Source: Serratia fonticola
GTDB lineage: Bacteria; Pseudomonadota; Gammaproteobacteria; Enterobacterales; Enterobacteriaceae
NCBI RefSeq assembly: GCF_001006005.1
Contig: NZ_CP011254.1
Location: 5,022,001 to 5,086,000, forward strand
Direction of reading: 5' to 3'
DNA length: 64,000 nt
Shown: in pieces, positions 1 through 64,000 of the stretch
Layout: every line of letters starts with the position of its first letter
Position numbering within the stretch: the first letter of the stretch is position 1
Program-made: the position numbers and the translations under genes
The notes under the pieces: model-generated
Seen by the model: only the letters and a program-made list of their open reading frames with translations
Databases searched by the model: none
What the model was told of the DNA's origin: nothing

Positions 1-376
1 GCCAGCTGTAAACGAAATCCTGCGCGGTCACCGGAGAGCCATCACTCCATACTGCCCCTGGACGCAGGTGGAAGGTCCACGTCTGGTAATCGGTATTTTC
101 CCAGCTTTCCGCCACCGCAGGAGCCAGATGACCATTGGCATCGGTGCTGACCAACCCTTCCAGCAGGTTGAGGATAATATTGCTTTCAGGCGTTCCTTCG
201 ACTTTATGCGGATCCAACGAAGCGACTTCTGAACCGTTGTTGATCACCATGCGCTGCAGTGGTGCTAATTGCACACCGGCCGGAACCTCAACGGCCTGCA
301 GGTTTTGGCTGGCGATCATCCCCAACACGGCGGCGATGATAACGGCCAACGGTTGATGCTTCGTGGTTTGCGGCAT
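1..376 (-). CDS. oppA: Oligopeptide ABC transporter periplasmic binding protein OppA, N-terminal part
   Basis: The gene runs off the left edge; about 125 codons are visible. The start ATG at 374-376 follows a strong AAAGGAG ribosome site. The N-terminus is a signal peptide (MPQTTKHQPLAVIIAAVLG...) and then reads into the SBP_bac_5 pattern: VPAGVQLAPLQRMVINNGSE, then SLDPHKVEGTPESN, then WTFHLRPGAVWSDG. Family members deliver oligopeptides of 2-5 residues in the periplasm to OppBCDF. Gene order adhE-ychE-oppA is as in E. coli, which supports OppA over the paralogue MppA. The remaining opp genes would lie to the left. Confidence 0.9.
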   Translation of the reverse strand, partial: MPQTTKHQPLAVIIAAVLGMIASQNLQAVEVPAGVQLAPLQRMVINNGSEVASLDPHKVEGTPESNIILNLLEGLVSTDANGHLAPAVAESWENTDYQTWTFHLRPGAVWSDGSPVTAQDFVYSW

Positions 377-1056
377 AGTACAGGCTCCTTTTCGCTGCTA
401 AGCAATAATTGTGAAATAGTTATCAAGCATGCTAAATAAACGGATCCCAGCAAAAATCATTCCTATCTGGCGCGCCAAAGATAAGATTTTTCCTTCTGAT
501 AAGTTGCTCGGAAATTAGCAGAAGCAAAAATTCATAGCCAATAATTTTTACAGAAATGTTAAGCATTTCTCTTTTATTATCCCATAGCCCTACAGACACC
601 TAGCCTTCCCACACGCCCAGGGAGAGATTAGCACCATGATTTTATTGGATAAATAACGACTTCACTTTTAACCTTTTCATCCCAGATGAAAAAAACCACT
701 CAAAAGAAACATTCAGTTAACAAAAATGCCGTTCAGAGAATAAACACCTGCCTATGGGTGGTTAATCACTAATAACACCTGTGTGAAACGGAGACAAGCC
801 CTACAGAATGATGTGATTAAATTAACAACAATTTTACCCATTGGGAGACAAAAACCCCCGTCACGCGGATTTTAAAAGTGGAGAAAATAACATCTTGGTG
901 CTTTATCAACCGATAAAGTGAGATTTGTGCCACAGGGTGGGGCAATAGAATGAAAAGCAGGCAGGTTATGCACTTTAATAATGCATCAACTGAGATAATT
1001 TGAAAAATTAAAAATAACTTAAGCCGCAAACAGGATTATCCGCGGCTTTATTAGGG
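377..1056. other. AT-rich intergenic region between oppA and ychE
   Basis: About 680 bases without a convincing gene. The oppA side must hold its promoter and leader; in E. coli this leader is controlled by the GcvB small RNA, but I could not pick out the target site with confidence. A minus-strand reading frame at 817-1029 has no family resemblance and no clear ribosome site. The right end holds the ychE terminator. Confidence 0.5.
1021..1048 (-). terminator. Probable ychE terminator
   Basis: AAGCCGC (1021-1027) pairs with GCGGCTT (1042-1048). On the minus strand the stem is followed by AAGTTATTTTTAA. It lies 9 bases past the ychE stop. The loop is long, so strength is uncertain. Confidence 0.5.
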
Positions 1057-1737
1057 TTATAACAACCCAGGGAAAATGGCTTTAATGCCGGTGACAATAA
1101 ATTCGATCCCCAGCGCCATCAACAATAGCCCCATGATACGGGTAATGACGTTGATGCCGGTTTGCCCCAGCAAACGCACCAGCAGCGGAGCTGCCCGGAA
1201 CAATAGCCAACAACAGAAAGCGAACAAGGCGATCGCCACGGTAAAACCTAACAGGTTCTGCCAGCTGTGGTAACGAGAGCTCCAGACGATGGTAGAACTG
1301 ATAGCACCCGGCCCGGCCATCAGCGGCAGCGCCAAGGGAACGACGCCGATGCTTTCACGGATCGCGCTCTCTGATTTTTCCTGCTTGTTCTGTTTGTCTT
1401 CACCCAGCTTGCCGCTGATCATCGACATGGCGATGGTCACCACCAGAATGCCGCCGGCAATACGGAAAGAATCGATGGAGATACCAAACATACGCAATAT
1501 GCCCTCACCCAGGAACAGCGAGGTCCACAAAATAATCGCCACCGACAGGTTAGCCGTCAGGTTGGTTTTGTTACGCCCGACCTCGGCCTGGTAGCTGGTC
1601 ATGCTGATAAACACCGGCAGAATACCTACCGGGTTGACCAGCGCAAACAGGCCGACAAAGAACTTGATGTAGCCGGAAAAATCCAACAGAGATTGGCCCA
1701 CGAAAAACTCCGCATAAATAGCTGTAAAAAGAGACAC
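1057..1737 (-). CDS. ychE: MarC/UPF0056 family inner membrane protein YchE
   Basis: A 226-residue polytopic membrane protein with about six hydrophobic segments. The hallmark stretch FALVNPVGILPVFISMTS lies near residues 31-48. Conserved MAGPGAISSTIVW follows near 140. These are MarC-family features; the molecular function of the family is not known. The only start giving the full N-terminus is GTG at 1735-1737. E. coli YchE is about 215 residues, so the true start may lie slightly downstream. It is divergent from adhE and precedes oppA, as in E. coli. Confidence 0.88.
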   Translation of the reverse strand: MSLFTAIYAEFFVGQSLLDFSGYIKFFVGLFALVNPVGILPVFISMTSYQAEVGRNKTNLTANLSVAIILWTSLFLGEGILRMFGISIDSFRIAGGILVVTIAMSMISGKLGEDKQNKQEKSESAIRESIGVVPLALPLMAGPGAISSTIVWSSRYHSWQNLLGFTVAIALFAFCCWLLFRAAPLLVRLLGQTGINVITRIMGLLLMALGIEFIVTGIKAIFPGLL

Positions 1738-2220
1738 TGCCGATGCGCGCTAATGTAATAGAATTGCGCCAGCTAATCCATCCACCCGGCCAGCATTTTT
1801 CCCTACCCCAACAGAATGTTACAAAACAATTCGCTATTGTTAATGCTTTGTGTGCTGCCTGCTGTTATTCAGTATCATCACGGCATGGCCAAACACCTTG
1901 TTGATAATTACTCTCAACAAACGCAAGCTGAAAGGTGTCAGCTTGCAATTTTTATGATGTACATCACAAAATATCTACTCAGGAATAGTTAAGCTCTTAG
2001 TCGTAGTCAAAAGGGAGTACGAGGTATGGATACCGATTTCTGTCTCGCTTGCCTACTACCAACTTGCACTTGGTAAAGCTCTTTAAGTAAATCAGCAGTA
2101 TGGGTCGCTAACTGCGGGAAAAGTCTCATGATCTAACAGACGCCTTCCTGACAGATGTCTATACTAGTTCCTCGAACGGCTTATTTACTGAAAGAGTTTA
2201 ACATTTATCAGGAGAGCATC
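1738..2220 (+). promoter_or_regulatory. adhE upstream regulatory region and leader
   Basis: This 483-base gap contains closely packed palindromes. TTGTTGA-N9-TCAACAA lies at 1898-1920. GCAAGCTGA-N6-TCAGCTTGC lies at 1923-1946 and is followed by AATTTTT, which makes it terminator-like. A CRP-type TATGA-N6-TCACA lies at 1953-1968. A smaller TACCAA...TTGGTA sits at 2057-2075. In E. coli adhE is transcribed from promoters 190-290 bases upstream and has a long, RNase-processed leader, so a leader of this size is expected. The individual operator assignments are inferred. Confidence 0.5.
1953..1968 (+). promoter_or_regulatory. CRP-like site upstream of adhE
   Basis: TATGATGTACATCACA matches TGTGA-N6-TCACA at 9 of 10 specified positions. 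It is centred about 260 bases before the adhE ATG, near where distal adhE promoters are expected. The core GATGTACATC is itself a perfect palindrome, so another regulator could use it. Confidence 0.45.
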
Positions 2221-4896
2221 ATGGCTGTAACGAATGTCGCTGAATTGAACGAGCTAGTTGCACGTGTCAAAAAAGCCCAGCGCGAGTATGCCAACTTCTC
2301 ACAAGAGCAAGTTGATAAGATCTTCCGCGCCGCTGCCCTCGCCGCCGCAGATGCCCGTATTCCTCTGGCTAAACTGGCCGTTGAAGAATCAGGCATGGGT
2401 ATCGTTGAAGACAAAGTCATCAAAAACCACTTCGCTTCCGAATACATCTATAACGCCTATAAAGACGAAAAGACCTGCGGGATCCTCTCCGAAGATGAAA
2501 CTTTCGGTACCATTACTATAGCTGAGCCAATTGGTCTGCTGTGCGGTATCGTGCCAACCACCAACCCGACTTCTACCGCAATCTTCAAAGCGCTGATCAG
2601 CCTGAAGACCCGTAACGGCATCATTTTCTCCCCGCACCCACGTGCCAAGAACGCCACCAACAAGGCCGCAGATATCGTGCTGCAGGCTGCCATTGCTGCT
2701 GGCGCACCGAAAGACATCATCGGTTGGATCGACCAGCCAACGGTAGACCTGTCCAATCAGTTGATGCATCACCCAGACATCAACCTGATCCTGGCAACCG
2801 GTGGCCCAGGCATGGTTAAAGCAGCTTACAGCTCAGGTAAACCTGCAATCGGCGTTGGTGCTGGTAACACTCCAGTGGTGGTTGACGAAACTGCCGACAT
2901 CAAACGCGTAGTCGCTTCTATCCTGATGTCAAAAACCTTCGACAGCGGTGTGATCTGTGCGTCTGAACAGTCCGTGATCGTAGTAGATTCCGCATACGAT
3001 GCAGTGCGCGCACGCTTCGCTACCCACGGTGGCTACATGCTGCAGGGCAAAGAGCTGAAAGCCGTTCAGGACATCATCCTGAAAAACGGTGGTCTGAACG
3101 CCGCTATCGTTGGCCAGTCTGCACCAAAAATCGCTGAAATGGCCGGTATCAAAGTGCCAGCCAACACTAAAATCCTGATCGGTGAAGTGAAACTGGTTGA
3201 CGAATCTGAGCCGTTTGCTCACGAAAAACTGTCACCTACCCTGGCGATGTACCGTGCCAAAGACTTTGAAGACGCCGTCAGCAAAGCAGAGAAACTGGTC
3301 GCCATGGGCGGTATCGGTCACACCTCTTGCCTGTACACCGATCAAGATAACCAGACTGCACGTGTAGAGTATTTTGGCGACAAAATGAAAACCGCACGTA
3401 TTCTGATTAATACCCCGGCTTCTCAGGGGGGTATCGGTGACCTGTACAACTTTAAACTCGCTCCGTCACTGACGTTGGGCTGCGGTTCCTGGGGTGGTAA
3501 CTCCATCTCTGAAAACGTCGGTCCAAAACATTTGATCAACAAGAAAACTGTAGCGAAGCGAGCAGAAAACATGTTGTGGCACAAACTTCCGAAATCAATC
3601 TACTTCCGCCGTGGCTCACTGCCAATCGCGCTGGAAGAAGTGGCTACCGACGGGGCAAAACGCGCCTTCATCGTTACCGACCGCTACCTGTTCAATAACG
3701 GTTATGCCGATCAGATCACCAAAGTTCTGAAATCGCACGGTATTGAAACCGAAGTGTTCTTTGAGGTTGAAGCTGACCCAACGCTGAGCATCGTACGTAA
3801 AGGTGCCGAGCAGATGAACTCCTTCAAACCAGACGTGATCATCGCGCTGGGTGGTGGTTCACCAATGGACGCCGCGAAAATCATGTGGGTGCTGTACGAA
3901 CATCCTGAAACTCACTTCGAAGATCTGGCACTGCGCTTTATGGATATCCGTAAGCGTATCTACAAGTTCCCGAAAATGGGCGTGAAAGCGAAAATGATCG
4001 CCGTCACCACCACTTCAGGTACCGGTTCAGAAGTGACTCCGTTTGCCGTTGTGACCGATGATGCCACCGGCCAGAAATACCCACTGGCTGACTATGCTCT
4101 GACCCCGGACATGGCGATTGTCGATGCCAACCTGGTGATGAACATGCCTAAATCCCTGTGCGCCTTCGGCGGCCTGGATGCGGTTACTCATGCCCTGGAA
4201 GCCTACGTTTCCGTACTGGCCAACGAATATTCAGACGGCCAGGCGCTGCAAGCGCTGAAACTGCTGAAAGAATATCTGCCAGCCAGCTACCATGAAGGGG
4301 CGAAAAACCCGGTTGCTCGTGAGCGTGTGCACAACGCCGCTACCATCGCCGGTATCGCGTTTGCCAACGCCTTCCTGGGTGTCTGTCACTCAATGGCCCA
4401 CAAGCTGGGTTCTGAGTTCCACATCCCGCACGGTCTGGCTAACGCCATGTTGATCTCTAACGTTATCCGTTATAACGCCAACGACAACCCGACCAAGCAG
4501 ACCGCCTTCAGCCAGTATGACCGTCCTCAGGCACGTCGTCGCTACGCAGAAATCGCAGACCACCTCGGTCTGAGCGCTGCCGGTGACCGTACTGCACAGA
4601 AGATCGAAAAACTGCTGAAATGGCTGGACGAAATCAAGGCAGAGTTGGGTATTCCAACCTCGATCCGCGAAGCTGGCGTACAAGAAGCCGACTTCCTGGC
4701 CAAGGTCGACAAACTGTCTGAAGATGCGTTTGATGACCAATGTACCGGTGCTAACCCACGTTATCCGCTGATTGCCGAACTCAAGCAAATCTTGATGGAT
4801 ACTTACTACGGTCGCGAATTCAGCGAAGCGACTGAAGAAGAAGTGGTAGTTGCAGCACCTGTTGCAGCCAAAGCGGAAAAAAAGTCCAAGAAATAA
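2221..4896 (+). CDS. adhE: Bifunctional acetaldehyde-CoA/alcohol dehydrogenase AdhE
   Basis: An 891-residue fermentative enzyme converting acetyl-CoA to acetaldehyde and then ethanol, regenerating NAD+ anaerobically. The N-terminal half is an aldehyde dehydrogenase carrying the cysteine motif GVICASEQS near residue 247. The C-terminal half, from about residue 450, is an iron-dependent alcohol dehydrogenase with GGGSPMDAAK and metal-ligand histidines in HALEAY and GVCHSMAHKLG. The start is ATG 2221, preceded by AGGAGA and matching the family N-terminus MAVTNVAELN; an upstream in-frame start would add unrelated residues. The lysine-rich C-terminus (AAKAEKKSKK) is ordinary for the family. The enzyme assembles into spirosomes in E. 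coli. Confidence 0.98.
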   Translation: MAVTNVAELNELVARVKKAQREYANFSQEQVDKIFRAAALAAADARIPLAKLAVEESGMGIVEDKVIKNHFASEYIYNAYKDEKTCGILSEDETFGTITIAEPIGLLCGIVPTTNPTSTAIFKALISLKTRNGIIFSPHPRAKNATNKAADIVLQAAIAAGAPKDIIGWIDQPTVDLSNQLMHHPDINLILATGGPGMVKAAYSSGKPAIGVGAGNTPVVVDETADIKRVVASILMSKTFDSGVICASEQSVIVVDSAYDAVRARFATHGGYMLQGKELKAVQDIILKNGGLNAAIVGQSAPKIAEMAGIKVPANTKILIGEVKLVDESEPFAHEKLSPTLAMYRAKDFEDAVSKAEKLVAMGGIGHTSCLYTDQDNQTARVEYFGDKMKTARILINTPASQGGIGDLYNFKLAPSLTLGCGSWGGNSISENVGPKHLINKKTVAKRAENMLWHKLPKSIYFRRGSLPIALEEVATDGAKRAFIVTDRYLFNNGYADQITKVLKSHGIETEVFFEVEADPTLSIVRKGAEQMNSFKPDVIIALGGGSPMDAAKIMWVLYEHPETHFEDLALRFMDIRKRIYKFPKMGVKAKMIAVTTTSGTGSEVTPFAVVTDDATGQKYPLADYALTPDMAIVDANLVMNMPKSLCAFGGLDAVTHALEAYVSVLANEYSDGQALQALKLLKEYLPASYHEGAKNPVARERVHNAATIAGIAFANAFLGVCHSMAHKLGSEFHIPHGLANAMLISNVIRYNANDNPTKQTAFSQYDRPQARRRYAEIADHLGLSAAGDRTAQKIEKLLKWLDEIKAELGIPTSIREAGVQEADFLAKVDKLSEDAFDDQCTGANPRYPLIAELKQILMDTYYGREFSEATEEEVVVAAPVAAKAEKKSKK

Positions 4897-4914
4897 CCGT
4901 TCTCTGAATGGTCA

Positions 4915-4941
4915 AAACCCGCCGAAAGGCGGGTTTTTTTA
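4915..4941 (+). terminator. adhE rho-independent terminator
   Basis: AAAACCCGCC-GAAA-GGCGGG is followed by a run of T, 19 bases after the adhE stop. Confidence 0.9.
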
Positions 4942-5016
4942 TGCGTGAGATAAATTGCACTCAATGAGCACCACGCTATTTGGACAGCAATACCAGCCTA
5001 CCTACAGGGTGGCATC

Positions 5017-5048
5017 AAAAAAACGCCGCACAAGCCTTCTGCGGCGCT
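5017..5048 (-). terminator. tdk terminator
   Basis: On the minus strand, GCGCCGCA pairs with TGCGGCG around a nine-base loop and is followed by seven T. It lies just past the tdk stop and faces the adhE terminator. Confidence 0.85.
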
Positions 5049-5060
5049 TCTGGCACAATA

Positions 5061-5645
5061 TCACTCTGGAACCTTGATCGCTTCCTTGTAGTGCTTGCGG
5101 CATACCGAAACATAGCTTTCGTTACCCCCAATCACCACTTGCTCCCCCATATGCATCGCCTTGCCATCCTCTCCCAGGCGCAGCACCATATTGGCTTTAC
5201 GCCCGCAATGACAAATGGTCTTCAGTTCGACCAGTTTATCGGCCCAGGCCAGCAGATGATGGCTGCCAACAAACAGTTCCCCAAGAAAATCCGTGCGTAA
5301 GCCATAACACAGCACCGGAATATCCAGTTGGTCGACCACCTCGCAAAGTTCTTCAACCTGCTCTTTGGTCAGAAACTGGCTCTCATCCACCAGCACGCAA
5401 TGCACGGGCTGCTGCTGATGCTCCTGATTAATCATGGCGTACAGTTGAGTGGCGCTATTATAAAGCTGGGCCTGCGACGACAACCCAATCCGCGAACTCA
5501 CTTTGCCAACGCCGAAGCGGTGGTCGACCTCCGCGGTGAACACCAGCGTGCGCATACCACGTTCTTGATAATTATATGAAGATTGTAACAGCGCCGTCGA
5601 TTTCCCCGCATTCATAGCGGAATAATAAAAATAAAGCTGAGCCAT
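5061..5645 (-). CDS. tdk: Thymidine kinase
   Basis: A 194-residue type II thymidine kinase that phosphorylates salvaged (deoxy)thymidine to dTMP in the cytoplasm. The P-loop is SAMNAGKST near residues 9-17. The Walker B-like DESQF near 88 carries the catalytic Glu. Zinc-ribbon cysteines include CHCGRKA and a C-terminal CRKHY. The ATG at 5643-5645 gives the family N-terminus [15 protein letters not shown]. Longer in-frame extensions upstream lack homology and are not used. Neighbours adhE and hns match E. coli. Confidence 0.97.
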
Positions 5646-6523
5646 GTGGCCGCGACTCCAATGGTTTAAAATATATACCCTAAGACTTTCTGGTTGTAGC
5701 TGAGCCCCCCGCAGACTCATCCTCTGGTCTTGCTGGCGCGCTTCACTGCGCCCTTGCCAATCAGGGCGAATATATTCCCCCCGGTTGATGAGTCTGTTGC
5801 GGTTAACAACGCTGCGGCCTGAGAGACAACGGGTATATACTGTCGGAAGGTGCAGGTTGACAGTGTAGCATAGACCGTGGTCAGACACAGCAAGCGGGCT
5901 GACATTATCTTGGCCTAAGAAAATAGCCATAAGCCAAGTTTCATGTGAAACATTTTACATGCGCAGCGGACACTTTTACATCTATTTACAGATTACTGTG
6001 GTTTCTCAAGCACAATTAATTATTGTTAATGATTAACTAAATTCATTAATGCTCAAACGGATAAGTCCTGCCAGTGAGCAAACAGCCAGCCCTGCCCCTC
6101 CCGACAGCAATGCAATTAAATGTGTTTTGAGCGATGGCTCCCCGGTTAATTGGAACGCTTAACAACTTACTCGCTCCTGACAGACTGTTTTACCGCTATA
6201 CCCCCATTCTTTACAGTACTAGTCCTTTTGGGGAAGTGATTATGGACACAAATCCTTCCCGATACTGTTATAGAGCATAATTATGTCAAGCGGACCAAAA
6301 TGACTTTAAGCTCGGCGATTATGCCTTCCGGCTGGACAATTCGGCATAAAAACCGGGGGGGATTAAAGCCTGATTCCCCTATGTTATTAGTCGGACAGTT
6401 CTCAATATCGGTTTTTTAAAGATAAATTTAGTCACTCTTTCAATTTGGCTATTGCAGAAAAGAAAGGAGCACTCTATTATTATCGTCACGCCCCCCCACC
6501 AATATAATTTGAGAGCTAGAACA
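5646..6523. promoter_or_regulatory. tdk-hns divergent intergenic region
   Basis: About 880 bases separate the divergent tdk and hns starts. The central part (about 5930-6450) is AT-rich, including TTAATTATTGTTAATGATTA around 6010-6040, as expected for autoregulatory H-NS binding near its own promoter. I see no supported gene or RNA. In E. coli hns has a regulated leader, but I cannot assign the start site here. Confidence 0.45.
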
Positions 6524-6931
6524 ATGAGCGAAGCATTGAAGATTTTGAACAACATCCGTACTCTACGTGCACAGGCAAGAGAATGCAGCCTGGAAACACT
6601 GGAAGAGATGCTGGAGAAGCTGGAAGTTGTTGTTAACGAACGCCGCGAAGAAGACAGCCAGGCTCAAGCAGAAATTGAAGAGCGCACTCGTAAACTGCAA
6701 CAATACCGCGAAATGCTGATTGCAGACGGTATTGATCCAAACGAACTGCTGCAAACTATGGCTGCTACCAAAGCCGCTGGTAAAGCAAAGCGTGCTGCAC
6801 GCCCAGCTAAATACCACTATAAAGATGAAAACGGCGAAATGAAAACCTGGACTGGCCAGGGCCGTACTCCAGCCGTGATTAAAAAAGCTATCGAAGAGCA
6901 AGGCAAATCTCTGGACGATTTCCTGCTGTAA
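6524..6931 (+). CDS. hns: Nucleoid-associated global silencer H-NS
   Basis: A 135-residue protein, the usual enterobacterial length. The N-terminal coiled-coil oligomerisation region starts [21 protein letters not shown] linker follows, then the C-terminal AT-hook-like domain with [15 protein letters not shown] near residues 109-123, which contains the DNA minor-groove QGR motif. The ATG at 6524 is chosen for the invariant MSEALK start; the in-frame upstream extension has no family match. H-NS compacts and silences AT-rich, often horizontally acquired, DNA. Confidence 0.98.
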
Positions 6932-6950
6932 TAGCATTTTAGTTACCTTC

Positions 6951-6976
6951 AAAAGGCTCCCTATGGGAGCCTTTTT
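6951..6976 (+). terminator. hns terminator
   Basis: AAAAGGCTCCC-TAT-GGGAGCCTTTTT, about 20 bases after the hns stop. Confidence 0.92.
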
Positions 6977-7055
6977 GCTTTGCACCCACGGTAATCACCC
7001 TGCCCTTCACGCGCGTTATCCCGGTTGACTAGCAAAATTCTCATGTACTGGAAAA

Positions 7056-7084
7056 GAAAAAGGGGCCAAAGCCCCTTTATTTTA
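7056..7084 (-). terminator. Terminator of the ugd-epimerase operon
   Basis: AAAAAGGGGC-CAAA-GCCCCTTTATTTT. It is symmetrical enough to act in both directions and sits 16 bases past the epimerase stop. Confidence 0.8.
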
Positions 7085-7100
7085 CCCGTCTATCGTTCGG

Positions 7101-8111
7101 TTACTGAACGTTATAAAACGCCCGATACCAATCAACAAACCGTTTAACCCCTTCATCAACGCTGGTCTCAGGTTTAAACGCGATAGTCTGGTACAGCTCC
7201 TCGGTATCCGCGCTGGTATCCAAAACGTCACCAGGCTGCATCGGCAGCATATTTTTGTGCGCCGTGATACCTAACGCAGCCTCCAGAGCATGAATATATT
7301 CCATTAACTTAATAGGGCTACTATTGCCGATATTATAGACATGGTAAGGCGCAGAACTGCTGGCTGGAGACCCTTGTTCCACCGTCCAATTGGCATTGGG
7401 TTGAGGAACAATGGCCTGCAAGCGCACTACCGCCTCGGCAATATCATCAATGTAAGTAAAGTCACGATGCATCTCACCGTGGTTATATACATCAATGCTC
7501 TCACCGGCCAATATCGCCTTGGTGAATTTAAACAGCGCCATGTCAGGACGCCCCCAAGGACCATATACGGTGAAAAAACGCAGGCCGGTGGTTGGCAGAC
7601 CATATAAATGCGAATAGCTGTGCGACATAAGCTCATTGGCTTTTTTCGTCGCCGCATACAGGGATATTGGGTGATCGACCGAGTCATCCGTCGAAAACGG
7701 TAGCTTGCGATTCAGGCCATAAACCGAGCTGGAGGACGCGTACAGCAAATGCCCAACTTTATTATGCCGACACCCTTCAAGAATGTTCAAATGGCCAATC
7801 AGGTTGGAATCCGCATAAGCCAAGGGGTTATCCAGCGAATAACGCACCCCGGCCTGGGCGCCAAGGTGAATGACCCGCTCAAACTGATGTTCAGCAAACA
7901 GCTCGGCAATTCCATTGCGATCGGCCAAATCCAGTTTGATAAACTGAAATGCTGGCCGATTAGCCAGCATGTCGAGCCGTGCCTGTTTCAGGCTGACAGC
8001 GTAATAATCATTCAGGTTGTCGATACCGACAACCTGATGCCCCATGGCTAGCAGGCGCTCCGTTACGTGATAACCAATAAATCCTGCAGCGCCTGTAACC
8101 AGGAATTTCAT
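7101..8111 (-). CDS. NAD-dependent UDP-glucuronate 4-epimerase family protein
   Basis: A 336-residue extended short-chain dehydrogenase/epimerase. The Rossmann glycine motif TGAAGFIGYH is at residues 6-15. The YxxxK catalytic pair is YAATKK, preceded by the serine stretch YASSSSVYG. The sequence is typical of enterobacterial UDP-GlcA to UDP-GalA epimerases. The start is ATG 8109-8111 with AGAGGTGA upstream; a GTG two codons earlier overlaps that ribosome site. It lies 9 bases behind ugd, whose product UDP-glucuronate is the likely substrate. Together they would supply UDP-galacturonate for surface polysaccharide. Exact substrate specificity is inferred. Confidence 0.88.
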   Translation of the reverse strand: MKFLVTGAAGFIGYHVTERLLAMGHQVVGIDNLNDYYAVSLKQARLDMLANRPAFQFIKLDLADRNGIAELFAEHQFERVIHLGAQAGVRYSLDNPLAYADSNLIGHLNILEGCRHNKVGHLLYASSSSVYGLNRKLPFSTDDSVDHPISLYAATKKANELMSHSYSHLYGLPTTGLRFFTVYGPWGRPDMALFKFTKAILAGESIDVYNHGEMHRDFTYIDDIAEAVVRLQAIVPQPNANWTVEQGSPASSSAPYHVYNIGNSSPIKLMEYIHALEAALGITAHKNMLPMQPGDVLDTSADTEELYQTIAFKPETSVDEGVKRFVDWYRAFYNVQ

Positions 8112-8120
8112 GCTCACCTC

Positions 8121-9464
8121 TTAGATGACCGGCTTAATCGATGCGCCACGACCAATACCATAATAAGTAAAGCCGCGAGCTTGCAGACGTTCTGGATCAA
8201 ACAGGTTACGGCCATCAAAAATGACGGGCTGCTTCAAGGCTGCCTTAATCGCATCAAAATCCGGAGCACGGAAATTCTGCCATTCGGTACAGATCACCAA
8301 CGCATCGGCTCCCTGTAACGCAGCTTCTTTGGTACCCATCAGTTTCAGATCGGCACGTTGCCCATAGATACGCTGCGCTTCTGCCATGGCTTCCGGGTCA
8401 TAGGCTTGCACGCTGGCGCCTAATTCCCACAAGGTCTCCATCAGCACGCGGCTGGAAGCTTCACGCATATCGTCAGTATTAGGTTTAAACGCCAGGCCCC
8501 ACAGCGCGAAGGTTTTCCCTTTTACATCATTAGCAAAATGATGCTTGATGAACTGGGTCAGCTTATATTTCTGCTGGTTGTTCACCTGCTCTACCGCCTG
8601 CAACAGTTTCGGTTGATAACCGATATGCTCTGCCGTACGGATTAGCGCCTGAACGTCTTTCGGGAAGCAGGAGCCGCCGTAGCCACAGCCTGGATAAATG
8701 AAGTGATAGCCAATACGTGAATCCGAACCGATCCCCTGACGCACTTTTTCAATGTCCGCACCCAGCATCTCTGCCAGATTGGAGATTTCGTTCATAAAGC
8801 TGATTTTGGTCGCCAGCATGCAGTTGGCGGCATATTTGGTCAGCTCTGCGCTGCGGATATCCATCAGGATCATGCGGTCGTGATTGCGGTTGAACGGCTC
8901 ATACAGCTCACGCAGCGGCTCAATGACGTCTTTGTTATCGGTGCCCAGCACGATACGCTCAGGGCGCATACAATCGGCAACAGCAGCCCCTTCCTTGAGG
9001 AACTCCGGGTTGGAGACGACATCAAACGCCAAGTCGCTGCCGCGCTTGCGCAGCGTTTCAGTCATCACTTCACGAACTTTATCAGCGGTACCTACCGGTA
9101 CGGTTGACTTATCGATCACCACTTTGCGGTCTGTCATATGTTCGGCGATGGTGCGTGCCACGGCGGTGACATATTTCAGATCGGCAGAACCATCTTCGTC
9201 CGGTGGCGTTCCCACGGCGATAAACTGGATCGCGCCATGAGCAACACCGGCTTTCGCATCGGTAGTGAAATGTAGGCGACCGGCTTCATAGTTTTGCTGT
9301 ACCAACGAAGTCAGGCCCGGTTCAAAGATCGGAATATTGCCTTTTTTGAGGTTTTCGACCTTCTGTTCATCGATGTCGATACACATGACATCATGACCCA
9401 CATCAGCCAACACGGCTGCCTGTACCAGGCCAACATAGCCAATACCGAAAACGGTTACTTTCAT
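8121..9464 (-). CDS. ugd: UDP-glucose 6-dehydrogenase
   Basis: A 447-residue enzyme oxidising UDP-glucose twice with NAD+ to UDP-glucuronate. The N-terminal NAD motif is [10 protein letters not shown]. The catalytic cysteine motif [12 protein letters not shown] lies near residues 259-270. The C-terminal UDP-binding domain includes [17 protein letters not shown]. The ATG at 9462-9464 matches the family start. UDP-glucuronate feeds capsule, lipopolysaccharide and aminoarabinose synthesis. It is first of a two-gene operon with the epimerase. Confidence 0.95.
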
Positions 9465-9847
9465 CGGGAAGTCCTAATTTTCAAATTTAACAAAAAGTTA
9501 TCAAGCTACTTCTGTTTGTCTGCCGCCCTAGGCAGCAGCCAAACCAACAATTCTTTACCCGTGTTGGGTGGTCTTTTCGTCTCGACACGCTATGGGTCAA
9601 AGAGCTCACAAACGGGCTTGTCACCCGAAAATGGCTACTGAGATCCTGACGATCTATCTAAGTAGCTCTATTTTTTCGCTCTCAAATTGCGCACTTACGC
9701 CGCCATACGAAAAACCCGCAAAGTATACCAGCTTAAAACCGCTGAGTATTACCCCAAGCTCAAATAGCAATAAATTAGGACAACTACCTATGGAAACGAC
9801 GTTAATGGAGAATAGGCAGGGGCAATTGCTGGAGTTCCATTGATGAT
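9465..9847 (-). promoter_or_regulatory. ugd upstream region
   Basis: A 383-base gap between rssB and ugd, both on the minus strand. It must contain the ugd promoter; a TATACT hexamer at about 9720-9725 (minus strand) is a possible -10, without a convincing -35. No JUMPstart-like sequence was seen. This is where galU would lie in the E. coli order. Confidence 0.35.
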
Positions 9848-10861
9848 TTATTCAGCACTCAGCATCAGACGTAACCGGCCGCCGCTACCCCAGACCTGGC
9901 ACTGCCAAGCATCACAGCGTTGGCTAATTTGATTCATGTAAGTGGTGCCAAGCGTTCCCAAGGGTACGCCATTACTTAATTGAATCAGGTTATCCCCTGT
10001 ATTTACATTGGCATGCAAACCGGCAGAGGCCAGCACCAAATTCTTATATTCGGCATGATAATAACCCACCAACAGCGGAAATTGGCCTTCTAACTTGCCT
10101 TGGCGCAATAATTGGTTAACTTGTTTTAACAATGCGGACATTTGCGGCAGGCGATGTTGTTGATTGGCTAAATGATCTTGCAGTAAGCCGTTGAATAACG
10201 CACGCAATAGCAAGGCAGCCATCACGCCATTTTCTCCCGCACGGGTGACATCCAGGCAATAAAACGCCAGGTCTTTATCCGATAGCGCCGCGATATCCAA
10301 CACCAACCCCGGATTTTCGCTGGTGGTTAATTGCCGATAATTAATACGGCAACCGGCAATAGACTGCTGCACGGGTGGTTGTAACTGCTTGAGTAATCTC
10401 ACGGCCTCGGAGGGGTTTTGGCTTAATGCCTGCCAATCCTGGAACAACTCGGCCTCTTCGATCGCCTGCGAAGTAAACATATTTGGATAGAGGCAAGCCA
10501 GTACCGCTTCACGCAGCCGATTGAGATCGCTCAACGGTTTCAGCAGCACATCCTGCACGCCGAGCCGTAGCACCTTGGCGATATCCGCCATCTTATCGGT
10601 CGCGGAGATCACCAATACCGGGATCTTTATCCCTTGCAAGCGCAGATGCTCAACAAACTCGATGCCGTCCATTTCCGGCATGGCGAGATCGCACAGGATC
10701 AGATCGGGAGCGAACTCTTCAACCGCACTCAACGCCACAAGGCCATTGGCCGCCTCGCTGGTTTGTGCTCCCAAGGATGCAAGATAACCTACAAGCACAG
10801 AACGGAAAACCTGTTCGTCCTCAACGATTAAGATGCGCTTGCTTATCAGTGGTAATGCCAT
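9848..10861 (-). CDS. rssB: RpoS adaptor / response regulator RssB (SprE)
   Basis: A 337-residue protein: an N-terminal receiver domain (ILIVEDEQVFRS, phospho-acceptor in LILCDLAMPEMDG near residue 59, VLLKPLSDLNRL) and a degenerate PP2C-like C-terminal domain ending GGRLRLMLSAE. RssB delivers sigma-S to the ClpXP protease. The ATG at 10859-10861 gives the family start MALPLISKRILIVEDE with AGAGG upstream. It lies about 105 bases behind rssA. Confidence 0.96.
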   Translation of the reverse strand: MALPLISKRILIVEDEQVFRSVLVGYLASLGAQTSEAANGLVALSAVEEFAPDLILCDLAMPEMDGIEFVEHLRLQGIKIPVLVISATDKMADIAKVLRLGVQDVLLKPLSDLNRLREAVLACLYPNMFTSQAIEEAELFQDWQALSQNPSEAVRLLKQLQPPVQQSIAGCRINYRQLTTSENPGLVLDIAALSDKDLAFYCLDVTRAGENGVMAALLLRALFNGLLQDHLANQQHRLPQMSALLKQVNQLLRQGKLEGQFPLLVGYYHAEYKNLVLASAGLHANVNTGDNLIQLSNGVPLGTLGTTYMNQISQRCDAWQCQVWGSGGRLRLMLSAE

Positions 10862-10966
10862 CGACCCAGCCTCTTCCCTTTTGATGTTGTAATAGTGGCT
10901 CATAATGAGCACTTGTGCTTGTCGAAAACACGCCCAATAGCATCATTCCACCCTAACAAATGGTAA

Positions 10967-11878
10967 TCATTTATTTTTTATCAATGGAGCCAAAACATCT
11001 ATCTGTTTTTCGACTGCCAAGCGGCCCGCCTCTATCGCCTCGCTGGCGCGATGGAAATCCAGGGTAGATATCTGTGGGCAATACGGCTGGATCAGCACGT
11101 CTGGCGGGTCACTGGCCATACGGGTTCGCTTCACCCGATTCTCCAGCATCTGAATCGAGGTGCTCATGATTTCCATCGCCGTGGGGGTGAAGGTGGTTTT
11201 CTTCAGCATCATTTTATTCATGCGTTCCCGCAGGCGGTCACGCCAGTTATTGGCATCGCTAATGCTTGTTTCACTCTGCTCGCCAGCATCATTGCGTACC
11301 GAAAACAGATCCTGCTGCATCAGGTGCGCGTCATGTTGCAAATCCACGGCAATCACTATGTCTGCCCCCATCGCCCTGGCCAATGAAATAGGAACCGGGT
11401 TGACCAAGGCGCCATCCACCAACCAATATCCATCAAACCAGACCGGTGCCAACAAGCCCGGCATGCTGCAGGAAGCACGAATGGCCTGGTGGATATCCCC
11501 TTTAGTCATCCACAGCTCACGGCCGGTACTGAGGTTGGTGGTCACCGCACCGAATTTCAGTGAGCAGTCGGTAAAGTCGTTAATTTTCAGTATTTGGCCA
11601 ACGACGTTAAATACGCGTTCGCCGCGTAATAATCCACCGCGCTGCCAAGAGAGATCCATCAGCCTGATCACGTCCCAGTAGCTGAATGAGCGTACCCACT
11701 TCTCCATCGCTGGCAAACGATGGCTGGCAAACGCCGCCCCAACCAGTGCTCCCACGGAACATCCTGCAACAATATCTGCTTCGATACCCAGCTTACGCAG
11801 TGCGTTAATCACGCCGATATGCGCCCACCCCTTGGCGGCACCGGCCCCTAATGCCAACCCGATTTTAACTTTCCGCAT
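10967..11878 (-). CDS. rssA: Patatin-like phospholipase family protein RssA
   Basis: A 303-residue patatin-like protein. Seen are the oxyanion-hole loop GAGAAKGWAHIG, nucleophile elbow GCSVG near residues 40-44, and DGA in WLVDGALVNPVP, completing the Ser-Asp dyad. The family are acyl hydrolases; the role of RssA is not established. It is upstream of rssB as in E. coli. Confidence 0.93.
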   Translation of the reverse strand: MRKVKIGLALGAGAAKGWAHIGVINALRKLGIEADIVAGCSVGALVGAAFASHRLPAMEKWVRSFSYWDVIRLMDLSWQRGGLLRGERVFNVVGQILKINDFTDCSLKFGAVTTNLSTGRELWMTKGDIHQAIRASCSMPGLLAPVWFDGYWLVDGALVNPVPISLARAMGADIVIAVDLQHDAHLMQQDLFSVRNDAGEQSETSISDANNWRDRLRERMNKMMLKKTTFTPTAMEIMSTSIQMLENRVKRTRMASDPPDVLIQPYCPQISTLDFHRASEAIEAGRLAVEKQIDVLAPLIKNK

Positions 11879-12024
11879 GCTTCGCCTATCCTTTGCTCGG
11901 TGAATTCACTCAACCCAATCGCAGGGTACATTGTCATCAACGAATGATGTTAGGTAACATATGCGTTAAATTCATTTTAGCTGCGGCTTTACATCACGCG
12001 AGCTAACCACTGAGAGGCGTTATT

Positions 12025-12483
12025 TTGACTGAGCTATGCCCCTGCGGCAGCGGGCAGGACTACAGCGCTTGCTGTGCGCCCTATATAACAGGTACTCAAT
12101 ACGCTATGTCGCCGGGCATTTTAATGCGTTCGAGATATTCCGCCTATGTAAAACGGGATGTAGATTATCTTATTGCGACCTGGCACCCAGACTGCAACCC
12201 TGAAGAGTGGCGCAGCGCCATCAGCAGTAGCTTTGGCAATACCGAATGGCTTGGGTTGACGGTGGTTGCGGAAACCGCTGGCAATAGCGCCAATGAGGGG
12301 TTCGTGGAATTCATCGCCCGCTCGCGCGATGGAGAAAGCGAGAGTGCCATGCATGAGCGTTCCCGCTTCCTTCGCCTTGAACAACGCTGGTACTATATCG
12401 ACGGAACCAAACCTCAACCGGGCAGAAATGCCGTTTGCCCCTGCGGTTCAGGCAAAAAATATAAAAAGTGCTGCGGGCAATAA
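12025..12483 (+). CDS. ychJ: SEC-C motif protein YchJ (UPF0225)
   Basis: A 152-residue protein with paired zinc-binding SEC-C-type motifs at both ends: LCPCGSGQDYSACC at the N-terminus and CPCGSGKKYKKCCGQ at the C-terminus. An NTF2-like domain lies between (RSRYSAYVKRDVDYLIATWH). The start is TTG at 12025, the only codon giving the complete N-terminal CPCGS motif; GAGAGG lies upstream. Function is unknown. It precedes purU as in E. coli. Confidence 0.9.
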   Translation: MTELCPCGSGQDYSACCAPYITGTQYAMSPGILMRSRYSAYVKRDVDYLIATWHPDCNPEEWRSAISSSFGNTEWLGLTVVAETAGNSANEGFVEFIARSRDGESESAMHERSRFLRLEQRWYYIDGTKPQPGRNAVCPCGSGKKYKKCCGQ

Positions 12484-12520
12484 GCCTGCGGGTTCAGAAT
12501 CAGACGGAATCGACACACTC

Positions 12521-13369
12521 ATGCCACAGCAAAACATACAAAGAAAAATTTTACGCACCATCTGCCCCGATGCCAAAGGGCTGATCGCCAAGATCACCAA
12601 CATTTGTTACAAGCACGAATTGAACATTGTGCAGAACAATGAGTTTGTCGATCACCTCACCGGTCGTTTCTTTATGCGTACCGAGCTGGAAGGGATCTTC
12701 AATGATACGACGCTGTTGGCCGATCTGGACGGCGCGTTACCAGAGGGTTCAGAGCGCGAACTGCACAGCGCAGGCCGCCGCCGTATTGTGGTGCTAGTCA
12801 CCAAAGAAGCCCACTGCCTGGGCGATCTGCTGATGAAAAGCGCCTATGGCGGCTTGGATGTTGAGATTGCCGCCGTCATTGGCAACCACACCACGTTGCA
12901 GACGCTGGTTGAACGTTTTGACATTCCGTTCCATCTGGTCAGCCACGAAGGGCTGACGCGTGAGCAGCATGATCAACAGATGATCGCGCAGATCGACCAA
13001 TACCAGCCTGATTACGTAGTCTTGGCCAAGTATATGCGCGTGCTGACCCCGGCTTTCGTTCAGCATTACCCGAACCAGGTGATCAATATTCACCATTCGT
13101 TCCTGCCAGCCTTTATCGGTGCAAGACCTTATCACCAGGCTTATGAGCGTGGCGTGAAGATCATCGGGGCAACGGCGCACTACGTGAACGACAGTCTGGA
13201 TGAAGGCCCAATCATTATGCAGGACGTTATTCATGTCGATCACACCTATTCGGCAGAAGATATGATGCGTGCCGGGCGTGACGTGGAGAAAAACGTGCTT
13301 AGCCGCGCACTGTATCGTGTGCTGGCTCAACGCGTGTTCGTCTACGGTAACCGCACGGTGATCCTGTAA
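12521..13369 (+). CDS. purU: Formyltetrahydrofolate deformylase
   Basis: A 282-residue enzyme hydrolysing 10-formyl-THF to formate and THF, balancing one-carbon pools and supplying formate to PurT. The N-terminal ACT domain contains LRTICPDAKGLIAKITNICY. The C-terminal formyltransferase domain has INIHHSFLPAFIGARPYHQA and GATAHYVNDSLDEGPII, with catalytic Asn/His/Asp. The ATG at 12521 is 38 bases after ychJ and matches the family start; a much longer upstream frame overlapping ychJ is rejected. Confidence 0.97.
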   Translation: MPQQNIQRKILRTICPDAKGLIAKITNICYKHELNIVQNNEFVDHLTGRFFMRTELEGIFNDTTLLADLDGALPEGSERELHSAGRRRIVVLVTKEAHCLGDLLMKSAYGGLDVEIAAVIGNHTTLQTLVERFDIPFHLVSHEGLTREQHDQQMIAQIDQYQPDYVVLAKYMRVLTPAFVQHYPNQVINIHHSFLPAFIGARPYHQAYERGVKIIGATAHYVNDSLDEGPIIMQDVIHVDHTYSAEDMMRAGRDVEKNVLSRALYRVLAQRVFVYGNRTVIL

Positions 13370-13379
13370 TTGGTTAACA

Positions 13380-13411
13380 AAGCGGTGTCTTTCGTTCACG
13401 GAAGCACCGCT
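13380..13411 (+). terminator. Hairpin after purU
   Basis: AGCGGTG pairs with CACCGCT around a long loop, 10 bases past the purU stop. No T-run follows, so it may be a weak or processed 3' end. Confidence 0.4.
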
Positions 13412-13456
13412 GAGAATAAAAAAGCGACAAACAATTCATTTTCTGCATTTCAATGC

Positions 13457-13493
13457 TTTACACAAGCGCTTCATTTGATATGATGCGCCCCGC
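13457..13493 (+). promoter_or_regulatory. tyrT-type stable-RNA promoter
   Basis: -35 TTTACA (13457-13462), 16-base spacer, -10 TATGAT (13479-13484), then discriminator GCGCCCCGC. It is nearly identical to the E. coli tyrT promoter as I recall it. The GC-rich discriminator is the hallmark of stringent (ppGpp) control. It drives the two tRNA-Tyr genes. Confidence 0.92.
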
Positions 13494-13581
13494 TTACCGA
13501 GACAGACGTTTCGCAAGCAATGATGTAGTACGAAGGGATCTAGCCGATTCCCAGTAAATAGTAGTGAACCATGATCATCAT

Positions 13582-13666
<85 letters not shown>

Positions 13667-13712
13667 TCTTCTCTTCAGCCACTAAAATGAAATGTTGTTC
13701 AGAGTTTCATTT

Positions 13713-13804
13713 AGCACTGAAGGGGAAGGATGAGAAGCTTCGACCAAGGTTCGAGTCCACATAGCGGACAACGCGCTTGCGCGGTAATCCTTCTCACCAC
13801 CACC
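13713..13804 (+). repeat. Degenerate tRNA-3'-end repeat, unit A
   Basis: Lies between the two tRNA-Tyr genes. It holds a T-arm-like AAGGTTCGAGTCC and ends in CCTTCTCACCACCACC, mimicking the tRNA-Tyr 3' end. Its core is nearly identical to unit B (14026-14117), including ACAACGCGCTTGCGCGGT. It resembles in layout the 178-bp repeats of the E. coli tyrT operon. Confidence 0.8.
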
Positions 13805-13892
13805 GCAACTGTGGCAAGAGAGATGGATGACTCAGTAGTACCAGAGAGGATTTGCCAACTTTCTGTTCAAAATTAGCAACCATGAATACCAT

Positions 13893-13977
<85 letters not shown>

Positions 13978-14025
13978 TCTTCTTATAGACCTCCTCAGTT
14001 TTAAGTCGTCATCTCATTCCCATAC

Positions 14026-14117
14026 AGCACTGAGCAGGGAAGGATGAGAAGCGTCGACCAAGGTTCGAGTCCACACAGTGGACAACGCGCTTGCGCGGTC
14101 ATCCTCCCCACCACCAT
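14026..14117 (+). repeat. Degenerate tRNA-3'-end repeat, unit B
   Basis: Near copy of unit A: shares AGCACTGA, GGAAGGATGAGAAGC, AAGGTTCGAGTCCACA and ACAACGCGCTTGCGCGGT, then ends CCCCACCACCATC like the mature tRNA. The about 48-base tail after the second tRNA (13976-14023) is repeated after unit B (14114-14161), so the block arose by tandem duplication of tRNA 3' end plus tail. Confidence 0.8.
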
Positions 14118-14158
14118 CTTCTTATAAGCCTCCCAGTTTTAAATCATCATCTCATTCC

Positions 14159-14210
14159 CATGTACCACCGAACCAAATAGCTGCCCCTTATTGTGCTACA
14201 GGTGGAAGTC
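14159..14210 (+). repeat. 52-base direct repeat, copy 1
   Basis: Begins CATGTACCACCGAACC and ends GGTGGAAGTC. It is identical to 14434-14485 except for one C/T difference. After copy 1 comes 114 bases of palindromic element ending GTC; after copy 2 that segment is absent. Confidence 0.9.
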
Positions 14211-14332
14211 ATACAGAACGCCGACACGCCGTAAACCCGTCCCTGGGGGCTCGCAATCGCGCATCCATGCGCTCAACGGTCGGCTAACCTGCATTGACTC
14301 CCACCGGTCTCAAGCTTAGGTGTCGCGGTATA
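14197..14332 (+). repeat. 136-bp dispersed palindromic element, copy 1
   Basis: From TACAGGTGG to CGCGGTATA. The reverse complement of 54172-54307 matches it at about 90% by eye, with two single-base indels. Nested stems are shared: an outer arm (perfect in copy 2), CGCCGAC/GTCGGC, GCGCA-N4-TGCGC and a CCC/GGG hairpin. No open frame or transposase is present. It could be a non-autonomous mobile repeat or a structured RNA domain. Confidence 0.85.
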
Positions 14333-14433
14333 AAACACTATGACTCAGACAACTAGCCTCATCTTTACGAAGTCATCCTCCCCGCCACCATCCTTGCATA
14401 CCCTTCACAGACTAAATATTTCCGTCAAATCAT

Positions 14434-14501
14434 CATGTACCACCGAACCAAATAGCTGCTCCTTATTGTGCTACAGGTGGAAGTCGCGGTATAAAACACT
14501 A
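14434..14501 (+). repeat. 52-base direct repeat copy 2 with deleted palindromic element
   Basis: Repeat copy 2 runs straight from GGTGGAAGTC into GCGGTATAAAACACTA. The same right flank follows copy 1 only after 114 additional bases. The joint lies at a GTC shared by both ends, as expected for deletion (or its absence before insertion) between short direct repeats. The residual element is 14472-14493. Confidence 0.85.
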
Positions 14502-14619
14502 CCTGGTTTCATCTCTATGAAGTCCTCCTCCTCACCACCATCGCAACATCAATTCCCCTTGAACTAAATCCCGCAATTCGCTATACCACTGGCTTCGTTA
14601 AAAGCAGCAAGGGAAAGTC

Positions 14620-15192
14620 ATGCGTAACAACATTTGTATCTTTTGTGGTGCCAGCGAGGGTAATAATCCAGCCTATGTCGAACATGCCCGCCAACTAGGT
14701 CATCTGCTTGCCACCCAAGGGCGGCGTCTGGTGTATGGCGGTGGTAAAAAAGGGTTAATGGGTGTGGTAGCAGACGCGGTACTAGAGGCTGGTGGTGAAG
14801 CAATAGGCATCATTCCCCAACGGCTGGTCGAGGCCGAAACGGCGCACCGTGGCCTGACCGAGCTGGAAATCGTCCCCGACATGCACACCCGTAAGGCGCG
14901 GATGGCCGAACTGGCCGACGGTTTTATTGCCTTGCCTGGCGGCATCGGTACGCTGGAAGAGCTGTTCGAAATCTGGACCTGGGGGCAGATCGGTTACCAC
15001 AGCAAGCCGGTCGGGCTGCTGGATGTTAACGGTTTTTACCACCCGCTAAGCCAGTTTTTACAGCACGTCGCCGATCAAGGTTTTATGCGACATGATTACC
15101 TCAAGACCCTGCATATCAGCGATTCTCCGGCAGCCTTAATCCAGCTGTTTGATGACTATCAGCCGCAGAATTACGACCGTTGGGCGAAATAA
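14620..15192 (+). CDS. LOG-family (TIGR00730) nucleoside 5'-monophosphate phosphoribohydrolase-like protein
   Basis: A 190-residue single-domain Rossmann protein. It shows IFCGASEG at the N-terminus, [12 protein letters not shown] near 38-49, and the signature [12 protein letters not shown] near 107-118. LOG proteins cleave the N-glycosidic bond of (cytokinin) nucleotides; the bacterial substrate is often unknown. It lies directly after the tRNA-Tyr tail and before xthA, with AAGG 11 bases before the ATG. Confidence 0.88.
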
Positions 15193-15294
15193 TCCCTGAC
15201 TACCAGCGGCAAACCGCCGCTGGTCCGCGTTACATTTTCGGCCAAACTCTGCTACTATCTGAACACATTTTTTCGGATAAAAACGGCAGCGCTC

Positions 15295-16098
15295 ATGAAG
15301 TTTGTTTCTTTTAATATCAATGGACTGCGTGCACGTCCGCATCAACTGGCAGCAATTATCGAGCAGCATCAGCCGGATGTGATCGGCCTGCAGGAAACCA
15401 AAGTCCACGACGATATGTTCCCGCTGGAAGAAGTCAGCCAACACGGCTATCACGTGTTCTATCATGGGCAGAAAGGCCATTACGGCGTGGCGTTGCTGAC
15501 TAAAGATGAACCTCTTGCCGTACGCCGCGGTTTTCCTACTGATGAAGAAGATGCGCAGCGTCGTATCATCATGGCCGATCTGGCGACGCCACAAGGCACA
15601 TTGACGGTGATTAATGGGTACTTCCCGCAAGGAGAAAGCCGCGACCACCCTATCAAATTTCCGGCCAAAACCCGCTTTTATCAAGATCTGCAAAATTATC
15701 TGCAACAACTGCCGGCAGAGTCGCAAGTGTTGATCATGGGCGATATGAACATCAGCCCAAGCGATCTGGACATCGGTATTGGTGAAGAGAGTCGCAAACG
15801 TTGGTTGCGCACCGGCAAATGCTCCTTCCTGCCGGAAGAGCGTGAGTGGATGGGCCGCCTGCTGGACTGGGGTCTGGTAGATACTTACCGTCATGCCAAC
15901 CCTGAGCGTAACGATGAGTTCTCATGGTTTGACTATCGTTCACGCGGTTTTGATGAAAACCGTGGCCTACGCATCGATCTGCTGCTGGCTAACACCTCAT
16001 TGGCTGCGCGCTGTACCGCCACCGGCATTGATTATCAGATCCGTGCCATGGAGAAGCCTTCAGACCATGCTCCTGTCTGGGCCGAGTTCGCACTGTAA
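15295..16098 (+). CDS. xthA: Exonuclease III
   Basis: A 267-residue AP endonuclease/3'-5' exonuclease for base-excision repair. Metal and catalytic motifs of the EEP superfamily are present: [13 protein letters not shown] with the Glu ligand near residue 34, GDMNISPSD near 151, and the C-terminal SDHAPV with the catalytic His. The length equals that of the E. coli enzyme. Confidence 0.97.
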
Positions 16099-16142
16099 TC
16101 TCCCTGCCCCGATGCACGTCGGGGCAATATCGAATCCAAGCT

Positions 16143-16595
16143 ATGAAAATCATTGATGTCGTTGCCGCCATTATCGAACAAGACGGCAAGATCCTGCTCG
16201 CCCAACGCGATAGCAGCAGCGATCAGGCTGGCCTATGGGAGTTTCCCGGCGGTAAGGTCGAAATGGCTGAGAGCCAGCCCCAGGCGCTCGCTCGTGAGCT
16301 GAGGGAAGAGTTGGGCATTATTGCTAAAGTGGGGAGTTTTGTGGCCAGCAATCAGTGGCAACAAAGCGAGAGGGTCATTCGGCTACATGCCTGGCAAGTT
16401 AACTCCTTCAGCGGGGAGTTACAGCTACATTGCCATAGCGCATTTGCTTGGGTTACACCCGAGCAGGCCAGAGATTACCCGCTACCCCCCGCCGATATCC
16501 CACTGCTGGAAAGTTATATCCGCTTATTATCCCCCTCACCCAAACCCTCTCCTTTAGTGAGAGGGAGCTGTAATAGAGCCGTTGTCAGGAATTGA
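16143..16595 (+). CDS. nudG: CTP pyrophosphohydrolase NudG (Nudix), C-terminally extended
   Basis: The Nudix box GGKVEMAESQPQALARELRE continues to ELGI, fitting GX5EX7REUXEEXGU. NudG hydrolyses oxidised pyrimidine and 8-oxo purine nucleotides. The protein is 150 residues against about 135 in E. coli. From about residue 132 the frame runs into a repetitive CCCTCACCC...CCCTCTC-N7-GAGAGGG sequence, giving a low-complexity tail (SPSPKPSPLVRG). The enzyme core is complete. It lies 44 bases after xthA. Confidence 0.92.
   Translation: MKIIDVVAAIIEQDGKILLAQRDSSSDQAGLWEFPGGKVEMAESQPQALARELREELGIIAKVGSFVASNQWQQSERVIRLHAWQVNSFSGELQLHCHSAFAWVTPEQARDYPLPPADIPLLESYIRLLSPSPKPSPLVRGSCNRAVVRN
16529..16566 (+). 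repeat. CCCTCACCC/CCCTCTC palindromic repeat inside the nudG 3' end
   Basis: CCCTCTC (16545-16551) pairs with GAGAGGG (16559-16565), preceded by CCCCCTCACCC. It resembles a short CT-rich intergenic repeat that I recall from several proteobacterial genomes. Here it is translated and may also form the 3' hairpin of the mRNA. Confidence 0.55.
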
Positions 16596-16645
16596 AATCA
16601 ATTGGTGGCACGGCTAAGGTGAGTAAAGAAATCAGATAGTTGCAA

Positions 16646-16927
16646 TCACCGCTTGAGGCGGATCCAGATTAACGGATTGGTGCCCGTGACGTTAGGGTCA
16701 CGCGCGCACTGCATCATCTCGTCGCCCACTTTCAGCAACGCACCTTCAGAATAGTTTTGATTCTGATAAATGCAGCAACGGTTGCAAGGCGGCGGCGTTG
16801 TCGTGGTACGTGCGGTACCCCATATTTCAGGGGAAACCGGCACGACGACATCGACGTTACCGCGATTGGCCAATACGCTGGTGGAAAACAGTGCCAAACA
16901 ACCAATCAACAAGGGTATGCGGCTCAT
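16646..16927 (-). CDS. ynjH: DUF1496 family exported protein YnjH
   Basis: A 93-residue protein with a signal peptide ending near LFSTSVLA. The DUF1496 core includes [27 protein letters not shown], rich in cysteines. Function is unknown. It overlaps the topB stop by 4 bases (ATGA), so it is translationally coupled and last in selD-selU-topB-ynjH. E. coli has ynjH near nudG and topB as well. Confidence 0.85.
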
Positions 16928-18849
16928 TCACTTTTCTCCCGTGCCTTACCGGCACTCTTTTTACGCTTTTTCGCCCCGGCTGACGGTGCAGGCGACAAGC
17001 CACGAAACGCTATACTGGCCCGGCTCTGCTTAGCCTGATAGATCAGCTGTTGCAGTGTGCCCTCCAGCGGTTGCATAAAGTCCTGATAACGGCAGGATTT
17101 TTCGCTGATTTGCGTCAACGTAGACTCCCACTGCGCCGTCATATCAGGGCGAGCCGCCAGGTCCGGCAATGAATGGATCAGTGCCCGCCCGGTTTCGCTG
17201 GAATGAATATAGCGCCCTTTCTTGTAGAGAAACGCCCGCTTGAAGAGCAGCTCGATAATACCTGCGCGCGTTGCCTCTGTCCCTAAACCATCGGTCGCTC
17301 GCAGGATTTTCTTTAGCGCTTTATCCTGCACAAAACGCGCGATCCCGGTCATGGCCGACAATAGGCTGGCATCGGTAAAGGGTCGCGGCGGTTGAGTCTG
17401 GCGTTCTACCACTTCGCCACGCTCGCACAGCAACTCATCGTCTTTGGCGACAACGGGCAGTGGTGCACCTTCGTTTTCCTCATCACGCTCTTTACTACCC
17501 AGCAGGGTGCGCCAGCCTGCTTCGGCCAGGAAACGCGCCTTGGCGATAAACTTGCCGCCGGCGATATCCAGCTCGATGACGCACTTGCGGAACATCGCAT
17601 CCGGGCAAAACTGCATCAGATACTGGCGTGCCACCAAACCGTAAACGTTCAGTTCATCCTGGCTCAGGCTGGCCTTGCTAGCACGCGCCGTAGGAATAAT
17701 CGCGTGGTGAGCATCGACCTTTTTATCGTCCCAACAGCGGTTACGGCGCTCGCTATCGATAATCGGCTGTGGATAGAGATCCGGCTGATGTACGCTGATG
17801 GCGTTCAACACCGCATGGCGTCCGGCAAAGTGTTCCTCTGGCAGATAACGGCAGTCAGAACGCGGGTAAGTGATCAGCTTGTGGGTTTCATACAGCCGTT
17901 GGCAAACGTCCAACACCTGCTGGGCACTGAGGTTAAAGCGTTTCGACGCCTCAATCTGCAGCGTGGAAAGGGAAAACGGCAGCGGAGCGGTATCTGATTC
18001 CCGTTTATCATTATACGAGGTGACCAGTGCCGGTGCGCCCTCGATGCGTTTAACCACATGTTCGGCCAATGGCCGGTGCAGTAAACGCCCTTCCTCATCC
18101 TGGTAAGGTTCGCAGGATTCACTCGGCTGCCACAGGGCGACAAAGCGCTCCTCCTTCGGCGTGACGATATGCGCTTTCACCTCAAAGAAGTCTTTCGAAA
18201 CGAAGTTTTCGATCTCTTCATCGCGCCGCACCACCAGCCCCAACACGGGCGTCTGTACCCGCCCCACCGACAGCACACCGTCGTAGCCCGCGTTACGCCC
18301 TAGCAGCGTATAGGCGCGGGTCATGTTGATGCCGTAAAGCCAGTCTGCACGCGCACGCGCTAACGCGGAAACGCACAGCGGGATAAAATCACGGTTATCA
18401 CGCAGGCGCTGTACCGCACGCTCCACCGCCTGTGGGTTAAGATCGTTAATCAGGCAACGCCGCACGTTCTGGCGCTTTTCCTGCGTCAGTGCCAGATAAT
18501 CCAGCACCTCATCCACCAGCAACTGCCCTTCCCGATCCGGGTCACCCGCGTGGATCACTTCGTCGGCCTCTGCCAGCAGCTTTTTGATCGCGTTCAGCTG
18601 CTTGCTGACCGAAGGGCGCGGCTGCAACAGCCACTTCTGCGGGATTATCGGTAAGTCCGCCAACGACCAGCGCGCGTAACGGCTGTCGTAAGCATCCGGC
18701 TGGGCCTGTTCTAACAGGTGCCCAACGCACCAGGTCACCACATCGTTGCTGCCACAGGCAATAAAGCCGTCACCCCGACGATGGGGCTTGGGTAATACAT
18801 CAGCAATGGCGCGGGCCAAACTCGGTTTTTCGGCTATAAACAGTCGCAT
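16924..18849 (-). CDS. topB: DNA topoisomerase III
   Basis: A 641-residue type IA topoisomerase that decatenates replication intermediates. The N-terminal Toprim domain is [20 protein letters not shown] with the acidic [15 protein letters not shown] near 100-114. The catalytic tyrosine motif [16 protein letters not shown] lies near 325-340. The C-terminus ends in a short basic tail ([17 protein letters not shown]). Its ATG overlaps the selU stop (TAATG). Confidence 0.96.
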
Positions 18850-19967
18850 TATTCACCGTTATTCTGGCTATACGTCATCAGGAACTCTCTGACTTGCGCG
18901 TAATTACCGCGAAAGATCACACGTTGGGTTTTCTTCTCTAATTGGTAGCGATACATCGGGTCGTAATAGTGTTGCAGCAGCGGCACCAGCCATTGTTGAT
19001 GCGCTTCGCTTTGGCCAGTGAGCCGTTGTACCTGCAGCGCCGATTCGAGACGCAGCGTCAATTGCTGGAACAGTTCCAGCCCCAGGCGGCGGCGGATGGC
19101 AAACAGGCCATGGTGCAGATATTCATCATATTGCTGCCAGCCGTCTTGTTCGCCATAGACTTGCTCAAAGGCAATGCGCATCCGGTCGATGTACTCATCT
19201 TGCAGGCGTGCCACACGCACATCAAACGGATCGTCAATCACCACCAGGGCAGCCTGCTGCATGCCATTGAACAAGCTTAAAGGCAGATTGGTAGAACCGA
19301 TAATCCGGCTTTCATCTTCCAACACCCAATGCCGGCAACCAGCATGCTGCTTTTTCAGCATGCGTATGGCCAGATGATTTTCGAAATCTATCTGGGTAGG
19401 CTGTTTCACCAGCGTACGGCCAAAGGAGGAGCCGCGATGATGGGCGATCCCTTCCAGATCGATACCGGCCGCCAACTCATTAATCAGTAGCGTCTTGCCA
19501 CAGCCGGTGTTACCGCCAACGATCAGCATAGGCAACGCAGCGGCGTCCTCAAGCGCACCGAGCAAAAAATTGCGCAGCGCCTTGTAGCCGCCTACCACGC
19601 GTGGATAGTCAACACCGGCCTCTCGCAGCCACTGTTGTACCAATTGTGAACGTAGACCACCGCGGAAACAGTAGATATAACCTTCTGGTTGCCGGGCACA
19701 CTGTTCGATCCAGGCCTGCGTGCGCTGCTCACGCAGTTTACCGTTGACCAGGCTGTGCCCAAGAGCGATCGCAGCTTGTTGACCATGCTGCTTGTAGCAG
19801 GTGCCCACCGCCTGACGTTCACTGTCGCTCATCAGCGGCAGGTTAACTGAACAGGGGAATGCCCCCTGCGTAAACTCTATCGGCGCGCGCACGTCAATCA
19901 GCGGCACATCCTGAAGAAAAAGGCGCTGGTAGTCTTGCGTATCCTGTCGAGTCTGTATCGTTGACAC
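18849..19967 (-). CDS. selU: tRNA 2-selenouridine synthase (MnmH)
   Basis: A 372-residue protein with an N-terminal rhodanese domain, whose active Cys is in YCFRGGLRS near residue 99, and a C-terminal P-loop domain, GGNTGCGKT near 151-159. The enzyme uses selenophosphate to convert 2-thiouridine to 2-selenouridine at the tRNA wobble position. Its GTG start overlaps the selD stop (TAGTG), coupling it to the selenophosphate synthetase that makes its substrate. E. coli has the gene (ybbB) elsewhere. Confidence 0.95.
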
Positions 19968-21010
19968 TAGACAACCTCGATCAGTGGTTTGCCCGCCTGT
20001 GCGGCCTGCAATTCACCAATCGCGTTCAGCGTGATGCCATGACGTGCCGCTATCGCCTGCACTTCGGCTTCGGCTTCCGGCAATACCGCCAGCAGCAAAC
20101 CGCCGGAGGTTTGCGGATCGCACAGTAATTGACGTTGCAGATCGCTCATGGCGCCAACCAGGTGACCATAGCTTTCAAAGTTACGCCCGGTACCACCCGG
20201 TACGCAGCCTTCGCTGATATACCGTTCGACATCAGGCAATTTCGGTACGCATTCGAACCATACGGTTGCCTGCAGATCGGAACCCTGGCACATCTCGCTA
20301 AGGTGGCCAAGCAGGCCAAAGCCGGTGACATCGGTCATCGCCGTAACGCCAGCTACTTCGGCAAAGTCCGCCCCAGGCTTGTTCAACTGGCACATGACCT
20401 CTGTAGCCAGGCCTTGGTGTTCGGCCAGCAGTTTGCTTTTCTTCTCTGCAGTGGTCAGCACGCCAATGCCCAGTGGTTTGGTCAGGAATAGCTTGGTGCC
20501 TGCCTGCGCCGCACTGTTTTTCTTCACCAGCTCGGTTTTGACGATGCCGGTCACGGCCAAGCCAAAAATCGGCTCTGGGGCATCAATAGAATGGCCACCA
20601 GCCAATGCAATCCCCGCCTGCTGGCAAGCATAGCGGCCACCGTCGATCACCTGTTGGGCAACCTCTGCGGGCAACTTGGCAATCGGCCAGCCGAGAATAG
20701 CGATGGCCATGATCGGTTTTCCGCCCATGGCATACACGTCGCTGATGGCGTTGGCTGCCGCAATACGGCCAAAATCAAACGGATCGTCGACGATCGGCAT
20801 AAAGAAATCGGTGGTGCTGATAATGCCCACGCCGTTACCGATGTCATACACCGCGGCATCATCACGCGTTTCATTGCCCACCAGCAGATGGGGATCGATA
20901 AACTTTTCCTGCTCGCTATGCAGTATCGTTTCAAGCACTTTGGGTGAGATTTTACAGCCGCAGCCAGCGCCGTGGCTGTACTGGGTCAAACGAATGGCCG
21001 GCGATGTCAT
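19967..21010 (-). CDS. selD: Selenide, water dikinase (selenophosphate synthetase)
   Basis: A 347-residue enzyme, the E. coli length, making selenophosphate from selenide and ATP. The catalytic motif GAGCGCKI lies near residues 14-21, with Cys rather than selenocysteine at the active site. The ATP-binding region [16 protein letters not shown] follows. The ATG at 21008-21010 is preceded by GGGAG; upstream in-frame codons do not match the family. It is first in the selD-selU-topB-ynjH run. Confidence 0.97.
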
Positions 21011-21182
21011 AGTCCACTCCCTCTGGGTAACAAACGAACGTAAGGATATCACAATGGGATATAGGGTAGCGCTTGCCGAGGGGATTGATAAGAGCAGGTT
21101 GGCATTATGCGTGCGACCTGCTCAGAAACAGTACAAAACTGCGGGTTATCGCGCATTATCGAGCGAGTTCCCGCATAGCGGA

Positions 21183-21734
21183 TCAGAAGTAACGGACGAA
21201 AGGCGTACTGTCTGGAGCGACCACTTTTGTCGAGCCTTTTAACTGCGGCGTGCCTAAATAGAGGAAACCGACGATCTCGTCCTGCTCGCGGCAGGCGAAG
21301 GCTTCTCGCACTAACGGATGCTCTGTCCAGGCACCGCTGCGCCAGATACCATTAAAGCCTTGCGCCAAGGCGGCCATTTGCATCGCCTGCACCGCGCAAC
21401 CGGCAGAGACCACCTGCTCCCAGCGCGGCACTTTCGGATTTTCACTGCAATGAGCAACCACCGTGATAATCAGAGGCGCACGAAAAGGTGCCTGTTTGGC
21501 CTTTTCTACCGCACTCTCATCCAGCTCATCGTGTCTGGCGGCCGCTTGCAGTAATTCACTGAAACGCTGCAGACCCTGATCCTCGATCAGGATAAAACGC
21601 CACGGCTGTAACGCCCCGTGATCCGGCGCGCGCAGCCCGGCGTTGATGATATTCTGGCGCACTTCACCTGTGGGTGCCGGGGCAGTCAGGCGTGACGCAG
21701 AACGGCGATTGAGTAAAAGATCCAGTGCATCCAT
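21183..21734 (-). CDS. ydjA: Putative NAD(P)H nitroreductase YdjA
   Basis: A 183-residue minimal FMN nitroreductase fold. The FMN-phosphate motif RRSASRL lies near residues 10-16, with [12 protein letters not shown] and [10 protein letters not shown] following. The physiological substrate is unknown. Two adjacent ATG codons exist; the second (21732-21734) has the better spacing to AGGAG and matches the E. coli start MDALELL. Confidence 0.93.
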
Positions 21735-21814
21735 CATTAACTCCTGATAACAATTTGCATTTAAATCACGTTAACATAGCTCTACATAGAGTTACAGCCT
21801 CTGTAATACTGTCT

Positions 21815-21843
21815 ATACCCATTGCCATTCAAGCTGCATGGGG
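21815..21843 (+). repeat. Possible short enterobacterial intergenic repeat
   Basis: TATACCCATTGCCATTCAAGCTGCATG resembles half of short palindromic intergenic repeats that I recall from Serratia and Yersinia (TATACCC...TTCAAG..GCA). No second arm is visible, so it is a solo or degraded unit in the ydjA-sppA promoter gap. Confidence 0.35.
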
Positions 21844-21915
21844 AGATTTAAAGCTGACTTTTCTTCGGCCGCTCATTAGGATAGCGGAACATTCTAGACT
21901 CTTGTTGGAGAGCAC

Positions 21916-23769
21916 ATGCGCACATTGGGGCGAATTATTGCAGGTATTTTCAGATGGACATGGCGTCTGCTGAATTTTGTCAGGGAACTTATCCTGAACT
22001 TGTTCCTGATTTTCTTGATCCTGGTCGGGGTCGGTATTTATCTTTCACTCCAAGGCAATTCTTCGGCAGTAGCACCGCATGGCGCACTGCTGGTCGATCT
22101 CAGCGGCGTGGTGGTTGATCAACCTTCGGTGAACAACCGGGTTCGTCAGTGGGGCCGCGAACTGCTGGGTGCTTCTAGCAACCGTCTACAGGAAAACTCA
22201 CTGTTTGACCTGGTGGATACCATTCGCAAAGCCAAAGATGATAAAAACATCACCGGTATGGTATTGCAGCTGAATGATTTTGCCGGGGCGGATCAGCCTT
22301 CCCTGCAATACATCGGTAAAGCACTGCGTGAATTCCGCGACAGCGGTAAACCGATCTATGCCATCGGCGATAGCTATAACCAAACGCAATACTACCTGGC
22401 CAGCTATGCCAACAAGATCTACCTGTCACCTCAGGGTGCCGTCGATCTGCATGGTTTCGCCACCAACAACCTTTACTACAAATCCCTGTTGGAGAAGCTG
22501 AAGGTCACCACCAATATTTTCCGCGTGGGCACCTATAAATCTGCTGTAGAACCGCTGATCCGTGACGATATGTCACCGGCAGCGCGGGAAGCCGATAGCC
22601 GCTGGGTCGGCGGGCTGTGGCAAAACTATCTGGATACGGTGGCGGCTAACCGTCAACTCACACCAGATCAGTTGTTCCCTGGCGCAGCAGATATTCTCAG
22701 TGGCTTGAAGGCAGCGGGTGGCGACACTGCGCAGTTCGCCCTGAACAGCAAACTGGTCGATGAATTGGCATCTCGCACTGCTATAGAAACACAGTTGGTG
22801 AAAACCTTCGGTTGGGACAAGCAGAGCAATGACTTCAATGCGGTCAGCATCTACGATTACCAACCGCAGCCGTCACCGGATCAGGGCGGTGAGATCGCCG
22901 TTATCTTCGTCAATGGCGCGATCATGGATGGCCCACAGACGCCAGGATCGGTCGGTGGCGATACCACGGCCTCACAACTGCGTCAGGCACGTCTGGATCC
23001 GAAAATCAAAGCCGTCATCCTGCGCGTTAATAGCCCTGGCGGTAGCGTCAGCGCTTCAGAAGTGATCCGCTCCGAGCTGGCCGCGGTTCGCGCCGCAGGT
23101 AAACCGGTGGTGGTTTCCATGGGTGGAATGGCCGCGTCTGGCGGTTACTGGGTGTCGACCCCGGCAGATTACATTATCGCCAGCCCGAGCACCCTCACCG
23201 GCTCCATCGGTATCTTCGGCGTGATCAACACTTACGAGAACACGCTGGATAGCGTTGGGGTACATACCGACGGCGTCGCGACATCACCACTGGCCGATCT
23301 GGCAGTGACGAAAGCACTGCCTCCAGAGTTCTCGCAGATGATGCAGTTGAACATCGAGAACGGTTACAAGAACTTCATCAACCTGGTGGCAACCGCCCGG
23401 AAAATGACGCCAGAGCAGGTCGATCACATTGCTCAGGGTCATGTCTGGATCGGTAGCGACGCCAAGAAAAATGGCCTGATCGACCAGCTGGGTGACTTTG
23501 ACGACGCCGTGAAGAAAGCGGCAGAGCTGGCCAAGCTGCCACAGTGGCAACTCAACTGGTTTATCGATGCCCCTAGCATGACGGATATGCTGCTCAGCCA
23601 GTTTGGCGTCTCTATCCACGCCATGCTGCCTGCGGCGATCCAGTCAATGCTGCCAGCCCCGTTGGCATCGGTGGCGCTGGCGGTGAAAGAACAGCCTGGC
23701 CTGTTTAATAACCTGAACGATCCGCAACATCGTTATGCCATATGCCTGACTTGCGGAGAGGTCCGTTAA
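21916..23769 (+). CDS. sppA: Signal peptide peptidase, protease IV
   Basis: A 617-residue inner-membrane serine protease of family S49 that degrades cleaved signal peptides. One N-terminal transmembrane segment lies near residues 24-45 ([19 protein letters not shown]). Two tandem S49 domains follow. The catalytic Lys is in [11 protein letters not shown] near 203 and the nucleophile Ser in [10 protein letters not shown] near 404. GGAGAG lies before the ATG. Confidence 0.97.
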
Positions 23770-23782
23770 CAAATAAATCTCT

Positions 23783-23808
23783 AGCCCGGCACCCGCCGGG
23801 CTTTTTTT
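23783..23808 (+). terminator. sppA terminator
   Basis: AGCCCGGC-ACCC-GCCGGGCT followed by seven T, 14 bases after the sppA stop. Confidence 0.93.
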
Positions 23809-23861
23809 CTCCTGCTATCTCCCTATAATTCAGCCTATCTGACAGCCACAAGATCAAAGCC

Positions 23862-24878
23862 ATGCAAAAGAAATCCATTTACGTCGCCTATACCGGTGGC
23901 ACTATCGGTATGCAGCGTTCCGAACAAGGGTACATCCCGGTTTCCGGCCACCTACAGCGCCAGCTGGCACTGATGCCCGAGTTCCATCGCCCCGAGATGC
24001 CGGATTTCACCATTCATGAATATGCCCCGTTGATCGACTCTTCGGATATGACACCCGAGGACTGGCAGCATATCGCCGACGACATCAAACAGAATTACTC
24101 AAGCTATGACGGCTTTGTTATTCTGCACGGCACCGACACCATGGCGTTTACCGCTTCCGCCCTGTCCTTCATGCTGGAGAACCTGGATAAGCCGGTGATC
24201 GTCACTGGGTCGCAAATCCCGCTGGCAGAATTGCGCTCCGACGGCCAAACCAATCTGTTGAATGCCCTCTATCTGGCCGCTAATCATCCGGTGAACGAGG
24301 TCAGCCTGTTTTTCAACAATAAGCTGTTTCGTGGCAACCGTACCACCAAGGCACATGCCGACGGCTTTGATGCCTTCGCCTCACCCAACCTGCCGCCCTT
24401 GCTGGAAGCGGGTATCCACATACGCCGCCAGACCGGCATCGCCTCCCCGGTGTGCAACGGGGAATTGATCGTGCATAACATCACGCCACAGCCCATCGGC
24501 GTGGTGACGATTTATCCGGGGATTTCCGGTGCCGTGGTGCGTAACTTCCTGCTGCAACCGGTCAAAGCCCTGATCCTGCGCTCTTACGGCGTCGGTAACG
24601 CGCCGCAAAAGGCCGAATTGGTGGATGAATTGCGTGATGCTTCCGAGCGTGGCATCGTAGTTGTCAACCTGACACAATGTATCTCTGGCCGGGTCAATAT
24701 GGAAGGCTATGCGACCGGTAATGCCCTGGCTCATGCTGGCGTCATCAGCGGTTTTGATATGACGGTGGAGGCCGCGCTGACCAAGCTGCATTACCTGTTG
24801 AGCCAGCCGTTAACCCCAGAAGAAATCCGCAGCCTGATGCAACAAGACCTACGTGGCGAATTAAGCGCTGCGGGCTAA
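23862..24878 (+). CDS. ansA: Cytoplasmic L-asparaginase I
   Basis: A 338-residue type I asparaginase hydrolysing asparagine to aspartate and ammonia. First catalytic Thr is in YTGGTIGM near residue 14. The second motif is VILHGTDTMAFTAS with Thr/Asp near 91-92. There is no signal peptide, consistent with the cytoplasmic isozyme. pncA follows after 18 bases, as in E. coli. Confidence 0.97.
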   Translation: MQKKSIYVAYTGGTIGMQRSEQGYIPVSGHLQRQLALMPEFHRPEMPDFTIHEYAPLIDSSDMTPEDWQHIADDIKQNYSSYDGFVILHGTDTMAFTASALSFMLENLDKPVIVTGSQIPLAELRSDGQTNLLNALYLAANHPVNEVSLFFNNKLFRGNRTTKAHADGFDAFASPNLPPLLEAGIHIRRQTGIASPVCNGELIVHNITPQPIGVVTIYPGISGAVVRNFLLQPVKALILRSYGVGNAPQKAELVDELRDASERGIVVVNLTQCISGRVNMEGYATGNALAHAGVISGFDMTVEAALTKLHYLLSQPLTPEEIRSLMQQDLRGELSAAG

Positions 24879-24896
24879 CCCGAAGTGGGAACTCTG

Positions 24897-25529
24897 ATGA
24901 AAACTGCTCTGTTGCTGATTGATTTACAAAACGACTTTTGCCCCGGCGGCGCTTTAGGCGTGGCAGAAGGTGATGCCACCATTGACGTCGCCAATCAGGC
25001 TATCGCAGCCAGCCTGGCCCGTAATGAAGCGGTGATCGCCAGCCAGGACTGGCACCCGGCGGATCATCGCAGTTTTGCGATTAACTCCAACGCACAGATT
25101 GGTACGCTTGGGGAACTGGAAGGCCTGCCTCAGGTTTGGTGGCCAGTGCACTGCGTTCAGGACAGTCCTGGCGCAGAGCTTCATCCACAGCTTGATAAGC
25201 AGCACATCGCGGCGATATTCCGTAAGGGCGAGAACTCGGATATCGATAGCTATAGTGCTTTCTTTGATAACGGGCATCGGGCGCAAACGGCGCTCGATGG
25301 CTGGCTGAAGGAGCGCGGCATCACTCATCTCGCCGTGATGGGGCTGGCCACCGATTATTGCGTCAAGTTCAGCGTGTTAGATGCCTTGCGTTTGGGTTAT
25401 CAGACTCAAGTCATCACCGATGGCTGCCGCGGTGTCAATTTAAGCCCCGATGACAGCGAGCAGGCATTGGCAGAAATGCAGTCGGCTGGCGCACAGTTAG
25501 TTACACTGTCACAGTTTATTCAGCGCTAA
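24897..25529 (+). CDS. pncA: Nicotinamidase
   Basis: A 210-residue isochorismatase-fold amidase converting nicotinamide to nicotinate for NAD salvage; it also activates pyrazinamide. The catalytic triad is visible: Asp in LLIDLQNDF near residue 10, Lys in FRKGEN near 110, Cys in ATDYCVKFS near 156. Metal ligands include DWHPADH. The ATG at 24897 gives the family start; a GTG four codons earlier lacks a ribosome site. Confidence 0.95.
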   Translation: MKTALLLIDLQNDFCPGGALGVAEGDATIDVANQAIAASLARNEAVIASQDWHPADHRSFAINSNAQIGTLGELEGLPQVWWPVHCVQDSPGAELHPQLDKQHIAAIFRKGENSDIDSYSAFFDNGHRAQTALDGWLKERGITHLAVMGLATDYCVKFSVLDALRLGYQTQVITDGCRGVNLSPDDSEQALAEMQSAGAQLVTLSQFIQR

Positions 25530-25694
25530 CGGTTTTTGGGGCTGCTTGACCTTAGCGCCCCATATTCCCCACCAACCGCTTTATTTTCGACGCTGCTCAC
25601 ATTCCCACCATTCTTCTGCGCGCTCACCTTGTTCCCTCCCGTCTCTTTTGCTGTTATGGCTGCTGATGCATTGGCATCAATAAGTTATACGCAT

Positions 25695-25718
25695 CCGGGG
25701 CCTGCCGAGCCCGGCTTT
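25695..25718 (+). terminator. Possible pncA terminator
   Basis: CCGGG-GCCTGCCGAG-CCCGG followed by CTTTATT. The stem is short. A second small hairpin, CCGCC-ATA-GGCGG (25728-25740), lies just before the chitinase ribosome site and may affect its translation. Confidence 0.4.
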
Positions 25719-25771
25719 ATTGATACCGCCATAGGCGGTTCAGGTCGGCCTTGCTGACCAAAGGAGACAAC

Positions 25772-27052
25772 ATGGCTTTAACCCGTAAACTGCTGCCCTT
25801 GCTGGTAGCGGTGCAACTCGGTATGGCTGGCGCGAGCATCGCGCACGCCGCACCTTATCTTTCTGTCGGCTACTTTAACGGCGGTGGCGACGTGACCGCC
25901 GGGCCTGGCGGTGATATCAACCAGTTGGACGTCAGCCAGATCACCCACCTCAACTACTCTTTTGGCCTGATTTATAACGCTGAAAAAGAGGAAACTAACC
26001 CGGCACTGAAAGATCCCTCCCGCCTGCACCAAATCTATCTCTCCCCAAAAGTCGAAGCAGACTTAAAGCGCTTACCCGTATTGCGCCAACAAAATCCGGC
26101 GCTGAAGGTTTTGCTGTCCGTTGGCGGCTGGGGAGCCCGTGGGTTCTCCGGCGCGGCAGCCACACCGGAAAGCCGGGCGGTGTTTATCCGTTCGGTGCAG
26201 GAGGTGATTGCCAAGTATCAGCTCGATGGTATCGATCTGGATTGGGAATATCCGGTTAACGGTGCCTGGGGATTAGTGGAAAGCCAACCGGCCGACAAAG
26301 CCAATTTCACCACCCTACTGAGCGAACTGCATCAGGAGCTAGGCAAAGAAAAACTGCTGACCATCGCCGTAGGCGCCAACGTCAAAAGTCCGCAGGAATG
26401 GGTAGACGTTAAGGCTATCGCGCCCTATCTGGACTACATCAATCTGATGACCTACGACATGGCGTACGGTACCCAGTATTTCAACTCCAATCTCTATGAC
26501 TCCAAACAATGGCCAACCGTGGCCGCCGCCGACAAGTACAGCGCCGACTACGTGGTCAACAACTATCTGGCCGCCGGGCTGAAGCCTGCTCAACTCAATC
26601 TGGGGATCGGTTTCTATGGCCGGGTACCTAAACGCGCCACCGAGCCGGGTATTGATTGGGATGTAGCTGATGCGGCCAAGCACCCTGTCACCCAGCCCTA
26701 TTTCACCGCACGTGAAAAAGACGTCTTTAAATCGCTGGGTGTGGATTTGGATAAAGACAGCTACATCAAATACAACGATATCGTGAACAAGATGCTGAAA
26801 GACCCACAGCGGCGCTTCACCGCGCATTGGGATAACGAGGCCAAGGTGCCCTATCTGATGATGAAGTCAACCGAAGGCAAACCACTGTTCGCGATAAGCT
26901 ATGAGAACCCACGCTCGGTAGCCATCAAGGCCGAGTACATCAAGAGCAAAGGATTGGGAGGGGCGATGTTCTGGGAGTATGGTGCGGACGATAACAACCG
27001 CCTGGCCCATCAGCTAGCCGAAAGCTTAGGCTTGAGCCCGCAGAAGCAGTAA
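25772..27052 (+). CDS. Secreted glycoside hydrolase family 18 chitinase
   Basis: A 426-residue protein with a signal peptide ending AHA near residue 27 (MALTRKLLPLLVAVQLGMAGASIAHA in two parts: charged start, hydrophobic core). The GH18 catalytic motif DGIDLDWEYP lies near 149-158, with Glu as acid. The SVGGW substrate motif near 117, YINLMTYDM near 225 and a C-terminal GGAMFWEYGAD near 400 complete the TIM barrel. No chitin-binding or fibronectin module is attached, unlike ChiA or ChiB. It most resembles single-domain ChiD-type enzymes; the assignment of type is tentative. The ATG follows AAGGAGA. It likely degrades chitin oligosaccharides in the periplasm or outside. Confidence 0.92.
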   Translation: MALTRKLLPLLVAVQLGMAGASIAHAAPYLSVGYFNGGGDVTAGPGGDINQLDVSQITHLNYSFGLIYNAEKEETNPALKDPSRLHQIYLSPKVEADLKRLPVLRQQNPALKVLLSVGGWGARGFSGAAATPESRAVFIRSVQEVIAKYQLDGIDLDWEYPVNGAWGLVESQPADKANFTTLLSELHQELGKEKLLTIAVGANVKSPQEWVDVKAIAPYLDYINLMTYDMAYGTQYFNSNLYDSKQWPTVAAADKYSADYVVNNYLAAGLKPAQLNLGIGFYGRVPKRATEPGIDWDVADAAKHPVTQPYFTAREKDVFKSLGVDLDKDSYIKYNDIVNKMLKDPQRRFTAHWDNEAKVPYLMMKSTEGKPLFAISYENPRSVAIKAEYIKSKGLGGAMFWEYGADDNNRLAHQLAESLGLSPQKQ

Positions 27053-27093
27053 AACCTTCAGGGCGATGGCAACATCGCCCTGCCAGCAACAGG

Positions 27094-27366
27094 TTACTGC
27101 GGCTTCAGCTTGGCCAACGGCTCGGCCATAAACTGCTGCTTCAGCTCCTGTTTGCTTTTCATCACGATTTGCCCGTCGGTGCCAATGCTCATATGTTGTG
27201 GGTCCGCATTGTTCATCGACTGCCACAGCATCACCGCCTGCAGGCTGTGTTCTTTCTGCTCTGGAGTCAGTGCCACACCATCCGGCCACTTACCCAGTTC
27301 TACTGCCAGCACCAGCCGCTGGTAGATTTCCGGCGTCATGGCCGCAATCAGATCTTTTACTTCCAT
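27094..27366 (-). CDS. yeaC: DUF1315 family protein YeaC
   Basis: A 90-residue soluble protein with no known function. The conserved core MTPEIYQRLVLAVELGKWPDG and LTPEQKEHSLQAVMLWQ matches E. coli YeaC. It lies downstream of msrB on the same strand with a 64-base gap, as in E. coli. Confidence 0.92.
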   Translation of the reverse strand: MEVKDLIAAMTPEIYQRLVLAVELGKWPDGVALTPEQKEHSLQAVMLWQSMNNADPQHMSIGTDGQIVMKSKQELKQQFMAEPLAKLKPQ

Positions 27367-27430
27367 CAGAGCATGTCCTCACCCACGGATGAATAATTAG
27401 CTGAATCGATTTTGTTGGTTTAGTTACAGC

Positions 27431-27844
27431 TTAACCTGCCGTTTGCTCGCCATTCTCGTCGTCGGTGAAATTCAGTGACGCGGAGTTGACACAGTAGCGT
27501 TCGCCAGTCGGCTGCGGACCATCGGGAAACACGTGTCCCAAATGCGCGTCGCAGCTGCCACAGCGGATCTCGACTCTATGCATATTATGTGAATTATCAT
27601 CAAGATAACGAATAGCATCGTCCGAAACCGGTTGATAGAAGCTGGGCCAGCCGCAGCCAGAATCAAACTTGCTGGCGGAGAAGAACAATGGCGCGTTACA
27701 GCACAGGCAATGGTACACGCCCTCACGCTGGTTATGCAGTAATTTACCGCTATAGGGGGCTTCGGTGCCACGCTCTTGCGTCACATAACGTTGGATTTCA
27801 TTCAGTTCCGTGAGCGGTGTCTTAGGGGTTATCTCTTTAGCCAT
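27431..27844 (-). CDS. msrB: Methionine-R-sulfoxide reductase B
   Basis: A 137-residue enzyme, equal to E. coli. Zinc-binding CxxC pairs are YHCLCCNAP and [11 protein letters not shown]. The catalytic cysteine is in [11 protein letters not shown] near residue 118. It reduces the R epimer of oxidised methionine with thioredoxin. The ATG at 27842-27844 is chosen from family length; an extension upstream is hydrophobic and unrelated. Confidence 0.97.
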
Positions 27845-29187
<1,343 letters not shown>

Positions 29188-29212
29188 TGGCTTGATGCGC
29201 AGTTGATTATCA

Positions 29213-29238
29213 AGGGCGACACTAGTGTCGCCCTTTTT
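29213..29238 (+). terminator. gapA terminator
   Basis: AGGGCGACACTAGTGTCGCCCT, a perfect 11-base-arm palindrome followed by TTTTAT. Confidence 0.92.
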
Positions 29239-29270
29239 ATTTGTTTTTGCGGCGAAAAGAAGGCAACAAC

Positions 29271-30146
29271 ATGAACGAAAAAATCTTCACCCTACCCGTT
29301 AGCGAACAAATCACCCCTTTTATCAGCCAACGCCAACTGGACGAACTGCCAGTGGTGGTGGTTTCTCACCCCAAAGTCCGTGCGGCCATTACTCTGCAAG
29401 GGGCCCATCTGCTGGCCTGGCAGCCAAGCGGTGATAAACCGGTGCTTTGGCTGAGCAACAATACGCCATTCAAAAACGGCGTGGCGATCCGCGGCGGCGT
29501 ACCGATCTGCTGGCCGTGGTTTGGCCCGGCAGGTAGCCCATCCCACGGCTTTGCCCGTAATCAGCCGTGGCAGCTTACCGCGCACGATGAAGATGAAAAC
29601 GGCGTGATCCTGACCTTCACGCTGCAAGACAACGAACAAACCCGCAAATTGTGGCCACATGCTTTCACCCTGATCGCCCGCTTCAAGCTGGGTGAAGAGT
29701 GTGAGATGGAGCTGGAATCACACGGTGACTACCAGGCTACCGCTGCTCTGCACAGCTATTTCCAGATCGGCGACATCGACAAGGTGAAAGTTGCCGGTTT
29801 AGGCGAGCATTATATCGATAAGGTGGCGAAGGGGATCGAGGCTCGTCAGGTTGGCGAGCTGGAGTTTACAGGGCAAACCGATCGCGTCTACACCCAGGCT
29901 ACGCCTTGCAGCCTGATCAAGGACCCGGTGTTGCAACGCACCATCGAGGTCAATCATCACTATATGAGTGATGTGATCGCCTGGAACCCAGGTGTCGAGC
30001 TTTCCTGCAGCATGGCCGACATGCCAAACGACGGTTACAAAACCATGGTCTGTGTGGAAACCGGGCGCGTAAGCAAGCCGCTGATCGCCTCTGGGGAGCA
30101 ACCTGCCCGCTTGGCGATGAAAATCCGCAGCATAAAAAATAGCTGA
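29271..30146 (+). CDS. yeaD: D-hexose-6-phosphate mutarotase YeaD
   Basis: A 291-residue aldose-1-epimerase superfamily protein. Motifs are QGAHLLAWQP near 43, RGGVPICWPWFGP near 77-89, and SHGFARNQPW with catalytic His near 94. The family interconverts anomers of glucose 6-phosphate. The ATG at 29271 follows AAGGCA and lies 84 bases after gapA, as in E. coli. Confidence 0.94.
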   Translation: MNEKIFTLPVSEQITPFISQRQLDELPVVVVSHPKVRAAITLQGAHLLAWQPSGDKPVLWLSNNTPFKNGVAIRGGVPICWPWFGPAGSPSHGFARNQPWQLTAHDEDENGVILTFTLQDNEQTRKLWPHAFTLIARFKLGEECEMELESHGDYQATAALHSYFQIGDIDKVKVAGLGEHYIDKVAKGIEARQVGELEFTGQTDRVYTQATPCSLIKDPVLQRTIEVNHHYMSDVIAWNPGVELSCSMADMPNDGYKTMVCVETGRVSKPLIASGEQPARLAMKIRSIKNS

Positions 30147-30151
30147 TCAAA

Positions 30152-30185
30152 CTGGGGCGAATCCAACTTCGCCCCTCCTCTCTTG
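30152..30185 (+). terminator. yeaD terminator
   Basis: GGGGCGAA (30154-30161) pairs perfectly with TTCGCCCC (30168-30175), followed by TCCTCTCTT. Confidence 0.7.
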
Positions 30186-30210
30186 ATCATCCACCGCACC
30201 ACAGATGTGC

Positions 30211-30234
30211 AAAAGGAGCGTTTCCGCCCCTTTT
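30211..30234 (-). terminator. mipA terminator
   Basis: AAAAGGAGCG-TTTC-CGCCCCTTTT, one mismatch in the arm. It lies 38 bases past the mipA stop on the minus strand. Confidence 0.65.
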
Positions 30235-30271
30235 CGATGCACTCACTGCACCAAGATAATGCTCCGTACGC

Positions 30272-31021
30272 TTAGAAGGTGTAAGTCACACCCGTCCACA
30301 GCATGCCGGTATAAGATTTATCAACCATTGGGCTGTCTTTAACTTCGCTGTCCAGGCGCAAATAACGGCCCGTGAAGAAGGCATTCCAGTTAGCGTTGAT
30401 ATTATAGTTGGTGGTCAACTCGACGTATGGCGACCAGCTATCGCTCGGCTTATAGGTGTTGAAGGTACTACGGCGGGACTCATCACCATTGATGCCATAG
30501 TAGTATTGGTTCTGGTTTGAGCTGTTCCAGTTTACCCCGATGCCAGGAGCAAAGCTCCAGGAGTCCACCTGGAACTTATAGAGATAGGCGATATCGCCCA
30601 CCAGGCCGTTACTGTTGTTCAGCGTATCGCCAGAGAAGGCCGTACGGATCGTTCCCCACTCGGCATTATGTGTAAAGGCCACACCGGCCATCATGGTGCT
30701 ACGGCGCTTGTCCAACTGCTTCATGCGGTCGTCGTCACTGTCGCCTGGCTTATAGTGCAACGGCGAGTAATAGGCGATCAGGCTCAGCTGATTTTGCTGA
30801 TCTTTCCACAGGTTGTAACCAGCCAACAGCGTATGGAAGTAAAAATCATCGCCATCGTAATTGATGATAGGAACGGGATAGACACGATCCTGATAACCAC
30901 GATAAGGGTCGGGGCTGACCAGCGCTGAAGCACCGAGTGACCAGCTTCCTGCCTGAGCACTGTGCGCACAAACCATTGCGGAAGCGATAATTGCTAGCGT
31001 TTTGAGTTTAGATATCTTCAC
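30272..31021 (-). CDS. mipA: MipA/OmpV family outer membrane protein
   Basis: A 249-residue protein with a signal peptide ending AHSAQA near residue 24. Multiple amphipathic strands follow, with family motifs VYPVPIINYDGDDFYF, STMMAGVAFTH, SWSPYVEL and DSPMVDKSYTG, and a C-terminal aromatic residue (GVTYTF) for beta-barrel insertion. In E. coli MipA scaffolds MltA with PBP1B. E. coli has yeaE between yeaD and mipA; that gene is absent here. Confidence 0.93.
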   Translation of the reverse strand: MKISKLKTLAIIASAMVCAHSAQAGSWSLGASALVSPDPYRGYQDRVYPVPIINYDGDDFYFHTLLAGYNLWKDQQNQLSLIAYYSPLHYKPGDSDDDRMKQLDKRRSTMMAGVAFTHNAEWGTIRTAFSGDTLNNSNGLVGDIAYLYKFQVDSWSFAPGIGVNWNSSNQNQYYYGINGDESRRSTFNTYKPSDSWSPYVELTTNYNINANWNAFFTGRYLRLDSEVKDSPMVDKSYTGMLWTGVTYTF

Positions 31022-31469
31022 TGGTTTTTTCCATAAATAACAAGATGTAATTAACCGCTATAGTTTATGTGAAAACCGACCAGCCTGCCGGATCTTTACA
31101 ATAGAAAACAACCAAGATCGAATAACTTAGAACCCAAAGATGAATTATTGATGGCAAAAAGATGACGTTTTTTGCTGCAACCCGCGCCAGACAAGGCATT
31201 TGCCGCCGCTCGCCATAACTGAGTCATTGAAATGACTTAAAAAAGACCCTTTCTCTTGCAGGAAATTTTCCAGTATGCAACTAAGCTTAAAATCAGAAGG
31301 TGAATTTAGGCTGAGCCCAGTGGCAATACAGCGCAACTCGCGAGAATAAGCGCACCAAGTTGGCATACGGGTTGCTGTACTCAGTCATAGCTTCACGCTT
31401 TCGGGAGCCAGAATACCAACACCAGCTCCTTTTTTAACCTGTGCTAATAACGAAAGGACGGGCATCGCC
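31022..31469. promoter_or_regulatory. mipA-yeaG divergent regulatory region
   Basis: A 448-base gap. It holds a sigma-54 type promoter (31361-31376) toward yeaG. The rest shows no gene. No clear NtrC pair (GCAC-N7-GTGC type) was found by eye. Confidence 0.55.
31361..31376 (+). promoter_or_regulatory. Sigma-54 promoter of yeaG
   Basis: TGGCATACGGGTTGCT fits TGGCAY-N5-TTGCW, with GG and GC separated by exactly 10 bases. Transcription would start near 31387, about 80 bases before the yeaG ATG. E. coli yeaGH is known as an NtrC/sigma-54 nitrogen-stress operon, so the site is expected. Confidence 0.8.
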
Positions 31470-33404
31470 ATGAACATATTTGACCACTATCGCCAGCGCT
31501 ACGAAGCTGCCAAGGACGAAGAGTTCACACTGCAGGAATTTCTTTCCATCTGCCGGCAAGATCGCAGTGCCTATGCCAATGCGGCAGAACGTCTACTCAT
31601 GGCTATCGGTGAACCAGTTATGATCGATACCGCGCTTGAGTCGCGTATGTCTCGCCTGTTCTCCAACCGCGTGATCGCACGCTATCCGGCATTCGAGGAG
31701 TTCTATGGCATGGAAGAAGCTATCGAACAGATAGTTTCTTACCTGAAACACGCTGCCCAGGGCCTCGAGGAGAAGAAACAAATCCTTTATCTGTTGGGCC
31801 CGGTGGGTGGCGGTAAATCCTCGCTGGCAGAACGGCTGAAAGCCTTAATGCAGCGTGTGCCGATTTACACCCTGAGCGCCAACGGCGAGCGCAGCCCGGT
31901 CAATGACCATCCGCTGTGCCTGTTCAACCCGCAGGAGGATGCCACTATTCTGGAAAAAGAATACAACATCCCGACGCGCTATCTTGGCACCATTATGTCG
32001 CCGTGGGCCGCTAAACGCCTGCATGAGTTCGGCGGGGACATTACCAAATTCAAAGTGGTGAAGGTACGTCCTTCAATACTTGAACAAATTGCCATCGCCA
32101 AAACCGAACCGGGCGACGAAAACAACCAGGATATTTCTGCGTTGGTGGGTAAAGTGGATATCCGCAAGTTGGAAAACCATGCGCAGAACGATCCGGATGC
32201 CTATGGCTACTCCGGCGCACTGTGCCGCGCCAACCAGGGGATCATGGAGTTCGTGGAGATGTTCAAAGCGCCAATCAAGGTGCTACATCCTCTGTTGACC
32301 GCCACCCAGGAAGGTAACTACAACGGTACCGAGGGGATTTCTGCCCTGCCGTTCAGCGGTATTATCCTGGCGCACTCTAACGAATCGGAATGGGTGACCT
32401 TCCGCAACAACAAAAATAACGAGGCCTTCCTCGACCGTGTTTACATCGTCAAGGTGCCTTACTGCCTGCGGGTGTCGGAAGAGATTAAAATCTACGACAA
32501 ACTGCTGGATAACAGCGAACTGACCCATGCGCCTTGCGCCCCTGGCACGTTGGAAACGCTGGCTCGCTTTACCGTGCTGTCGCGTATGAAAGAGCCAGAC
32601 AACTCCAGCATCTATTCGAAGATGCGTGTCTACGATGGTGAAAGCCTGAAAGACACCGATCCGAAGGCCAAGTCGTATCAGGAGTATCGTGACTATGCCG
32701 GTGTGGATGAAGGTATGAACGGCCTCTCGACCCGTTTCGCCTTCAAAATTCTGTCTCGGGTGTTCAACTTTGACCATGCCGAAGTCGCGGCTAACCCGGT
32801 ACACCTGTTCTATATCCTGGAACAGCAGATCGAGCGTGAGCAGTTCCCGCAGGATCTGGCGGAGAAATACCTGGAGCACCTGAAAGGCTACCTGATCCCG
32901 AAATACGCCGAGTTTATCGGCAAAGAGATCCAGACCGCCTATCTGGAATCCTACTCGGAATACGGTCAGAACATTTTTGACCGCTACGTGACCTATGCAG
33001 ACTTCTGGATCCAGGATCAGGAGTACCGTGATCCAGATACCGGACAGCTGTTTGACCGTGAGTCATTGAACGCTGAACTGGAGAAAATCGAGAAGCCTGC
33101 GGGTATCAGCAACCCGAAAGATTTCCGCAACGAAATCGTCAACTTTGTCCTGCGTGCCCGTGCCAATAACAGCGGCCGGAACCCGAACTGGACCAGTTAC
33201 GAGAAGCTGCGTACGGTTATCGAGAAGAAAATGTTCTCGAACACTGAAGAGCTGCTGCCAGTCATTTCCTTTAATGCTAAAACCTCAACGGATGAGCAGA
33301 AAAAACACGATGACTTCGTCGACCGGATGATGGAGAAAGGCTACACCCGCAAGCAGGTTCGCCTACTGTGCGAATGGTATCTGCGGGTGAGAAAATCTTC
33401 ATAA
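31470..33404 (+). CDS. yeaG: PrkA-family serine protein kinase YeaG
   Basis: A 644-residue protein. An AAA-type ATPase core with P-loop LLGPVGGGKSSL lies near residues 108-119, and the PrkA C-terminal domain follows. The start MNIFDHYRQRYE is the family form, with ACGAAAGGACGGG upstream. In E. coli YeaG acts in the response to prolonged nitrogen starvation. It is followed by yeaH. Confidence 0.96.
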   Translation: MNIFDHYRQRYEAAKDEEFTLQEFLSICRQDRSAYANAAERLLMAIGEPVMIDTALESRMSRLFSNRVIARYPAFEEFYGMEEAIEQIVSYLKHAAQGLEEKKQILYLLGPVGGGKSSLAERLKALMQRVPIYTLSANGERSPVNDHPLCLFNPQEDATILEKEYNIPTRYLGTIMSPWAAKRLHEFGGDITKFKVVKVRPSILEQIAIAKTEPGDENNQDISALVGKVDIRKLENHAQNDPDAYGYSGALCRANQGIMEFVEMFKAPIKVLHPLLTATQEGNYNGTEGISALPFSGIILAHSNESEWVTFRNNKNNEAFLDRVYIVKVPYCLRVSEEIKIYDKLLDNSELTHAPCAPGTLETLARFTVLSRMKEPDNSSIYSKMRVYDGESLKDTDPKAKSYQEYRDYAGVDEGMNGLSTRFAFKILSRVFNFDHAEVAANPVHLFYILEQQIEREQFPQDLAEKYLEHLKGYLIPKYAEFIGKEIQTAYLESYSEYGQNIFDRYVTYADFWIQDQEYRDPDTGQLFDRESLNAELEKIEKPAGISNPKDFRNEIVNFVLRARANNSGRNPNWTSYEKLRTVIEKKMFSNTEELLPVISFNAKTSTDEQKKHDDFVDRMMEKGYTRKQVRLLCEWYLRVRKSS

Positions 33405-33435
33405 ACCGACGACCGCTGACGTCATAGATAGCCTA

Positions 33436-33490
33436 TACCTGGGGATTTCGGGTTGTAGCCTGGCGGCTACAGCCTGAAAGACCCAAGGTA
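33436..33490. repeat. Imperfect 55-base palindrome between yeaG and yeaH
   Basis: Left arm TACCTGGGGATTTCGGGTTG then TAGCC; right arm GGCTA then CAGCCTGAAAGACCCAAGGTA. The inner arms (GTAGCC/GGCTAC) pair fully and the outer arms pair with a few mismatches. It occupies much of the 117-base intergenic gap and would form a strong hairpin in yeaGH mRNA, probably a dispersed intergenic repeat. Confidence 0.7.
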
Positions 33491-33521
33491 GAGAAAGTTG
33501 GCAACGTTGTTTGGGGGATGT

Positions 33522-34790
33522 ATGGCGTATTTCATTGACCGACGGCTGAATGGCAAAAACAAGAGCATGGTGAACCGCCAGCGCTTCTTGCGTCGCTATA
33601 AGTCGCAAATCAAACAGTCGATTGCCGAAGCCATCAACAAGCGTTCGGTCACCGACGTGGACAGCGGGGAATCGGTATCGATCCCCGGTGGCGATATCAA
33701 CGAGCCAATGTTCCATCAAGGGCGCGGCGGTAAACGCCATCGCGTTCATCCCGGTAACGATCACTTCGTACAAAATGACCGCGTTGAACGTCCACAAGGC
33801 GGCGGCGGTGGTGGTGGCGGCCAAGGCAATGCCAGCCAGGATGGAGATGGCCAGGATGAATTTGTCTTCCAGATCTCCAAAGATGAGTATCTCGACCTGT
33901 TGTTCGAGGATCTGGCGCTGCCTAACCTGAAGAAAAATCAGTACAAGCAGTTGACCGAATACAAAACCCATCGTGCTGGCTACACCGCCAATGGCGTACC
34001 GGCCAATATCAGCGTGGTGCGTTCGCTGCAAAACTCACTGGCACGTCGAACCGCCATGACCGCTGGTAAGCGGCGCGCTTTGCATGAGCTTGAAGACAGC
34101 CTTGCCCAGTTGGAAAACACCGAACCGGTGCAACTGCTGGAAGAAGAACGCATGCGTAAGGAGATTGCCGAGTTGCGCAAGAAAATCGACAGCGTGCCGT
34201 TTATCGACACCTTCGACCTGCGCTACAAGAACTACGAACGTCGGCCTGAACCCTCCAGCCAGGCGGTTATGTTCTGCCTGATGGACGTCTCTGGCTCGAT
34301 GGATCAGGCAACCAAAGACATGGCCAAACGCTTTTATATTCTGCTGTATCTGTTCCTCAGCCGAACCTATAAGAACGTTGAGGTGGTCTATATCCGTCAC
34401 CATACCCAGGCAAAAGAAGTGGATGAGCAGGAGTTCTTCTACTCACAGGAAACCGGCGGCACCATCGTTTCCAGCGCCCTGAAGCTGATGAACGAAGTGG
34501 TCGAAGAGCGTTACGATCCTGCACAGTGGAATATCTATGCCGCTCAGGCTTCGGACGGGGATAACTGGGCTGATGATTCACCACTGTGCCATGAACTGTT
34601 GTCAAAAAACATTCTGCCGATGGTGCGTTACTACAGCTATATCGAAATTACCCGCCGTGCTCACCAGACGCTGTGGCGTGAATATGAGCATCTGCAGGCG
34701 ACGTTTGAAAACTTTGCCATGCAGCATATCCGCGAGCCGGATGATATCTATCCGGTGTTCAGGGAACTCTTCCACAAGCAAACGGCGTGA
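33522..34790 (+). CDS. yeaH: UPF0229/DUF444 protein YeaH
   Basis: A 422-residue protein with a basic N-terminus ([24 protein letters not shown]), a glycine-rich stretch ([14 protein letters not shown]) near residue 95, and a C-terminal von Willebrand A-like domain with MIDAS motif DVSGSMD near 256. It is the partner of YeaG. The ATG at 33522 is preceded by GGGGG and corresponds to the E. coli start; the frame upstream (MATLFGGC) is not conserved. Confidence 0.95.
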
Positions 34791-34797
34791 TCTAATA

Positions 34798-34834
34798 GAA
34801 AACGGCCAGCAACGAAAGTTAGCTGGCCGTTTTA
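34798..34834 (+). terminator. yeaH terminator
   Basis: AAACGGCCAGC pairs with GCTGGCCGTTT around a loop with AACGAAAGTTA, 8 bases after the stop. Confidence 0.85.
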
Positions 34835-34883
34835 GCTCATAGGGGCGCGACATACTCGCCAGCCAGCCGCAACCGCTATAAAT

Positions 34884-35171
34884 TCAGCAACATTGCCACT
34901 TAATCAACGCTTCGACCCGTGAAGCGCAGATATCAAGCTCACTCTGGCTCACCTGTAAAGCTATGACGGCATCCCCGAAAGTCTCCCCGATAAATGGTGT
35001 CTTCTCACACTTCTGTAGCAATACCGCTGGCGGATACACGTAGATCAGTTGCGGAGCTGGTGGCACCGGTTTTGGTTGCTCCGCGCAGGATATCGAGAGC
35101 ATCAGCAGGCAACCGCTGATGACCGCAGTCGTTATCCTCCAGCGCTTTGCGTAGCGTTTTATTTTCATCAT
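34884..35171 (-). CDS. Rz1-like outer-membrane spanin (P2 LysC type), prophage remnant
   Basis: A 95-residue lipoprotein-like product. A hydrophobic segment (ITTAVISGCLLMLSISC) ends in a Cys followed by proline-rich AEQPKPVPPAP, characteristic of Rz1/LysC. Four further Cys and a C-terminal amphipathic region follow. The start lies inside the upstream Rz-like gene in another frame, the nested spanin arrangement. The lipobox is not canonical, so the lipidated Cys is uncertain. The gene looks intact although the endolysin before it is truncated. Confidence 0.75.
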   Translation of the reverse strand: MMKIKRYAKRWRITTAVISGCLLMLSISCAEQPKPVPPAPQLIYVYPPAVLLQKCEKTPFIGETFGDAVIALQVSQSELDICASRVEALIKWQCC

Positions 35172-35439
35172 CGGCCTTTACTCTCTTTTGCTGTTCAATC
35201 TTGAGCTGTTGTTCAGTAGCACGACGGTCGGCATCCGCGGCACCTTTCAGCGCATTGATGGTTTCGTCTCTTCCATTCAATGCCCTGCCCAACTCCTCGT
35301 TATCTTTCTGGTACAGGCCTATGTCGGCATTCAACGCATCAATACGCTGACTCATGCCAAACAACAGGGCAGCGAAGCCTAAGATCATCAGTAGCGGCCA
35401 ATGGCCTTTGGAAAACTGGATCAACCCTGCCAGGCTCAT
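35005..35439 (-). CDS. Rz-like inner-membrane spanin (P2 LysB type), prophage remnant
   Basis: A 144-residue protein with one N-terminal membrane segment (WPLLMILGFAALLFGM) and a long coiled coil (LNADIGLYQKDNEELGRALN through EQQLKIEQQKRVKADDENK). This is the type II topology of phage Rz/LysB. The ATG at 35437-35439 overlaps the TGA of the endolysin fragment (ATGA). The C-terminus loses similarity where it overlaps the Rz1-like gene, as usual. It is isolated from any phage structural gene. Confidence 0.78.
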   Translation of the reverse strand: MSLAGLIQFSKGHWPLLMILGFAALLFGMSQRIDALNADIGLYQKDNEELGRALNGRDETINALKGAADADRRATEQQLKIEQQKRVKADDENKTLRKALEDNDCGHQRLPADALDILRGATKTGATSSATDLRVSASGIATEV

Positions 35440-35555
35440 GATAGAAATACCCCACACTCGGCAGGCTGGCGATTCACCAAGCCCCGCAGCTTGTGATCCT
35501 TGGTAAATCTCCAATGAAGAGAGCGACCGCCAGCACTTTGTATACTTGTCTGCAT
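35436..35555 (-). pseudogene. Truncated phage endolysin (lysozyme C-terminus)
   Basis: Only about 39 codons remain, reading SAGGRSLHWRFTKDHKLRGL then VNRQPAECGVFLS. The pattern W-x-x-x-K-x-x-x-L-x-G-L-V-x-R-x-x-x-E matches the C-terminal end of GH24 phage lysozymes (GLVxRRxAE). No catalytic region is present. The upstream edge coincides with an inverted repeat at 35556-35608. It is translationally coupled to the spanin gene. Confidence 0.65.
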
Positions 35556-35608
35556 TTGAGATACCCCTGAACGAATCCAAATACCTGTTTGGATGAACAG
35601 TATCTCAA
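35556..35608. repeat. Bulged inverted repeat at the endolysin truncation point
   Basis: TTGAGATAC...ATCCAAA (35556-35581) pairs with TTTGGAT...GTATCTCAA (to 35608), leaving a small loop TACCTG. The outer 9 bases and inner 7 bases are perfect, with bulged middles. It abuts the broken end of the endolysin fragment. Confidence 0.75.
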
Positions 35609-35695
35609 GGAGGAAAGATTCGGGATATTCGAAGGGGTTGTACCAGCCATGTCACAACTCGCTCTCTGCCGATAGTGAAGTCAGCATTAGCAATG

Positions 35696-35722
35696 AAAAA
35701 ATCCCCCCGAAGCGAGATTTTT
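35696..35722 (-). terminator. Terminator-like hairpin with T/A runs on both sides
   Basis: AAAAAATCCCCCCGAAG then CGAGATTTTTT. The stem is short and uses G-T pairing. It sits about 80 bases past the stop of the 83-residue gene at 35803. Confidence 0.5.
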
Positions 35723-35802
35723 GCATTGGATAACTCAACTTATTGCTGGCAGATGTGGCGTATCACTCAATGGCTAGGTTGCTTGCGAGGATTGTTGCCA
35801 AG

Positions 35803-36054
35803 TCACAACAAATATCTAAAATCGCGGATATCGGGGAACAGGCCCACCGTCCTAAGATGGCGGTTGCAGATAAACCAGATCTCATCCCGGTCGTTCGAGA
35901 GGATAAAATAAGCATCGGCGGTTTCCGAAGGATTGTACATTCCTAGCGCACGATAGGCAGTATGCGGGCTAAATCCGCTATCCAACGGATAAGGCTTGGG
36001 CGCATTGTCCATCTGCACCACTCTCAAGTACAGCCCTTGCTCGATCCATATCAT
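35803..36054 (-). CDS. Uncharacterised 83-residue protein
   Basis: The protein starts MIWIEQGLYLRVVQMDNAPK and contains SGFSPHTAYRALGMYNPSETADAYFILSNDRDEIWFI then CNRHLRTVG. It is soluble, rich in aromatic residues, with no signal peptide or membrane segment. An AGGTGA ribosome site precedes the ATG at 36052-36054. I do not recognise a family. Its position beside phage lysis genes hints at a mobile origin, but it could equally be an independent accessory gene. Confidence 0.6.
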   Translation of the reverse strand: MIWIEQGLYLRVVQMDNAPKPYPLDSGFSPHTAYRALGMYNPSETADAYFILSNDRDEIWFICNRHLRTVGLFPDIRDFRYLL

Positions 36055-36151
36055 AAAGTCACCTGTAACGATTTTTGATAACTTTAGTATGGTCGTAAAT
36101 AGGATTATCGTCACCGTCGGGGGAAAATCATCAGCAATAATATCAATCAGA

Positions 36152-36814
36152 TCACAGTGAAGTTAACTGGCCGCTGTAAAGCACCGGGCCGGTAGGGAGC
36201 CCTGTATGTGAGCCACCCGCTGGCTCCAGGCTGATGGCAATGGTCATGCCCTGCGCCAGCGCCATCGAGTTCACTGCCAGCTCGGTCGGCTTCTCTGCAG
36301 CAACCAATCCTAAGGAACGCGGCTTTTCACCCGGCGAGATCGCCCACAGTTGCAGGCTATTGGCTACGGCTAACGTTTGCGGGTTAAGCGGGGTTAGTCT
36401 CAGATGGCGTTTGCCACTGTCCATGCTGACAATCCATTGCCCACTGCCCTGCTGACCTGCATTGAGCACCACTGCCGGAGCAAAATCCTGCGGCTGGGTG
36501 ATAAAACGCGGCACCAGCAACAATGCGGCCAAACCGGCAGCCAGCGCCCAGCCAAGATAGTCCCAGCGTTTACGTCGTGGCGTGGCCTCAATGGGCAAAC
36601 CAAGTTGGATCTTCTTCCACACGCGTTCCGGTGGCAATACCGGGGTCAATGCCAGATCCAACGGAGCCAGCAGCGTTTGCCAACGTGCAACCAAGGCGGC
36701 CAGCGTCGGTTCCCGCTGGATACGCCGTTCAAAGTGCAACCGTGCGGGCCCGCGCAACGTGCCCAAGGCATATTCCGCTGCTAAAGCCGAGTCATACTCA
36801 CCTTTGCTTTTCAT
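36152..36814 (-). CDS. RskA-like anti-sigma factor
   Basis: A 220-residue membrane protein. The N-terminal anti-sigma region (YDSALAAEYALGTLRGPARLHFERRIQ) resembles the zinc-less anti-sigma domain of RskA. One transmembrane segment, YLGWALAAGLAALLLVPRFI, lies near residues 85-104. The periplasmic C-terminal RskA domain includes SLQLWAISPGEKPRSLG. It overlaps the sigma gene by 4 bases (ATGA) and should hold that sigma factor at the membrane until released, probably by regulated proteolysis. Confidence 0.88.
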   Translation of the reverse strand: MKSKGEYDSALAAEYALGTLRGPARLHFERRIQREPTLAALVARWQTLLAPLDLALTPVLPPERVWKKIQLGLPIEATPRRKRWDYLGWALAAGLAALLLVPRFITQPQDFAPAVVLNAGQQGSGQWIVSMDSGKRHLRLTPLNPQTLAVANSLQLWAISPGEKPRSLGLVAAEKPTELAVNSMALAQGMTIAISLEPAGGSHTGLPTGPVLYSGQLTSL

Positions 36815-37365
36815 AGGCCCACACAGTTTTTCAAATGATCCAACGCCCGGCGGATCCAGCTTTTGATCGTGCCAAGCGGTTGTTGCAAATGTGCCGAAAC
36901 CTCGCCATGAGACATACCTTGGTAGTAAGCCAACACAATGCTCTGCCGTTGTTCAACGTTCAGATGGTTCAGGCACTCGGCCAGTTTTTCAGCCTCCTCA
37001 CCCAGCAGCAAGTGACTGACAGGTTCTTCCGCGCTCGCCCCCAAGTCATCCAGCCACTCCTCTTCCGTTTGCCCCGCCCGGCCACCAGCACCGCGCAGCC
37101 AATCAATAGCCTTATTGCGCACAATGTGCGTCAGCCAGGTCAATGGGGAGCTGAGATTGGGGTCATAGCTGGCAGCGCGATTCCACACGCTGATAAAGCT
37201 TTCATGCAGCACCTCTTCAGCCCAGGATTGGCGACGCAGTAAACGCAGAGCAACGTCAAACAAGCGGGGCGACGTCTGTCGATAAAGCTGTTCAAACGCG
37301 TTGCGGTCGCCAAGCGCAACGGCTTGCATCAATTCGACATGTTGTTCAGGAAGTGCTTTGGTCAT
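36811..37365 (-). CDS. ECF RNA polymerase sigma factor, SigK-like
   Basis: A 184-residue group IV sigma factor. Region 2 includes FEQLYRQTSPRLFDVALRLL and EEVLHESFISVWNRAASYDP then LTWLTHIVRNKAIDWLR. Region 4 includes LNVEQRQSIVLAYYQGMSHGE then PLGTIKSWIRRALDHLK. The ATG at 37363-37365 follows AGGAC. Paired with the RskA-like anti-sigma downstream and a fasciclin gene upstream, it matches the SigK-RskA layout of other bacteria. Confidence 0.9.
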   Translation of the reverse strand: MTKALPEQHVELMQAVALGDRNAFEQLYRQTSPRLFDVALRLLRRQSWAEEVLHESFISVWNRAASYDPNLSSPLTWLTHIVRNKAIDWLRGAGGRAGQTEEEWLDDLGASAEEPVSHLLLGEEAEKLAECLNHLNVEQRQSIVLAYYQGMSHGEVSAHLQQPLGTIKSWIRRALDHLKNCVGL

Positions 37366-37379
37366 GTCCTGTCCTATCA

Positions 37380-37411
37380 AGGTGCGGGCAGCCTTTTGGC
37401 AGCCTGCACCT
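37380..37411 (-). other. Hairpin between fasciclin and sigma genes
   Basis: GGTGCGGGC pairs with GCCTGCACC with one wobble, around AGCCTTTTGGCA, filling most of the 60-base gap. No T-run follows on the minus strand. It may reduce read-through or stabilise the upstream message. Confidence 0.4.
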
Positions 37412-37425
37412 AGTATAGACGGGAT

Positions 37426-37986
37426 TTATTTTGGCAACAGAACGCTGTCGATAACGTTGATCACGCCATTTTTCTGATAGACATCATAGGTGCTGATGTT
37501 GGCAATATGACCTTGGCCATCTTTGAGCTGAATATTGTGGGGGCCATTATTCATAATCCACAGAGGTTGGCCATTGACCGTTTTCAGCTCGGCCGTGCCG
37601 TGCCCTTCCTTGATTTTCTTCTCCAGCTGTTTCATATCATAGCGGCCAGCAACCACATGGTAGGTCAGCACTCCGGTCAGTGCCGCCTTATTTTCAGGTT
37701 TGAGCAAGGTATCGACCGTTCCGGCAGGCAGTTTGGCAAAGGCTTCATTGGTCGGAGCAAACACCGTAAACGGGCCAGCGCCTTGCAGAGTATCAACCAA
37801 ACCTGCGGCCTTCACCGCAGCAACCAGCGTGGTGTGATCTTTGGAGTTGAGGGCATTCTCGACAATATTTTTGCTGGGGTACATGGCGGCACCGCCTACC
37901 ATTACCGTATCGGACATCATGGCAGCCATTGAGACGCTACTGAACAACAGTGATGAACACAGGGCAGTACAGAGAAGCTTTTTCAT
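37426..37986 (-). CDS. Exported fasciclin (FAS1) domain protein
   Basis: A 186-residue protein with a signal peptide ending SSVSMA near residue 22. One FAS1 domain has H1 motif FTVFAPTNEAFAKLP near residues 73-87, the central YH motif (LTYHVVAGRYD) and H2-type NGVINVIDSVLLP at the C-terminus. FAS1 proteins mediate adhesion or carbohydrate interactions. Two close ATG codons exist; 37984-37986 has the better spacing to GAGG. It is first in the sigma/anti-sigma run. Confidence 0.9.
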   Translation of the reverse strand: MKKLLCTALCSSLLFSSVSMAAMMSDTVMVGGAAMYPSKNIVENALNSKDHTTLVAAVKAAGLVDTLQGAGPFTVFAPTNEAFAKLPAGTVDTLLKPENKAALTGVLTYHVVAGRYDMKQLEKKIKEGHGTAELKTVNGQPLWIMNNGPHNIQLKDGQGHIANISTYDVYQKNGVINVIDSVLLPK

Positions 37987-38033
37987 GGTCATATCCTCGA
38001 AGGGTGATGTGGGAAGATGTCCTCACATAGCCA

Positions 38034-38062
38034 TATACGTAGTGAACGAGAATATTGGATGC
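38034..38062 (-). promoter_or_regulatory. Candidate SigK-type ECF promoter before the fasciclin gene
   Basis: On the minus strand GCATCC (38062-38057), a 17-base spacer, then CGTATA (38039-38034). The -35 resembles the CCATCC element described for mycobacterial SigK. It lies about 50 bases before the fasciclin start, suggesting autoregulation. A single example by eye; treat as a hypothesis. Confidence 0.35.
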
Positions 38063-38101
38063 AGTAATCAGAAAATATTTTTCGAGCGGGAAAATGGATG
38101 T

Positions 38102-38132
38102 AAAAAACCCCGGCGTAAACGCCAGGGTTAAA
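38102..38132 (-). terminator. Terminator upstream of the fasciclin operon
   Basis: On the minus strand AACCCTGGCG-TTTA-CGCCGGGGTT is followed by TTTTAC. It would stop transcripts arriving from csp. Confidence 0.75.
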
Positions 38133-38284
38133 AGTAGTGCCGGTCACTTTCCCGGCTGTCATGATGCGGTGCAAGCGTCCATCGAACACTCCAGCATTGC
38201 ACAGCCTAAGCACGGCCTTTTCACAACAGAAAAGCAAACTTTGGTGAAATTGGCTTTTCTGTCTACCCTCATGGCTAGGAGGAT

Positions 38285-38310
38285 ATATGCAACCCCGGCA
38301 CCAGGCCGGG
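38285..38310 (-). terminator. Hairpin after csp
   Basis: On the minus strand TCCCGGC-CTGGT-GCCGGGG, about 90 bases past the csp stop; it lacks a T-run. It may be the 3' end or a processing stem. Confidence 0.4.
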
Positions 38311-38397
38311 ATTGATGTGGTAGTGTCGATATCGCTTGTCTGCTCCGGTCTACACCATCATCGCTATTGCAAGTTTCAACCACACTACCCAGTCACA

Positions 38398-38610
38398 TTA
38401 CATTGCTGTAACGTTAACTGCTGATGGGCCTTTGGCGCCATTTTCGATGCTGAATTCAACCTGCTGGCCTTCATCAAGCGTCTTGTAATCATTACCCTGG
38501 ATTGCAGAGAAGTGTACGAACACGTCTTTGCTGCCATCAGCAGGAGAAATGAAACCAAAACCTTTACCAGCGTCAAACCATTTTACTAAACCAGTCATTT
38601 TATTAGACAT
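38398..38610 (-). CDS. CspA-family cold shock protein
   Basis: A 70-residue single cold-shock domain. RNA-binding motifs RNP1 (KGFGFISP near 16-23) and RNP2 (VFVHFSAI near 30-37) are intact. The family member cannot be fixed by sequence alone, but a cold box and long leader point to a cold-induced CspA/B/G-type paralogue rather than CspC/E. GGAAG lies before the ATG at 38608-38610. Confidence 0.95.
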
Positions 38611-38790
38611 AGATACTTCCTTCATTGTTTTTTTAGGCCGCCATAATGGCGAATGAGGTCTGCAATTCAGTGGAAACTTATGGGGGCACTAGAAGGAAAT
38701 TCGCGGAAGAAGAGGTATCTGTCGGATATCGCTAATACTGAGAACTACTTTACTAAAACTGCTTTCATAAGGTCTGTACTTCAAACCGAT
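38611..38790 (-). promoter_or_regulatory. Long csp 5' leader with cold box
   Basis: TGAAGTACAGA at 38783-38773 (minus strand) matches the cspA cold box TGACGTACAGA at 10 of 11 positions. In cspA the cold box lies at the start of a leader of about 160 bases that refolds at low temperature; here it is about 165 bases before the ATG. A promoter TTGCTA-N18-TAAATA lies just upstream. The 38611-38969 gap holds nothing else that I can support. Confidence 0.7.
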
Positions 38791-38969
38791 GACGCTATTT
38801 ACTCATAACCCAGAGTTATTAGCAAGGGCTATTTATAATTAATTTCGATAAGGCGCTCTTTCAGCCGTGCGACAAGCCGCCCTTTCCGCCCTTTTACACC
38901 GCATTAACACATTGATTACTTGTGGGGAGCCGCCTAGAATGAGCGGTAAAAATTACCGGGATGGTTTTC

Positions 38970-39146
38970 ATGTTATCGCTGTGGGAAGTCACGCAATACG
39001 TTTATTTTATTGGCCTGTTGGTTTCGATGATTGTCACTTTTCTGGTCAGCCGCGATACCCTCCCCATCCGCCTGCTTAGTGCGCTGATCATCGGCCTGAC
39101 CTGGCCACTCAGCCTACCCGTAGTGCTGTTGTTTTCGCTGTTTTAG
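38970..39146 (+). CDS. GhoT/OrtT family membrane toxin-like protein
   Basis: A 58-residue protein with two transmembrane segments (VYFIGLLVSMIVTFLVS and LLSALIIGLTWPLSLPVVLLFSLF, the latter shown in two pieces: LLSALIIGLTWP, LSLPVVLLFSLF). The C-terminal RLLSALIIGLTWP...LPVVLLFSLF closely follows E. coli GhoT (RLLSAFLVGITWP...LPVALLFSLF) and OrtT. GhoT depolarises the membrane and induces persistence. Family length is 57, which favours the ATG at 38970 over 38961; a weak GGGATGG precedes it. No GhoS-like antitoxin gene adjoins it, so it resembles the orphan OrtT arrangement. Confidence 0.82.
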   Translation: MLSLWEVTQYVYFIGLLVSMIVTFLVSRDTLPIRLLSALIIGLTWPLSLPVVLLFSLF

Positions 39147-39149
39147 CGC

Positions 39150-39178
39150 CTCATCCCGCTCACGTTCAGCGGGATGAG
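39150..39178. terminator. Bidirectional hairpin between the convergent toxin-like and receptor genes
   Basis: CTCATCCCGCT pairs perfectly with AGCGGGATGAG over 11 bases around CACGTTC. No strong T-run on either side. Confidence 0.65.
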
Positions 39179-39191
39179 TACGGTTTAGCCG

Positions 39192-41309
39192 TTAAAAGTT
39201 ATACCCCACGGTAGCGATAACTGAACGCCCCGCTCCCCAATAGCAGTAGCCAGTGCCATAGCAGCCAGCAACATATTCCCGGTCCGTCAGGTTATTGGCG
39301 TTCAGCTGCACATAAGCCCCTTTTAACGACGGTTTTACGCTGTCCAGATCCATGCGCACCGAAGCATCCAGCAGCGTGACCGAAGGAATGCGCAGGGTAT
39401 TCTCATTATCCGCCCACTGTTTGCCAATATAACGCACGCCAGCCCCCAGATTGATACCCAGCCCCGCCTTGTATTGCCCCCATAAAGAAGCCATCTGATT
39501 AGGCGCCAGGTATGGCGTATTGCCATCGTTACCGTCAACGGCATCCTTGAATTTCACTTTGTTGTAGCTGTAACCGGCAATGACATTCAGGCGCTCGCTC
39601 ACCTGGCTACGAGCCTCCAGCTCAATCCCTTGTGAATGTACCTTACCGGCAGGCACATAGTAACTGTCCTTCACCACGCGGTTGGCTACGTCATTCTGCG
39701 TCAGATCGTAGAGGGCAATGCTGTAGATCGAGCTACTGCCTGGAGGCTGATACTTCAGCCCGGCCTCATATTGCTCGCTGGTGGTGGGTTTAAGCAGATG
39801 CCCCTCTTTATCGGCCAGGACCGCTGGCGTCACCGCGGAGCTGTAACTCATATACGGCGAGAAACCGCTGTCAAAGTGGTACAGCAAAGAGGCTCGGCCC
39901 GTAAAGTGGTCGTCAGTACGGGCATCGGTAGAATCGGTATTCAGCACGGTATTCTTGGTTTCCAAACGGTCAACACGCCCGGAAAGGTTGAGATACCAGT
40001 TGTAGAGGCTGACTTCGTCCTGCAGATAGACGCCGGTCTGCTCATAACGCCGTTTAGAGTCGGTGTGACTGAGAATAGTGATATCTGGCCCGCCGGAAAC
40101 GCCGGTGAACGGGTTCAACGGCGTGGCCGAACCAGACTCTTCCCACAGGTTATTGGTAAAACGTTGATAATCCAGCCCCAGCATCACCTTGTGTTCCAGC
40201 GCACCAGTCGCGAACTCCGCCGCCAGTTGGTTATCCACGGCATAAGCATCCAACGACGTATTGGAGCCGCTGTACCAACGGTTCAACTCGCTGCGGTCGG
40301 CGTTCCAGCCAATCTGGTAAACCTGCTCCAGCTCTACGTTGGAGTGGGTGTAGCTGGCGTTTTGACGGAATGACCAGACGTCGTTAAAACTATGCGAGAA
40401 GTCATAACTGTAGATTTGCTGCCAACGTTTGAACACATTGCGGCTGCTTTCGCCGTCAAAAAATCCCCGGCCCAGTTTGTCCCCACTGGTGGTATAAATG
40501 CTGCCGTCTGACGGCACCGCGCTGTGGTAGCCACCGGAAGGATCTTTTTGCAGATTGGCCTGCAACAATAATGAGGTATTTTCATCCGGTTGCCACAGCA
40601 ACGAAGGCGAAATCGCATAGCGCTCTTCACGCTGATGGTCATACATGGTGTCGCTGCTGCGGGTAATACCGGTCAAACGGTATGCCCACTGCTCGTTCAA
40701 TGCCCCAGTCGAATCAAACGCACCGCCTTTGGTATTGTTGTTGCCGGCCATGACATTAACGTGGTTTTCAGTGGCAAACTGCGGCCGTTTGCTGGTCATC
40801 GCCACTAACCCACCAGGGATACTTTGCCCATACATCACGGAAGACGGGCCCTTAATCACGTCAATGCGTTCCAGGAACCAAGGGTCGATCTGCAAAGCGT
40901 TATAACTGCCGCCGTCGCTAAGCAGGCGCAGGCCGTTCAGGAAGGTGTTATTGACGTCGCCACCGTGGAAACCGCGCAGAGCGATAGTATCGTAACGCGT
41001 CGCGCCACCAGAAAAGTTAGTGAAAACGCCTGGGGTATATTTCAGCGCATCGTTAACCGTCAAAGCCCCTTGGTCGCTCATCTGTTGGCGTGTTACGACT
41101 GAGACGGATTGCGCGGTGAGCACCAGGGGCCGATCCGTTTTAGTGGCCCCCTGGCTGGTGCTGGCCTCATAGCCATGCGTTGCCGTTTCCGCCGTATCGG
41201 CGGGTTTGGCCGTGACCACGAGGGTATCTTCAGCAAAAGAGGTCAATGGCAGGAAAATCGCTAGCGAGCAGTAAAGATAAGAACGACTGGCAGGAAAAAA
41301 CGCAGGCAT
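39192..41309 (-). CDS. TonB-dependent siderophore receptor, FoxA/FhuA (hydroxamate) type
   Basis: A 705-residue outer-membrane receptor. A signal peptide ends near TSFAED and is followed by a TonB box (DTLVVTA). The plug domain includes LTAQSVSVVTRQQMSDQGA, ALRGFHGGDVNNTFLNG and IDVIKGPSSVMYGQSIPGG. The 22-strand barrel ends with the family signature NLTDREYVAGCYGTGYCYWG and a C-terminal Phe (VGYNF). The C-terminus is closest in my recollection to FoxA (ferrioxamine) rather than FhuA. Start ATG 41307-41309 has ACAGGT upstream and gives a sensible signal peptide. A Fur box lies upstream. Confidence 0.88.
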   Translation of the reverse strand: MPAFFPASRSYLYCSLAIFLPLTSFAEDTLVVTAKPADTAETATHGYEASTSQGATKTDRPLVLTAQSVSVVTRQQMSDQGALTVNDALKYTPGVFTNFSGGATRYDTIALRGFHGGDVNNTFLNGLRLLSDGGSYNALQIDPWFLERIDVIKGPSSVMYGQSIPGGLVAMTSKRPQFATENHVNVMAGNNNTKGGAFDSTGALNEQWAYRLTGITRSSDTMYDHQREERYAISPSLLWQPDENTSLLLQANLQKDPSGGYHSAVPSDGSIYTTSGDKLGRGFFDGESSRNVFKRWQQIYSYDFSHSFNDVWSFRQNASYTHSNVELEQVYQIGWNADRSELNRWYSGSNTSLDAYAVDNQLAAEFATGALEHKVMLGLDYQRFTNNLWEESGSATPLNPFTGVSGGPDITILSHTDSKRRYEQTGVYLQDEVSLYNWYLNLSGRVDRLETKNTVLNTDSTDARTDDHFTGRASLLYHFDSGFSPYMSYSSAVTPAVLADKEGHLLKPTTSEQYEAGLKYQPPGSSSIYSIALYDLTQNDVANRVVKDSYYVPAGKVHSQGIELEARSQVSERLNVIAGYSYNKVKFKDAVDGNDGNTPYLAPNQMASLWGQYKAGLGINLGAGVRYIGKQWADNENTLRIPSVTLLDASVRMDLDSVKPSLKGAYVQLNANNLTDREYVAGCYGTGYCYWGAGRSVIATVGYNF

Positions 41310-41633
41310 ACCTGTATTCCCCATGGGATCTATTGAAATTGCACCGAAAACGTACCGCGCCGGCAACGCTGGCCAGTTTGGCGTACAGAGGTCACGGTGC
41401 TCTGATGTTGTTAGATAATAAATACTAATAACAATGATAATTATTATCTTTACCATCAATGAATTCAAGTAGCAAAATGCACTCTGGTGATGGGCGTTTC
41501 AGGCGAGTTTATGGGTTTATGATTGGTACGTCATCCTGGAGAAAACCTTTACCTCAGCAGCTTATGCTCCTGAGCCGTTTAGTTTTCATTTAGCTGTTAA
41601 ATGCTATAAATCTGGATAACTCAAGGAGTGTGC
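41310..41633. other. Receptor-to-membrane-protein divergent gap
   Basis: A 324-base gap with the Fur box. The right half must contain the promoter of the gene at 41634. No other gene was seen; long in-frame N-terminal extensions of the receptor are discounted. Confidence 0.5.
41430..41448 (-). promoter_or_regulatory. Fur box upstream of the siderophore receptor
   Basis: AACAATGATAATTATTATC matches GATAATGATAATCATTATC at 15 of 19 positions, with further AT-rich half-sites just to the left (GATAATAAATACTAATA). It is about 120 bases before the receptor start. Iron-repressed expression is expected. Confidence 0.8.
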
Positions 41634-42116
41634 ATGACTCAAACAGCAAATCCTATCCCTGCCCCCTCCAGAAGACTGAAAGTGGTCTATGGCTGGTATG
41701 TTTATACGGTGTATGCGTTACTGATCTTTAATCTCTATCTGGCGGTATACAACACTTGCGTCCGCCACCCCTTTGAATCACCGTTAATCTCCATGGCTCA
41801 TAGCCTGTTTATCGCTTTTCTGCTCAGCCAGATCCTGAAGAAACGAACAGGGTTCAGCTGGGTATTGCTGATCTACTTTATGACCATGCGACTGTATTAC
41901 GCCAATATTTTGCACACTGAGTTCTCCACCGCCAGCCTGAGCCTGGTTTGGATCGTCATAACAATGTTACTGGCTGGTACTCTAACCGTTAGGCAATTCA
42001 ACACTAACAAGGTGCAACAGGAAGGGTTGGCGCGCTTTGGTTGGCGCCAATGGGCCGTGTTAATCGGGATAACGGCGATATTGACGCTATTAGTCACCCG
42101 CGACTATCTGGGGTGA
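41634..42116 (+). CDS. Uncharacterised four-helix membrane protein
   Basis: A 160-residue protein with about four hydrophobic segments: VYTVYALLIFNLYLAVY, SMAHSLFIAFLLSQIL, SLVWIVITMLLAGTLT and AVLIGITAILTLLVT. A basic loop KKRTGFSW lies between the second and third. AAGGAG precedes the ATG. I do not recognise a family. It ends overlapping a convergent small membrane frame. Confidence 0.7.
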   Translation: MTQTANPIPAPSRRLKVVYGWYVYTVYALLIFNLYLAVYNTCVRHPFESPLISMAHSLFIAFLLSQILKKRTGFSWVLLIYFMTMRLYYANILHTEFSTASLSLVWIVITMLLAGTLTVRQFNTNKVQQEGLARFGWRQWAVLIGITAILTLLVTRDYLG

Positions 42117-42276
42117 CGTGTGACTGTGGGATGTGAGGTTCAGAGATATCCACCATGCGGCAGATTTTACTTAAGTTTTGCGCGTTTTCGCAGATTTTAT
42201 CGGTAACGTAAACGCCAAAATAGCCTAATACCAGCAGATAGCCGATCATACATAGAATAAAAATAAGTGTTCTCAA
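42094..42276 (-). CDS. Possible small membrane protein (60 residues)
   Basis: One N-terminal membrane helix (LIFILCMIGYLLVLGYFGVYV), then a short tail with two Cys (DKICENAQNLSKICRMVDIS). The start would be TTG at 42274-42276, or ATG at codon 10; neither has a clear ribosome site. The protein-like composition argues for a real gene, but it overlaps the 3' end of the convergent gene by 23 bases. Confidence 0.35.
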   Translation of the reverse strand: MRTLIFILCMIGYLLVLGYFGVYVTDKICENAQNLSKICRMVDISEPHIPQSHVTPDSRG

Positions 42277-42411
42277 CGCTAGCTACCAACTCTGCAACAT
42301 GACTAAAGTCATCATACCGTGAACAGACCGTTTTCGCCTATTTCAAAGTAACTGGATATTCTGCCAGACTGTATGCAGTACCATCACGAGCTTGTTCAGC
42401 CTGGAGACCCC

Positions 42412-42972
42412 ATGAACCATTTGATGCTAGATATTGAAACACTGGATATTACCCCGAGCGCGGTGATCCTGGTGGTTGCCGGCGTGTTTTTTAACCCCAA
42501 GACCGGTGAGTTAGGGGCAGAATTTGAAGCAGCAGTGAACAGCCAGCAGGAACAACCGGGCCGGACAATCAGTCTGGATACCGTGACGTGGTGGGCAAAA
42601 CAGTCAGACGAAGCTCGTAAACAGGCCTTCGGAGGCAGCGAAAGTCTCAAGCGGGTATTAACCAACCTGAGCCGTTTTATTCACATGCACAGCACCGACA
42701 CGGTGAAAGTCTGGGGCAATGGCAAAGAGTTTGATTGCTCGATCCTGGAACATGCCTACCACCAGTTGGCAATGCCTTGCCCCTGGAAGTTCTGGGATAC
42801 CCAAGACGCCCGCACTATCATTACGCTGGCTGAGTTGCATGGTTTCAATCCCAAGAAACAGCGTCCGTTTGAAGGCACACCACACCGGGCGCTGGATGAT
42901 GCCAAACACCAGGCGCGCTACGTTGCAGATACCATTTCAGCGCTTTATTACCGCCAACCCGCGGTAAAATGA
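42412..42972 (+). CDS. DEDD-family 3'-5' exoribonuclease-like protein (Rv2179c type)
   Basis: A 186-residue protein of the RNase T-like fold. Exo I is MLDIETLD at residues 5-12, Exo II is WGNGKEFDCSIL near 101-112, and Exo III is HRALDDAKHQA near 163-173, giving the DEDDh set. The best recalled relatives are phage-borne exodeoxyribonuclease VIII-like proteins and RNase AS. The ATG at 42412 follows GGAGA. The substrate is not known. Confidence 0.8.
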   Translation: MNHLMLDIETLDITPSAVILVVAGVFFNPKTGELGAEFEAAVNSQQEQPGRTISLDTVTWWAKQSDEARKQAFGGSESLKRVLTNLSRFIHMHSTDTVKVWGNGKEFDCSILEHAYHQLAMPCPWKFWDTQDARTIITLAELHGFNPKKQRPFEGTPHRALDDAKHQARYVADTISALYYRQPAVK

Positions 42973-43094
42973 TCGCGCCAGGGAAAATCAAGCGCAAACG
43001 GTTTCCTGTCTGTCATCAATACGTTATCGCTTCCCATTTGCGGTTGGGAGCTCTACTCTAGTCCTCTTTGTCATTCGGATGTGCCATTTTTGTT

Positions 43095-44288
43095 ATGCAA
43101 AAATTTCTCTTTCTCCTGCTCAGCCTGGTGTTGCTTGGCCCTCTGGGAATTGATCTCTATCTGCCCACCATTCCTGCCATTGCCCTGGGCCTTAACAGCA
43201 GCGAAGCCTTGATCCAATCCACCATTTCGCTGTTTATTCTGGTGTTGGGTCTTGGCCAGGTGATCGCCGGTCCGCTGGTGGATAACTACGGTCGTAAGCC
43301 GGTGGCTATCGCCGGGATCCTGATTTATATGGTGGGCGCAGCCATGGCCGCGCTGGCGACAACGGCGGATATCTTTGTCGCTTCACGCCTGATGCAAGGC
43401 GTGGCCGTTTGCTGTACCGCCGTTGTAGCATTCAGTGGCGTGCGCGATCGGATGAATGGCGATGACGCCGCACGCGCTTTCGGTTTCCTCAACGGCACGC
43501 TGAATATCATTCCTGCACTGGCCCCGCTGCTCGGTGGCTTGCTGGCAGAAGCCTTCGGCTGGCGCGCCCCATTCTGGTTCCTGGTCGGTTATGCCGCGGT
43601 GGTGTTATTGCTGGTCATCTTCTTCCTGCCGGAAACCCGCCCCGCTACTACCGTAGCCGTCAAAGGGCTGCCGGTACGACAGTATCTGCGCATTCTTGGC
43701 GATCGCCGCTTTATCTCCTTTGCTGTGGTCAATGCAGGGGCGATGGGGATGGCGCTAACTTATGTTTCATTGGCACCTAACGTGCTGATGGGCACTGCCG
43801 GGCTATCACCGCTCCAGTTCTCTTTGGTATTTGGTGCCAACGGTTTCTGGATCATGCTGGTCAGCTTTGTCGCCAACCGCATCATTCACAAGATTGGCCG
43901 CCCTTTCTGCCTGGCAACCGGCGGCATACTAATGGGGTTAGGCTGTCTCGCGTTAGTGTTGGGCGTGGCACTACTGGGTGACGCTGCACAAAGCCATTGG
44001 TTGGCGTATATCCTGCCCGTGGCCTGCGCCTGTGCCGGATTGGCTTTTGTCATGGGGCCGTCAACCAGCTATGCGTTGGAGCCTTATTCTAACGAAGCTG
44101 GTGTGGCTTCGGCACTGGTAGGTTTTATTCAGATGGCCGGGGGTGCCGCGCTGGGCCTGATCGCGATGGCGTTACCACTGCAACCGAAAATGTCGCTGGC
44201 GTTGGTGATGCTGGTAGGTTGCCTGCTGGCGCTACACGCACGGCAGCGCAGCAAGCAAATCAAAGGGCAGTTGAAAAAGATCGGCTGA
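43095..44288 (+). CDS. MFS drug exporter, Bcr/CflA (DHA1) type
   Basis: A 397-residue, 12-helix major facilitator. Motif A is GPLVDNYGRKPVAI near residues 57-70. The antiporter motif C region is NIIPALAPLLGG near 136-147. The N-terminal LGPLGIDLYLPTIPAI is typical of Bcr/CflA drug-proton antiporters. The substrate is not predictable. It converges on dadX with a 2-base gap. Confidence 0.85.
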   Translation: MQKFLFLLLSLVLLGPLGIDLYLPTIPAIALGLNSSEALIQSTISLFILVLGLGQVIAGPLVDNYGRKPVAIAGILIYMVGAAMAALATTADIFVASRLMQGVAVCCTAVVAFSGVRDRMNGDDAARAFGFLNGTLNIIPALAPLLGGLLAEAFGWRAPFWFLVGYAAVVLLLVIFFLPETRPATTVAVKGLPVRQYLRILGDRRFISFAVVNAGAMGMALTYVSLAPNVLMGTAGLSPLQFSLVFGANGFWIMLVSFVANRIIHKIGRPFCLATGGILMGLGCLALVLGVALLGDAAQSHWLAYILPVACACAGLAFVMGPSTSYALEPYSNEAGVASALVGFIQMAGGAALGLIAMALPLQPKMSLALVMLVGCLLALHARQRSKQIKGQLKKIG

Positions 44289-44290
44289 GT

Positions 44291-45367
44291 CTATTCTTCT
44301 ACAACAATAGGCACCCGTGCCGCCAAGGCTGTCAGCAGTTCGTAACCCAAGGTTCCGGCTGCGGCAGCCACATCATCGACCGGCAGTTTCCTTCCCCAGA
44401 GTTCGACATCAGTACCAATGGTTGCCTGCGGGCACGGCGTCAAATCCACCGTCATCATATCCATGGAAACCGAACCTACCGTGTGCGTCAGCACACCGTC
44501 CACCCAGACTGGAGTCCCGGTGGGCGCATGACGAGGATAGCCGTCCGCATAACCACAGGCTACGACGCCGATACGCTGCGCCCCACCAGCGGCATAGCGC
44601 CAGCCATACCCTACCCGGTCTCCCGCTTGCAGCTGTTGGATGCCAATGATCTTGCTGCTCAGCGTCATCGCCGGTTGCAAACCAGTAGCGGCGATGTCCT
44701 GCCAGTGGCCGCTGGGTGATGCGCCATAAAGTATAACCCCCGGCCTCACCCATTCCCCCTGCGTCTGTGGGTGCCACAAGGTGGCCGCCGAGTTGGCCAG
44801 ACAACGAGGCAGATCAATCGCAGCAGTCGCGCGTTCAATCACGGCCATTTGCTCCGTTACGCCTTCAGCACCGTCGGCGGTGGCGAAGTGGCTCATTAGC
44901 GTTATCGAACCAATATTACGCAGCTCCTTTGCGGCTAGCCAAGCGCTGTGCAACCGCTCCGGGGCAAACCCTAGGCGGTTCATACCACTGTTCAATTTGA
45001 GATAAACATCCAGCGGTGCCTGTAAACGCGCTTCGGCAATCGCCTGTAGTTGCCAGTCGCTGTTCACCGCAGTGGTTAACCGGTAACGATCGATCAGCAT
45101 CAGGTCTGCTGGCTGGAAAAAGCCCTCCAGCAACAGAATCGGCCCCTGCCAGCCAGATTCGCGTAGTAACACTGCCTCGTTAAGATCGAGCAAGGCAAAA
45201 CCATCACTATTCTCGCCCAGGCTGCGCCAGACGTGCTGCAAACCATGGCCATAGGCATTGGCCTTAACAACGGCCCAGATTTTAGCCGTAGGCGCAAAAC
45301 GACGAACTACCTGCAGGTTATTGGTCAACGCGGCCAAATGCAGCGTAGCGGTAATCGGGCGAGGCAT
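44291..45367 (-). CDS. dadX: Catabolic alanine racemase
   Basis: A 358-residue PLP enzyme interconverting L- and D-alanine. The PLP lysine is in [11 protein letters not shown] near residue 34. The opposing catalytic Tyr is in RVGYGWRY near 253, and a conserved Met-Met (SMDMMTVDL) lies near 300. Placement 23 bases behind dadA identifies it as catabolic DadX rather than biosynthetic Alr. Confidence 0.95.
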
Positions 45368-45390
45368 GAGCTCTCCTATCAGATTGGGTT

Positions 45391-46695
45391 TCAGCGTGCC
45401 GGGTGCACGTCATTCAAGGGAACAACAGGTCCCTGCCGAAAGTCTGCGCGGTAACGCGCCACCGCCAGATCGTCTGAAGCAATGGCCGGAGTGACCCCAG
45501 AGATCAAGTCGGCAAGCAACTGCCCGGAGCCGCAGGCCATCGTCCAACCTAAGGTGCCATGGCCGGTATTCAAATAGAGATTTTTCAGCGGAGTGCGCCC
45601 CACGATTGGCGTGCCATCTGGTGTCATCGGGCGCAGCCCCGTCCAGAATGTTGCCTCCTCAACACACCCACCGTTCGGATACAGATCGCGTACCACCATT
45701 TCCAGCGTTTCACGCCGCTTCTGCTCCAACTGGGTATTGAAGCCAACAATCTCCGCCATACCGCCCACGCGGATGCGCTTATCGAAGCGAGTAATGGCAA
45801 TTTTATAGGTTTCGTCCAGCACGGTAGAGAATGGCGCGGCCGCTTCATCGGTTATCGGGATGGTTAATGAGTAACCTTTCAACGGATAAACCGGAATGGA
45901 CACCAGATCGCGCAGTAGCGCGGTAGAATAGGCGCCGAACGCCACAACATAGCTATCGGCAGTAATGATTTCACCATCACACTGCACGCCGGTAATTTTA
46001 TCTCCTTCCACCAGCAAGCGTTCAACGTTGCGGTTAAACAGGAAGTTGACTCCGGCCTGCTTAGCCAGCTTGGCCAACTGCTGGGTGAACAGTTGGCAGT
46101 CCCCGGTTTCATCATTCGGCAGCTGTAAACCGCCAGTCAGCTTATGGGCAACCTGCGACAACGCCGGTTCAACCGTCGCCAACTGGCTGGCCTCCAGCAG
46201 TTTGTAAGGCACTCCGGCGTCCTCCAGCACGGCGATGTCCTTGGCCGCGCTGTCAAACTGCTGCTGGGTGCGGAACAGTTGCAGCGTGCCGCCTTGACGG
46301 CCTTCGTACTGGATGCCGGTTTCCTGACGCAGAGCTTTAATGCAGTCGCGGCTGTATTCCGCCAGACGCACCATACGGCCTTTATTGGTCATATAGTGGG
46401 CGGTATCGCAGTTTTTCAGCATCTGCCACATCCATCGCAGTTGGAAACTGCTGCCGTCTAGGCGGACTGCCAACGGCGCGTGACGCTGGAACATCCATTT
46501 AATCGCCTTCAACGGTACCCCAGGTGCTGCCCAAGGTGCGGCGTAACCCGGAGATATTTGCCCGGCATTGGCCGCACTGGTTTCCAAGGCTGGCCCGGGT
46601 TGACGATCGATCACCGTCACCTCATGGCCCGCTTTTGCCAAGTACCATGCACTGGCAACCCCTACCACTCCGCTACCTAAAATAACCACTCTCAT
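45391..46695 (-). CDS. dadA: D-amino acid dehydrogenase, small subunit
   Basis: A 434-residue FAD flavoprotein that oxidises D-alanine to pyruvate at the membrane. The FAD Rossmann motif [14 protein letters not shown] is at residues 7-20. The C-terminal FAD motif is [17 protein letters not shown] near 395-411. The start MRVVILGSG (46693-46695) is the family form. With dadX it forms the L-alanine catabolic operon. Confidence 0.96.
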
Positions 46696-47221
46696 CGCTG
46701 ACTCCAGCCCAAGGATCGATAAAGCACAATCTACCAATAACAGGAAATTAACTCAGTGGAAAAAACTACTCAACAAATCGTTTATTAATCGTGACAATAT
46801 TCACAATTATTTTATCGTTGATGCGCCAGGCTTTGGCAATAGTGGTTAAAAAATAACGATAAGATGCTGTTAAAGCGCATTTTGACGAAAAATCAGGCTA
46901 TTCACCCGCCAAAAACATCAGCGAAAACAACCAGCGCCATATGGAATAACAATCTTCACAATCTGGAATATAAATCTGTTTAATTAAATATTTCAGGCTA
47001 ATAATTCCAGCCACGCCCATTGCACATCAGTTTCCTCTGCCTCACGGTCCGAATGCCAGGTTGAGTACCGCCACAGGCCGCAAAGCGGGTTTAAGCGTAG
47101 CTACCCCAAGTGGTTATCAGTGCTCAGCACGGATGATTCCAAACGATTTATTACGACTTGGACTATCATTGTTAAAGGGTCTGCCAAAAGAGCCGACGCC
47201 GTTCATAACGAGGGTGCGCTG
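46696..47221. promoter_or_regulatory. dadA-ycgB divergent regulatory region
   Basis: A 526-base AT-rich gap with a CRP-type site at 46790-46805. dadAX in E. coli is controlled by Lrp and CRP; AT-rich tracts around 46810-46990 would suit Lrp, but I could not define sites. No gene was seen. Confidence 0.5.
46790..46805 (-). promoter_or_regulatory. CRP-like site upstream of dadA
   Basis: CGTGACAATATTCACA matches TGTGA-N6-TCACA at 9 of 10 positions, centred about 100 bases before the dadA start. Confidence 0.6.
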
Positions 47222-48757
47222 ATGACTACTTCGACACAGAAAAAGGTTAAGGAAGATAAACGTCTGAGCGATGGACCGGACTGGACATTCGACCTGTTGC
47301 AGGTGTATCTGGAACAGATCGACCGGGTTGCCAAACATTACCGGCTCGACACCTATCCGCATCAGATCGAGGTCATTACCTCCGAACAGATGATGGATGC
47401 CTATTCAAGCGTCGGGATGCCGATCAACTATACCCACTGGTCATTCGGTAAAAAGTTCATCGAAACCGAGCAGCGCTATAAGCATGGTCAGCAGGGGTTG
47501 GCCTATGAGATCGTGATCAACTCCAACCCGTGTATTGCCTATCTGATGGAAGAAAATACCATCACCATGCAAGCACTGGTTATGGCTCATGCCTGCTATG
47601 GGCACAACTCGTTTTTCAAAAATAACTATCTCTTCCGCAGTTGGACCGACGCCAGTTCGATTGTCGATTATCTGCTGTTTGCCCGCCATTACATCAGTGA
47701 ATGTGAGGAACGCTATGGCGTGGAAGAAGTAGAAAAGCTGCTGGACTCCTGCCATGCGCTGATGAATTACGGGGTCGATCGCTACAAACGGCCACAAAAA
47801 ATCTCGCTGGTGGAAGAAAAAGCCCGCCAAAAGAGCCGTGAGGAGTATCTGCAAAGCCAAGTCAACTCGCTATGGAAAACCCTGCCGCGAGTCGATCGCG
47901 AAGCCCTGCCGGAACAGGCCGTGCGTTTTCCTCGGGAGCCGCAGGAAAACATTCTCTATTTTATGGAGAAAAACGCCCCGTTGCTGGAATCCTGGCAGCG
48001 TGAAGTGCTGCGCATAGTGCGTAAGGTAAGCCAGTATTTCTACCCGCAAAAACAGACGCAGGTGATGAACGAGGGCTGGGCCACCTTCTGGCACTACAGC
48101 ATCCTTAACCACCTGTATGACGAAGGGCGCGTGACGGATCGCTTTATGCTCGAGTTCTTGCACAGCCATACCAATGTGGTCTACCAACCACCGTACAACA
48201 GCCAATATTACAGCGGCATCAACCCGTACGCGCTGGGCTTTGCCATGTTCCAGGACATCAAACGGATCTGCCAGTCGCCGACCGAAGAAGATCGCTACTG
48301 GTTCCCGGATTTCGCCGGCAAAGACTGGTTGGACACCCTGCACTTCGCCATGCGTGACTTCAAGGATGAGAGCTTTATCAGCCAGTTCCTGTCACCGAAG
48401 GTGATGCGTGATTTCCGCTTGTTTACCGTGCTGGATGACGATCGCAACAATTATCTGGAGATTTCAGCGATCCATAACGAAGCGGGCTATCGGGCGATAC
48501 GTCAGGAGCTGTCGGCTCAGTACAACCTGAGTAACCACGAGCCCAATATTCAGATCTGGAATGTGGATCTGCGTGGCGACCGTTCATTAACGCTGCGCTA
48601 CATTCCGCAGGACCGGGCTCCATTGGATAAAAGCCGCAGAGAAGTGATGAAACATCTGCATCGTCTATGGGGGTTCGACATTATTCTGGAGCAGCAAAAC
48701 GAAGATGGCAGCGTTGAGTTGCTGGACCGCTGCCCACCAAGACCCAACGCGTTATAA
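47222..48757 (+). CDS. ycgB: SpoVR family protein YcgB
   Basis: A 511-residue SpoVR protein, close to E. coli YcgB throughout (LSDGPDWTFDLLQVYLEQID, GMPINYTHWSFGKKFIETE, HACYGHNSFFKNNYLFRSW). The HACYGHNSFF motif suggests metal binding. SpoVR is needed for spore cortex formation in Bacillus; in E. coli it is associated with YeaG/YeaH-like stress functions. The ATG at 47222 follows a GAGGG ribosome site; the longer in-frame extension is not conserved. Confidence 0.95.
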   Translation: MTTSTQKKVKEDKRLSDGPDWTFDLLQVYLEQIDRVAKHYRLDTYPHQIEVITSEQMMDAYSSVGMPINYTHWSFGKKFIETEQRYKHGQQGLAYEIVINSNPCIAYLMEENTITMQALVMAHACYGHNSFFKNNYLFRSWTDASSIVDYLLFARHYISECEERYGVEEVEKLLDSCHALMNYGVDRYKRPQKISLVEEKARQKSREEYLQSQVNSLWKTLPRVDREALPEQAVRFPREPQENILYFMEKNAPLLESWQREVLRIVRKVSQYFYPQKQTQVMNEGWATFWHYSILNHLYDEGRVTDRFMLEFLHSHTNVVYQPPYNSQYYSGINPYALGFAMFQDIKRICQSPTEEDRYWFPDFAGKDWLDTLHFAMRDFKDESFISQFLSPKVMRDFRLFTVLDDDRNNYLEISAIHNEAGYRAIRQELSAQYNLSNHEPNIQIWNVDLRGDRSLTLRYIPQDRAPLDKSRREVMKHLHRLWGFDIILEQQNEDGSVELLDRCPPRPNAL

Positions 48758-48771
48758 AGCGGCAATATGAC

Positions 48772-48796
48772 AAAGGGGCGCATGCAGCGCCCCTTC
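48772..48796. terminator. ycgB/fadR bidirectional terminator
   Basis: AAAGGGGCGC-ATGCA-GCGCCCCTT lies between the convergent ycgB and fadR. Confidence 0.85.
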
Positions 48797-48824
48797 AACT
48801 ATCTGATTACGGGAATAACGCGAA

Positions 48825-49544
48825 TTAACGACGCGCTTCGGTCAGATCGCTTGGCATAGTGCCCTGCATGCTCTGCCAAATAGCCCCACTCTCTTTACCG
48901 TAGTTACGCACGCAATCCATCACCTGATCATACATCTTCTCATGACACAGGCTAGACAGCTTGTTGTAGAAGGTCAGTGCGAGTTTGCGCGCTTCCGGGT
49001 TGGAGAAGTAATAACGGCCAACACGGGTATACAGCCCTTTCAAGCCATTGAGGATCAGGCCGTAAATCGGGTTGCCCGAGGCAAAGGCCAAGCCACGGAA
49101 AATTTCATAGTCGAGCTGGTTGAAGGCATCCGCCTGATCGTCAACCAACGCCGCTTTCGCCAACACTTCCTGCGCCTGCTCCGGGTGGTTACGCACCGCC
49201 GCACGGATAAAGATCGAGGCAATATTGGTCCGCACTGACAGCAGATTATCGATCAGCTGCGGTACGCTGTTATGATCGAGCCGGGCCAGGGTTTCCAGAA
49301 TATTAAGGCCGGAGGTTTCCCAAAAATTGTTCACCTTGGTCGGCTTGCCGTGCTGAATAGTCAGCCAGCCGTCACGGGCCAGTCGCTGTAGAACCTCACG
49401 TAATGTGGTGCGCGTGACGCCAATCAGTTCTGAAAGCTCACGTTCCGCGGGCAAAATAGAGCCGGGAGGGAAGCGGTTATTCCAAATACTTTCAATAATA
49501 TACTCTTCCGCGAAACCGGCAGGACTCTGCGCCTTTATAACCAT
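48825..49544 (-). CDS. fadR: Fatty-acid metabolism regulator FadR
   Basis: A 239-residue GntR-family repressor/activator that senses long-chain acyl-CoA. The N-terminal winged helix includes [20 protein letters not shown] then [21 protein letters not shown]. The C-terminal all-helical acyl-CoA domain follows. It represses fad genes and activates fabA/B. The fadD target lies 11 kb away in this window. Divergent from nhaB as in E. coli. Confidence 0.96.
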
Positions 49545-49787
49545 GTGTTTGATGTTCCGTAACGACGATAATCAGTAATTGTAATCGGCAGATCATACCA
49601 GATCGCCGGGGCATCACATAGCGCGAGCCAAAAACAATAAACGAAAGTGTGCATAAGCTGGCAAAAAGATGAAAAAAACCACTTCGCCGAAATTTCAGGC
49701 TATTAGGGCTTCCTTGTTTGCATCAGCCCCACTGCCGTTGTTAGGGTATGACGAGCCAACTCACTTTAAGGTTTCGCAAAAACAAGC

Positions 49788-51362
49788 ATGGATATGACAA
49801 TACGCTCGGCATTGGTAAAGAACTTTCTCGGGGCGTCCCCCGATTGGTACAAACTGGCCATCATCAGTTTTCTGGTGATCAATCCCTTGGTATTTTTCCT
49901 GGTCAGCCCTTTCGTGGCAGGCTGGCTCCTGGTTATCGAGTTTATCTTTACGCTGGCGATGGCGCTGAAATGCTACCCGCTACAGCCCGGCGGACTACTG
50001 GCCATTGAGGCAGTGTTGATCGGCATGACCAGCCCCGCACACGTCAGCGCGGAAATTGCCAGTAATCTTGAGGTGTTATTGCTGCTGGTGTTTATGGTGG
50101 CAGGCATCTACTTTATGAAGCAATTGCTGCTGTTTGTGTTTACCAAACTGCTGCTGAACATCCGCTCAAAGATGCTGCTATCGTTGTCCTTCTGCGTTGC
50201 CGCTGCACTGCTCTCTGCCTTCCTGGATGCCCTGACCGTGGTCGCGGTGGTGATCAGCGTCGGCACGGGTTTTTATTCGATCTACCATAACGTCGCCTCC
50301 AATCAGAAAATCGATATTAGTGACGATAGTCACCTGGAAGATGCCGACCATAAACAGACGCTGGAACAGTTCCGCGGCTTTCTGCGCAGCCTGCTGATGC
50401 ATGCGGGCGTCGGCACCGCTCTCGGGGGCGTGATGACCATGGTAGGCGAGCCGCAGAACCTGATCATCGCCAAAAGCGCCGGGTGGGGCTTTGGCGAATT
50501 TTTCCTGCGCATGACCCCCGTCACGCTACCGGTGTTCGTTTGCGGTCTGTTGGTTTGTCTGCTGGTTGAACGTTTTGCGGTATTTGGCTACGGCACCAAA
50601 CTGCCGGACCAGGTGCGTAGCGTCCTAAAAGAGTTCGATCGCCAGGCAACGGCCAAGCGTAGCCGCCAGGAAAAAATGAAGTTGGTGGTACAGGCGTTAA
50701 TCGGCCTCTGGTTGGTGATTGCCTTGGCCTTCCACCTGGCGGAAGTGGGCCTGATTGGCCTCTCAGTGATCATTTTGGCAACCTCTCTGTGCGGCGTAAC
50801 CGATGAGCATGCGATCGGTAAGGCTTTCCAGGAAGCCCTGCCCTTTACCGCGCTGCTGACGGTGTTCTTCACCGTCGTGGCGGTGATCATTGAACAGCAG
50901 CTGTTTTCTCCGGTGATCCACTATGTGCTACAAGCACCGCCGAGCTCACAGCTTTCCCTGTTTTATCTGTTCAACGGTCTGCTCTCTTCCGTTTCTGATA
51001 ACGTTTTTGTCGGTACGGTTTACATTAACGAAGCTCGGGCGGCACTGGCGGACGGAGCAATTTCACTGCAACAGTTCGAACTGTTGGCGGTAGCGATTAA
51101 CACCGGTACCAATCTGCCTTCGGTGGCTACACCCAACGGGCAGGCTGCTTTCCTGTTCCTGCTGACCTCTGCCCTGGCACCGTTGGTACGTCTGTCTTAT
51201 GGCCGTATGGTCTGGATGGCGTTGCCTTACACGGTAGTGTTGACCCTGGTTGGTCTGCTGTGTGTGCAGCATACTCTGGCACCGGTAACGGACCTGTTTA
51301 CCCAATGGCAGTGGTTAATGCCGCTACCGCTTGACGCAACGGCCCCAATCGCTGCACATTAG
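49788..51362 (+). CDS. nhaB: Na+/H+ antiporter NhaB
   Basis: A 524-residue, roughly 12-helix inner-membrane antiporter. Family motifs are [56 protein letters not shown] and [18 protein letters not shown]. It exchanges Na+ for protons and supports pH and sodium homeostasis. The ATG at 49788 has a weak ribosome site; ATG two codons later is an alternative. Confidence 0.96.
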
Positions 51363-51484
51363 CCGCCATAACCGTCCCTGCAAACGACGATATTTTTCAC
51401 TGAATCGTCGTTAGATAGCTGGCAGCGGGGATGAATTGGTTTACACTGCCGGTTCAATTGCTTACTGCATGGAAGAATATAGAT

Positions 51485-52015
51485 ATGTTGCAATTCTTTA
51501 ACCGCTGCTCGCAGGGGCGCGGTGCTTGGCTGTTGTTGGCTCTGACTGCATTGGTACTGGAGTTGGCGGCCCTCTATTTTCAGCACGTGATGCTGTTACA
51601 GCCTTGCGTAATGTGTATCTACGAACGTGTCGCGCTGTTCGGGATTTTGGGAGCGTCACTGCTTGGTGCATTGGCGCCGAAGTCGCCGCTACGCTATGTG
51701 GCGATCCTGCTGTGGATTTACAGTGCCTGGGAAGGCCTGCAGTTAGCCTGGAAACACACGATGATCCAGCTGCATCCATCGCCGTTTAATACCTGTGATT
51801 TCTTTGTCAGCTTCCCATCCTGGCTGCCGTTAGACAAATGGGCGCCTGCGGTGTTCCACGCTTCAGGTGACTGCTCGGTGCGCCAGTGGCAGTTCCTGTC
51901 GTTGGAAATGCCTCAGTGGTTGGTGGGGATTTTTGCTGCCTATTTGCTGATCGGGATTGTGGTTCTGCTCAGCCAATTTGTCCGCCAACGTAAACGCGAT
52001 CTGTTTGGCCGCTAA
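51485..52015 (+). CDS. dsbB: Disulfide bond formation protein DsbB
   Basis: A 176-residue, four-helix quinone reductase that reoxidises DsbA. The first redox pair is in PCVMCIYE near residues 40-47; the second pair is in TCDFF and ASGDCS (about Cys104 and Cys130). The ATG at 51485 gives the conserved start [15 protein letters not shown]. Downstream of nhaB as in E. coli. Confidence 0.97.
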
Positions 52016-52029
52016 CGCTAAAACATCGC

Positions 52030-52060
52030 AAAAACGGCGCCTGAGGGCGCCGTTTTTTAT
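52030..52060 (+). terminator. dsbB terminator
   Basis: AAAACGGCGCC-TGAG-GGCGCCGTTTTTT. Confidence 0.93.
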
Positions 52061-52145
52061 TGCTACTGAGGCTTACCGAGTAGGGCCGCTACATGCTGCG
52101 TCCGTTTGGGTAATCAATGGCATCGTGTGTAGTAGGCAAGCAACA

Positions 52146-52220
52146 TCAAGTATGGGTAAAGTAATACACGAGCACGATCAGTACTCCGGCCACGGCAAAT
52201 AGGCGTACCATTTTCATCAT
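52146..52220 (-). CDS. Possible 24-residue membrane miniprotein
   Basis: The frame reads MMKMVRLFAVAGVLIVLVYY then FTHT. A basic start, one hydrophobic helix and a short polar end are typical of bacterial small membrane proteins. The ribosome site is weak (GAGA, 9 bases upstream). No family is recognised; chance is possible at this length. Confidence 0.35.
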   Translation of the reverse strand: MMKMVRLFAVAGVLIVLVYYFTHT

Positions 52221-52671
52221 CACATTCTCATCACAGGCGGAGGTGCCGACAAGCTACCTAAGATTTTGTTTAAAAAGAAGCGTCCACCAGGCGATTACGA
52301 CGTAATTTACATAACATTAAGTTTTGTTGCGGTTCCCCGCCGATATACCGCCCAATCTTTGGCAATCCTCCCCTTTCAAGCACCGATATTTTGGCTACAC
52401 TTAATCATTGACTGGCCGTTTTTCATTCACCGTATTAATACTTTAGGGCAGATATTAATAAAATGATGACGTATATAAGCCACTCCCCTCATCCGCCCTG
52501 ATTTATTTCCCCCCTCGTTTAGCTTTTGTTTAACCTGACCGCCCGGTTAGCACGCGATTTCGGCTATGCTCTGCATGATAAAACGCCTACGTCAACCAAG
52601 GCCTCAGGCGCTCAACCAATGAACAGTCGCAGCCAATAAGATAGACAGGGTATTTTGAGCAAGGGATCACT
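52221..52671. other. Upstream region of kdoO
   Basis: About 450 AT-rich bases, presumably with the kdoO promoter. I see no further gene, tRNA or strong operator. Confidence 0.4.
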
Positions 52672-53571
52672 ATGTCAGAAAATAAAATCAATCTGCAATC
52701 GGCCATCACGACGCTGCCCTATTTAGACTGGAATGCTACCTCCTCTGCTACTCTGGATGCCGTAGCCGAGTTGGAAAGCGGCAAGGTGCTCTATTTCCCT
52801 CATCTGGCCTTTAATCTGACCGACGCGGAAAAAACCTTACTCACCCCAGAGTTGGTCGATCCCAAACGCAAAAATATTAGCTATCAGCCAGAACAGCAAA
52901 AGCTGACCGGGGTTGCCCTTGAGGCCAAACTCGAAGCGGTACATAAATTAATGGCTCGGCACTATCAAGCCTGCCAGCATTTAATCGATTCCGTCCTGCC
53001 CGAATATCGGCACGCAGTGCAAATGCCCACCAATAGCCTGCGTCTGCACCCGATCGCTGCATGGACAGCCTCGACTTCATGGCGCAAGGACGACAGCCGC
53101 CTGCATGTCGATGCGTTCCCTTCGCGCCCCAATTATGGCAACCGTATTTTACGCATTTTCACCAACATCAACCCTCATGGTGAAAGCCGCCAGTGGCGCG
53201 TCGGGGAGCCGTTCCCTCAATTGGCGCAACGTTTTCTGCCACGCCTGAAACGTTATTCGCCCTTTGCCAGTTGGTTGCTGGATAAAGTGGGTATTACCAA
53301 AACGCGCCGTAGTCACTACGATCATCTGATGCTGCAAATGCACGATGCGATGAAGGCAGACAAAGACTACCAGGAAAGCGGCCCCCAGCAGGCAGTGGAA
53401 TTCCCCCCTGGAAGCAGCTGGATCTGTTTTTCCGATCAAACTCCCCATGCTGCTATGGCTGGCCAATATATGCTGGAACAGACCTTTATTTTACCGGTGA
53501 GCGCCATGAAAACCCCGCAGCATGCGCCGCTGAACGTCTTGCAAGAGTTGTTACACAAGCCATTGATATAG
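52672..53571 (+). CDS. kdoO: Kdo 3-hydroxylase (Fe(II)/2-oxoglutarate dependent)
   Basis: A 299-residue protein of the Kdo hydroxylase family, converting the outer Kdo of Kdo2-lipid A to the 3-hydroxy sugar Ko. The iron facial triad is visible: HVD in SRLHVDAFPSRP near residue 144, and a distal His in SDQTPHAAMAGQYM near 261, followed by the 2-oxoglutarate-binding region. KdoO is described in Burkholderia and Yersinia and is absent from E. coli K-12. It stands alone here, between dsbB and a stress gene. Confidence 0.86.
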   Translation: MSENKINLQSAITTLPYLDWNATSSATLDAVAELESGKVLYFPHLAFNLTDAEKTLLTPELVDPKRKNISYQPEQQKLTGVALEAKLEAVHKLMARHYQACQHLIDSVLPEYRHAVQMPTNSLRLHPIAAWTASTSWRKDDSRLHVDAFPSRPNYGNRILRIFTNINPHGESRQWRVGEPFPQLAQRFLPRLKRYSPFASWLLDKVGITKTRRSHYDHLMLQMHDAMKADKDYQESGPQQAVEFPPGSSWICFSDQTPHAAMAGQYMLEQTFILPVSAMKTPQHAPLNVLQELLHKPLI

Positions 53572-53711
53572 AAAGCCTGGCTTTTCAGCCGATCCGCGGG
53601 TTAATCGCTGGGTCGGCCATAACTTCGATCTGTGTCACCCCATTGGGGCAGCAAATTTGGTATATTAATCACGCAGTAGTATGCACATCACCTACTCATT
53701 ATGGAGGTTGT

Positions 53712-54149
53712 ATGTACAAGACTATCTTAGCGCCCATTGATTTGGCTGAAATCGAGTTAACACAGAAAGTCATTCCCACGATTAATTCATTGGCAAACAT
53801 CGATTACCCGCATATCCATTTCCTCGCCGTACTCTCCCCTATGCTCTCTTATTATGAATATGGGCTGTCGCACCCCGAGCGGTTACTGCCCAGCGATGAT
53901 GAGCGGATACAGATTGCGCTAGCGGAGTTAAAGAAAGCCGTTACGGCATTTGATATTCCGGAAGGCCGAGTGCACTGTTCGGTAGAGATCGGCGCGCCAC
54001 GGGATCGGATTTTGAATTTTGCTGATGAGATCAACGCCGATCTGATCGTTGTCGGTTCGCGCAGACCCAGTATCACTACTTACTTGCTTGGCACAACGGC
54101 ATCATCGGTCGTCAGGTATGCCAAAACCTCGGTTTTGGTGGTGCGATAA
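53712..54149 (+). CDS. Universal stress protein, UspF/UspG-like
   Basis: A 145-residue single Usp domain. It begins YKTILAPIDLAEIELTQKV and ends with the ATP-binding motif VVGSRRPSITTYLLGTTASS then VVRYAKTSVLVVR, matching G-2X-G-9X-G(S/T). Its closest recalled relative is E. coli UspF. The ATG at 53712 follows GGAGG; upstream in-frame residues are not Usp-like. Confidence 0.9.
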   Translation: MYKTILAPIDLAEIELTQKVIPTINSLANIDYPHIHFLAVLSPMLSYYEYGLSHPERLLPSDDERIQIALAELKKAVTAFDIPEGRVHCSVEIGAPRDRILNFADEINADLIVVGSRRPSITTYLLGTTASSVVRYAKTSVLVVR

Positions 54150-54171
54150 GCCTACTGCCCAGACGGCCTTT

Positions 54172-54307
54172 AATACCGCGACACCTTAAGCTTGAGACAG
54201 GTGGGAGTCATTGCAGGTTAGCCGACCGTTGAGCGCAGGGATGCGCGATACGAGCCCCCATGGACGGGTTCACGGCGTGTCGGCGTTCTGCATGACTCCC
54301 ACCTGTA
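54172..54307 (-). repeat. 136-bp dispersed palindromic element, copy 2 (inverted)
   Basis: Reverse complement of the element at 14197-14332. Terminal arms ACAGGTGGGAGTCA (54197-54210) and TGACTCCCACCTGT (54293-54306) are perfect. Internal stems GCCGAC/GTCGGC, GCGCA-GGGA-TGCGC and GAGCCC/GGGTTC would give a branched fold. It lies 22 bases past the universal stress gene stop and fills most of a 203-base gap. No open frame. Confidence 0.88.
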
Positions 54308-54352
54308 ACACTATTCGATACAGCTACTTAGTTTATTCCCACATACCATCGC

Positions 54353-54799
54353 TTACCTGGCCCAGCTAGGTTTGTTGAGGATATGGTCCTGCCAATCTAC
54401 GACTTCGCTTTCACGCACCGCGATATGGCGTACGGTAATACGCTCACCGTGCATTGCCGCTTTTGATCCGCTGACCAACGGGTGCCAGTCAAACAAGGGT
54501 TTACCCTCGCCGATCAGGCGATAGGCGCAGGTTGGCGGCAGCCAGTCGAACGTGGTGAGGTTTTCGCGCGTCAGCTTGATGCAGTCTTCTTCCAGCTCAA
54601 AGCGGCGCTCGTAGTTGCGGCACTGGCAGGATTTGATATTGAGCTGATCGCAGGCCACGTTGGTGAAGTAAATCTCATCGGTATCTTCATCGATCAGCTT
54701 GTTCAGACAGCATTGCCCACATCCGTCGCACAGCGATTCCCACTCTGCCTCAGACATTTCGTCCAGCGTCTTCTGTTGCCAAAAAGGGAGTTGTGACAT
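54353..54799 (-). CDS. ycgN: YcgN, cysteine-cluster (YkgJ/UPF0260) protein
   Basis: A 148-residue soluble protein with conserved cysteines: [12 protein letters not shown] near residues 23-34, SCQCRNYE near 57-64, EDCIKLT near 71-77 and PPTCAYRL. The family is thought to bind zinc or iron; function is not known. The ATG at 54797-54799 gives the family start [12 protein letters not shown]. Confidence 0.93.
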
Positions 54800-55011
54800 A
54801 TCGACTTCCGAAAATAGGTAAATGAACAAACCACCTGCAAGCAGGTTCAAGGGGGCACACTATATAGACACTCAGCGCAAAAGGAAACGTTTCCCCGGCT
54901 GCCCCTGCCTGCCGCAACGACATCCAGCGTGGATAATAACAGTGTAAGGTACCAAAGAGGTTTCTGCCTGCAACCCTCAGAAGGCCCGACAGGCAGAAAA
55001 ATAAAGCGGGA

Positions 55012-55668
55012 TTAAATCACTCGGGTGCTCAGGGTCTTACCGTTAAGCGAGATTTTCAGCATATCGCCGGAAACCATTGGCCCGACCCCTTGAGGAGTAC
55101 CGGTCAGAATGATGTCGCCCGCACGCAGCGTAAAGAAACGGCTCATATAGGCAATCAGCGGCAAAATGGGGTTGATCATATCGCGGGTATTGCCCTGCTG
55201 GCGCAGTTCGTCATTGATCGACAAAGACAGCTCGGCATTTTGCGGATCGCCAAACTCAGCCACCGGAATAAAGCCGGAGATCGGGCAAGAGCCATCAAAT
55301 GCCTTGGCTTTTTCCCAAGGTTGACCCGCCTTCTTGAACCCGGCCTGCAGATCGCGCAAGGTCAAATCCAGTGCCACGCCATAGCCCGCAATGGCACGGG
55401 CCACGCGATCTTCATTGGCCTGCTTTAACGGGGTACCAATCAGCACCGCCAACTCGACTTCATGATGAATCGACCCCAGCCCCTTGGGGATCGCTACCGG
55501 TTGACGAATATCACACAATGCTGTTTCAGGTTTGATAAACAACACCGGCTCAGGCGGGGTGACACTCCCCATCTCCTTGATGTGATCGCTGTAGTTGCTG
55601 CCTACGCAAACCACTTTGCTTACCGGGAAATCAAGCAACGCTCCTTGCCAGTCTCTATGTTGATACAT
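55012..55668 (-). CDS. ycgM: Fumarylacetoacetate hydrolase family protein YcgM
   Basis: A 218-residue FAH-fold enzyme. Metal ligands are in HHEVELAVLIG (near residues 68-78) and YGVALDLTLRDLQ (near 95-107), and the C-terminal ILTGTPQGVGPM is typical. Relatives are oxaloacetate decarboxylases/acylpyruvases; the substrate here is inferred. The ATG at 55666-55668 matches the family start MYQHRDWQGALLDFPVSK. Confidence 0.93.
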   Translation of the reverse strand: MYQHRDWQGALLDFPVSKVVCVGSNYSDHIKEMGSVTPPEPVLFIKPETALCDIRQPVAIPKGLGSIHHEVELAVLIGTPLKQANEDRVARAIAGYGVALDLTLRDLQAGFKKAGQPWEKAKAFDGSCPISGFIPVAEFGDPQNAELSLSINDELRQQGNTRDMINPILPLIAYMSRFFTLRAGDIILTGTPQGVGPMVSGDMLKISLNGKTLSTRVI

Positions 55669-55758
55669 ACCGCCTCTCCCAACCACAGTGTAGGGGCCAG
55701 ATAACCTCAGCCCATGATACGTACGGGGTGCCATTCCAGGCACCTGGTAGTTACCGAC

Positions 55759-56787
55759 CTATTGACCGATATCGTCGGCCATCATTCCCACGCTGATCGC
55801 GAAATAATACGAACGATTCCAGTGCATGAGAGTACGGAAGTTATCATAAACCAAGAATGCGCGTCCTTGCATATCATCTGGAGCGATCACCCAACTACGC
55901 AAACCAGAGGCCGGTAAGGGTGAACCATCCGCTAACACCACTCCTTTTGCCGCCCACCGTTCCTCGCGATGCCCCTGGGCGTCTTTCAGCCCCAGTTGGT
56001 CAACATTGAATTGCGCGGGCAGTTTGACTTCACGGCCCCAGCCAACCCCAGCCTGCCAACCCTCGGTAGCCAAATAGTTGGCCGTAGAGGCAAACACATC
56101 GTCGAGATTATTCCAGATATCGATTTTACCGTCTCCATCTCCATCTGCGGCATAGGTCAAAAACGAGGTTGGCATAAACTGGCTCTGCCCCATCGCCCCC
56201 GCCCAGGACCCTTTCAGGTTGCCCGCATCAACGTGGCCCTGGTCAATAATCTGTAAGGCCGCCATCAGCTGTTTGGTAAAGAACGCTTCGCGCCGGCCTT
56301 CAAATGCCAGCGTCGCCAACGAAGAAACAACATCTTCCTTACCCTGTATCTTGCCAAAGGCGCTTTCCATACCCCATAGCGCGACAATGTATTGTTCCGG
56401 AACGCCATAACGCGCCGTCACTCGCGCCAGCTGTGGCTGATATTGCTGAAGCATCTCGCGGCCCCGCTGGATCTTCCACGCGGGCAGCACACGGCTGAGG
56501 TAATCATCCAGCGTGATCTTCTTTTCCAACTGATTGCGATCGGCATTAATCACCCGATCGACAAAATGCGCGTTGGCAAAGGCTGCCTCAACGGTAGCCG
56601 CAGGTATACCCTGCTTGATGGCCTGCCGCTTCAGTTGTTCCACATAGGCCGGGAACTCCGCCGGATCACGCCCGGTTTCTGCCAGCGTGCTCCCGGTTGG
56701 CTGCGTAGCTGGCGCGGGAGCTGCCCCCACCTGTTTAACGCAGCCAGCCAAAAGGAGCAGCGTTAGCATCATCGACATCTTCTTCAT
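55759..56787 (-). CDS. MltB-like lytic murein transglycosylase (lipoprotein)
   Basis: A 342-residue protein with lipobox LLLAGC, so outer-membrane anchored. The SLT_2 domain has catalytic Glu in ALWGMESAFGKIQGK near residue 141, with GAMGQSQFMPTSF and DGDGDGKIDIWNNLDDVFAS following. It cleaves peptidoglycan to 1,6-anhydromuropeptides. E. coli lacks it between ycgM and ycgL. Confidence 0.93.
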   Translation of the reverse strand: MKKMSMMLTLLLLAGCVKQVGAAPAPATQPTGSTLAETGRDPAEFPAYVEQLKRQAIKQGIPAATVEAAFANAHFVDRVINADRNQLEKKITLDDYLSRVLPAWKIQRGREMLQQYQPQLARVTARYGVPEQYIVALWGMESAFGKIQGKEDVVSSLATLAFEGRREAFFTKQLMAALQIIDQGHVDAGNLKGSWAGAMGQSQFMPTSFLTYAADGDGDGKIDIWNNLDDVFASTANYLATEGWQAGVGWGREVKLPAQFNVDQLGLKDAQGHREERWAAKGVVLADGSPLPASGLRSWVIAPDDMQGRAFLVYDNFRTLMHWNRSYYFAISVGMMADDIGQ

Positions 56788-56874
56788 GATTTTCCCTACC
56801 TGTGACGACCTGTCGCCAGATGCAGATGATGCTTAAAAGCTGGCGTTAACACAGGGTTGAAAATCGACGCCCGG

Positions 56875-57147
56875 TTATTTTTTGGCGTCAGACAAATGAA
56901 GGTTTAATAGGTTTTCCACCGGCGGTGGGAACTGCAGATAAAACCCTTCCTGCTTTAGGGCTTCTTTCACCTTCTCGATATCCGCTGAGGCCAATTTCTT
57001 ACGCCCGTCGAGCGACAGCATCATGGCATACTGCGGAGTGCCAAAACTTTTCATCAGATCTTCCGGCACCCGAGAGAAATCGTCTTTTTTTTCGACATAA
57101 AGATAAGTCTGGTCGCGCTTGGCACTTCTATAGATGACACAAAACAT
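56875..57147 (-). CDS. ycgL: YcgL family protein
   Basis: A 90-residue protein starting [20 protein letters not shown], with [19 protein letters not shown]. The YcgL domain has an alpha/beta fold of unknown function. It lies divergent from minC as in E. coli. Confidence 0.93.
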
Positions 57148-57282
57148 TTTTAAAACTCTATTTAATTGAGGCAGCGTCTTGCCTGGATATAACTCTGACT
57201 ATAACATGCTTATAGTACTTCGGAATATCGCACCCCGAGTGGTATTCCGGGGATTTAAGTTGCTGAGACTGAGTCAGGATAG

Positions 57283-57963
57283 ATGTCACAATCGCCAATT
57301 GAGCTAAAAGGCAGCAGTTTTACCCTATCGGTGGTTCATTTACATAATTGCGACCCCGAGGTAATACGCCAGGCACTGCAAGAAAAGGTGGAACAAGCGC
57401 CAGCTTTTCTCAAAAATGCCCCTGTTGTTATTAATGTTGCTACGCTGAACGGCGACGCAGACTGGAAAGAAATTCAACGGGCTGTCACTGCGGCTGGGCT
57501 GCGCGTGGTCGGCATCAGCGGTTGCAAAGATGAGCGGCAGAAACGGTCCATCGCCCGCGCCGGTTTGCCACTGCTCAATGAAGGTAAAGGCCAGAAGGCG
57601 GCCCCGCAGGCGCCGGTACCTGATAATGCCCCAGCCAAAACGCGCATCATCAGTACTCCTGTCCGTTCAGGCCAACAGATTTACGCCCGTAACAGCGATT
57701 TGATCGTCACCAGCAGCGTCAGTGCCGGTGCCGAACTGATAGCCGACGGCAATATTCATATTTACGGTAACATGCGTGGCCGCGCACTGGCTGGCGCCTC
57801 TGGCGATACCCAGTGTCAGATTTTTTGCACGCACCTGGGTGCTGAGCTAGTCTCTATCGCAGGGCAGTACTGGTTGAGCGATCAGATCCCGTCCGAGTAC
57901 CTCGGGCAGGCAGCAAGGCTCAGCCTGTTGGATAATGCTTTAACCATACAACCTTTAAATTAA
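57283..57963 (+). CDS. minC: Septum site-determining protein MinC
   Basis: A 226-residue FtsZ antagonist. The N-terminal domain ([17 protein letters not shown]) inhibits FtsZ polymerisation. The C-terminal beta-helix ([37 protein letters not shown]) binds MinD. First of minCDE. Confidence 0.97.
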
Positions 57964-57988
57964 GCCCTTTTGACAAGGAATCCATTTC

Positions 57989-58801
57989 ATGGCACGCATT
58001 ATTGTTGTTACATCGGGTAAAGGGGGCGTTGGCAAGACCACATCAAGTGCGGCCATTGCGACCGGCTTGGCCCAGAAAGGCAAGAAAACCGTGGTGATCG
58101 ACTTTGATATCGGTCTGCGTAATCTTGACCTCATCATGGGATGTGAACGCCGGGTCGTTTACGACTTCGTGAACGTTATCCAAGGTGACGCCACGCTGAA
58201 CCAGGCGTTAATCAAAGACAAGCGCACCGACAACCTCTACATTCTGCCCGCTTCGCAAACCCGTGACAAAGACGCACTGACCCGTGAAGGCGTGGAAAAA
58301 ATCCTCGGCGATCTTGACGAGATGGCCTTCGAATTTGTGGTTTGCGACTCACCCGCAGGGATCGAATCCGGTGCTTTGATGGCGCTGTATTTTGCCGATG
58401 AAGCCATCATCACCACCAACCCGGAAGTGTCCTCAGTACGTGACTCCGACCGTATCCTGGGCATTCTGGCTTCCAAATCGCGCCGTGCCGAGAGAGGGGA
58501 ATCCCCGATCAAGGAACATCTGCTGCTAACCCGTTACAACCCGGGCCGCGTCAGCCGTGGCGATATGTTGAGCATGGAAGACGTGCTGGAAATCCTGCGT
58601 ATCCCGCTACTTGGCGTGATCCCGGAAGATCAGTCGGTATTACGTGCCTCTAACCAGGGTGAACCTGTTATTCTTGATAGTGAGTCCGATGCCGGTAAGG
58701 CCTATGACGATACCGTTCACCGCCTGTTAGGGGAAGAACGCCCGTTCCGCTTCATCGAAGAAGAGAAAAAGGGCTTCCTGAAACGCCTTTTTGGGGGATA
58801 A
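57989..58801 (+). CDS. minD: Septum site-determining ATPase MinD
   Basis: A 270-residue ParA-type ATPase. The deviant Walker A KGGVGKTTSSAA lies near residues 10-21. The C-terminal amphipathic membrane-targeting helix is EEKKGFLKRLFGG. It recruits MinC to the membrane and oscillates with MinE. 25 bases after minC. Confidence 0.99.
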   Translation: MARIIVVTSGKGGVGKTTSSAAIATGLAQKGKKTVVIDFDIGLRNLDLIMGCERRVVYDFVNVIQGDATLNQALIKDKRTDNLYILPASQTRDKDALTREGVEKILGDLDEMAFEFVVCDSPAGIESGALMALYFADEAIITTNPEVSSVRDSDRILGILASKSRRAERGESPIKEHLLLTRYNPGRVSRGDMLSMEDVLEILRIPLLGVIPEDQSVLRASNQGEPVILDSESDAGKAYDDTVHRLLGEERPFRFIEEEKKGFLKRLFGG

Positions 58802-58804
58802 ACC

Positions 58805-59074
58805 ATGGCTCTGTTAGACTTCTTTCTGTCCCGCAAAAAATCAACAGCCAGTGTAGCCAAGGAACGGCTGCAGATTATCGTCGCAGAACGTCGTCGTGGG
58901 GACAGCGAACCCCACTATCTGCCTGATTTAAAGCGCGATATTCTAGCGGTAATTTGTAAATACATTCAGATCGACCCCGAAATGCTGCACGTGCAATTCG
59001 AGCAGAAAGGGGACGATATTTCGGTACTTGAACTTAACGTGACGCTACCGGAATCGGAAGAAACGCCTAAATGA
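58805..59074 (+). CDS. minE: Cell division topological specificity factor MinE
   Basis: An 89-residue protein. The N-terminal MinD-activating helix is [16 protein letters not shown] and the C-terminal dimerisation domain follows. It is 3 bases after the minD stop, completing the operon. Confidence 0.98.
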
Positions 59075-59090
59075 TTGCGATGCAATGAGT

Positions 59091-59119
59091 GCCCCCTGTA
59101 TATTTTTATACAGGGGGCA
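59091..59119. terminator. Long perfect hairpin after minE
   Basis: GCCCCCTGTATA-TTTTT-TATACAGGGGGC, 12-base perfect arms, 17 bases past minE. There is no T-run after it, so it may protect the 3' end or act with Rho. Confidence 0.7.
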
Positions 59120-59307
59120 ACTGTATATTCGTCCAGTTATAAACGCGCGCGCAAAAATAAAAACTCCGCGCTATTGAGACTACTCTCAGTTCTTTTTGAC
59201 ACCACTTTCTTTATGATGAAGGCTGGCGATTAATATTTTCTTCGCCTTATTTTTAGCGAGATAAAACGGAACAGTTTGATTTAAACTGCCCCGCCCGATC
59301 TTAACGA

Positions 59308-60429
59308 TTAATAATCCTGTAGGATCGCCTGCAACGGCGCGGCCAATAGCTCACCACGCCAACCACTGATTAACTCAGGCTGTGACTCGCTCTCTTTCAA
59401 TTTCCAGTGCCAATTCAGCAACTGGTTAATCTGCCGCCGCGAAGCTAGCAGTTCGACGCTAAGGCCACTCTGCTCACTCACCAACGTAATGGCAGCCTTA
59501 ATCTCCTTGAACACTTTCTTATAGCCAGGATGATCGACCAGGTTACTCAACGGTGCTGGCAAGGCTGATTCTTCGAGAGCATTCGCTTCCGCCACCAGCG
59601 CCACCAGGGTTTTACCATGATAGCGGATCTCCGGGCCACTCAGCCCCAGCGCCTCCAGTTCACCCAGCGAACCCGGCATATAGCGCGCCACGGCCCATAG
59701 GTTCTCTTCACGCACGACAAAGTTCACCGCCAGATCGCGTTCACGCGCCAGACGTAAACGCCACTCGGCCAGTTTTTGCAGGCAAGCCAACTGGCGCGGA
59801 CGTAACTGCCAGGCATTGGTGATTTCGCGATAGGCCAATTCCGGCGCCAGCGCTTCACTGCGCCGTTGGCAGAGCAAACGGCACTCGTTATCGGCTGCAG
59901 CGGTCCAACCCGCCTCCTCGGTCTCCTGCACCAGTTGCTTGGCCATCGGCAACAGGTAGAACACATCAGCCGCGGCATAAACGCATTGGCGCTCGGTCAA
60001 TGGCCGCGCCAGCCAGTCGGTACGCGATTCACTCTTATCGAGATCGACCTGCATATACTCCGTCACCAACTTGGCAAAGCCACAGGACAGCGTATGGCCG
60101 CTGAAGGCCGCCAGGATTTGGGTGTCGACCATCGGTGTCGGCAGCGTCTTGAAGGCATTCAGAAACACCTCCAGATCTTCGCTACCGGCGTGCAGAAATT
60201 TCACTACGGCGGTATCGGCCAGCAGGTCGATAAAGGGTTGCCACTGCTTGATGGGGAGCGGATCGATCAGGGAAAGTTGTTCACCATCATATAACTGGAT
60301 CAGGCCTAACTGCGGATAATAGGTACGCGTGCGAACGAACTCGGTATCCAGCGCCACCTGGGCGTAGTTTCTTGCCTGCTCGCAGACCTGCTGCAATCCG
60401 GCGTCGGTAGTGATCAACTGATAATTCAA
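59308..60429 (-). CDS. rnd: Ribonuclease D
   Basis: A 373-residue DEDDy 3'-5' exoribonuclease for tRNA 3' maturation. Exo motifs: ALDTEFVRTRTYYP near residue 22, FLHAGSEDLEVF near 78, and the Tyr-Asp CVYAAADVFYLLP near 152. HRDC domains occupy the C-terminal half. The start is TTG at 60427-60429, encoding MNYQLITTD; E. coli rnd also starts with UUG. Just upstream on the mRNA lies the fadD terminator hairpin. Confidence 0.95.
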   Translation of the reverse strand: MNYQLITTDAGLQQVCEQARNYAQVALDTEFVRTRTYYPQLGLIQLYDGEQLSLIDPLPIKQWQPFIDLLADTAVVKFLHAGSEDLEVFLNAFKTLPTPMVDTQILAAFSGHTLSCGFAKLVTEYMQVDLDKSESRTDWLARPLTERQCVYAAADVFYLLPMAKQLVQETEEAGWTAAADNECRLLCQRRSEALAPELAYREITNAWQLRPRQLACLQKLAEWRLRLARERDLAVNFVVREENLWAVARYMPGSLGELEALGLSGPEIRYHGKTLVALVAEANALEESALPAPLSNLVDHPGYKKVFKEIKAAITLVSEQSGLSVELLASRRQINQLLNWHWKLKESESQPELISGWRGELLAAPLQAILQDY

Positions 60430-60465
60430 AACATCATTCTCTTGGTCATTTTTAGGATTCAAACA

Positions 60466-60497
60466 CAACAACGCCGGCTTATTCACCGGCGCTGTTG
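60466..60497 (-). terminator. fadD-rnd intergenic hairpin
   Basis: On the minus strand CAACAGCGCCGG-TGAATAAG-CCGGCGTTGTTG, one wobble, followed by TGTTTG. It lies 22 bases past the fadD stop and 37 before the rnd start, so it may attenuate read-through into rnd. Confidence 0.65.
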
Positions 60498-60518
60498 AAA
60501 AGGGGAGCAACGATTGGC

Positions 60519-62207
60519 CTAGGCGGCATCGTCAGCCTTGGGCTTTTTCTGTTCGTCACGCAGTTCCCGTCGTAAGATCTTGCCGACGTTCGACTTCGGC
60601 AACTCGTCACGGAACTCAACAATTTTTGGCACTTTATACCCTGTCAGGTGCCGACGGCAATGGGTTAGCAACTCTTCTTTGGTGAGTGTCTGATCTTTCT
60701 TCACCACACAAATCTTCACCGCTTCACCCGAAGCATCGCTGGGTACCCCGATGGCCGCACATTCCAGCACTTTCGGATGCTGGCTGACAACCTCTTCGAT
60801 CTCGTTCGGATAGACGTTAAAACCAGAAACCAGGATCATATCTTTCTTACGGTCAACGATGCGGATAAAGCCCTCTTCATCCACGGTAACCACATCCCCA
60901 GTCGCCAGCCAGCCATCGCGCAACACTTCGTCCGTCGCTTCAGGACGTTGCCAATAGCCTAACATAACTTGCGGCCCTTTCACCCAAAGTTCACCGGGTT
61001 GACCGACCGGCACCTCTTTGCCGTCATCATCCACCAGCCGGATATCGGTAGACGGCACCGGCAGGCCGATGCTGCCGCTGTAGTGATTCAAATCATGCGG
61101 GTTGCCAGAGACCAGCGGAGAGCACTCCGTCAGCCCGTAACCTTCCAGCAAATGATGGCCGGTCAGCTTTTCCCACTTTTCCGCCACCGATCTCTGTACC
61201 GACATCCCACCGCCAACCGAAAGCCGCAATGTGGAGAAGTCGAGCTTCTGGAAATCTTCATTGTTCAATAGCGCATTAAACAGGGTATTTACCCCGGTCA
61301 TGGCACTGAACGGGTATTTTGCCAGCTCCTTCACCAAGCCCGGAATATCACGTGGGTTGGTGATCAGCAGGCTACGGCCACCCAACTCGATAAACAGTAG
61401 GCAGTTCACCGTCAACGCAAAGATGTGATACAGCGGCAAGGCGGTGACCACCAGCTCTTGCCCATCACGCAGCAACGGAGCATAGGCCGCCTTGGCTTGT
61501 ACCAGGTTGGCCTGCATGTTGCGGTGGGTCAGCATCGCGCCTTTCGCCACGCCGGTAGTACCACCGGTATACTGCAGGAACGCCAGATCGGTATTGATAA
61601 TATCTGGCTTCACGTATTGCAGGCGGCGTCCACGCTGCAACGCGCTGCGAAACGAGATGGCGTCCGGCAGGTCGTACTTGGGCACCAGTCGCTTGATGTA
61701 CTTCACCACAAAGTTGACCAACGTGCCTTTGGCGGTGGAGAGCTGGTCGCCCATGCGGGTCAGGATAACGTGTTTAACCTGGGTTTTGAACACCACCTTT
61801 TCCAAGGTGTGGGCAAAATTGGAAACGATGACAATCGCGCTGGCACCGCTGTCGTTCAGTTGATGTTCCAACTCGCGAGGGGTATACAGCGGGTTGACGT
61901 TAACCACCACCATCCCCGCCCGTAAAATACCGAACAGGGCGATCGGGTATTGCAACAGGTTGGGCATCATCAGCGCCACACGGTCGCCTTTTTTCAGCCC
62001 CAACTCGTTTTGCAGGTAGGCGGCAAACGCTCGGCTGCGCTCTTCCAGCTTGCGGAAGGTCATCACCTCACCCATGTTGATAAAAGCGGGTTGATCCGCG
62101 TAACGGGCAACCGCATTCTCAAACATTTCGATCAGGGATGAGTATTGATCGGCATCGATTTCTGCCGGAACATCCGCCGGGTAACGTTTTAACCAGACCT
62201 TTTCCAA
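60519..62207 (-). CDS. fadD: Long-chain fatty acid-CoA ligase
   Basis: A 562-residue acyl-CoA synthetase that activates imported long-chain fatty acids at the inner membrane. The ATP/AMP motif is [14 protein letters not shown] near residue 213, with [14 protein letters not shown] and the fatty-acid signature [20 protein letters not shown] then [19 protein letters not shown]. The start is TTG at 62205-62207 ([14 protein letters not shown]) with AGGAG eight bases before it; E. coli fadD also uses TTG. An ATG in frame farther upstream lacks this context. Confidence 0.95.
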
Positions 62208-62280
62208 GCTATTACTCCTGAAATCATTACTAATTATCATCGCAGCCCCCAAAATTGCAGCCAAACTTTAACAATATTTT

Positions 62281-62298
62281 AACTCAGCGTACCAGTTT
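62281..62298 (-). promoter_or_regulatory. Candidate FadR operator before fadD
   Basis: On the minus strand AAACTGGTACGCTGAGTT. The half CTGGTACG matches the FadR consensus (ATCTGGTACGACCAGAT); the other half is degenerate. It lies about 75-90 bases before the fadD start. Confidence 0.4.
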
Positions 62299-62360
62299 GG
62301 GTTTTAAACAATATTCAGGTTGCGATGTGCGTCACTAATTGCCGACGCAACCGCACAACA

Positions 62361-62393
62361 AAAAAAGTTAAGGCGGCCATTAAGCCGCCCTAA
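62361..62393 (-). terminator. yeaY terminator
   Basis: On the minus strand GGGCGGC-TTAATG-GCCGCC then TTAACTTTTTTT, about 50 bases past the yeaY stop. Confidence 0.82.
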
Positions 62394-62437
62394 AGTATAA
62401 AAACTATCCTACTTGCCGAAGCCTCAGATCTGCGTCC

Positions 62438-63031
62438 TTACTCCGTAACGAAAGTTTGCACCTGCGCCGGACCTGGATTATACCAGCCATAACCCCCGCC
62501 CCAACCTGGGCCCCATGGGCCATTATGCCAGCCCCACGGCCCCATCGGCTGTGGTGGCATCACAATCTGCTGAGCGATGCGCCAACGCTTGAAACCGGTC
62601 GCATCCATGGTGACAAAGCGGTAAGGCGTCATGCCAATCTTACCGTCCCGTAGGCCGGTGATCGGCCCAACTACGGTGACCAGTTGCCCTCTGAAGTCGA
62701 CCGGGTCGAGGAAGCCGTTAACCGAAGCCAGCAAACGGCCTTGCGAAGGTTCCCCCAATATCGGGCGAGCGCCAGAATCCAGCGGCACCGCCGCAATCTC
62801 CAGAATGGTACGCCCACGTTCATTAGCCACCGCAACCACGGTACCGCCGAAGCGTGCCTCCGCGCCGGTAAACTGTTTCGGCGCGTTTTGCACCACCGAC
62901 AGTCGATCGACCGGCGTGGGGCTGGTGCCTTGGATGGCATCAGGAATGGTCACACAGCCAGAGAGTGCCAATACGCTGCTTGCGATTGCCAGCGTTAACA
63001 GCTTTTTACTCACAGTACGGGTTAAGATCAT
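62438..63031 (-). CDS. yeaY: Slp family outer membrane lipoprotein YeaY
   Basis: A 197-residue lipoprotein with lipobox LALSGC near residues 21-26. The Slp-domain core is [20 protein letters not shown] and [20 protein letters not shown], and a Gly/Trp-rich C-terminus ([20 protein letters not shown]) follows. Function is unknown. The ATG at 63029-63031 has AGGAG six bases upstream, favouring it over an earlier frame. It sits between fadD and tsaB as in E. coli. Confidence 0.93.
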
Positions 63032-63133
63032 CGCAATCTCCTGAATTAGCTGTAACTTCGACAACGTTCATCAGTGCAAGTTGCAGGCGGAGCTGTTTTC
63101 TATCGGCGGCAACTTTAGATTAACTATAGGAAA

Positions 63134-63835
63134 CTATTCGCGTCCCGGTAGCTTCTTCCAGGTGACTTCGTTACGCAAATAGGTCGGCTCGGCATTTTCC
63201 ACGCTAACCGCCAGGCCTTGTTGCCAGGCCTGTAGTGCCAGAGGCAGCATATCCTCAGCCTGTGGCAACAGCATTTGCCCGTCGGTAACGTTCAGTGAGG
63301 AACCAGCAACCAAATCTGGGTAGGTTTGCCAACCGGTCCCCACATGGGCCCAATCACCTTGCAAGTGTTGCGCACGCTCCAGAGCCTGCTGTGGAGACAG
63401 CACCGCTTCCCCTGCACTTTCCAGCCACTGGCCATCAAGCTGGCGTTCAAACTGGCCCCAATAGACCTCACCCATGCGGGCATCGATCGCTGCCAACACT
63501 CGCTGCGCGCCGGTCATGCGCCAGGCACCTTGCGCCATGGTTTGCAGCGTGGAGATCCCAAGCATCGGCAGTTCGGCGCCGAGCGCCAGCCCTTGGGCAA
63601 TACCAATGCCGATACGCACGCCGGTAAAGCTCCCTGGGCCACGGCCAAAGGCCAAGGCATCGAGTTGTGAAAGGGATAATCCGGATTCGGCCAGCACCTG
63701 CTGCACCAGCGGTAAAATGCGCTGTGTGTGCTCGCGCGGGCACAGCTCAAACAGGGCGTGAACTTCGCCTTGATTCCAGATAGCGACAGAACATGCTTCC
63801 GTCGCCGTATCGATCGCTAAAATTCGCGTGGACAT
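63134..63835 (-). CDS. tsaB: tRNA threonylcarbamoyladenosine biosynthesis protein TsaB
   Basis: A 233-residue ASKHA-fold protein (YeaZ) that partners TsaD in forming t6A37 of ANN-decoding tRNAs. The N-terminus is [18 protein letters not shown] and the signature is [15 protein letters not shown] near residues 64-78. The ATG at 63833-63835 is the family start. Confidence 0.96.
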
Positions 63836-63907
63836 GCCAAACCTCAGGCGGGAAATATCAGTGGTTTCATACAGGGCGCGCATTGTAGCACACCCCAGAA
63901 GTCGCGC

Positions 63908-64000
63908 CTATTCACCCTTGAGGAAGGCAATAGCCTGTGCCAGATCGCGGGTACGTGGCGTTGGCGGCAAGCTGTTAAGGAATACTTCACCGTAAGGGCG
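63908..64000 (-). CDS. yoaA: ATP-dependent helicase YoaA, C-terminal end (partial)
   Basis: Only the last 30 codons are visible: RPYGEVFLNSLPPTPRTRDL then AQAIAFLKGE. They match the end of DinG-family helicase YoaA, and yoaA is the E. coli neighbour of tsaB. The rest lies beyond the right edge. Confidence 0.75.
   Translation of the reverse strand, partial: RPYGEVFLNSLPPTPRTRDLAQAIAFLKGE

Follow-up and report, generated by a model that had tools for sequence, protein, structure and literature searches.

A palindromic repeat of Serratia fonticola is dispersed with a conserved structured core and may carry a dual CsrA/RsmA site

Two copies of the element and their surroundings

Is a palindrome that occurs twice, about 40 kb apart, in one piece of a bacterial genome a mobile repeat or a structured RNA, and does one of its strands matter more than the other? 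The question is raised by a stretch of 64,000 nucleotides of Serratia fonticola (contig NZ_CP011254.1, positions 5,022,001 to 5,086,000; hereafter, the window), in which a 136-bp palindromic element had been predicted. By BLAST, 14197-14332 and the reverse complement of 54173-54307 were 93% identical over 135 bases (E 3.3e-50), in line with the likeness of about 90% in the original prediction. The perfect terminal arms of copy 2 (ACAGGTGGGAGTCA/TGACTCCCACCTGT) and the nested stems, GCCGAC/GTCGGC and GCGCA-TCCA/TCCC-TGCGC, were likewise found in the sequence, and the claim that there is no open frame agreed with the listed open reading frames, none of which overlapped copy 1 (lengths of 80 aa or more listed) or copy 2 (100 aa or more). 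The repeat is real but was understated; the common unit is about 165–170 bp by BLAST extents, and conservation among 20 aligned copies of the own genome passes the reported ends, reaching roughly TAGCTG in one direction and roughly GCGGTATTAA in the other. In the following, the strand reading CGACACGCC is called the TCC strand and its complement the GGA strand; copy 1 had been read on its TCC strand, so that its GGA strand is the opposite one. The features in the window are as follows:

14171..14335, minus strand (the strand with the GGA loops): copy 1 of the element, 5036171-5036335 on the contig by BLAST extent; placed by BLAST extent and the alignment of 20 copies
14236..14247, minus strand: hairpin 1 of copy 1, hexaloop 14239-14244, AGGGAC; sequence, loop list and fold
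14259..14272, minus strand: hairpin 2 of copy 1, hexaloop 14263-14268, ATGGAT; sequence, loop list and fold
14434..14510, minus strand: internally deleted remnant, the left end of the element fused to its right end; repeat D4 and reading of the sequence
54163..54332, plus strand (the strand with the GGA loops): copy 2 of the element; BLAST range and the alignment of 20 copies
54233..54246, plus strand: hairpin 2 of copy 2, hexaloop 54237-54242, AGGGAT; sequence, loop list and fold
54257..54268, plus strand: hairpin 1 of copy 2, hexaloop 54260-54265, ATGGAC; sequence, loop list and fold

Copy 1 has two tRNA-Tyr genes upstream and a gene with Lysine_decarbox and LDcluster4 domains downstream, and copy 2 is flanked by convergent genes for a universal stress protein (Usp) and a CxxCxxCC-domain protein. 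Both copies had been expected to lie where they would be transcribed; this fits copy 2, of which the strand with the favoured fold is sense to usp, but not copy 1, of which that strand is antisense to the tRNA-Tyr operon. The remnant at 14434-14510, the third trace of the element in the window, lies within a stretch of the tRNA operon tail that is duplicated (direct repeat D4, 14159-14210 versus 14434-14485, 98%), and its deletion junction is at a shared GTC. A promoter and terminator scan of 13500-14700 gave results near the shuffled expectation, with no terminator called on the element; there was no T-run beside the element stem in the sequence of copies 1 and 2, and no Rfam family reached its gathering threshold on the element. 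Separately, the two tRNA-Tyr genes were found to lie in a 106-nt direct repeat (97%; 13567-13983 and 13709-14116), each followed by an RtT-like repeat that scores under the gathering threshold of 45 for RF00391 (35.2 and 24.4 bits), and a cspA thermoregulator RNA (RF01766, 220.5 bits) was found at 38395-38790 on the minus strand.

Dispersal and distribution

BLAST at E <= 1e-3 placed 20 matches to the element along the own genome (6,000,511 bp, one contig), spread from 0.38 to 5.80 Mb, 18 of them beyond the two copies in the window. In seven genomes of the genus, the number of copies, counted only from BLAST rows that cover the element at E <= 1e-10, was 20, 19, 13, 3, 2, 0, and 0. The exact 32-bp core pattern was present in at least 120 stretches of GTDB genomes, and the genera among the matches listed were Serratia, Xanthomonas, Lysobacter, Arenimonas, Pseudomonas, Halopseudomonas, Rheinheimera, Arsukibacterium, Oceanisphaera, Zobellella, Marinimicrobium, and Cellvibrio. 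The core consensus runs variable arm-CGAC-ACGC-CGT-RAA-hairpin 1 (YCCR TCCN TGGR)-GGCTCG-hairpin 2-ACG-GTC-variable arm', in which hairpin 2 is a variable stem around TCCN. A covariance model built from 10 equal-length rows (A2 and R1) matched 49 of 274 sampled genomes of Gammaproteobacteria and 38 of 148 genomes of the order; since scoring covered 14 to 28 candidates in each genome, the copy numbers from these surveys are minimum values. In a phylum sample, 19 of 299 genomes were positive, each being the own genome or labelled as of the same family, order or class, although the share of the sample outside Gammaproteobacteria is not stated. The Serratia version matched no plasmids or phages, and the exact core pattern occurred in none of the viral contigs; weak matches of miRNA families to Xanthomonas copies were taken as hairpin noise. 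The original prediction had been staked on there being more than two copies in one strain and on covariation of the stems; there are many copies in many species, and the stems covary, as described below. Dispersal and a conserved structured core are close to certain.

Occupancy was compared by searching with the flanks of 10 of the 20 own loci, and 19 regions were aligned at seven sites. One site (L016) carries the element in the own genome and in L210 but lacks it in L207, L208, and L209. The element stands there at the 3' end of a coding sequence, and the filled genomes are without the last codons present in L208 and L209; in L207 the last codons are missing although the element is absent. 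Because the gene ends differ, the site may include a scar, and L207 may carry that of a lost copy. Another site (L003) was filled in the own genome, L221, and L222 and empty in L219 and L220; between the three orthologous copies, the inner segment and the whole element are inverted, and the own copy is bordered by the inverted repeat TATCCTGCTGACTTGAGG/CCTCAAGTCAGCAGGATA. At three further sites (L006, L017, and L004), the gene end of the element-free relatives is occupied by unrelated sequence, some of it hairpin-forming. At the seven aligned sites, the flanks were too diverged for a clean target duplication to be read, and neither a partner transposase nor a recurrent useful neighbour gene was found among the loci examined. 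Of the predicted alternatives, a MITE-like mobile repeat or a structured RNA, each is backed in part, the first by the dispersal and the varying occupancy and the structured one by the covariation, whereas a target-site duplication and a transposase were not found.

Candidates for a partner were also considered and rejected. The one large cluster of neighbour genes was read as spurious ORFs across the arms. An inverted pair 2 kb apart in G134 was dismissed as an autonomous element, with no transposase seen between its members; the long ORF inside it is presumably that of a secretion ATPase. The Y1 transposase domain (PF01797) was present in 39 of 49 element genomes versus 143 of 225 others, and RAYT was ruled out as a required driver because the domain is missing in the remaining 10 of the 49, including G069, G073, G079, and G239 with 12–15 scored copies. 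The own genome has three PF01797 matches, which are taken as IS200-like, judging by their scores. For 24 core pairs less than 600 bp apart (from 100 searched loci), the arrangement on the TCC strand was convergent in 20, divergent in 2, and direct in 2; read on the GGA strand, close pairs are thus mostly divergent. Such pairs, 33–331 bp apart, were observed at L022, L026, L035, L038, L039, L063, L067, L096, L103, and others, with five alternating copies at L038 (Xanthomonas).

The favoured strand and its GGA loops

In the A2 alignment, the given structure paired 86.5% of cells, compared with a mean of 63.9% after shuffling and 33.5–46.8% in slid versions. Double-sided changes were found at 25 pairs (88 cells), and each of five covariation measures was reached by none of 500 shuffles and lay above the slid controls. 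The pairs changed on both sides belonged to the outer arms and hairpin 2 in 24 of the 25 cases and to hairpin 1 in one, with none in the inner CGT/ACG helix. Covariation in the long arms could also come from template switching in palindromes and, therefore, is no proof of RNA. Across 28 elements that were under 75% alike, mismatches in the arms of the GGA strand were 51 G.U versus 8 A.C, compared with about 48 and about 29 in the swapped-arm control (Fisher p 0.002); by element, 20 leaned one way and 3 the other, with 5 ties, these counts, like those of the folds below, not being independent because the elements share ancestry. The RNA fold of the GGA strand was more stable in 27 of 28 dereplicated elements (mean 8.8 kcal/mol), that of its core alone in 25 of 28 (mean 1.9 kcal/mol), and that of the own copies in 17 of the 17 scored, which are those of the 20 caught by the script's pattern. 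With DNA energies, the same strand was favoured in 24 of 28 (mean 3.3), so that single-stranded DNA is a possible form beside RNA. The folds of copy 2 and copy 1 had z-scores of −5.8 and −2.5, respectively. Taken together, these predicted energies and mismatches indicate that the GGA strand is likely favoured as a folded single strand.

On the GGA strand, ANGGAN was present in both hairpin loops of all 20 own copies, which had been picked by BLAST independently of any loop pattern; C-G closes both hexaloops in 19 of them, and the loop starts are 23–24 nt apart. The most variable of the 62 scored core columns were the N2 positions of both hexaloops, followed by one column in the linker before hairpin 2, and N2 was C in 2 of 134 elements (hairpin 1) and 3 of 109 (hairpin 2). 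Hairpin 2 is the fairer test among the 134 distinct elements because the pattern that fetched most loci fixed hairpin 1; it kept ANGGAN in 109 of the 134 and in 21 of 28 after dereplication, leaving 25 and 7, respectively, without it. In 35 of 44 predicted folds, both GGAs were mostly free of pairing, and the fetched G196 and G403 copies had ANGGAN at both loops in 10 of 10. The strand preference and the loop motif are new here; the loop motif, which lies on the strand opposite to copy 1 as first read, had been missed in the original prediction.

This arrangement resembles binding sites of CsrA. In the parts of PMC7652899 available to us, the SELEX consensus is given as RUACARGGAUGU, with an ANGGAN hexaloop, CsrA bridging is described for sites 10–63 nt apart, best above 18, and very stable structure is said to possibly disfavour binding. 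All 20 own copies show ANGGAN hairpin loops and two sites within this range of distances. The genome G403 (5.0 Mb) belongs to the same family and has YPAL-like copies; 5 of its 9 exact matches to RTACARGGATGT fell in hairpin 1 of an element on the GGA strand, compared with none for the reversed control pattern; the five are closer to one event than to five because copies within a genome are related. As far as sequence goes, the G403 relative is thus an exact match to the SELEX consensus. In seven other genomes, 1 of 11 matches was inside an element, and the control gave 2.

The occurrence of CsrA itself (PF02599) is uninformative because 45 of 49 element genomes versus 190 of 225 others shows no real contrast. 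The element genomes without a CsrA hit were G008, G069, and G100 (67–88% complete) and G196, a draft in 270 contigs (98%), of which six fetched copies keep both loops despite the lack of a hit. With respect to genes, the own copies were sense in 6 cases, antisense in 5, convergent in 4, and divergent in 1, and the foreign copies were sense in 20, antisense in 23, convergent in 24, and divergent in 18 (85 scored), the count leaving out 36 places at an edge or too far away; no orientation bias toward neighbouring genes was seen in the own and foreign copies scored. On this sequence evidence, the chances that RNA of the element would bind CsrA are about even. Neither a link between CsrA and YPAL nor a unified class-wide family was found among the top matches listed from the open-licence part of PubMed Central, where the printed core strings led only to unrelated papers.

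Interpretation and comparison with known systems

We propose that the element is a dispersed, non-autonomous short repeat of YPAL type. Its conserved core would function in single-stranded, folded form, with RNA the most likely molecule and one of the two strands the relevant one. The GGA strand is predicted to form a junction with two hairpins, the ANGGAN hexaloops of which, about 23 nt apart, would have the form of a dual CsrA/RsmA site. Where this strand is transcribed within 3' untranslated or read-through RNA, copies would bind CsrA dimers and might serve as scattered small decoys or as 3' modules that respond to CsrA, the element itself being spread as DNA by some machinery. Counting against it are the random orientation to genes, the loops kept in G196 without a CsrA hit, the TCC-strand model of Ysr224, the elements in which hairpin 2 lacks ANGGAN, the stability of the stems, and the strand asymmetry that DNA energies show as well. 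We hold the chances for and against this explanation to be balanced.

A rather unlikely but serious alternative is that the element is selfish palindromic DNA moving via one defined single strand, with the two hairpins and their identical loops as the docking site of a transposase and the match to the CsrA site a coincidence. IS200/IS605, REP, and integron attC elements move through one defined single strand. The random orientation to genes, the prevalence of one arrangement among close core pairs (20 of 24), the strand asymmetry that also appears with DNA energies (24 of 28) and the loops kept in G196 without a detected CsrA would fit such DNA; yet the loci examined have no neighbour gene in common, 10 of the 49 element genomes lack the Y1 domain, and this alternative alone does not explain why variation falls on the free positions of the CsrA hexaloop.

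It is improbable that the element serves as a 3'-end structure, a large hairpin that ends transcripts or protects RNA 3' ends on either strand. The unrelated hairpin-like sequences at the same gene ends of element-free relatives (L006, L017, and L004) and the position of copy 2 between convergent genes speak for it, but the scan of 13500-14700 gave no terminator on the element and no T-run stands beside the stem, 18 of the 85 scored foreign copies lie between divergent genes, and fixed loops with changing stems would be left unexplained. Still more doubtful is the view that these are old, inactive copies of the known YPAL repeats, with the structure a relic of the palindrome and the arm covariation due to template switching. 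The element is related to YPAL, and the arm flips and near-perfect arms at L003 fit an exchange between arms; however, strand-symmetric template switching is not expected to yield the strand asymmetry of mismatches and folds or invariant loops beside free positions, and copies differ between close relatives.

Returning to the proposed CsrA-binding mobile repeat, its broader form would be that YPAL and its relatives constitute one class-wide mobile superfamily in Gammaproteobacteria, carrying a ready-made dual CsrA/RsmA site with lineage-own arms around the same core, for which we consider the chance to fall slightly below even. If this is true, an insertion burst would equip a genome with dozens of decoys for CsrA or 3' modules responsive to it and so link the Csr/Rsm lifestyle switch to the transposon load. 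A core that is a CsrA site would offer one testable reason for its recurrence across the class despite the turnover of the arms. Genomes would then be expected to hold many CsrA ligands that no list includes, and titration of CsrA would be harder to estimate from CsrB/C or RsmY/Z alone. Repeats of this type are commonly classed as MITEs that lack a partner protein, and Ysr224, although listed among the 20 most prevalent bacterial sRNAs, has no mechanism attached to it in the accessible portion of PMC9029176.

Ysr224 (RF02770) shares the core, its model being on the TCC strand whereas the GGA strand is favoured here. At E <= 10, it gave 18 matches in the own genome, all of them copies of the element, and missed 2 of the 20 copies. 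The best score, 30.7 bits, is below the gathering score of 70, and 9 of 14 control genomes also gave weak matches, none over the cut-off; single weak scores, therefore, mean little, and the evidence lies in the coincidence of all 18 places. Ysr224 is reportedly expressed from several copies in Y. ruckeri, the strand not being stated in the sections of PMC12112432 at hand. Like CsrB/C and RsmY/Z, the element has GGA in ANGGAN hairpin hexaloops and two sites within bridging distance, a likeness drawn from sequence alone; unlike them, it is a dispersed repeat with no recognised promoter and only two sites per copy. It shares dispersed palindromes and close inverted pairs with REP, REPIN, and BIME sequences but is much longer, has no RAYT requirement, and has no GTAG tag in its conserved core.

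A close likeness is that to YPAL/RU-2 of Yersinia, which is described as palindromic, intergenic, multicopy, and about 167 bp long (De Gregorio 2006, as excerpted in Delihas 2007), compared with about 165–170 bp and 20 copies for the palindromic, intergenic, and dispersed Serratia element. When aligned on the GGA strand with the core of copy 2, RU-2/YPAL scored 34 (500 shuffles: mean 15.7, maximum 24); the score was 32 with copy 1, equalled by 1 of 500 shuffles, and 105 with a G403 copy. Both have two hairpins with NGGA loops each, whereas their arms and ends differ, and insertion near dyad symmetry, noted for YPAL in the material seen, recurs for the Serratia element at L003. YPAL target duplications are 3–26 bp in the extract of PMC2229807, versus none read at the seven aligned sites here, where the flanks are too diverged. 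YPAL copies number 2 to 144 per Yersinia genome and 3 in E. coli, according to the passages seen of PMC2847712; the wider family of the Serratia element extends beyond the Yersinia of YPAL to many gammaproteobacterial genera, and we regard the element as a real class-wide, YPAL-related dispersed repeat.
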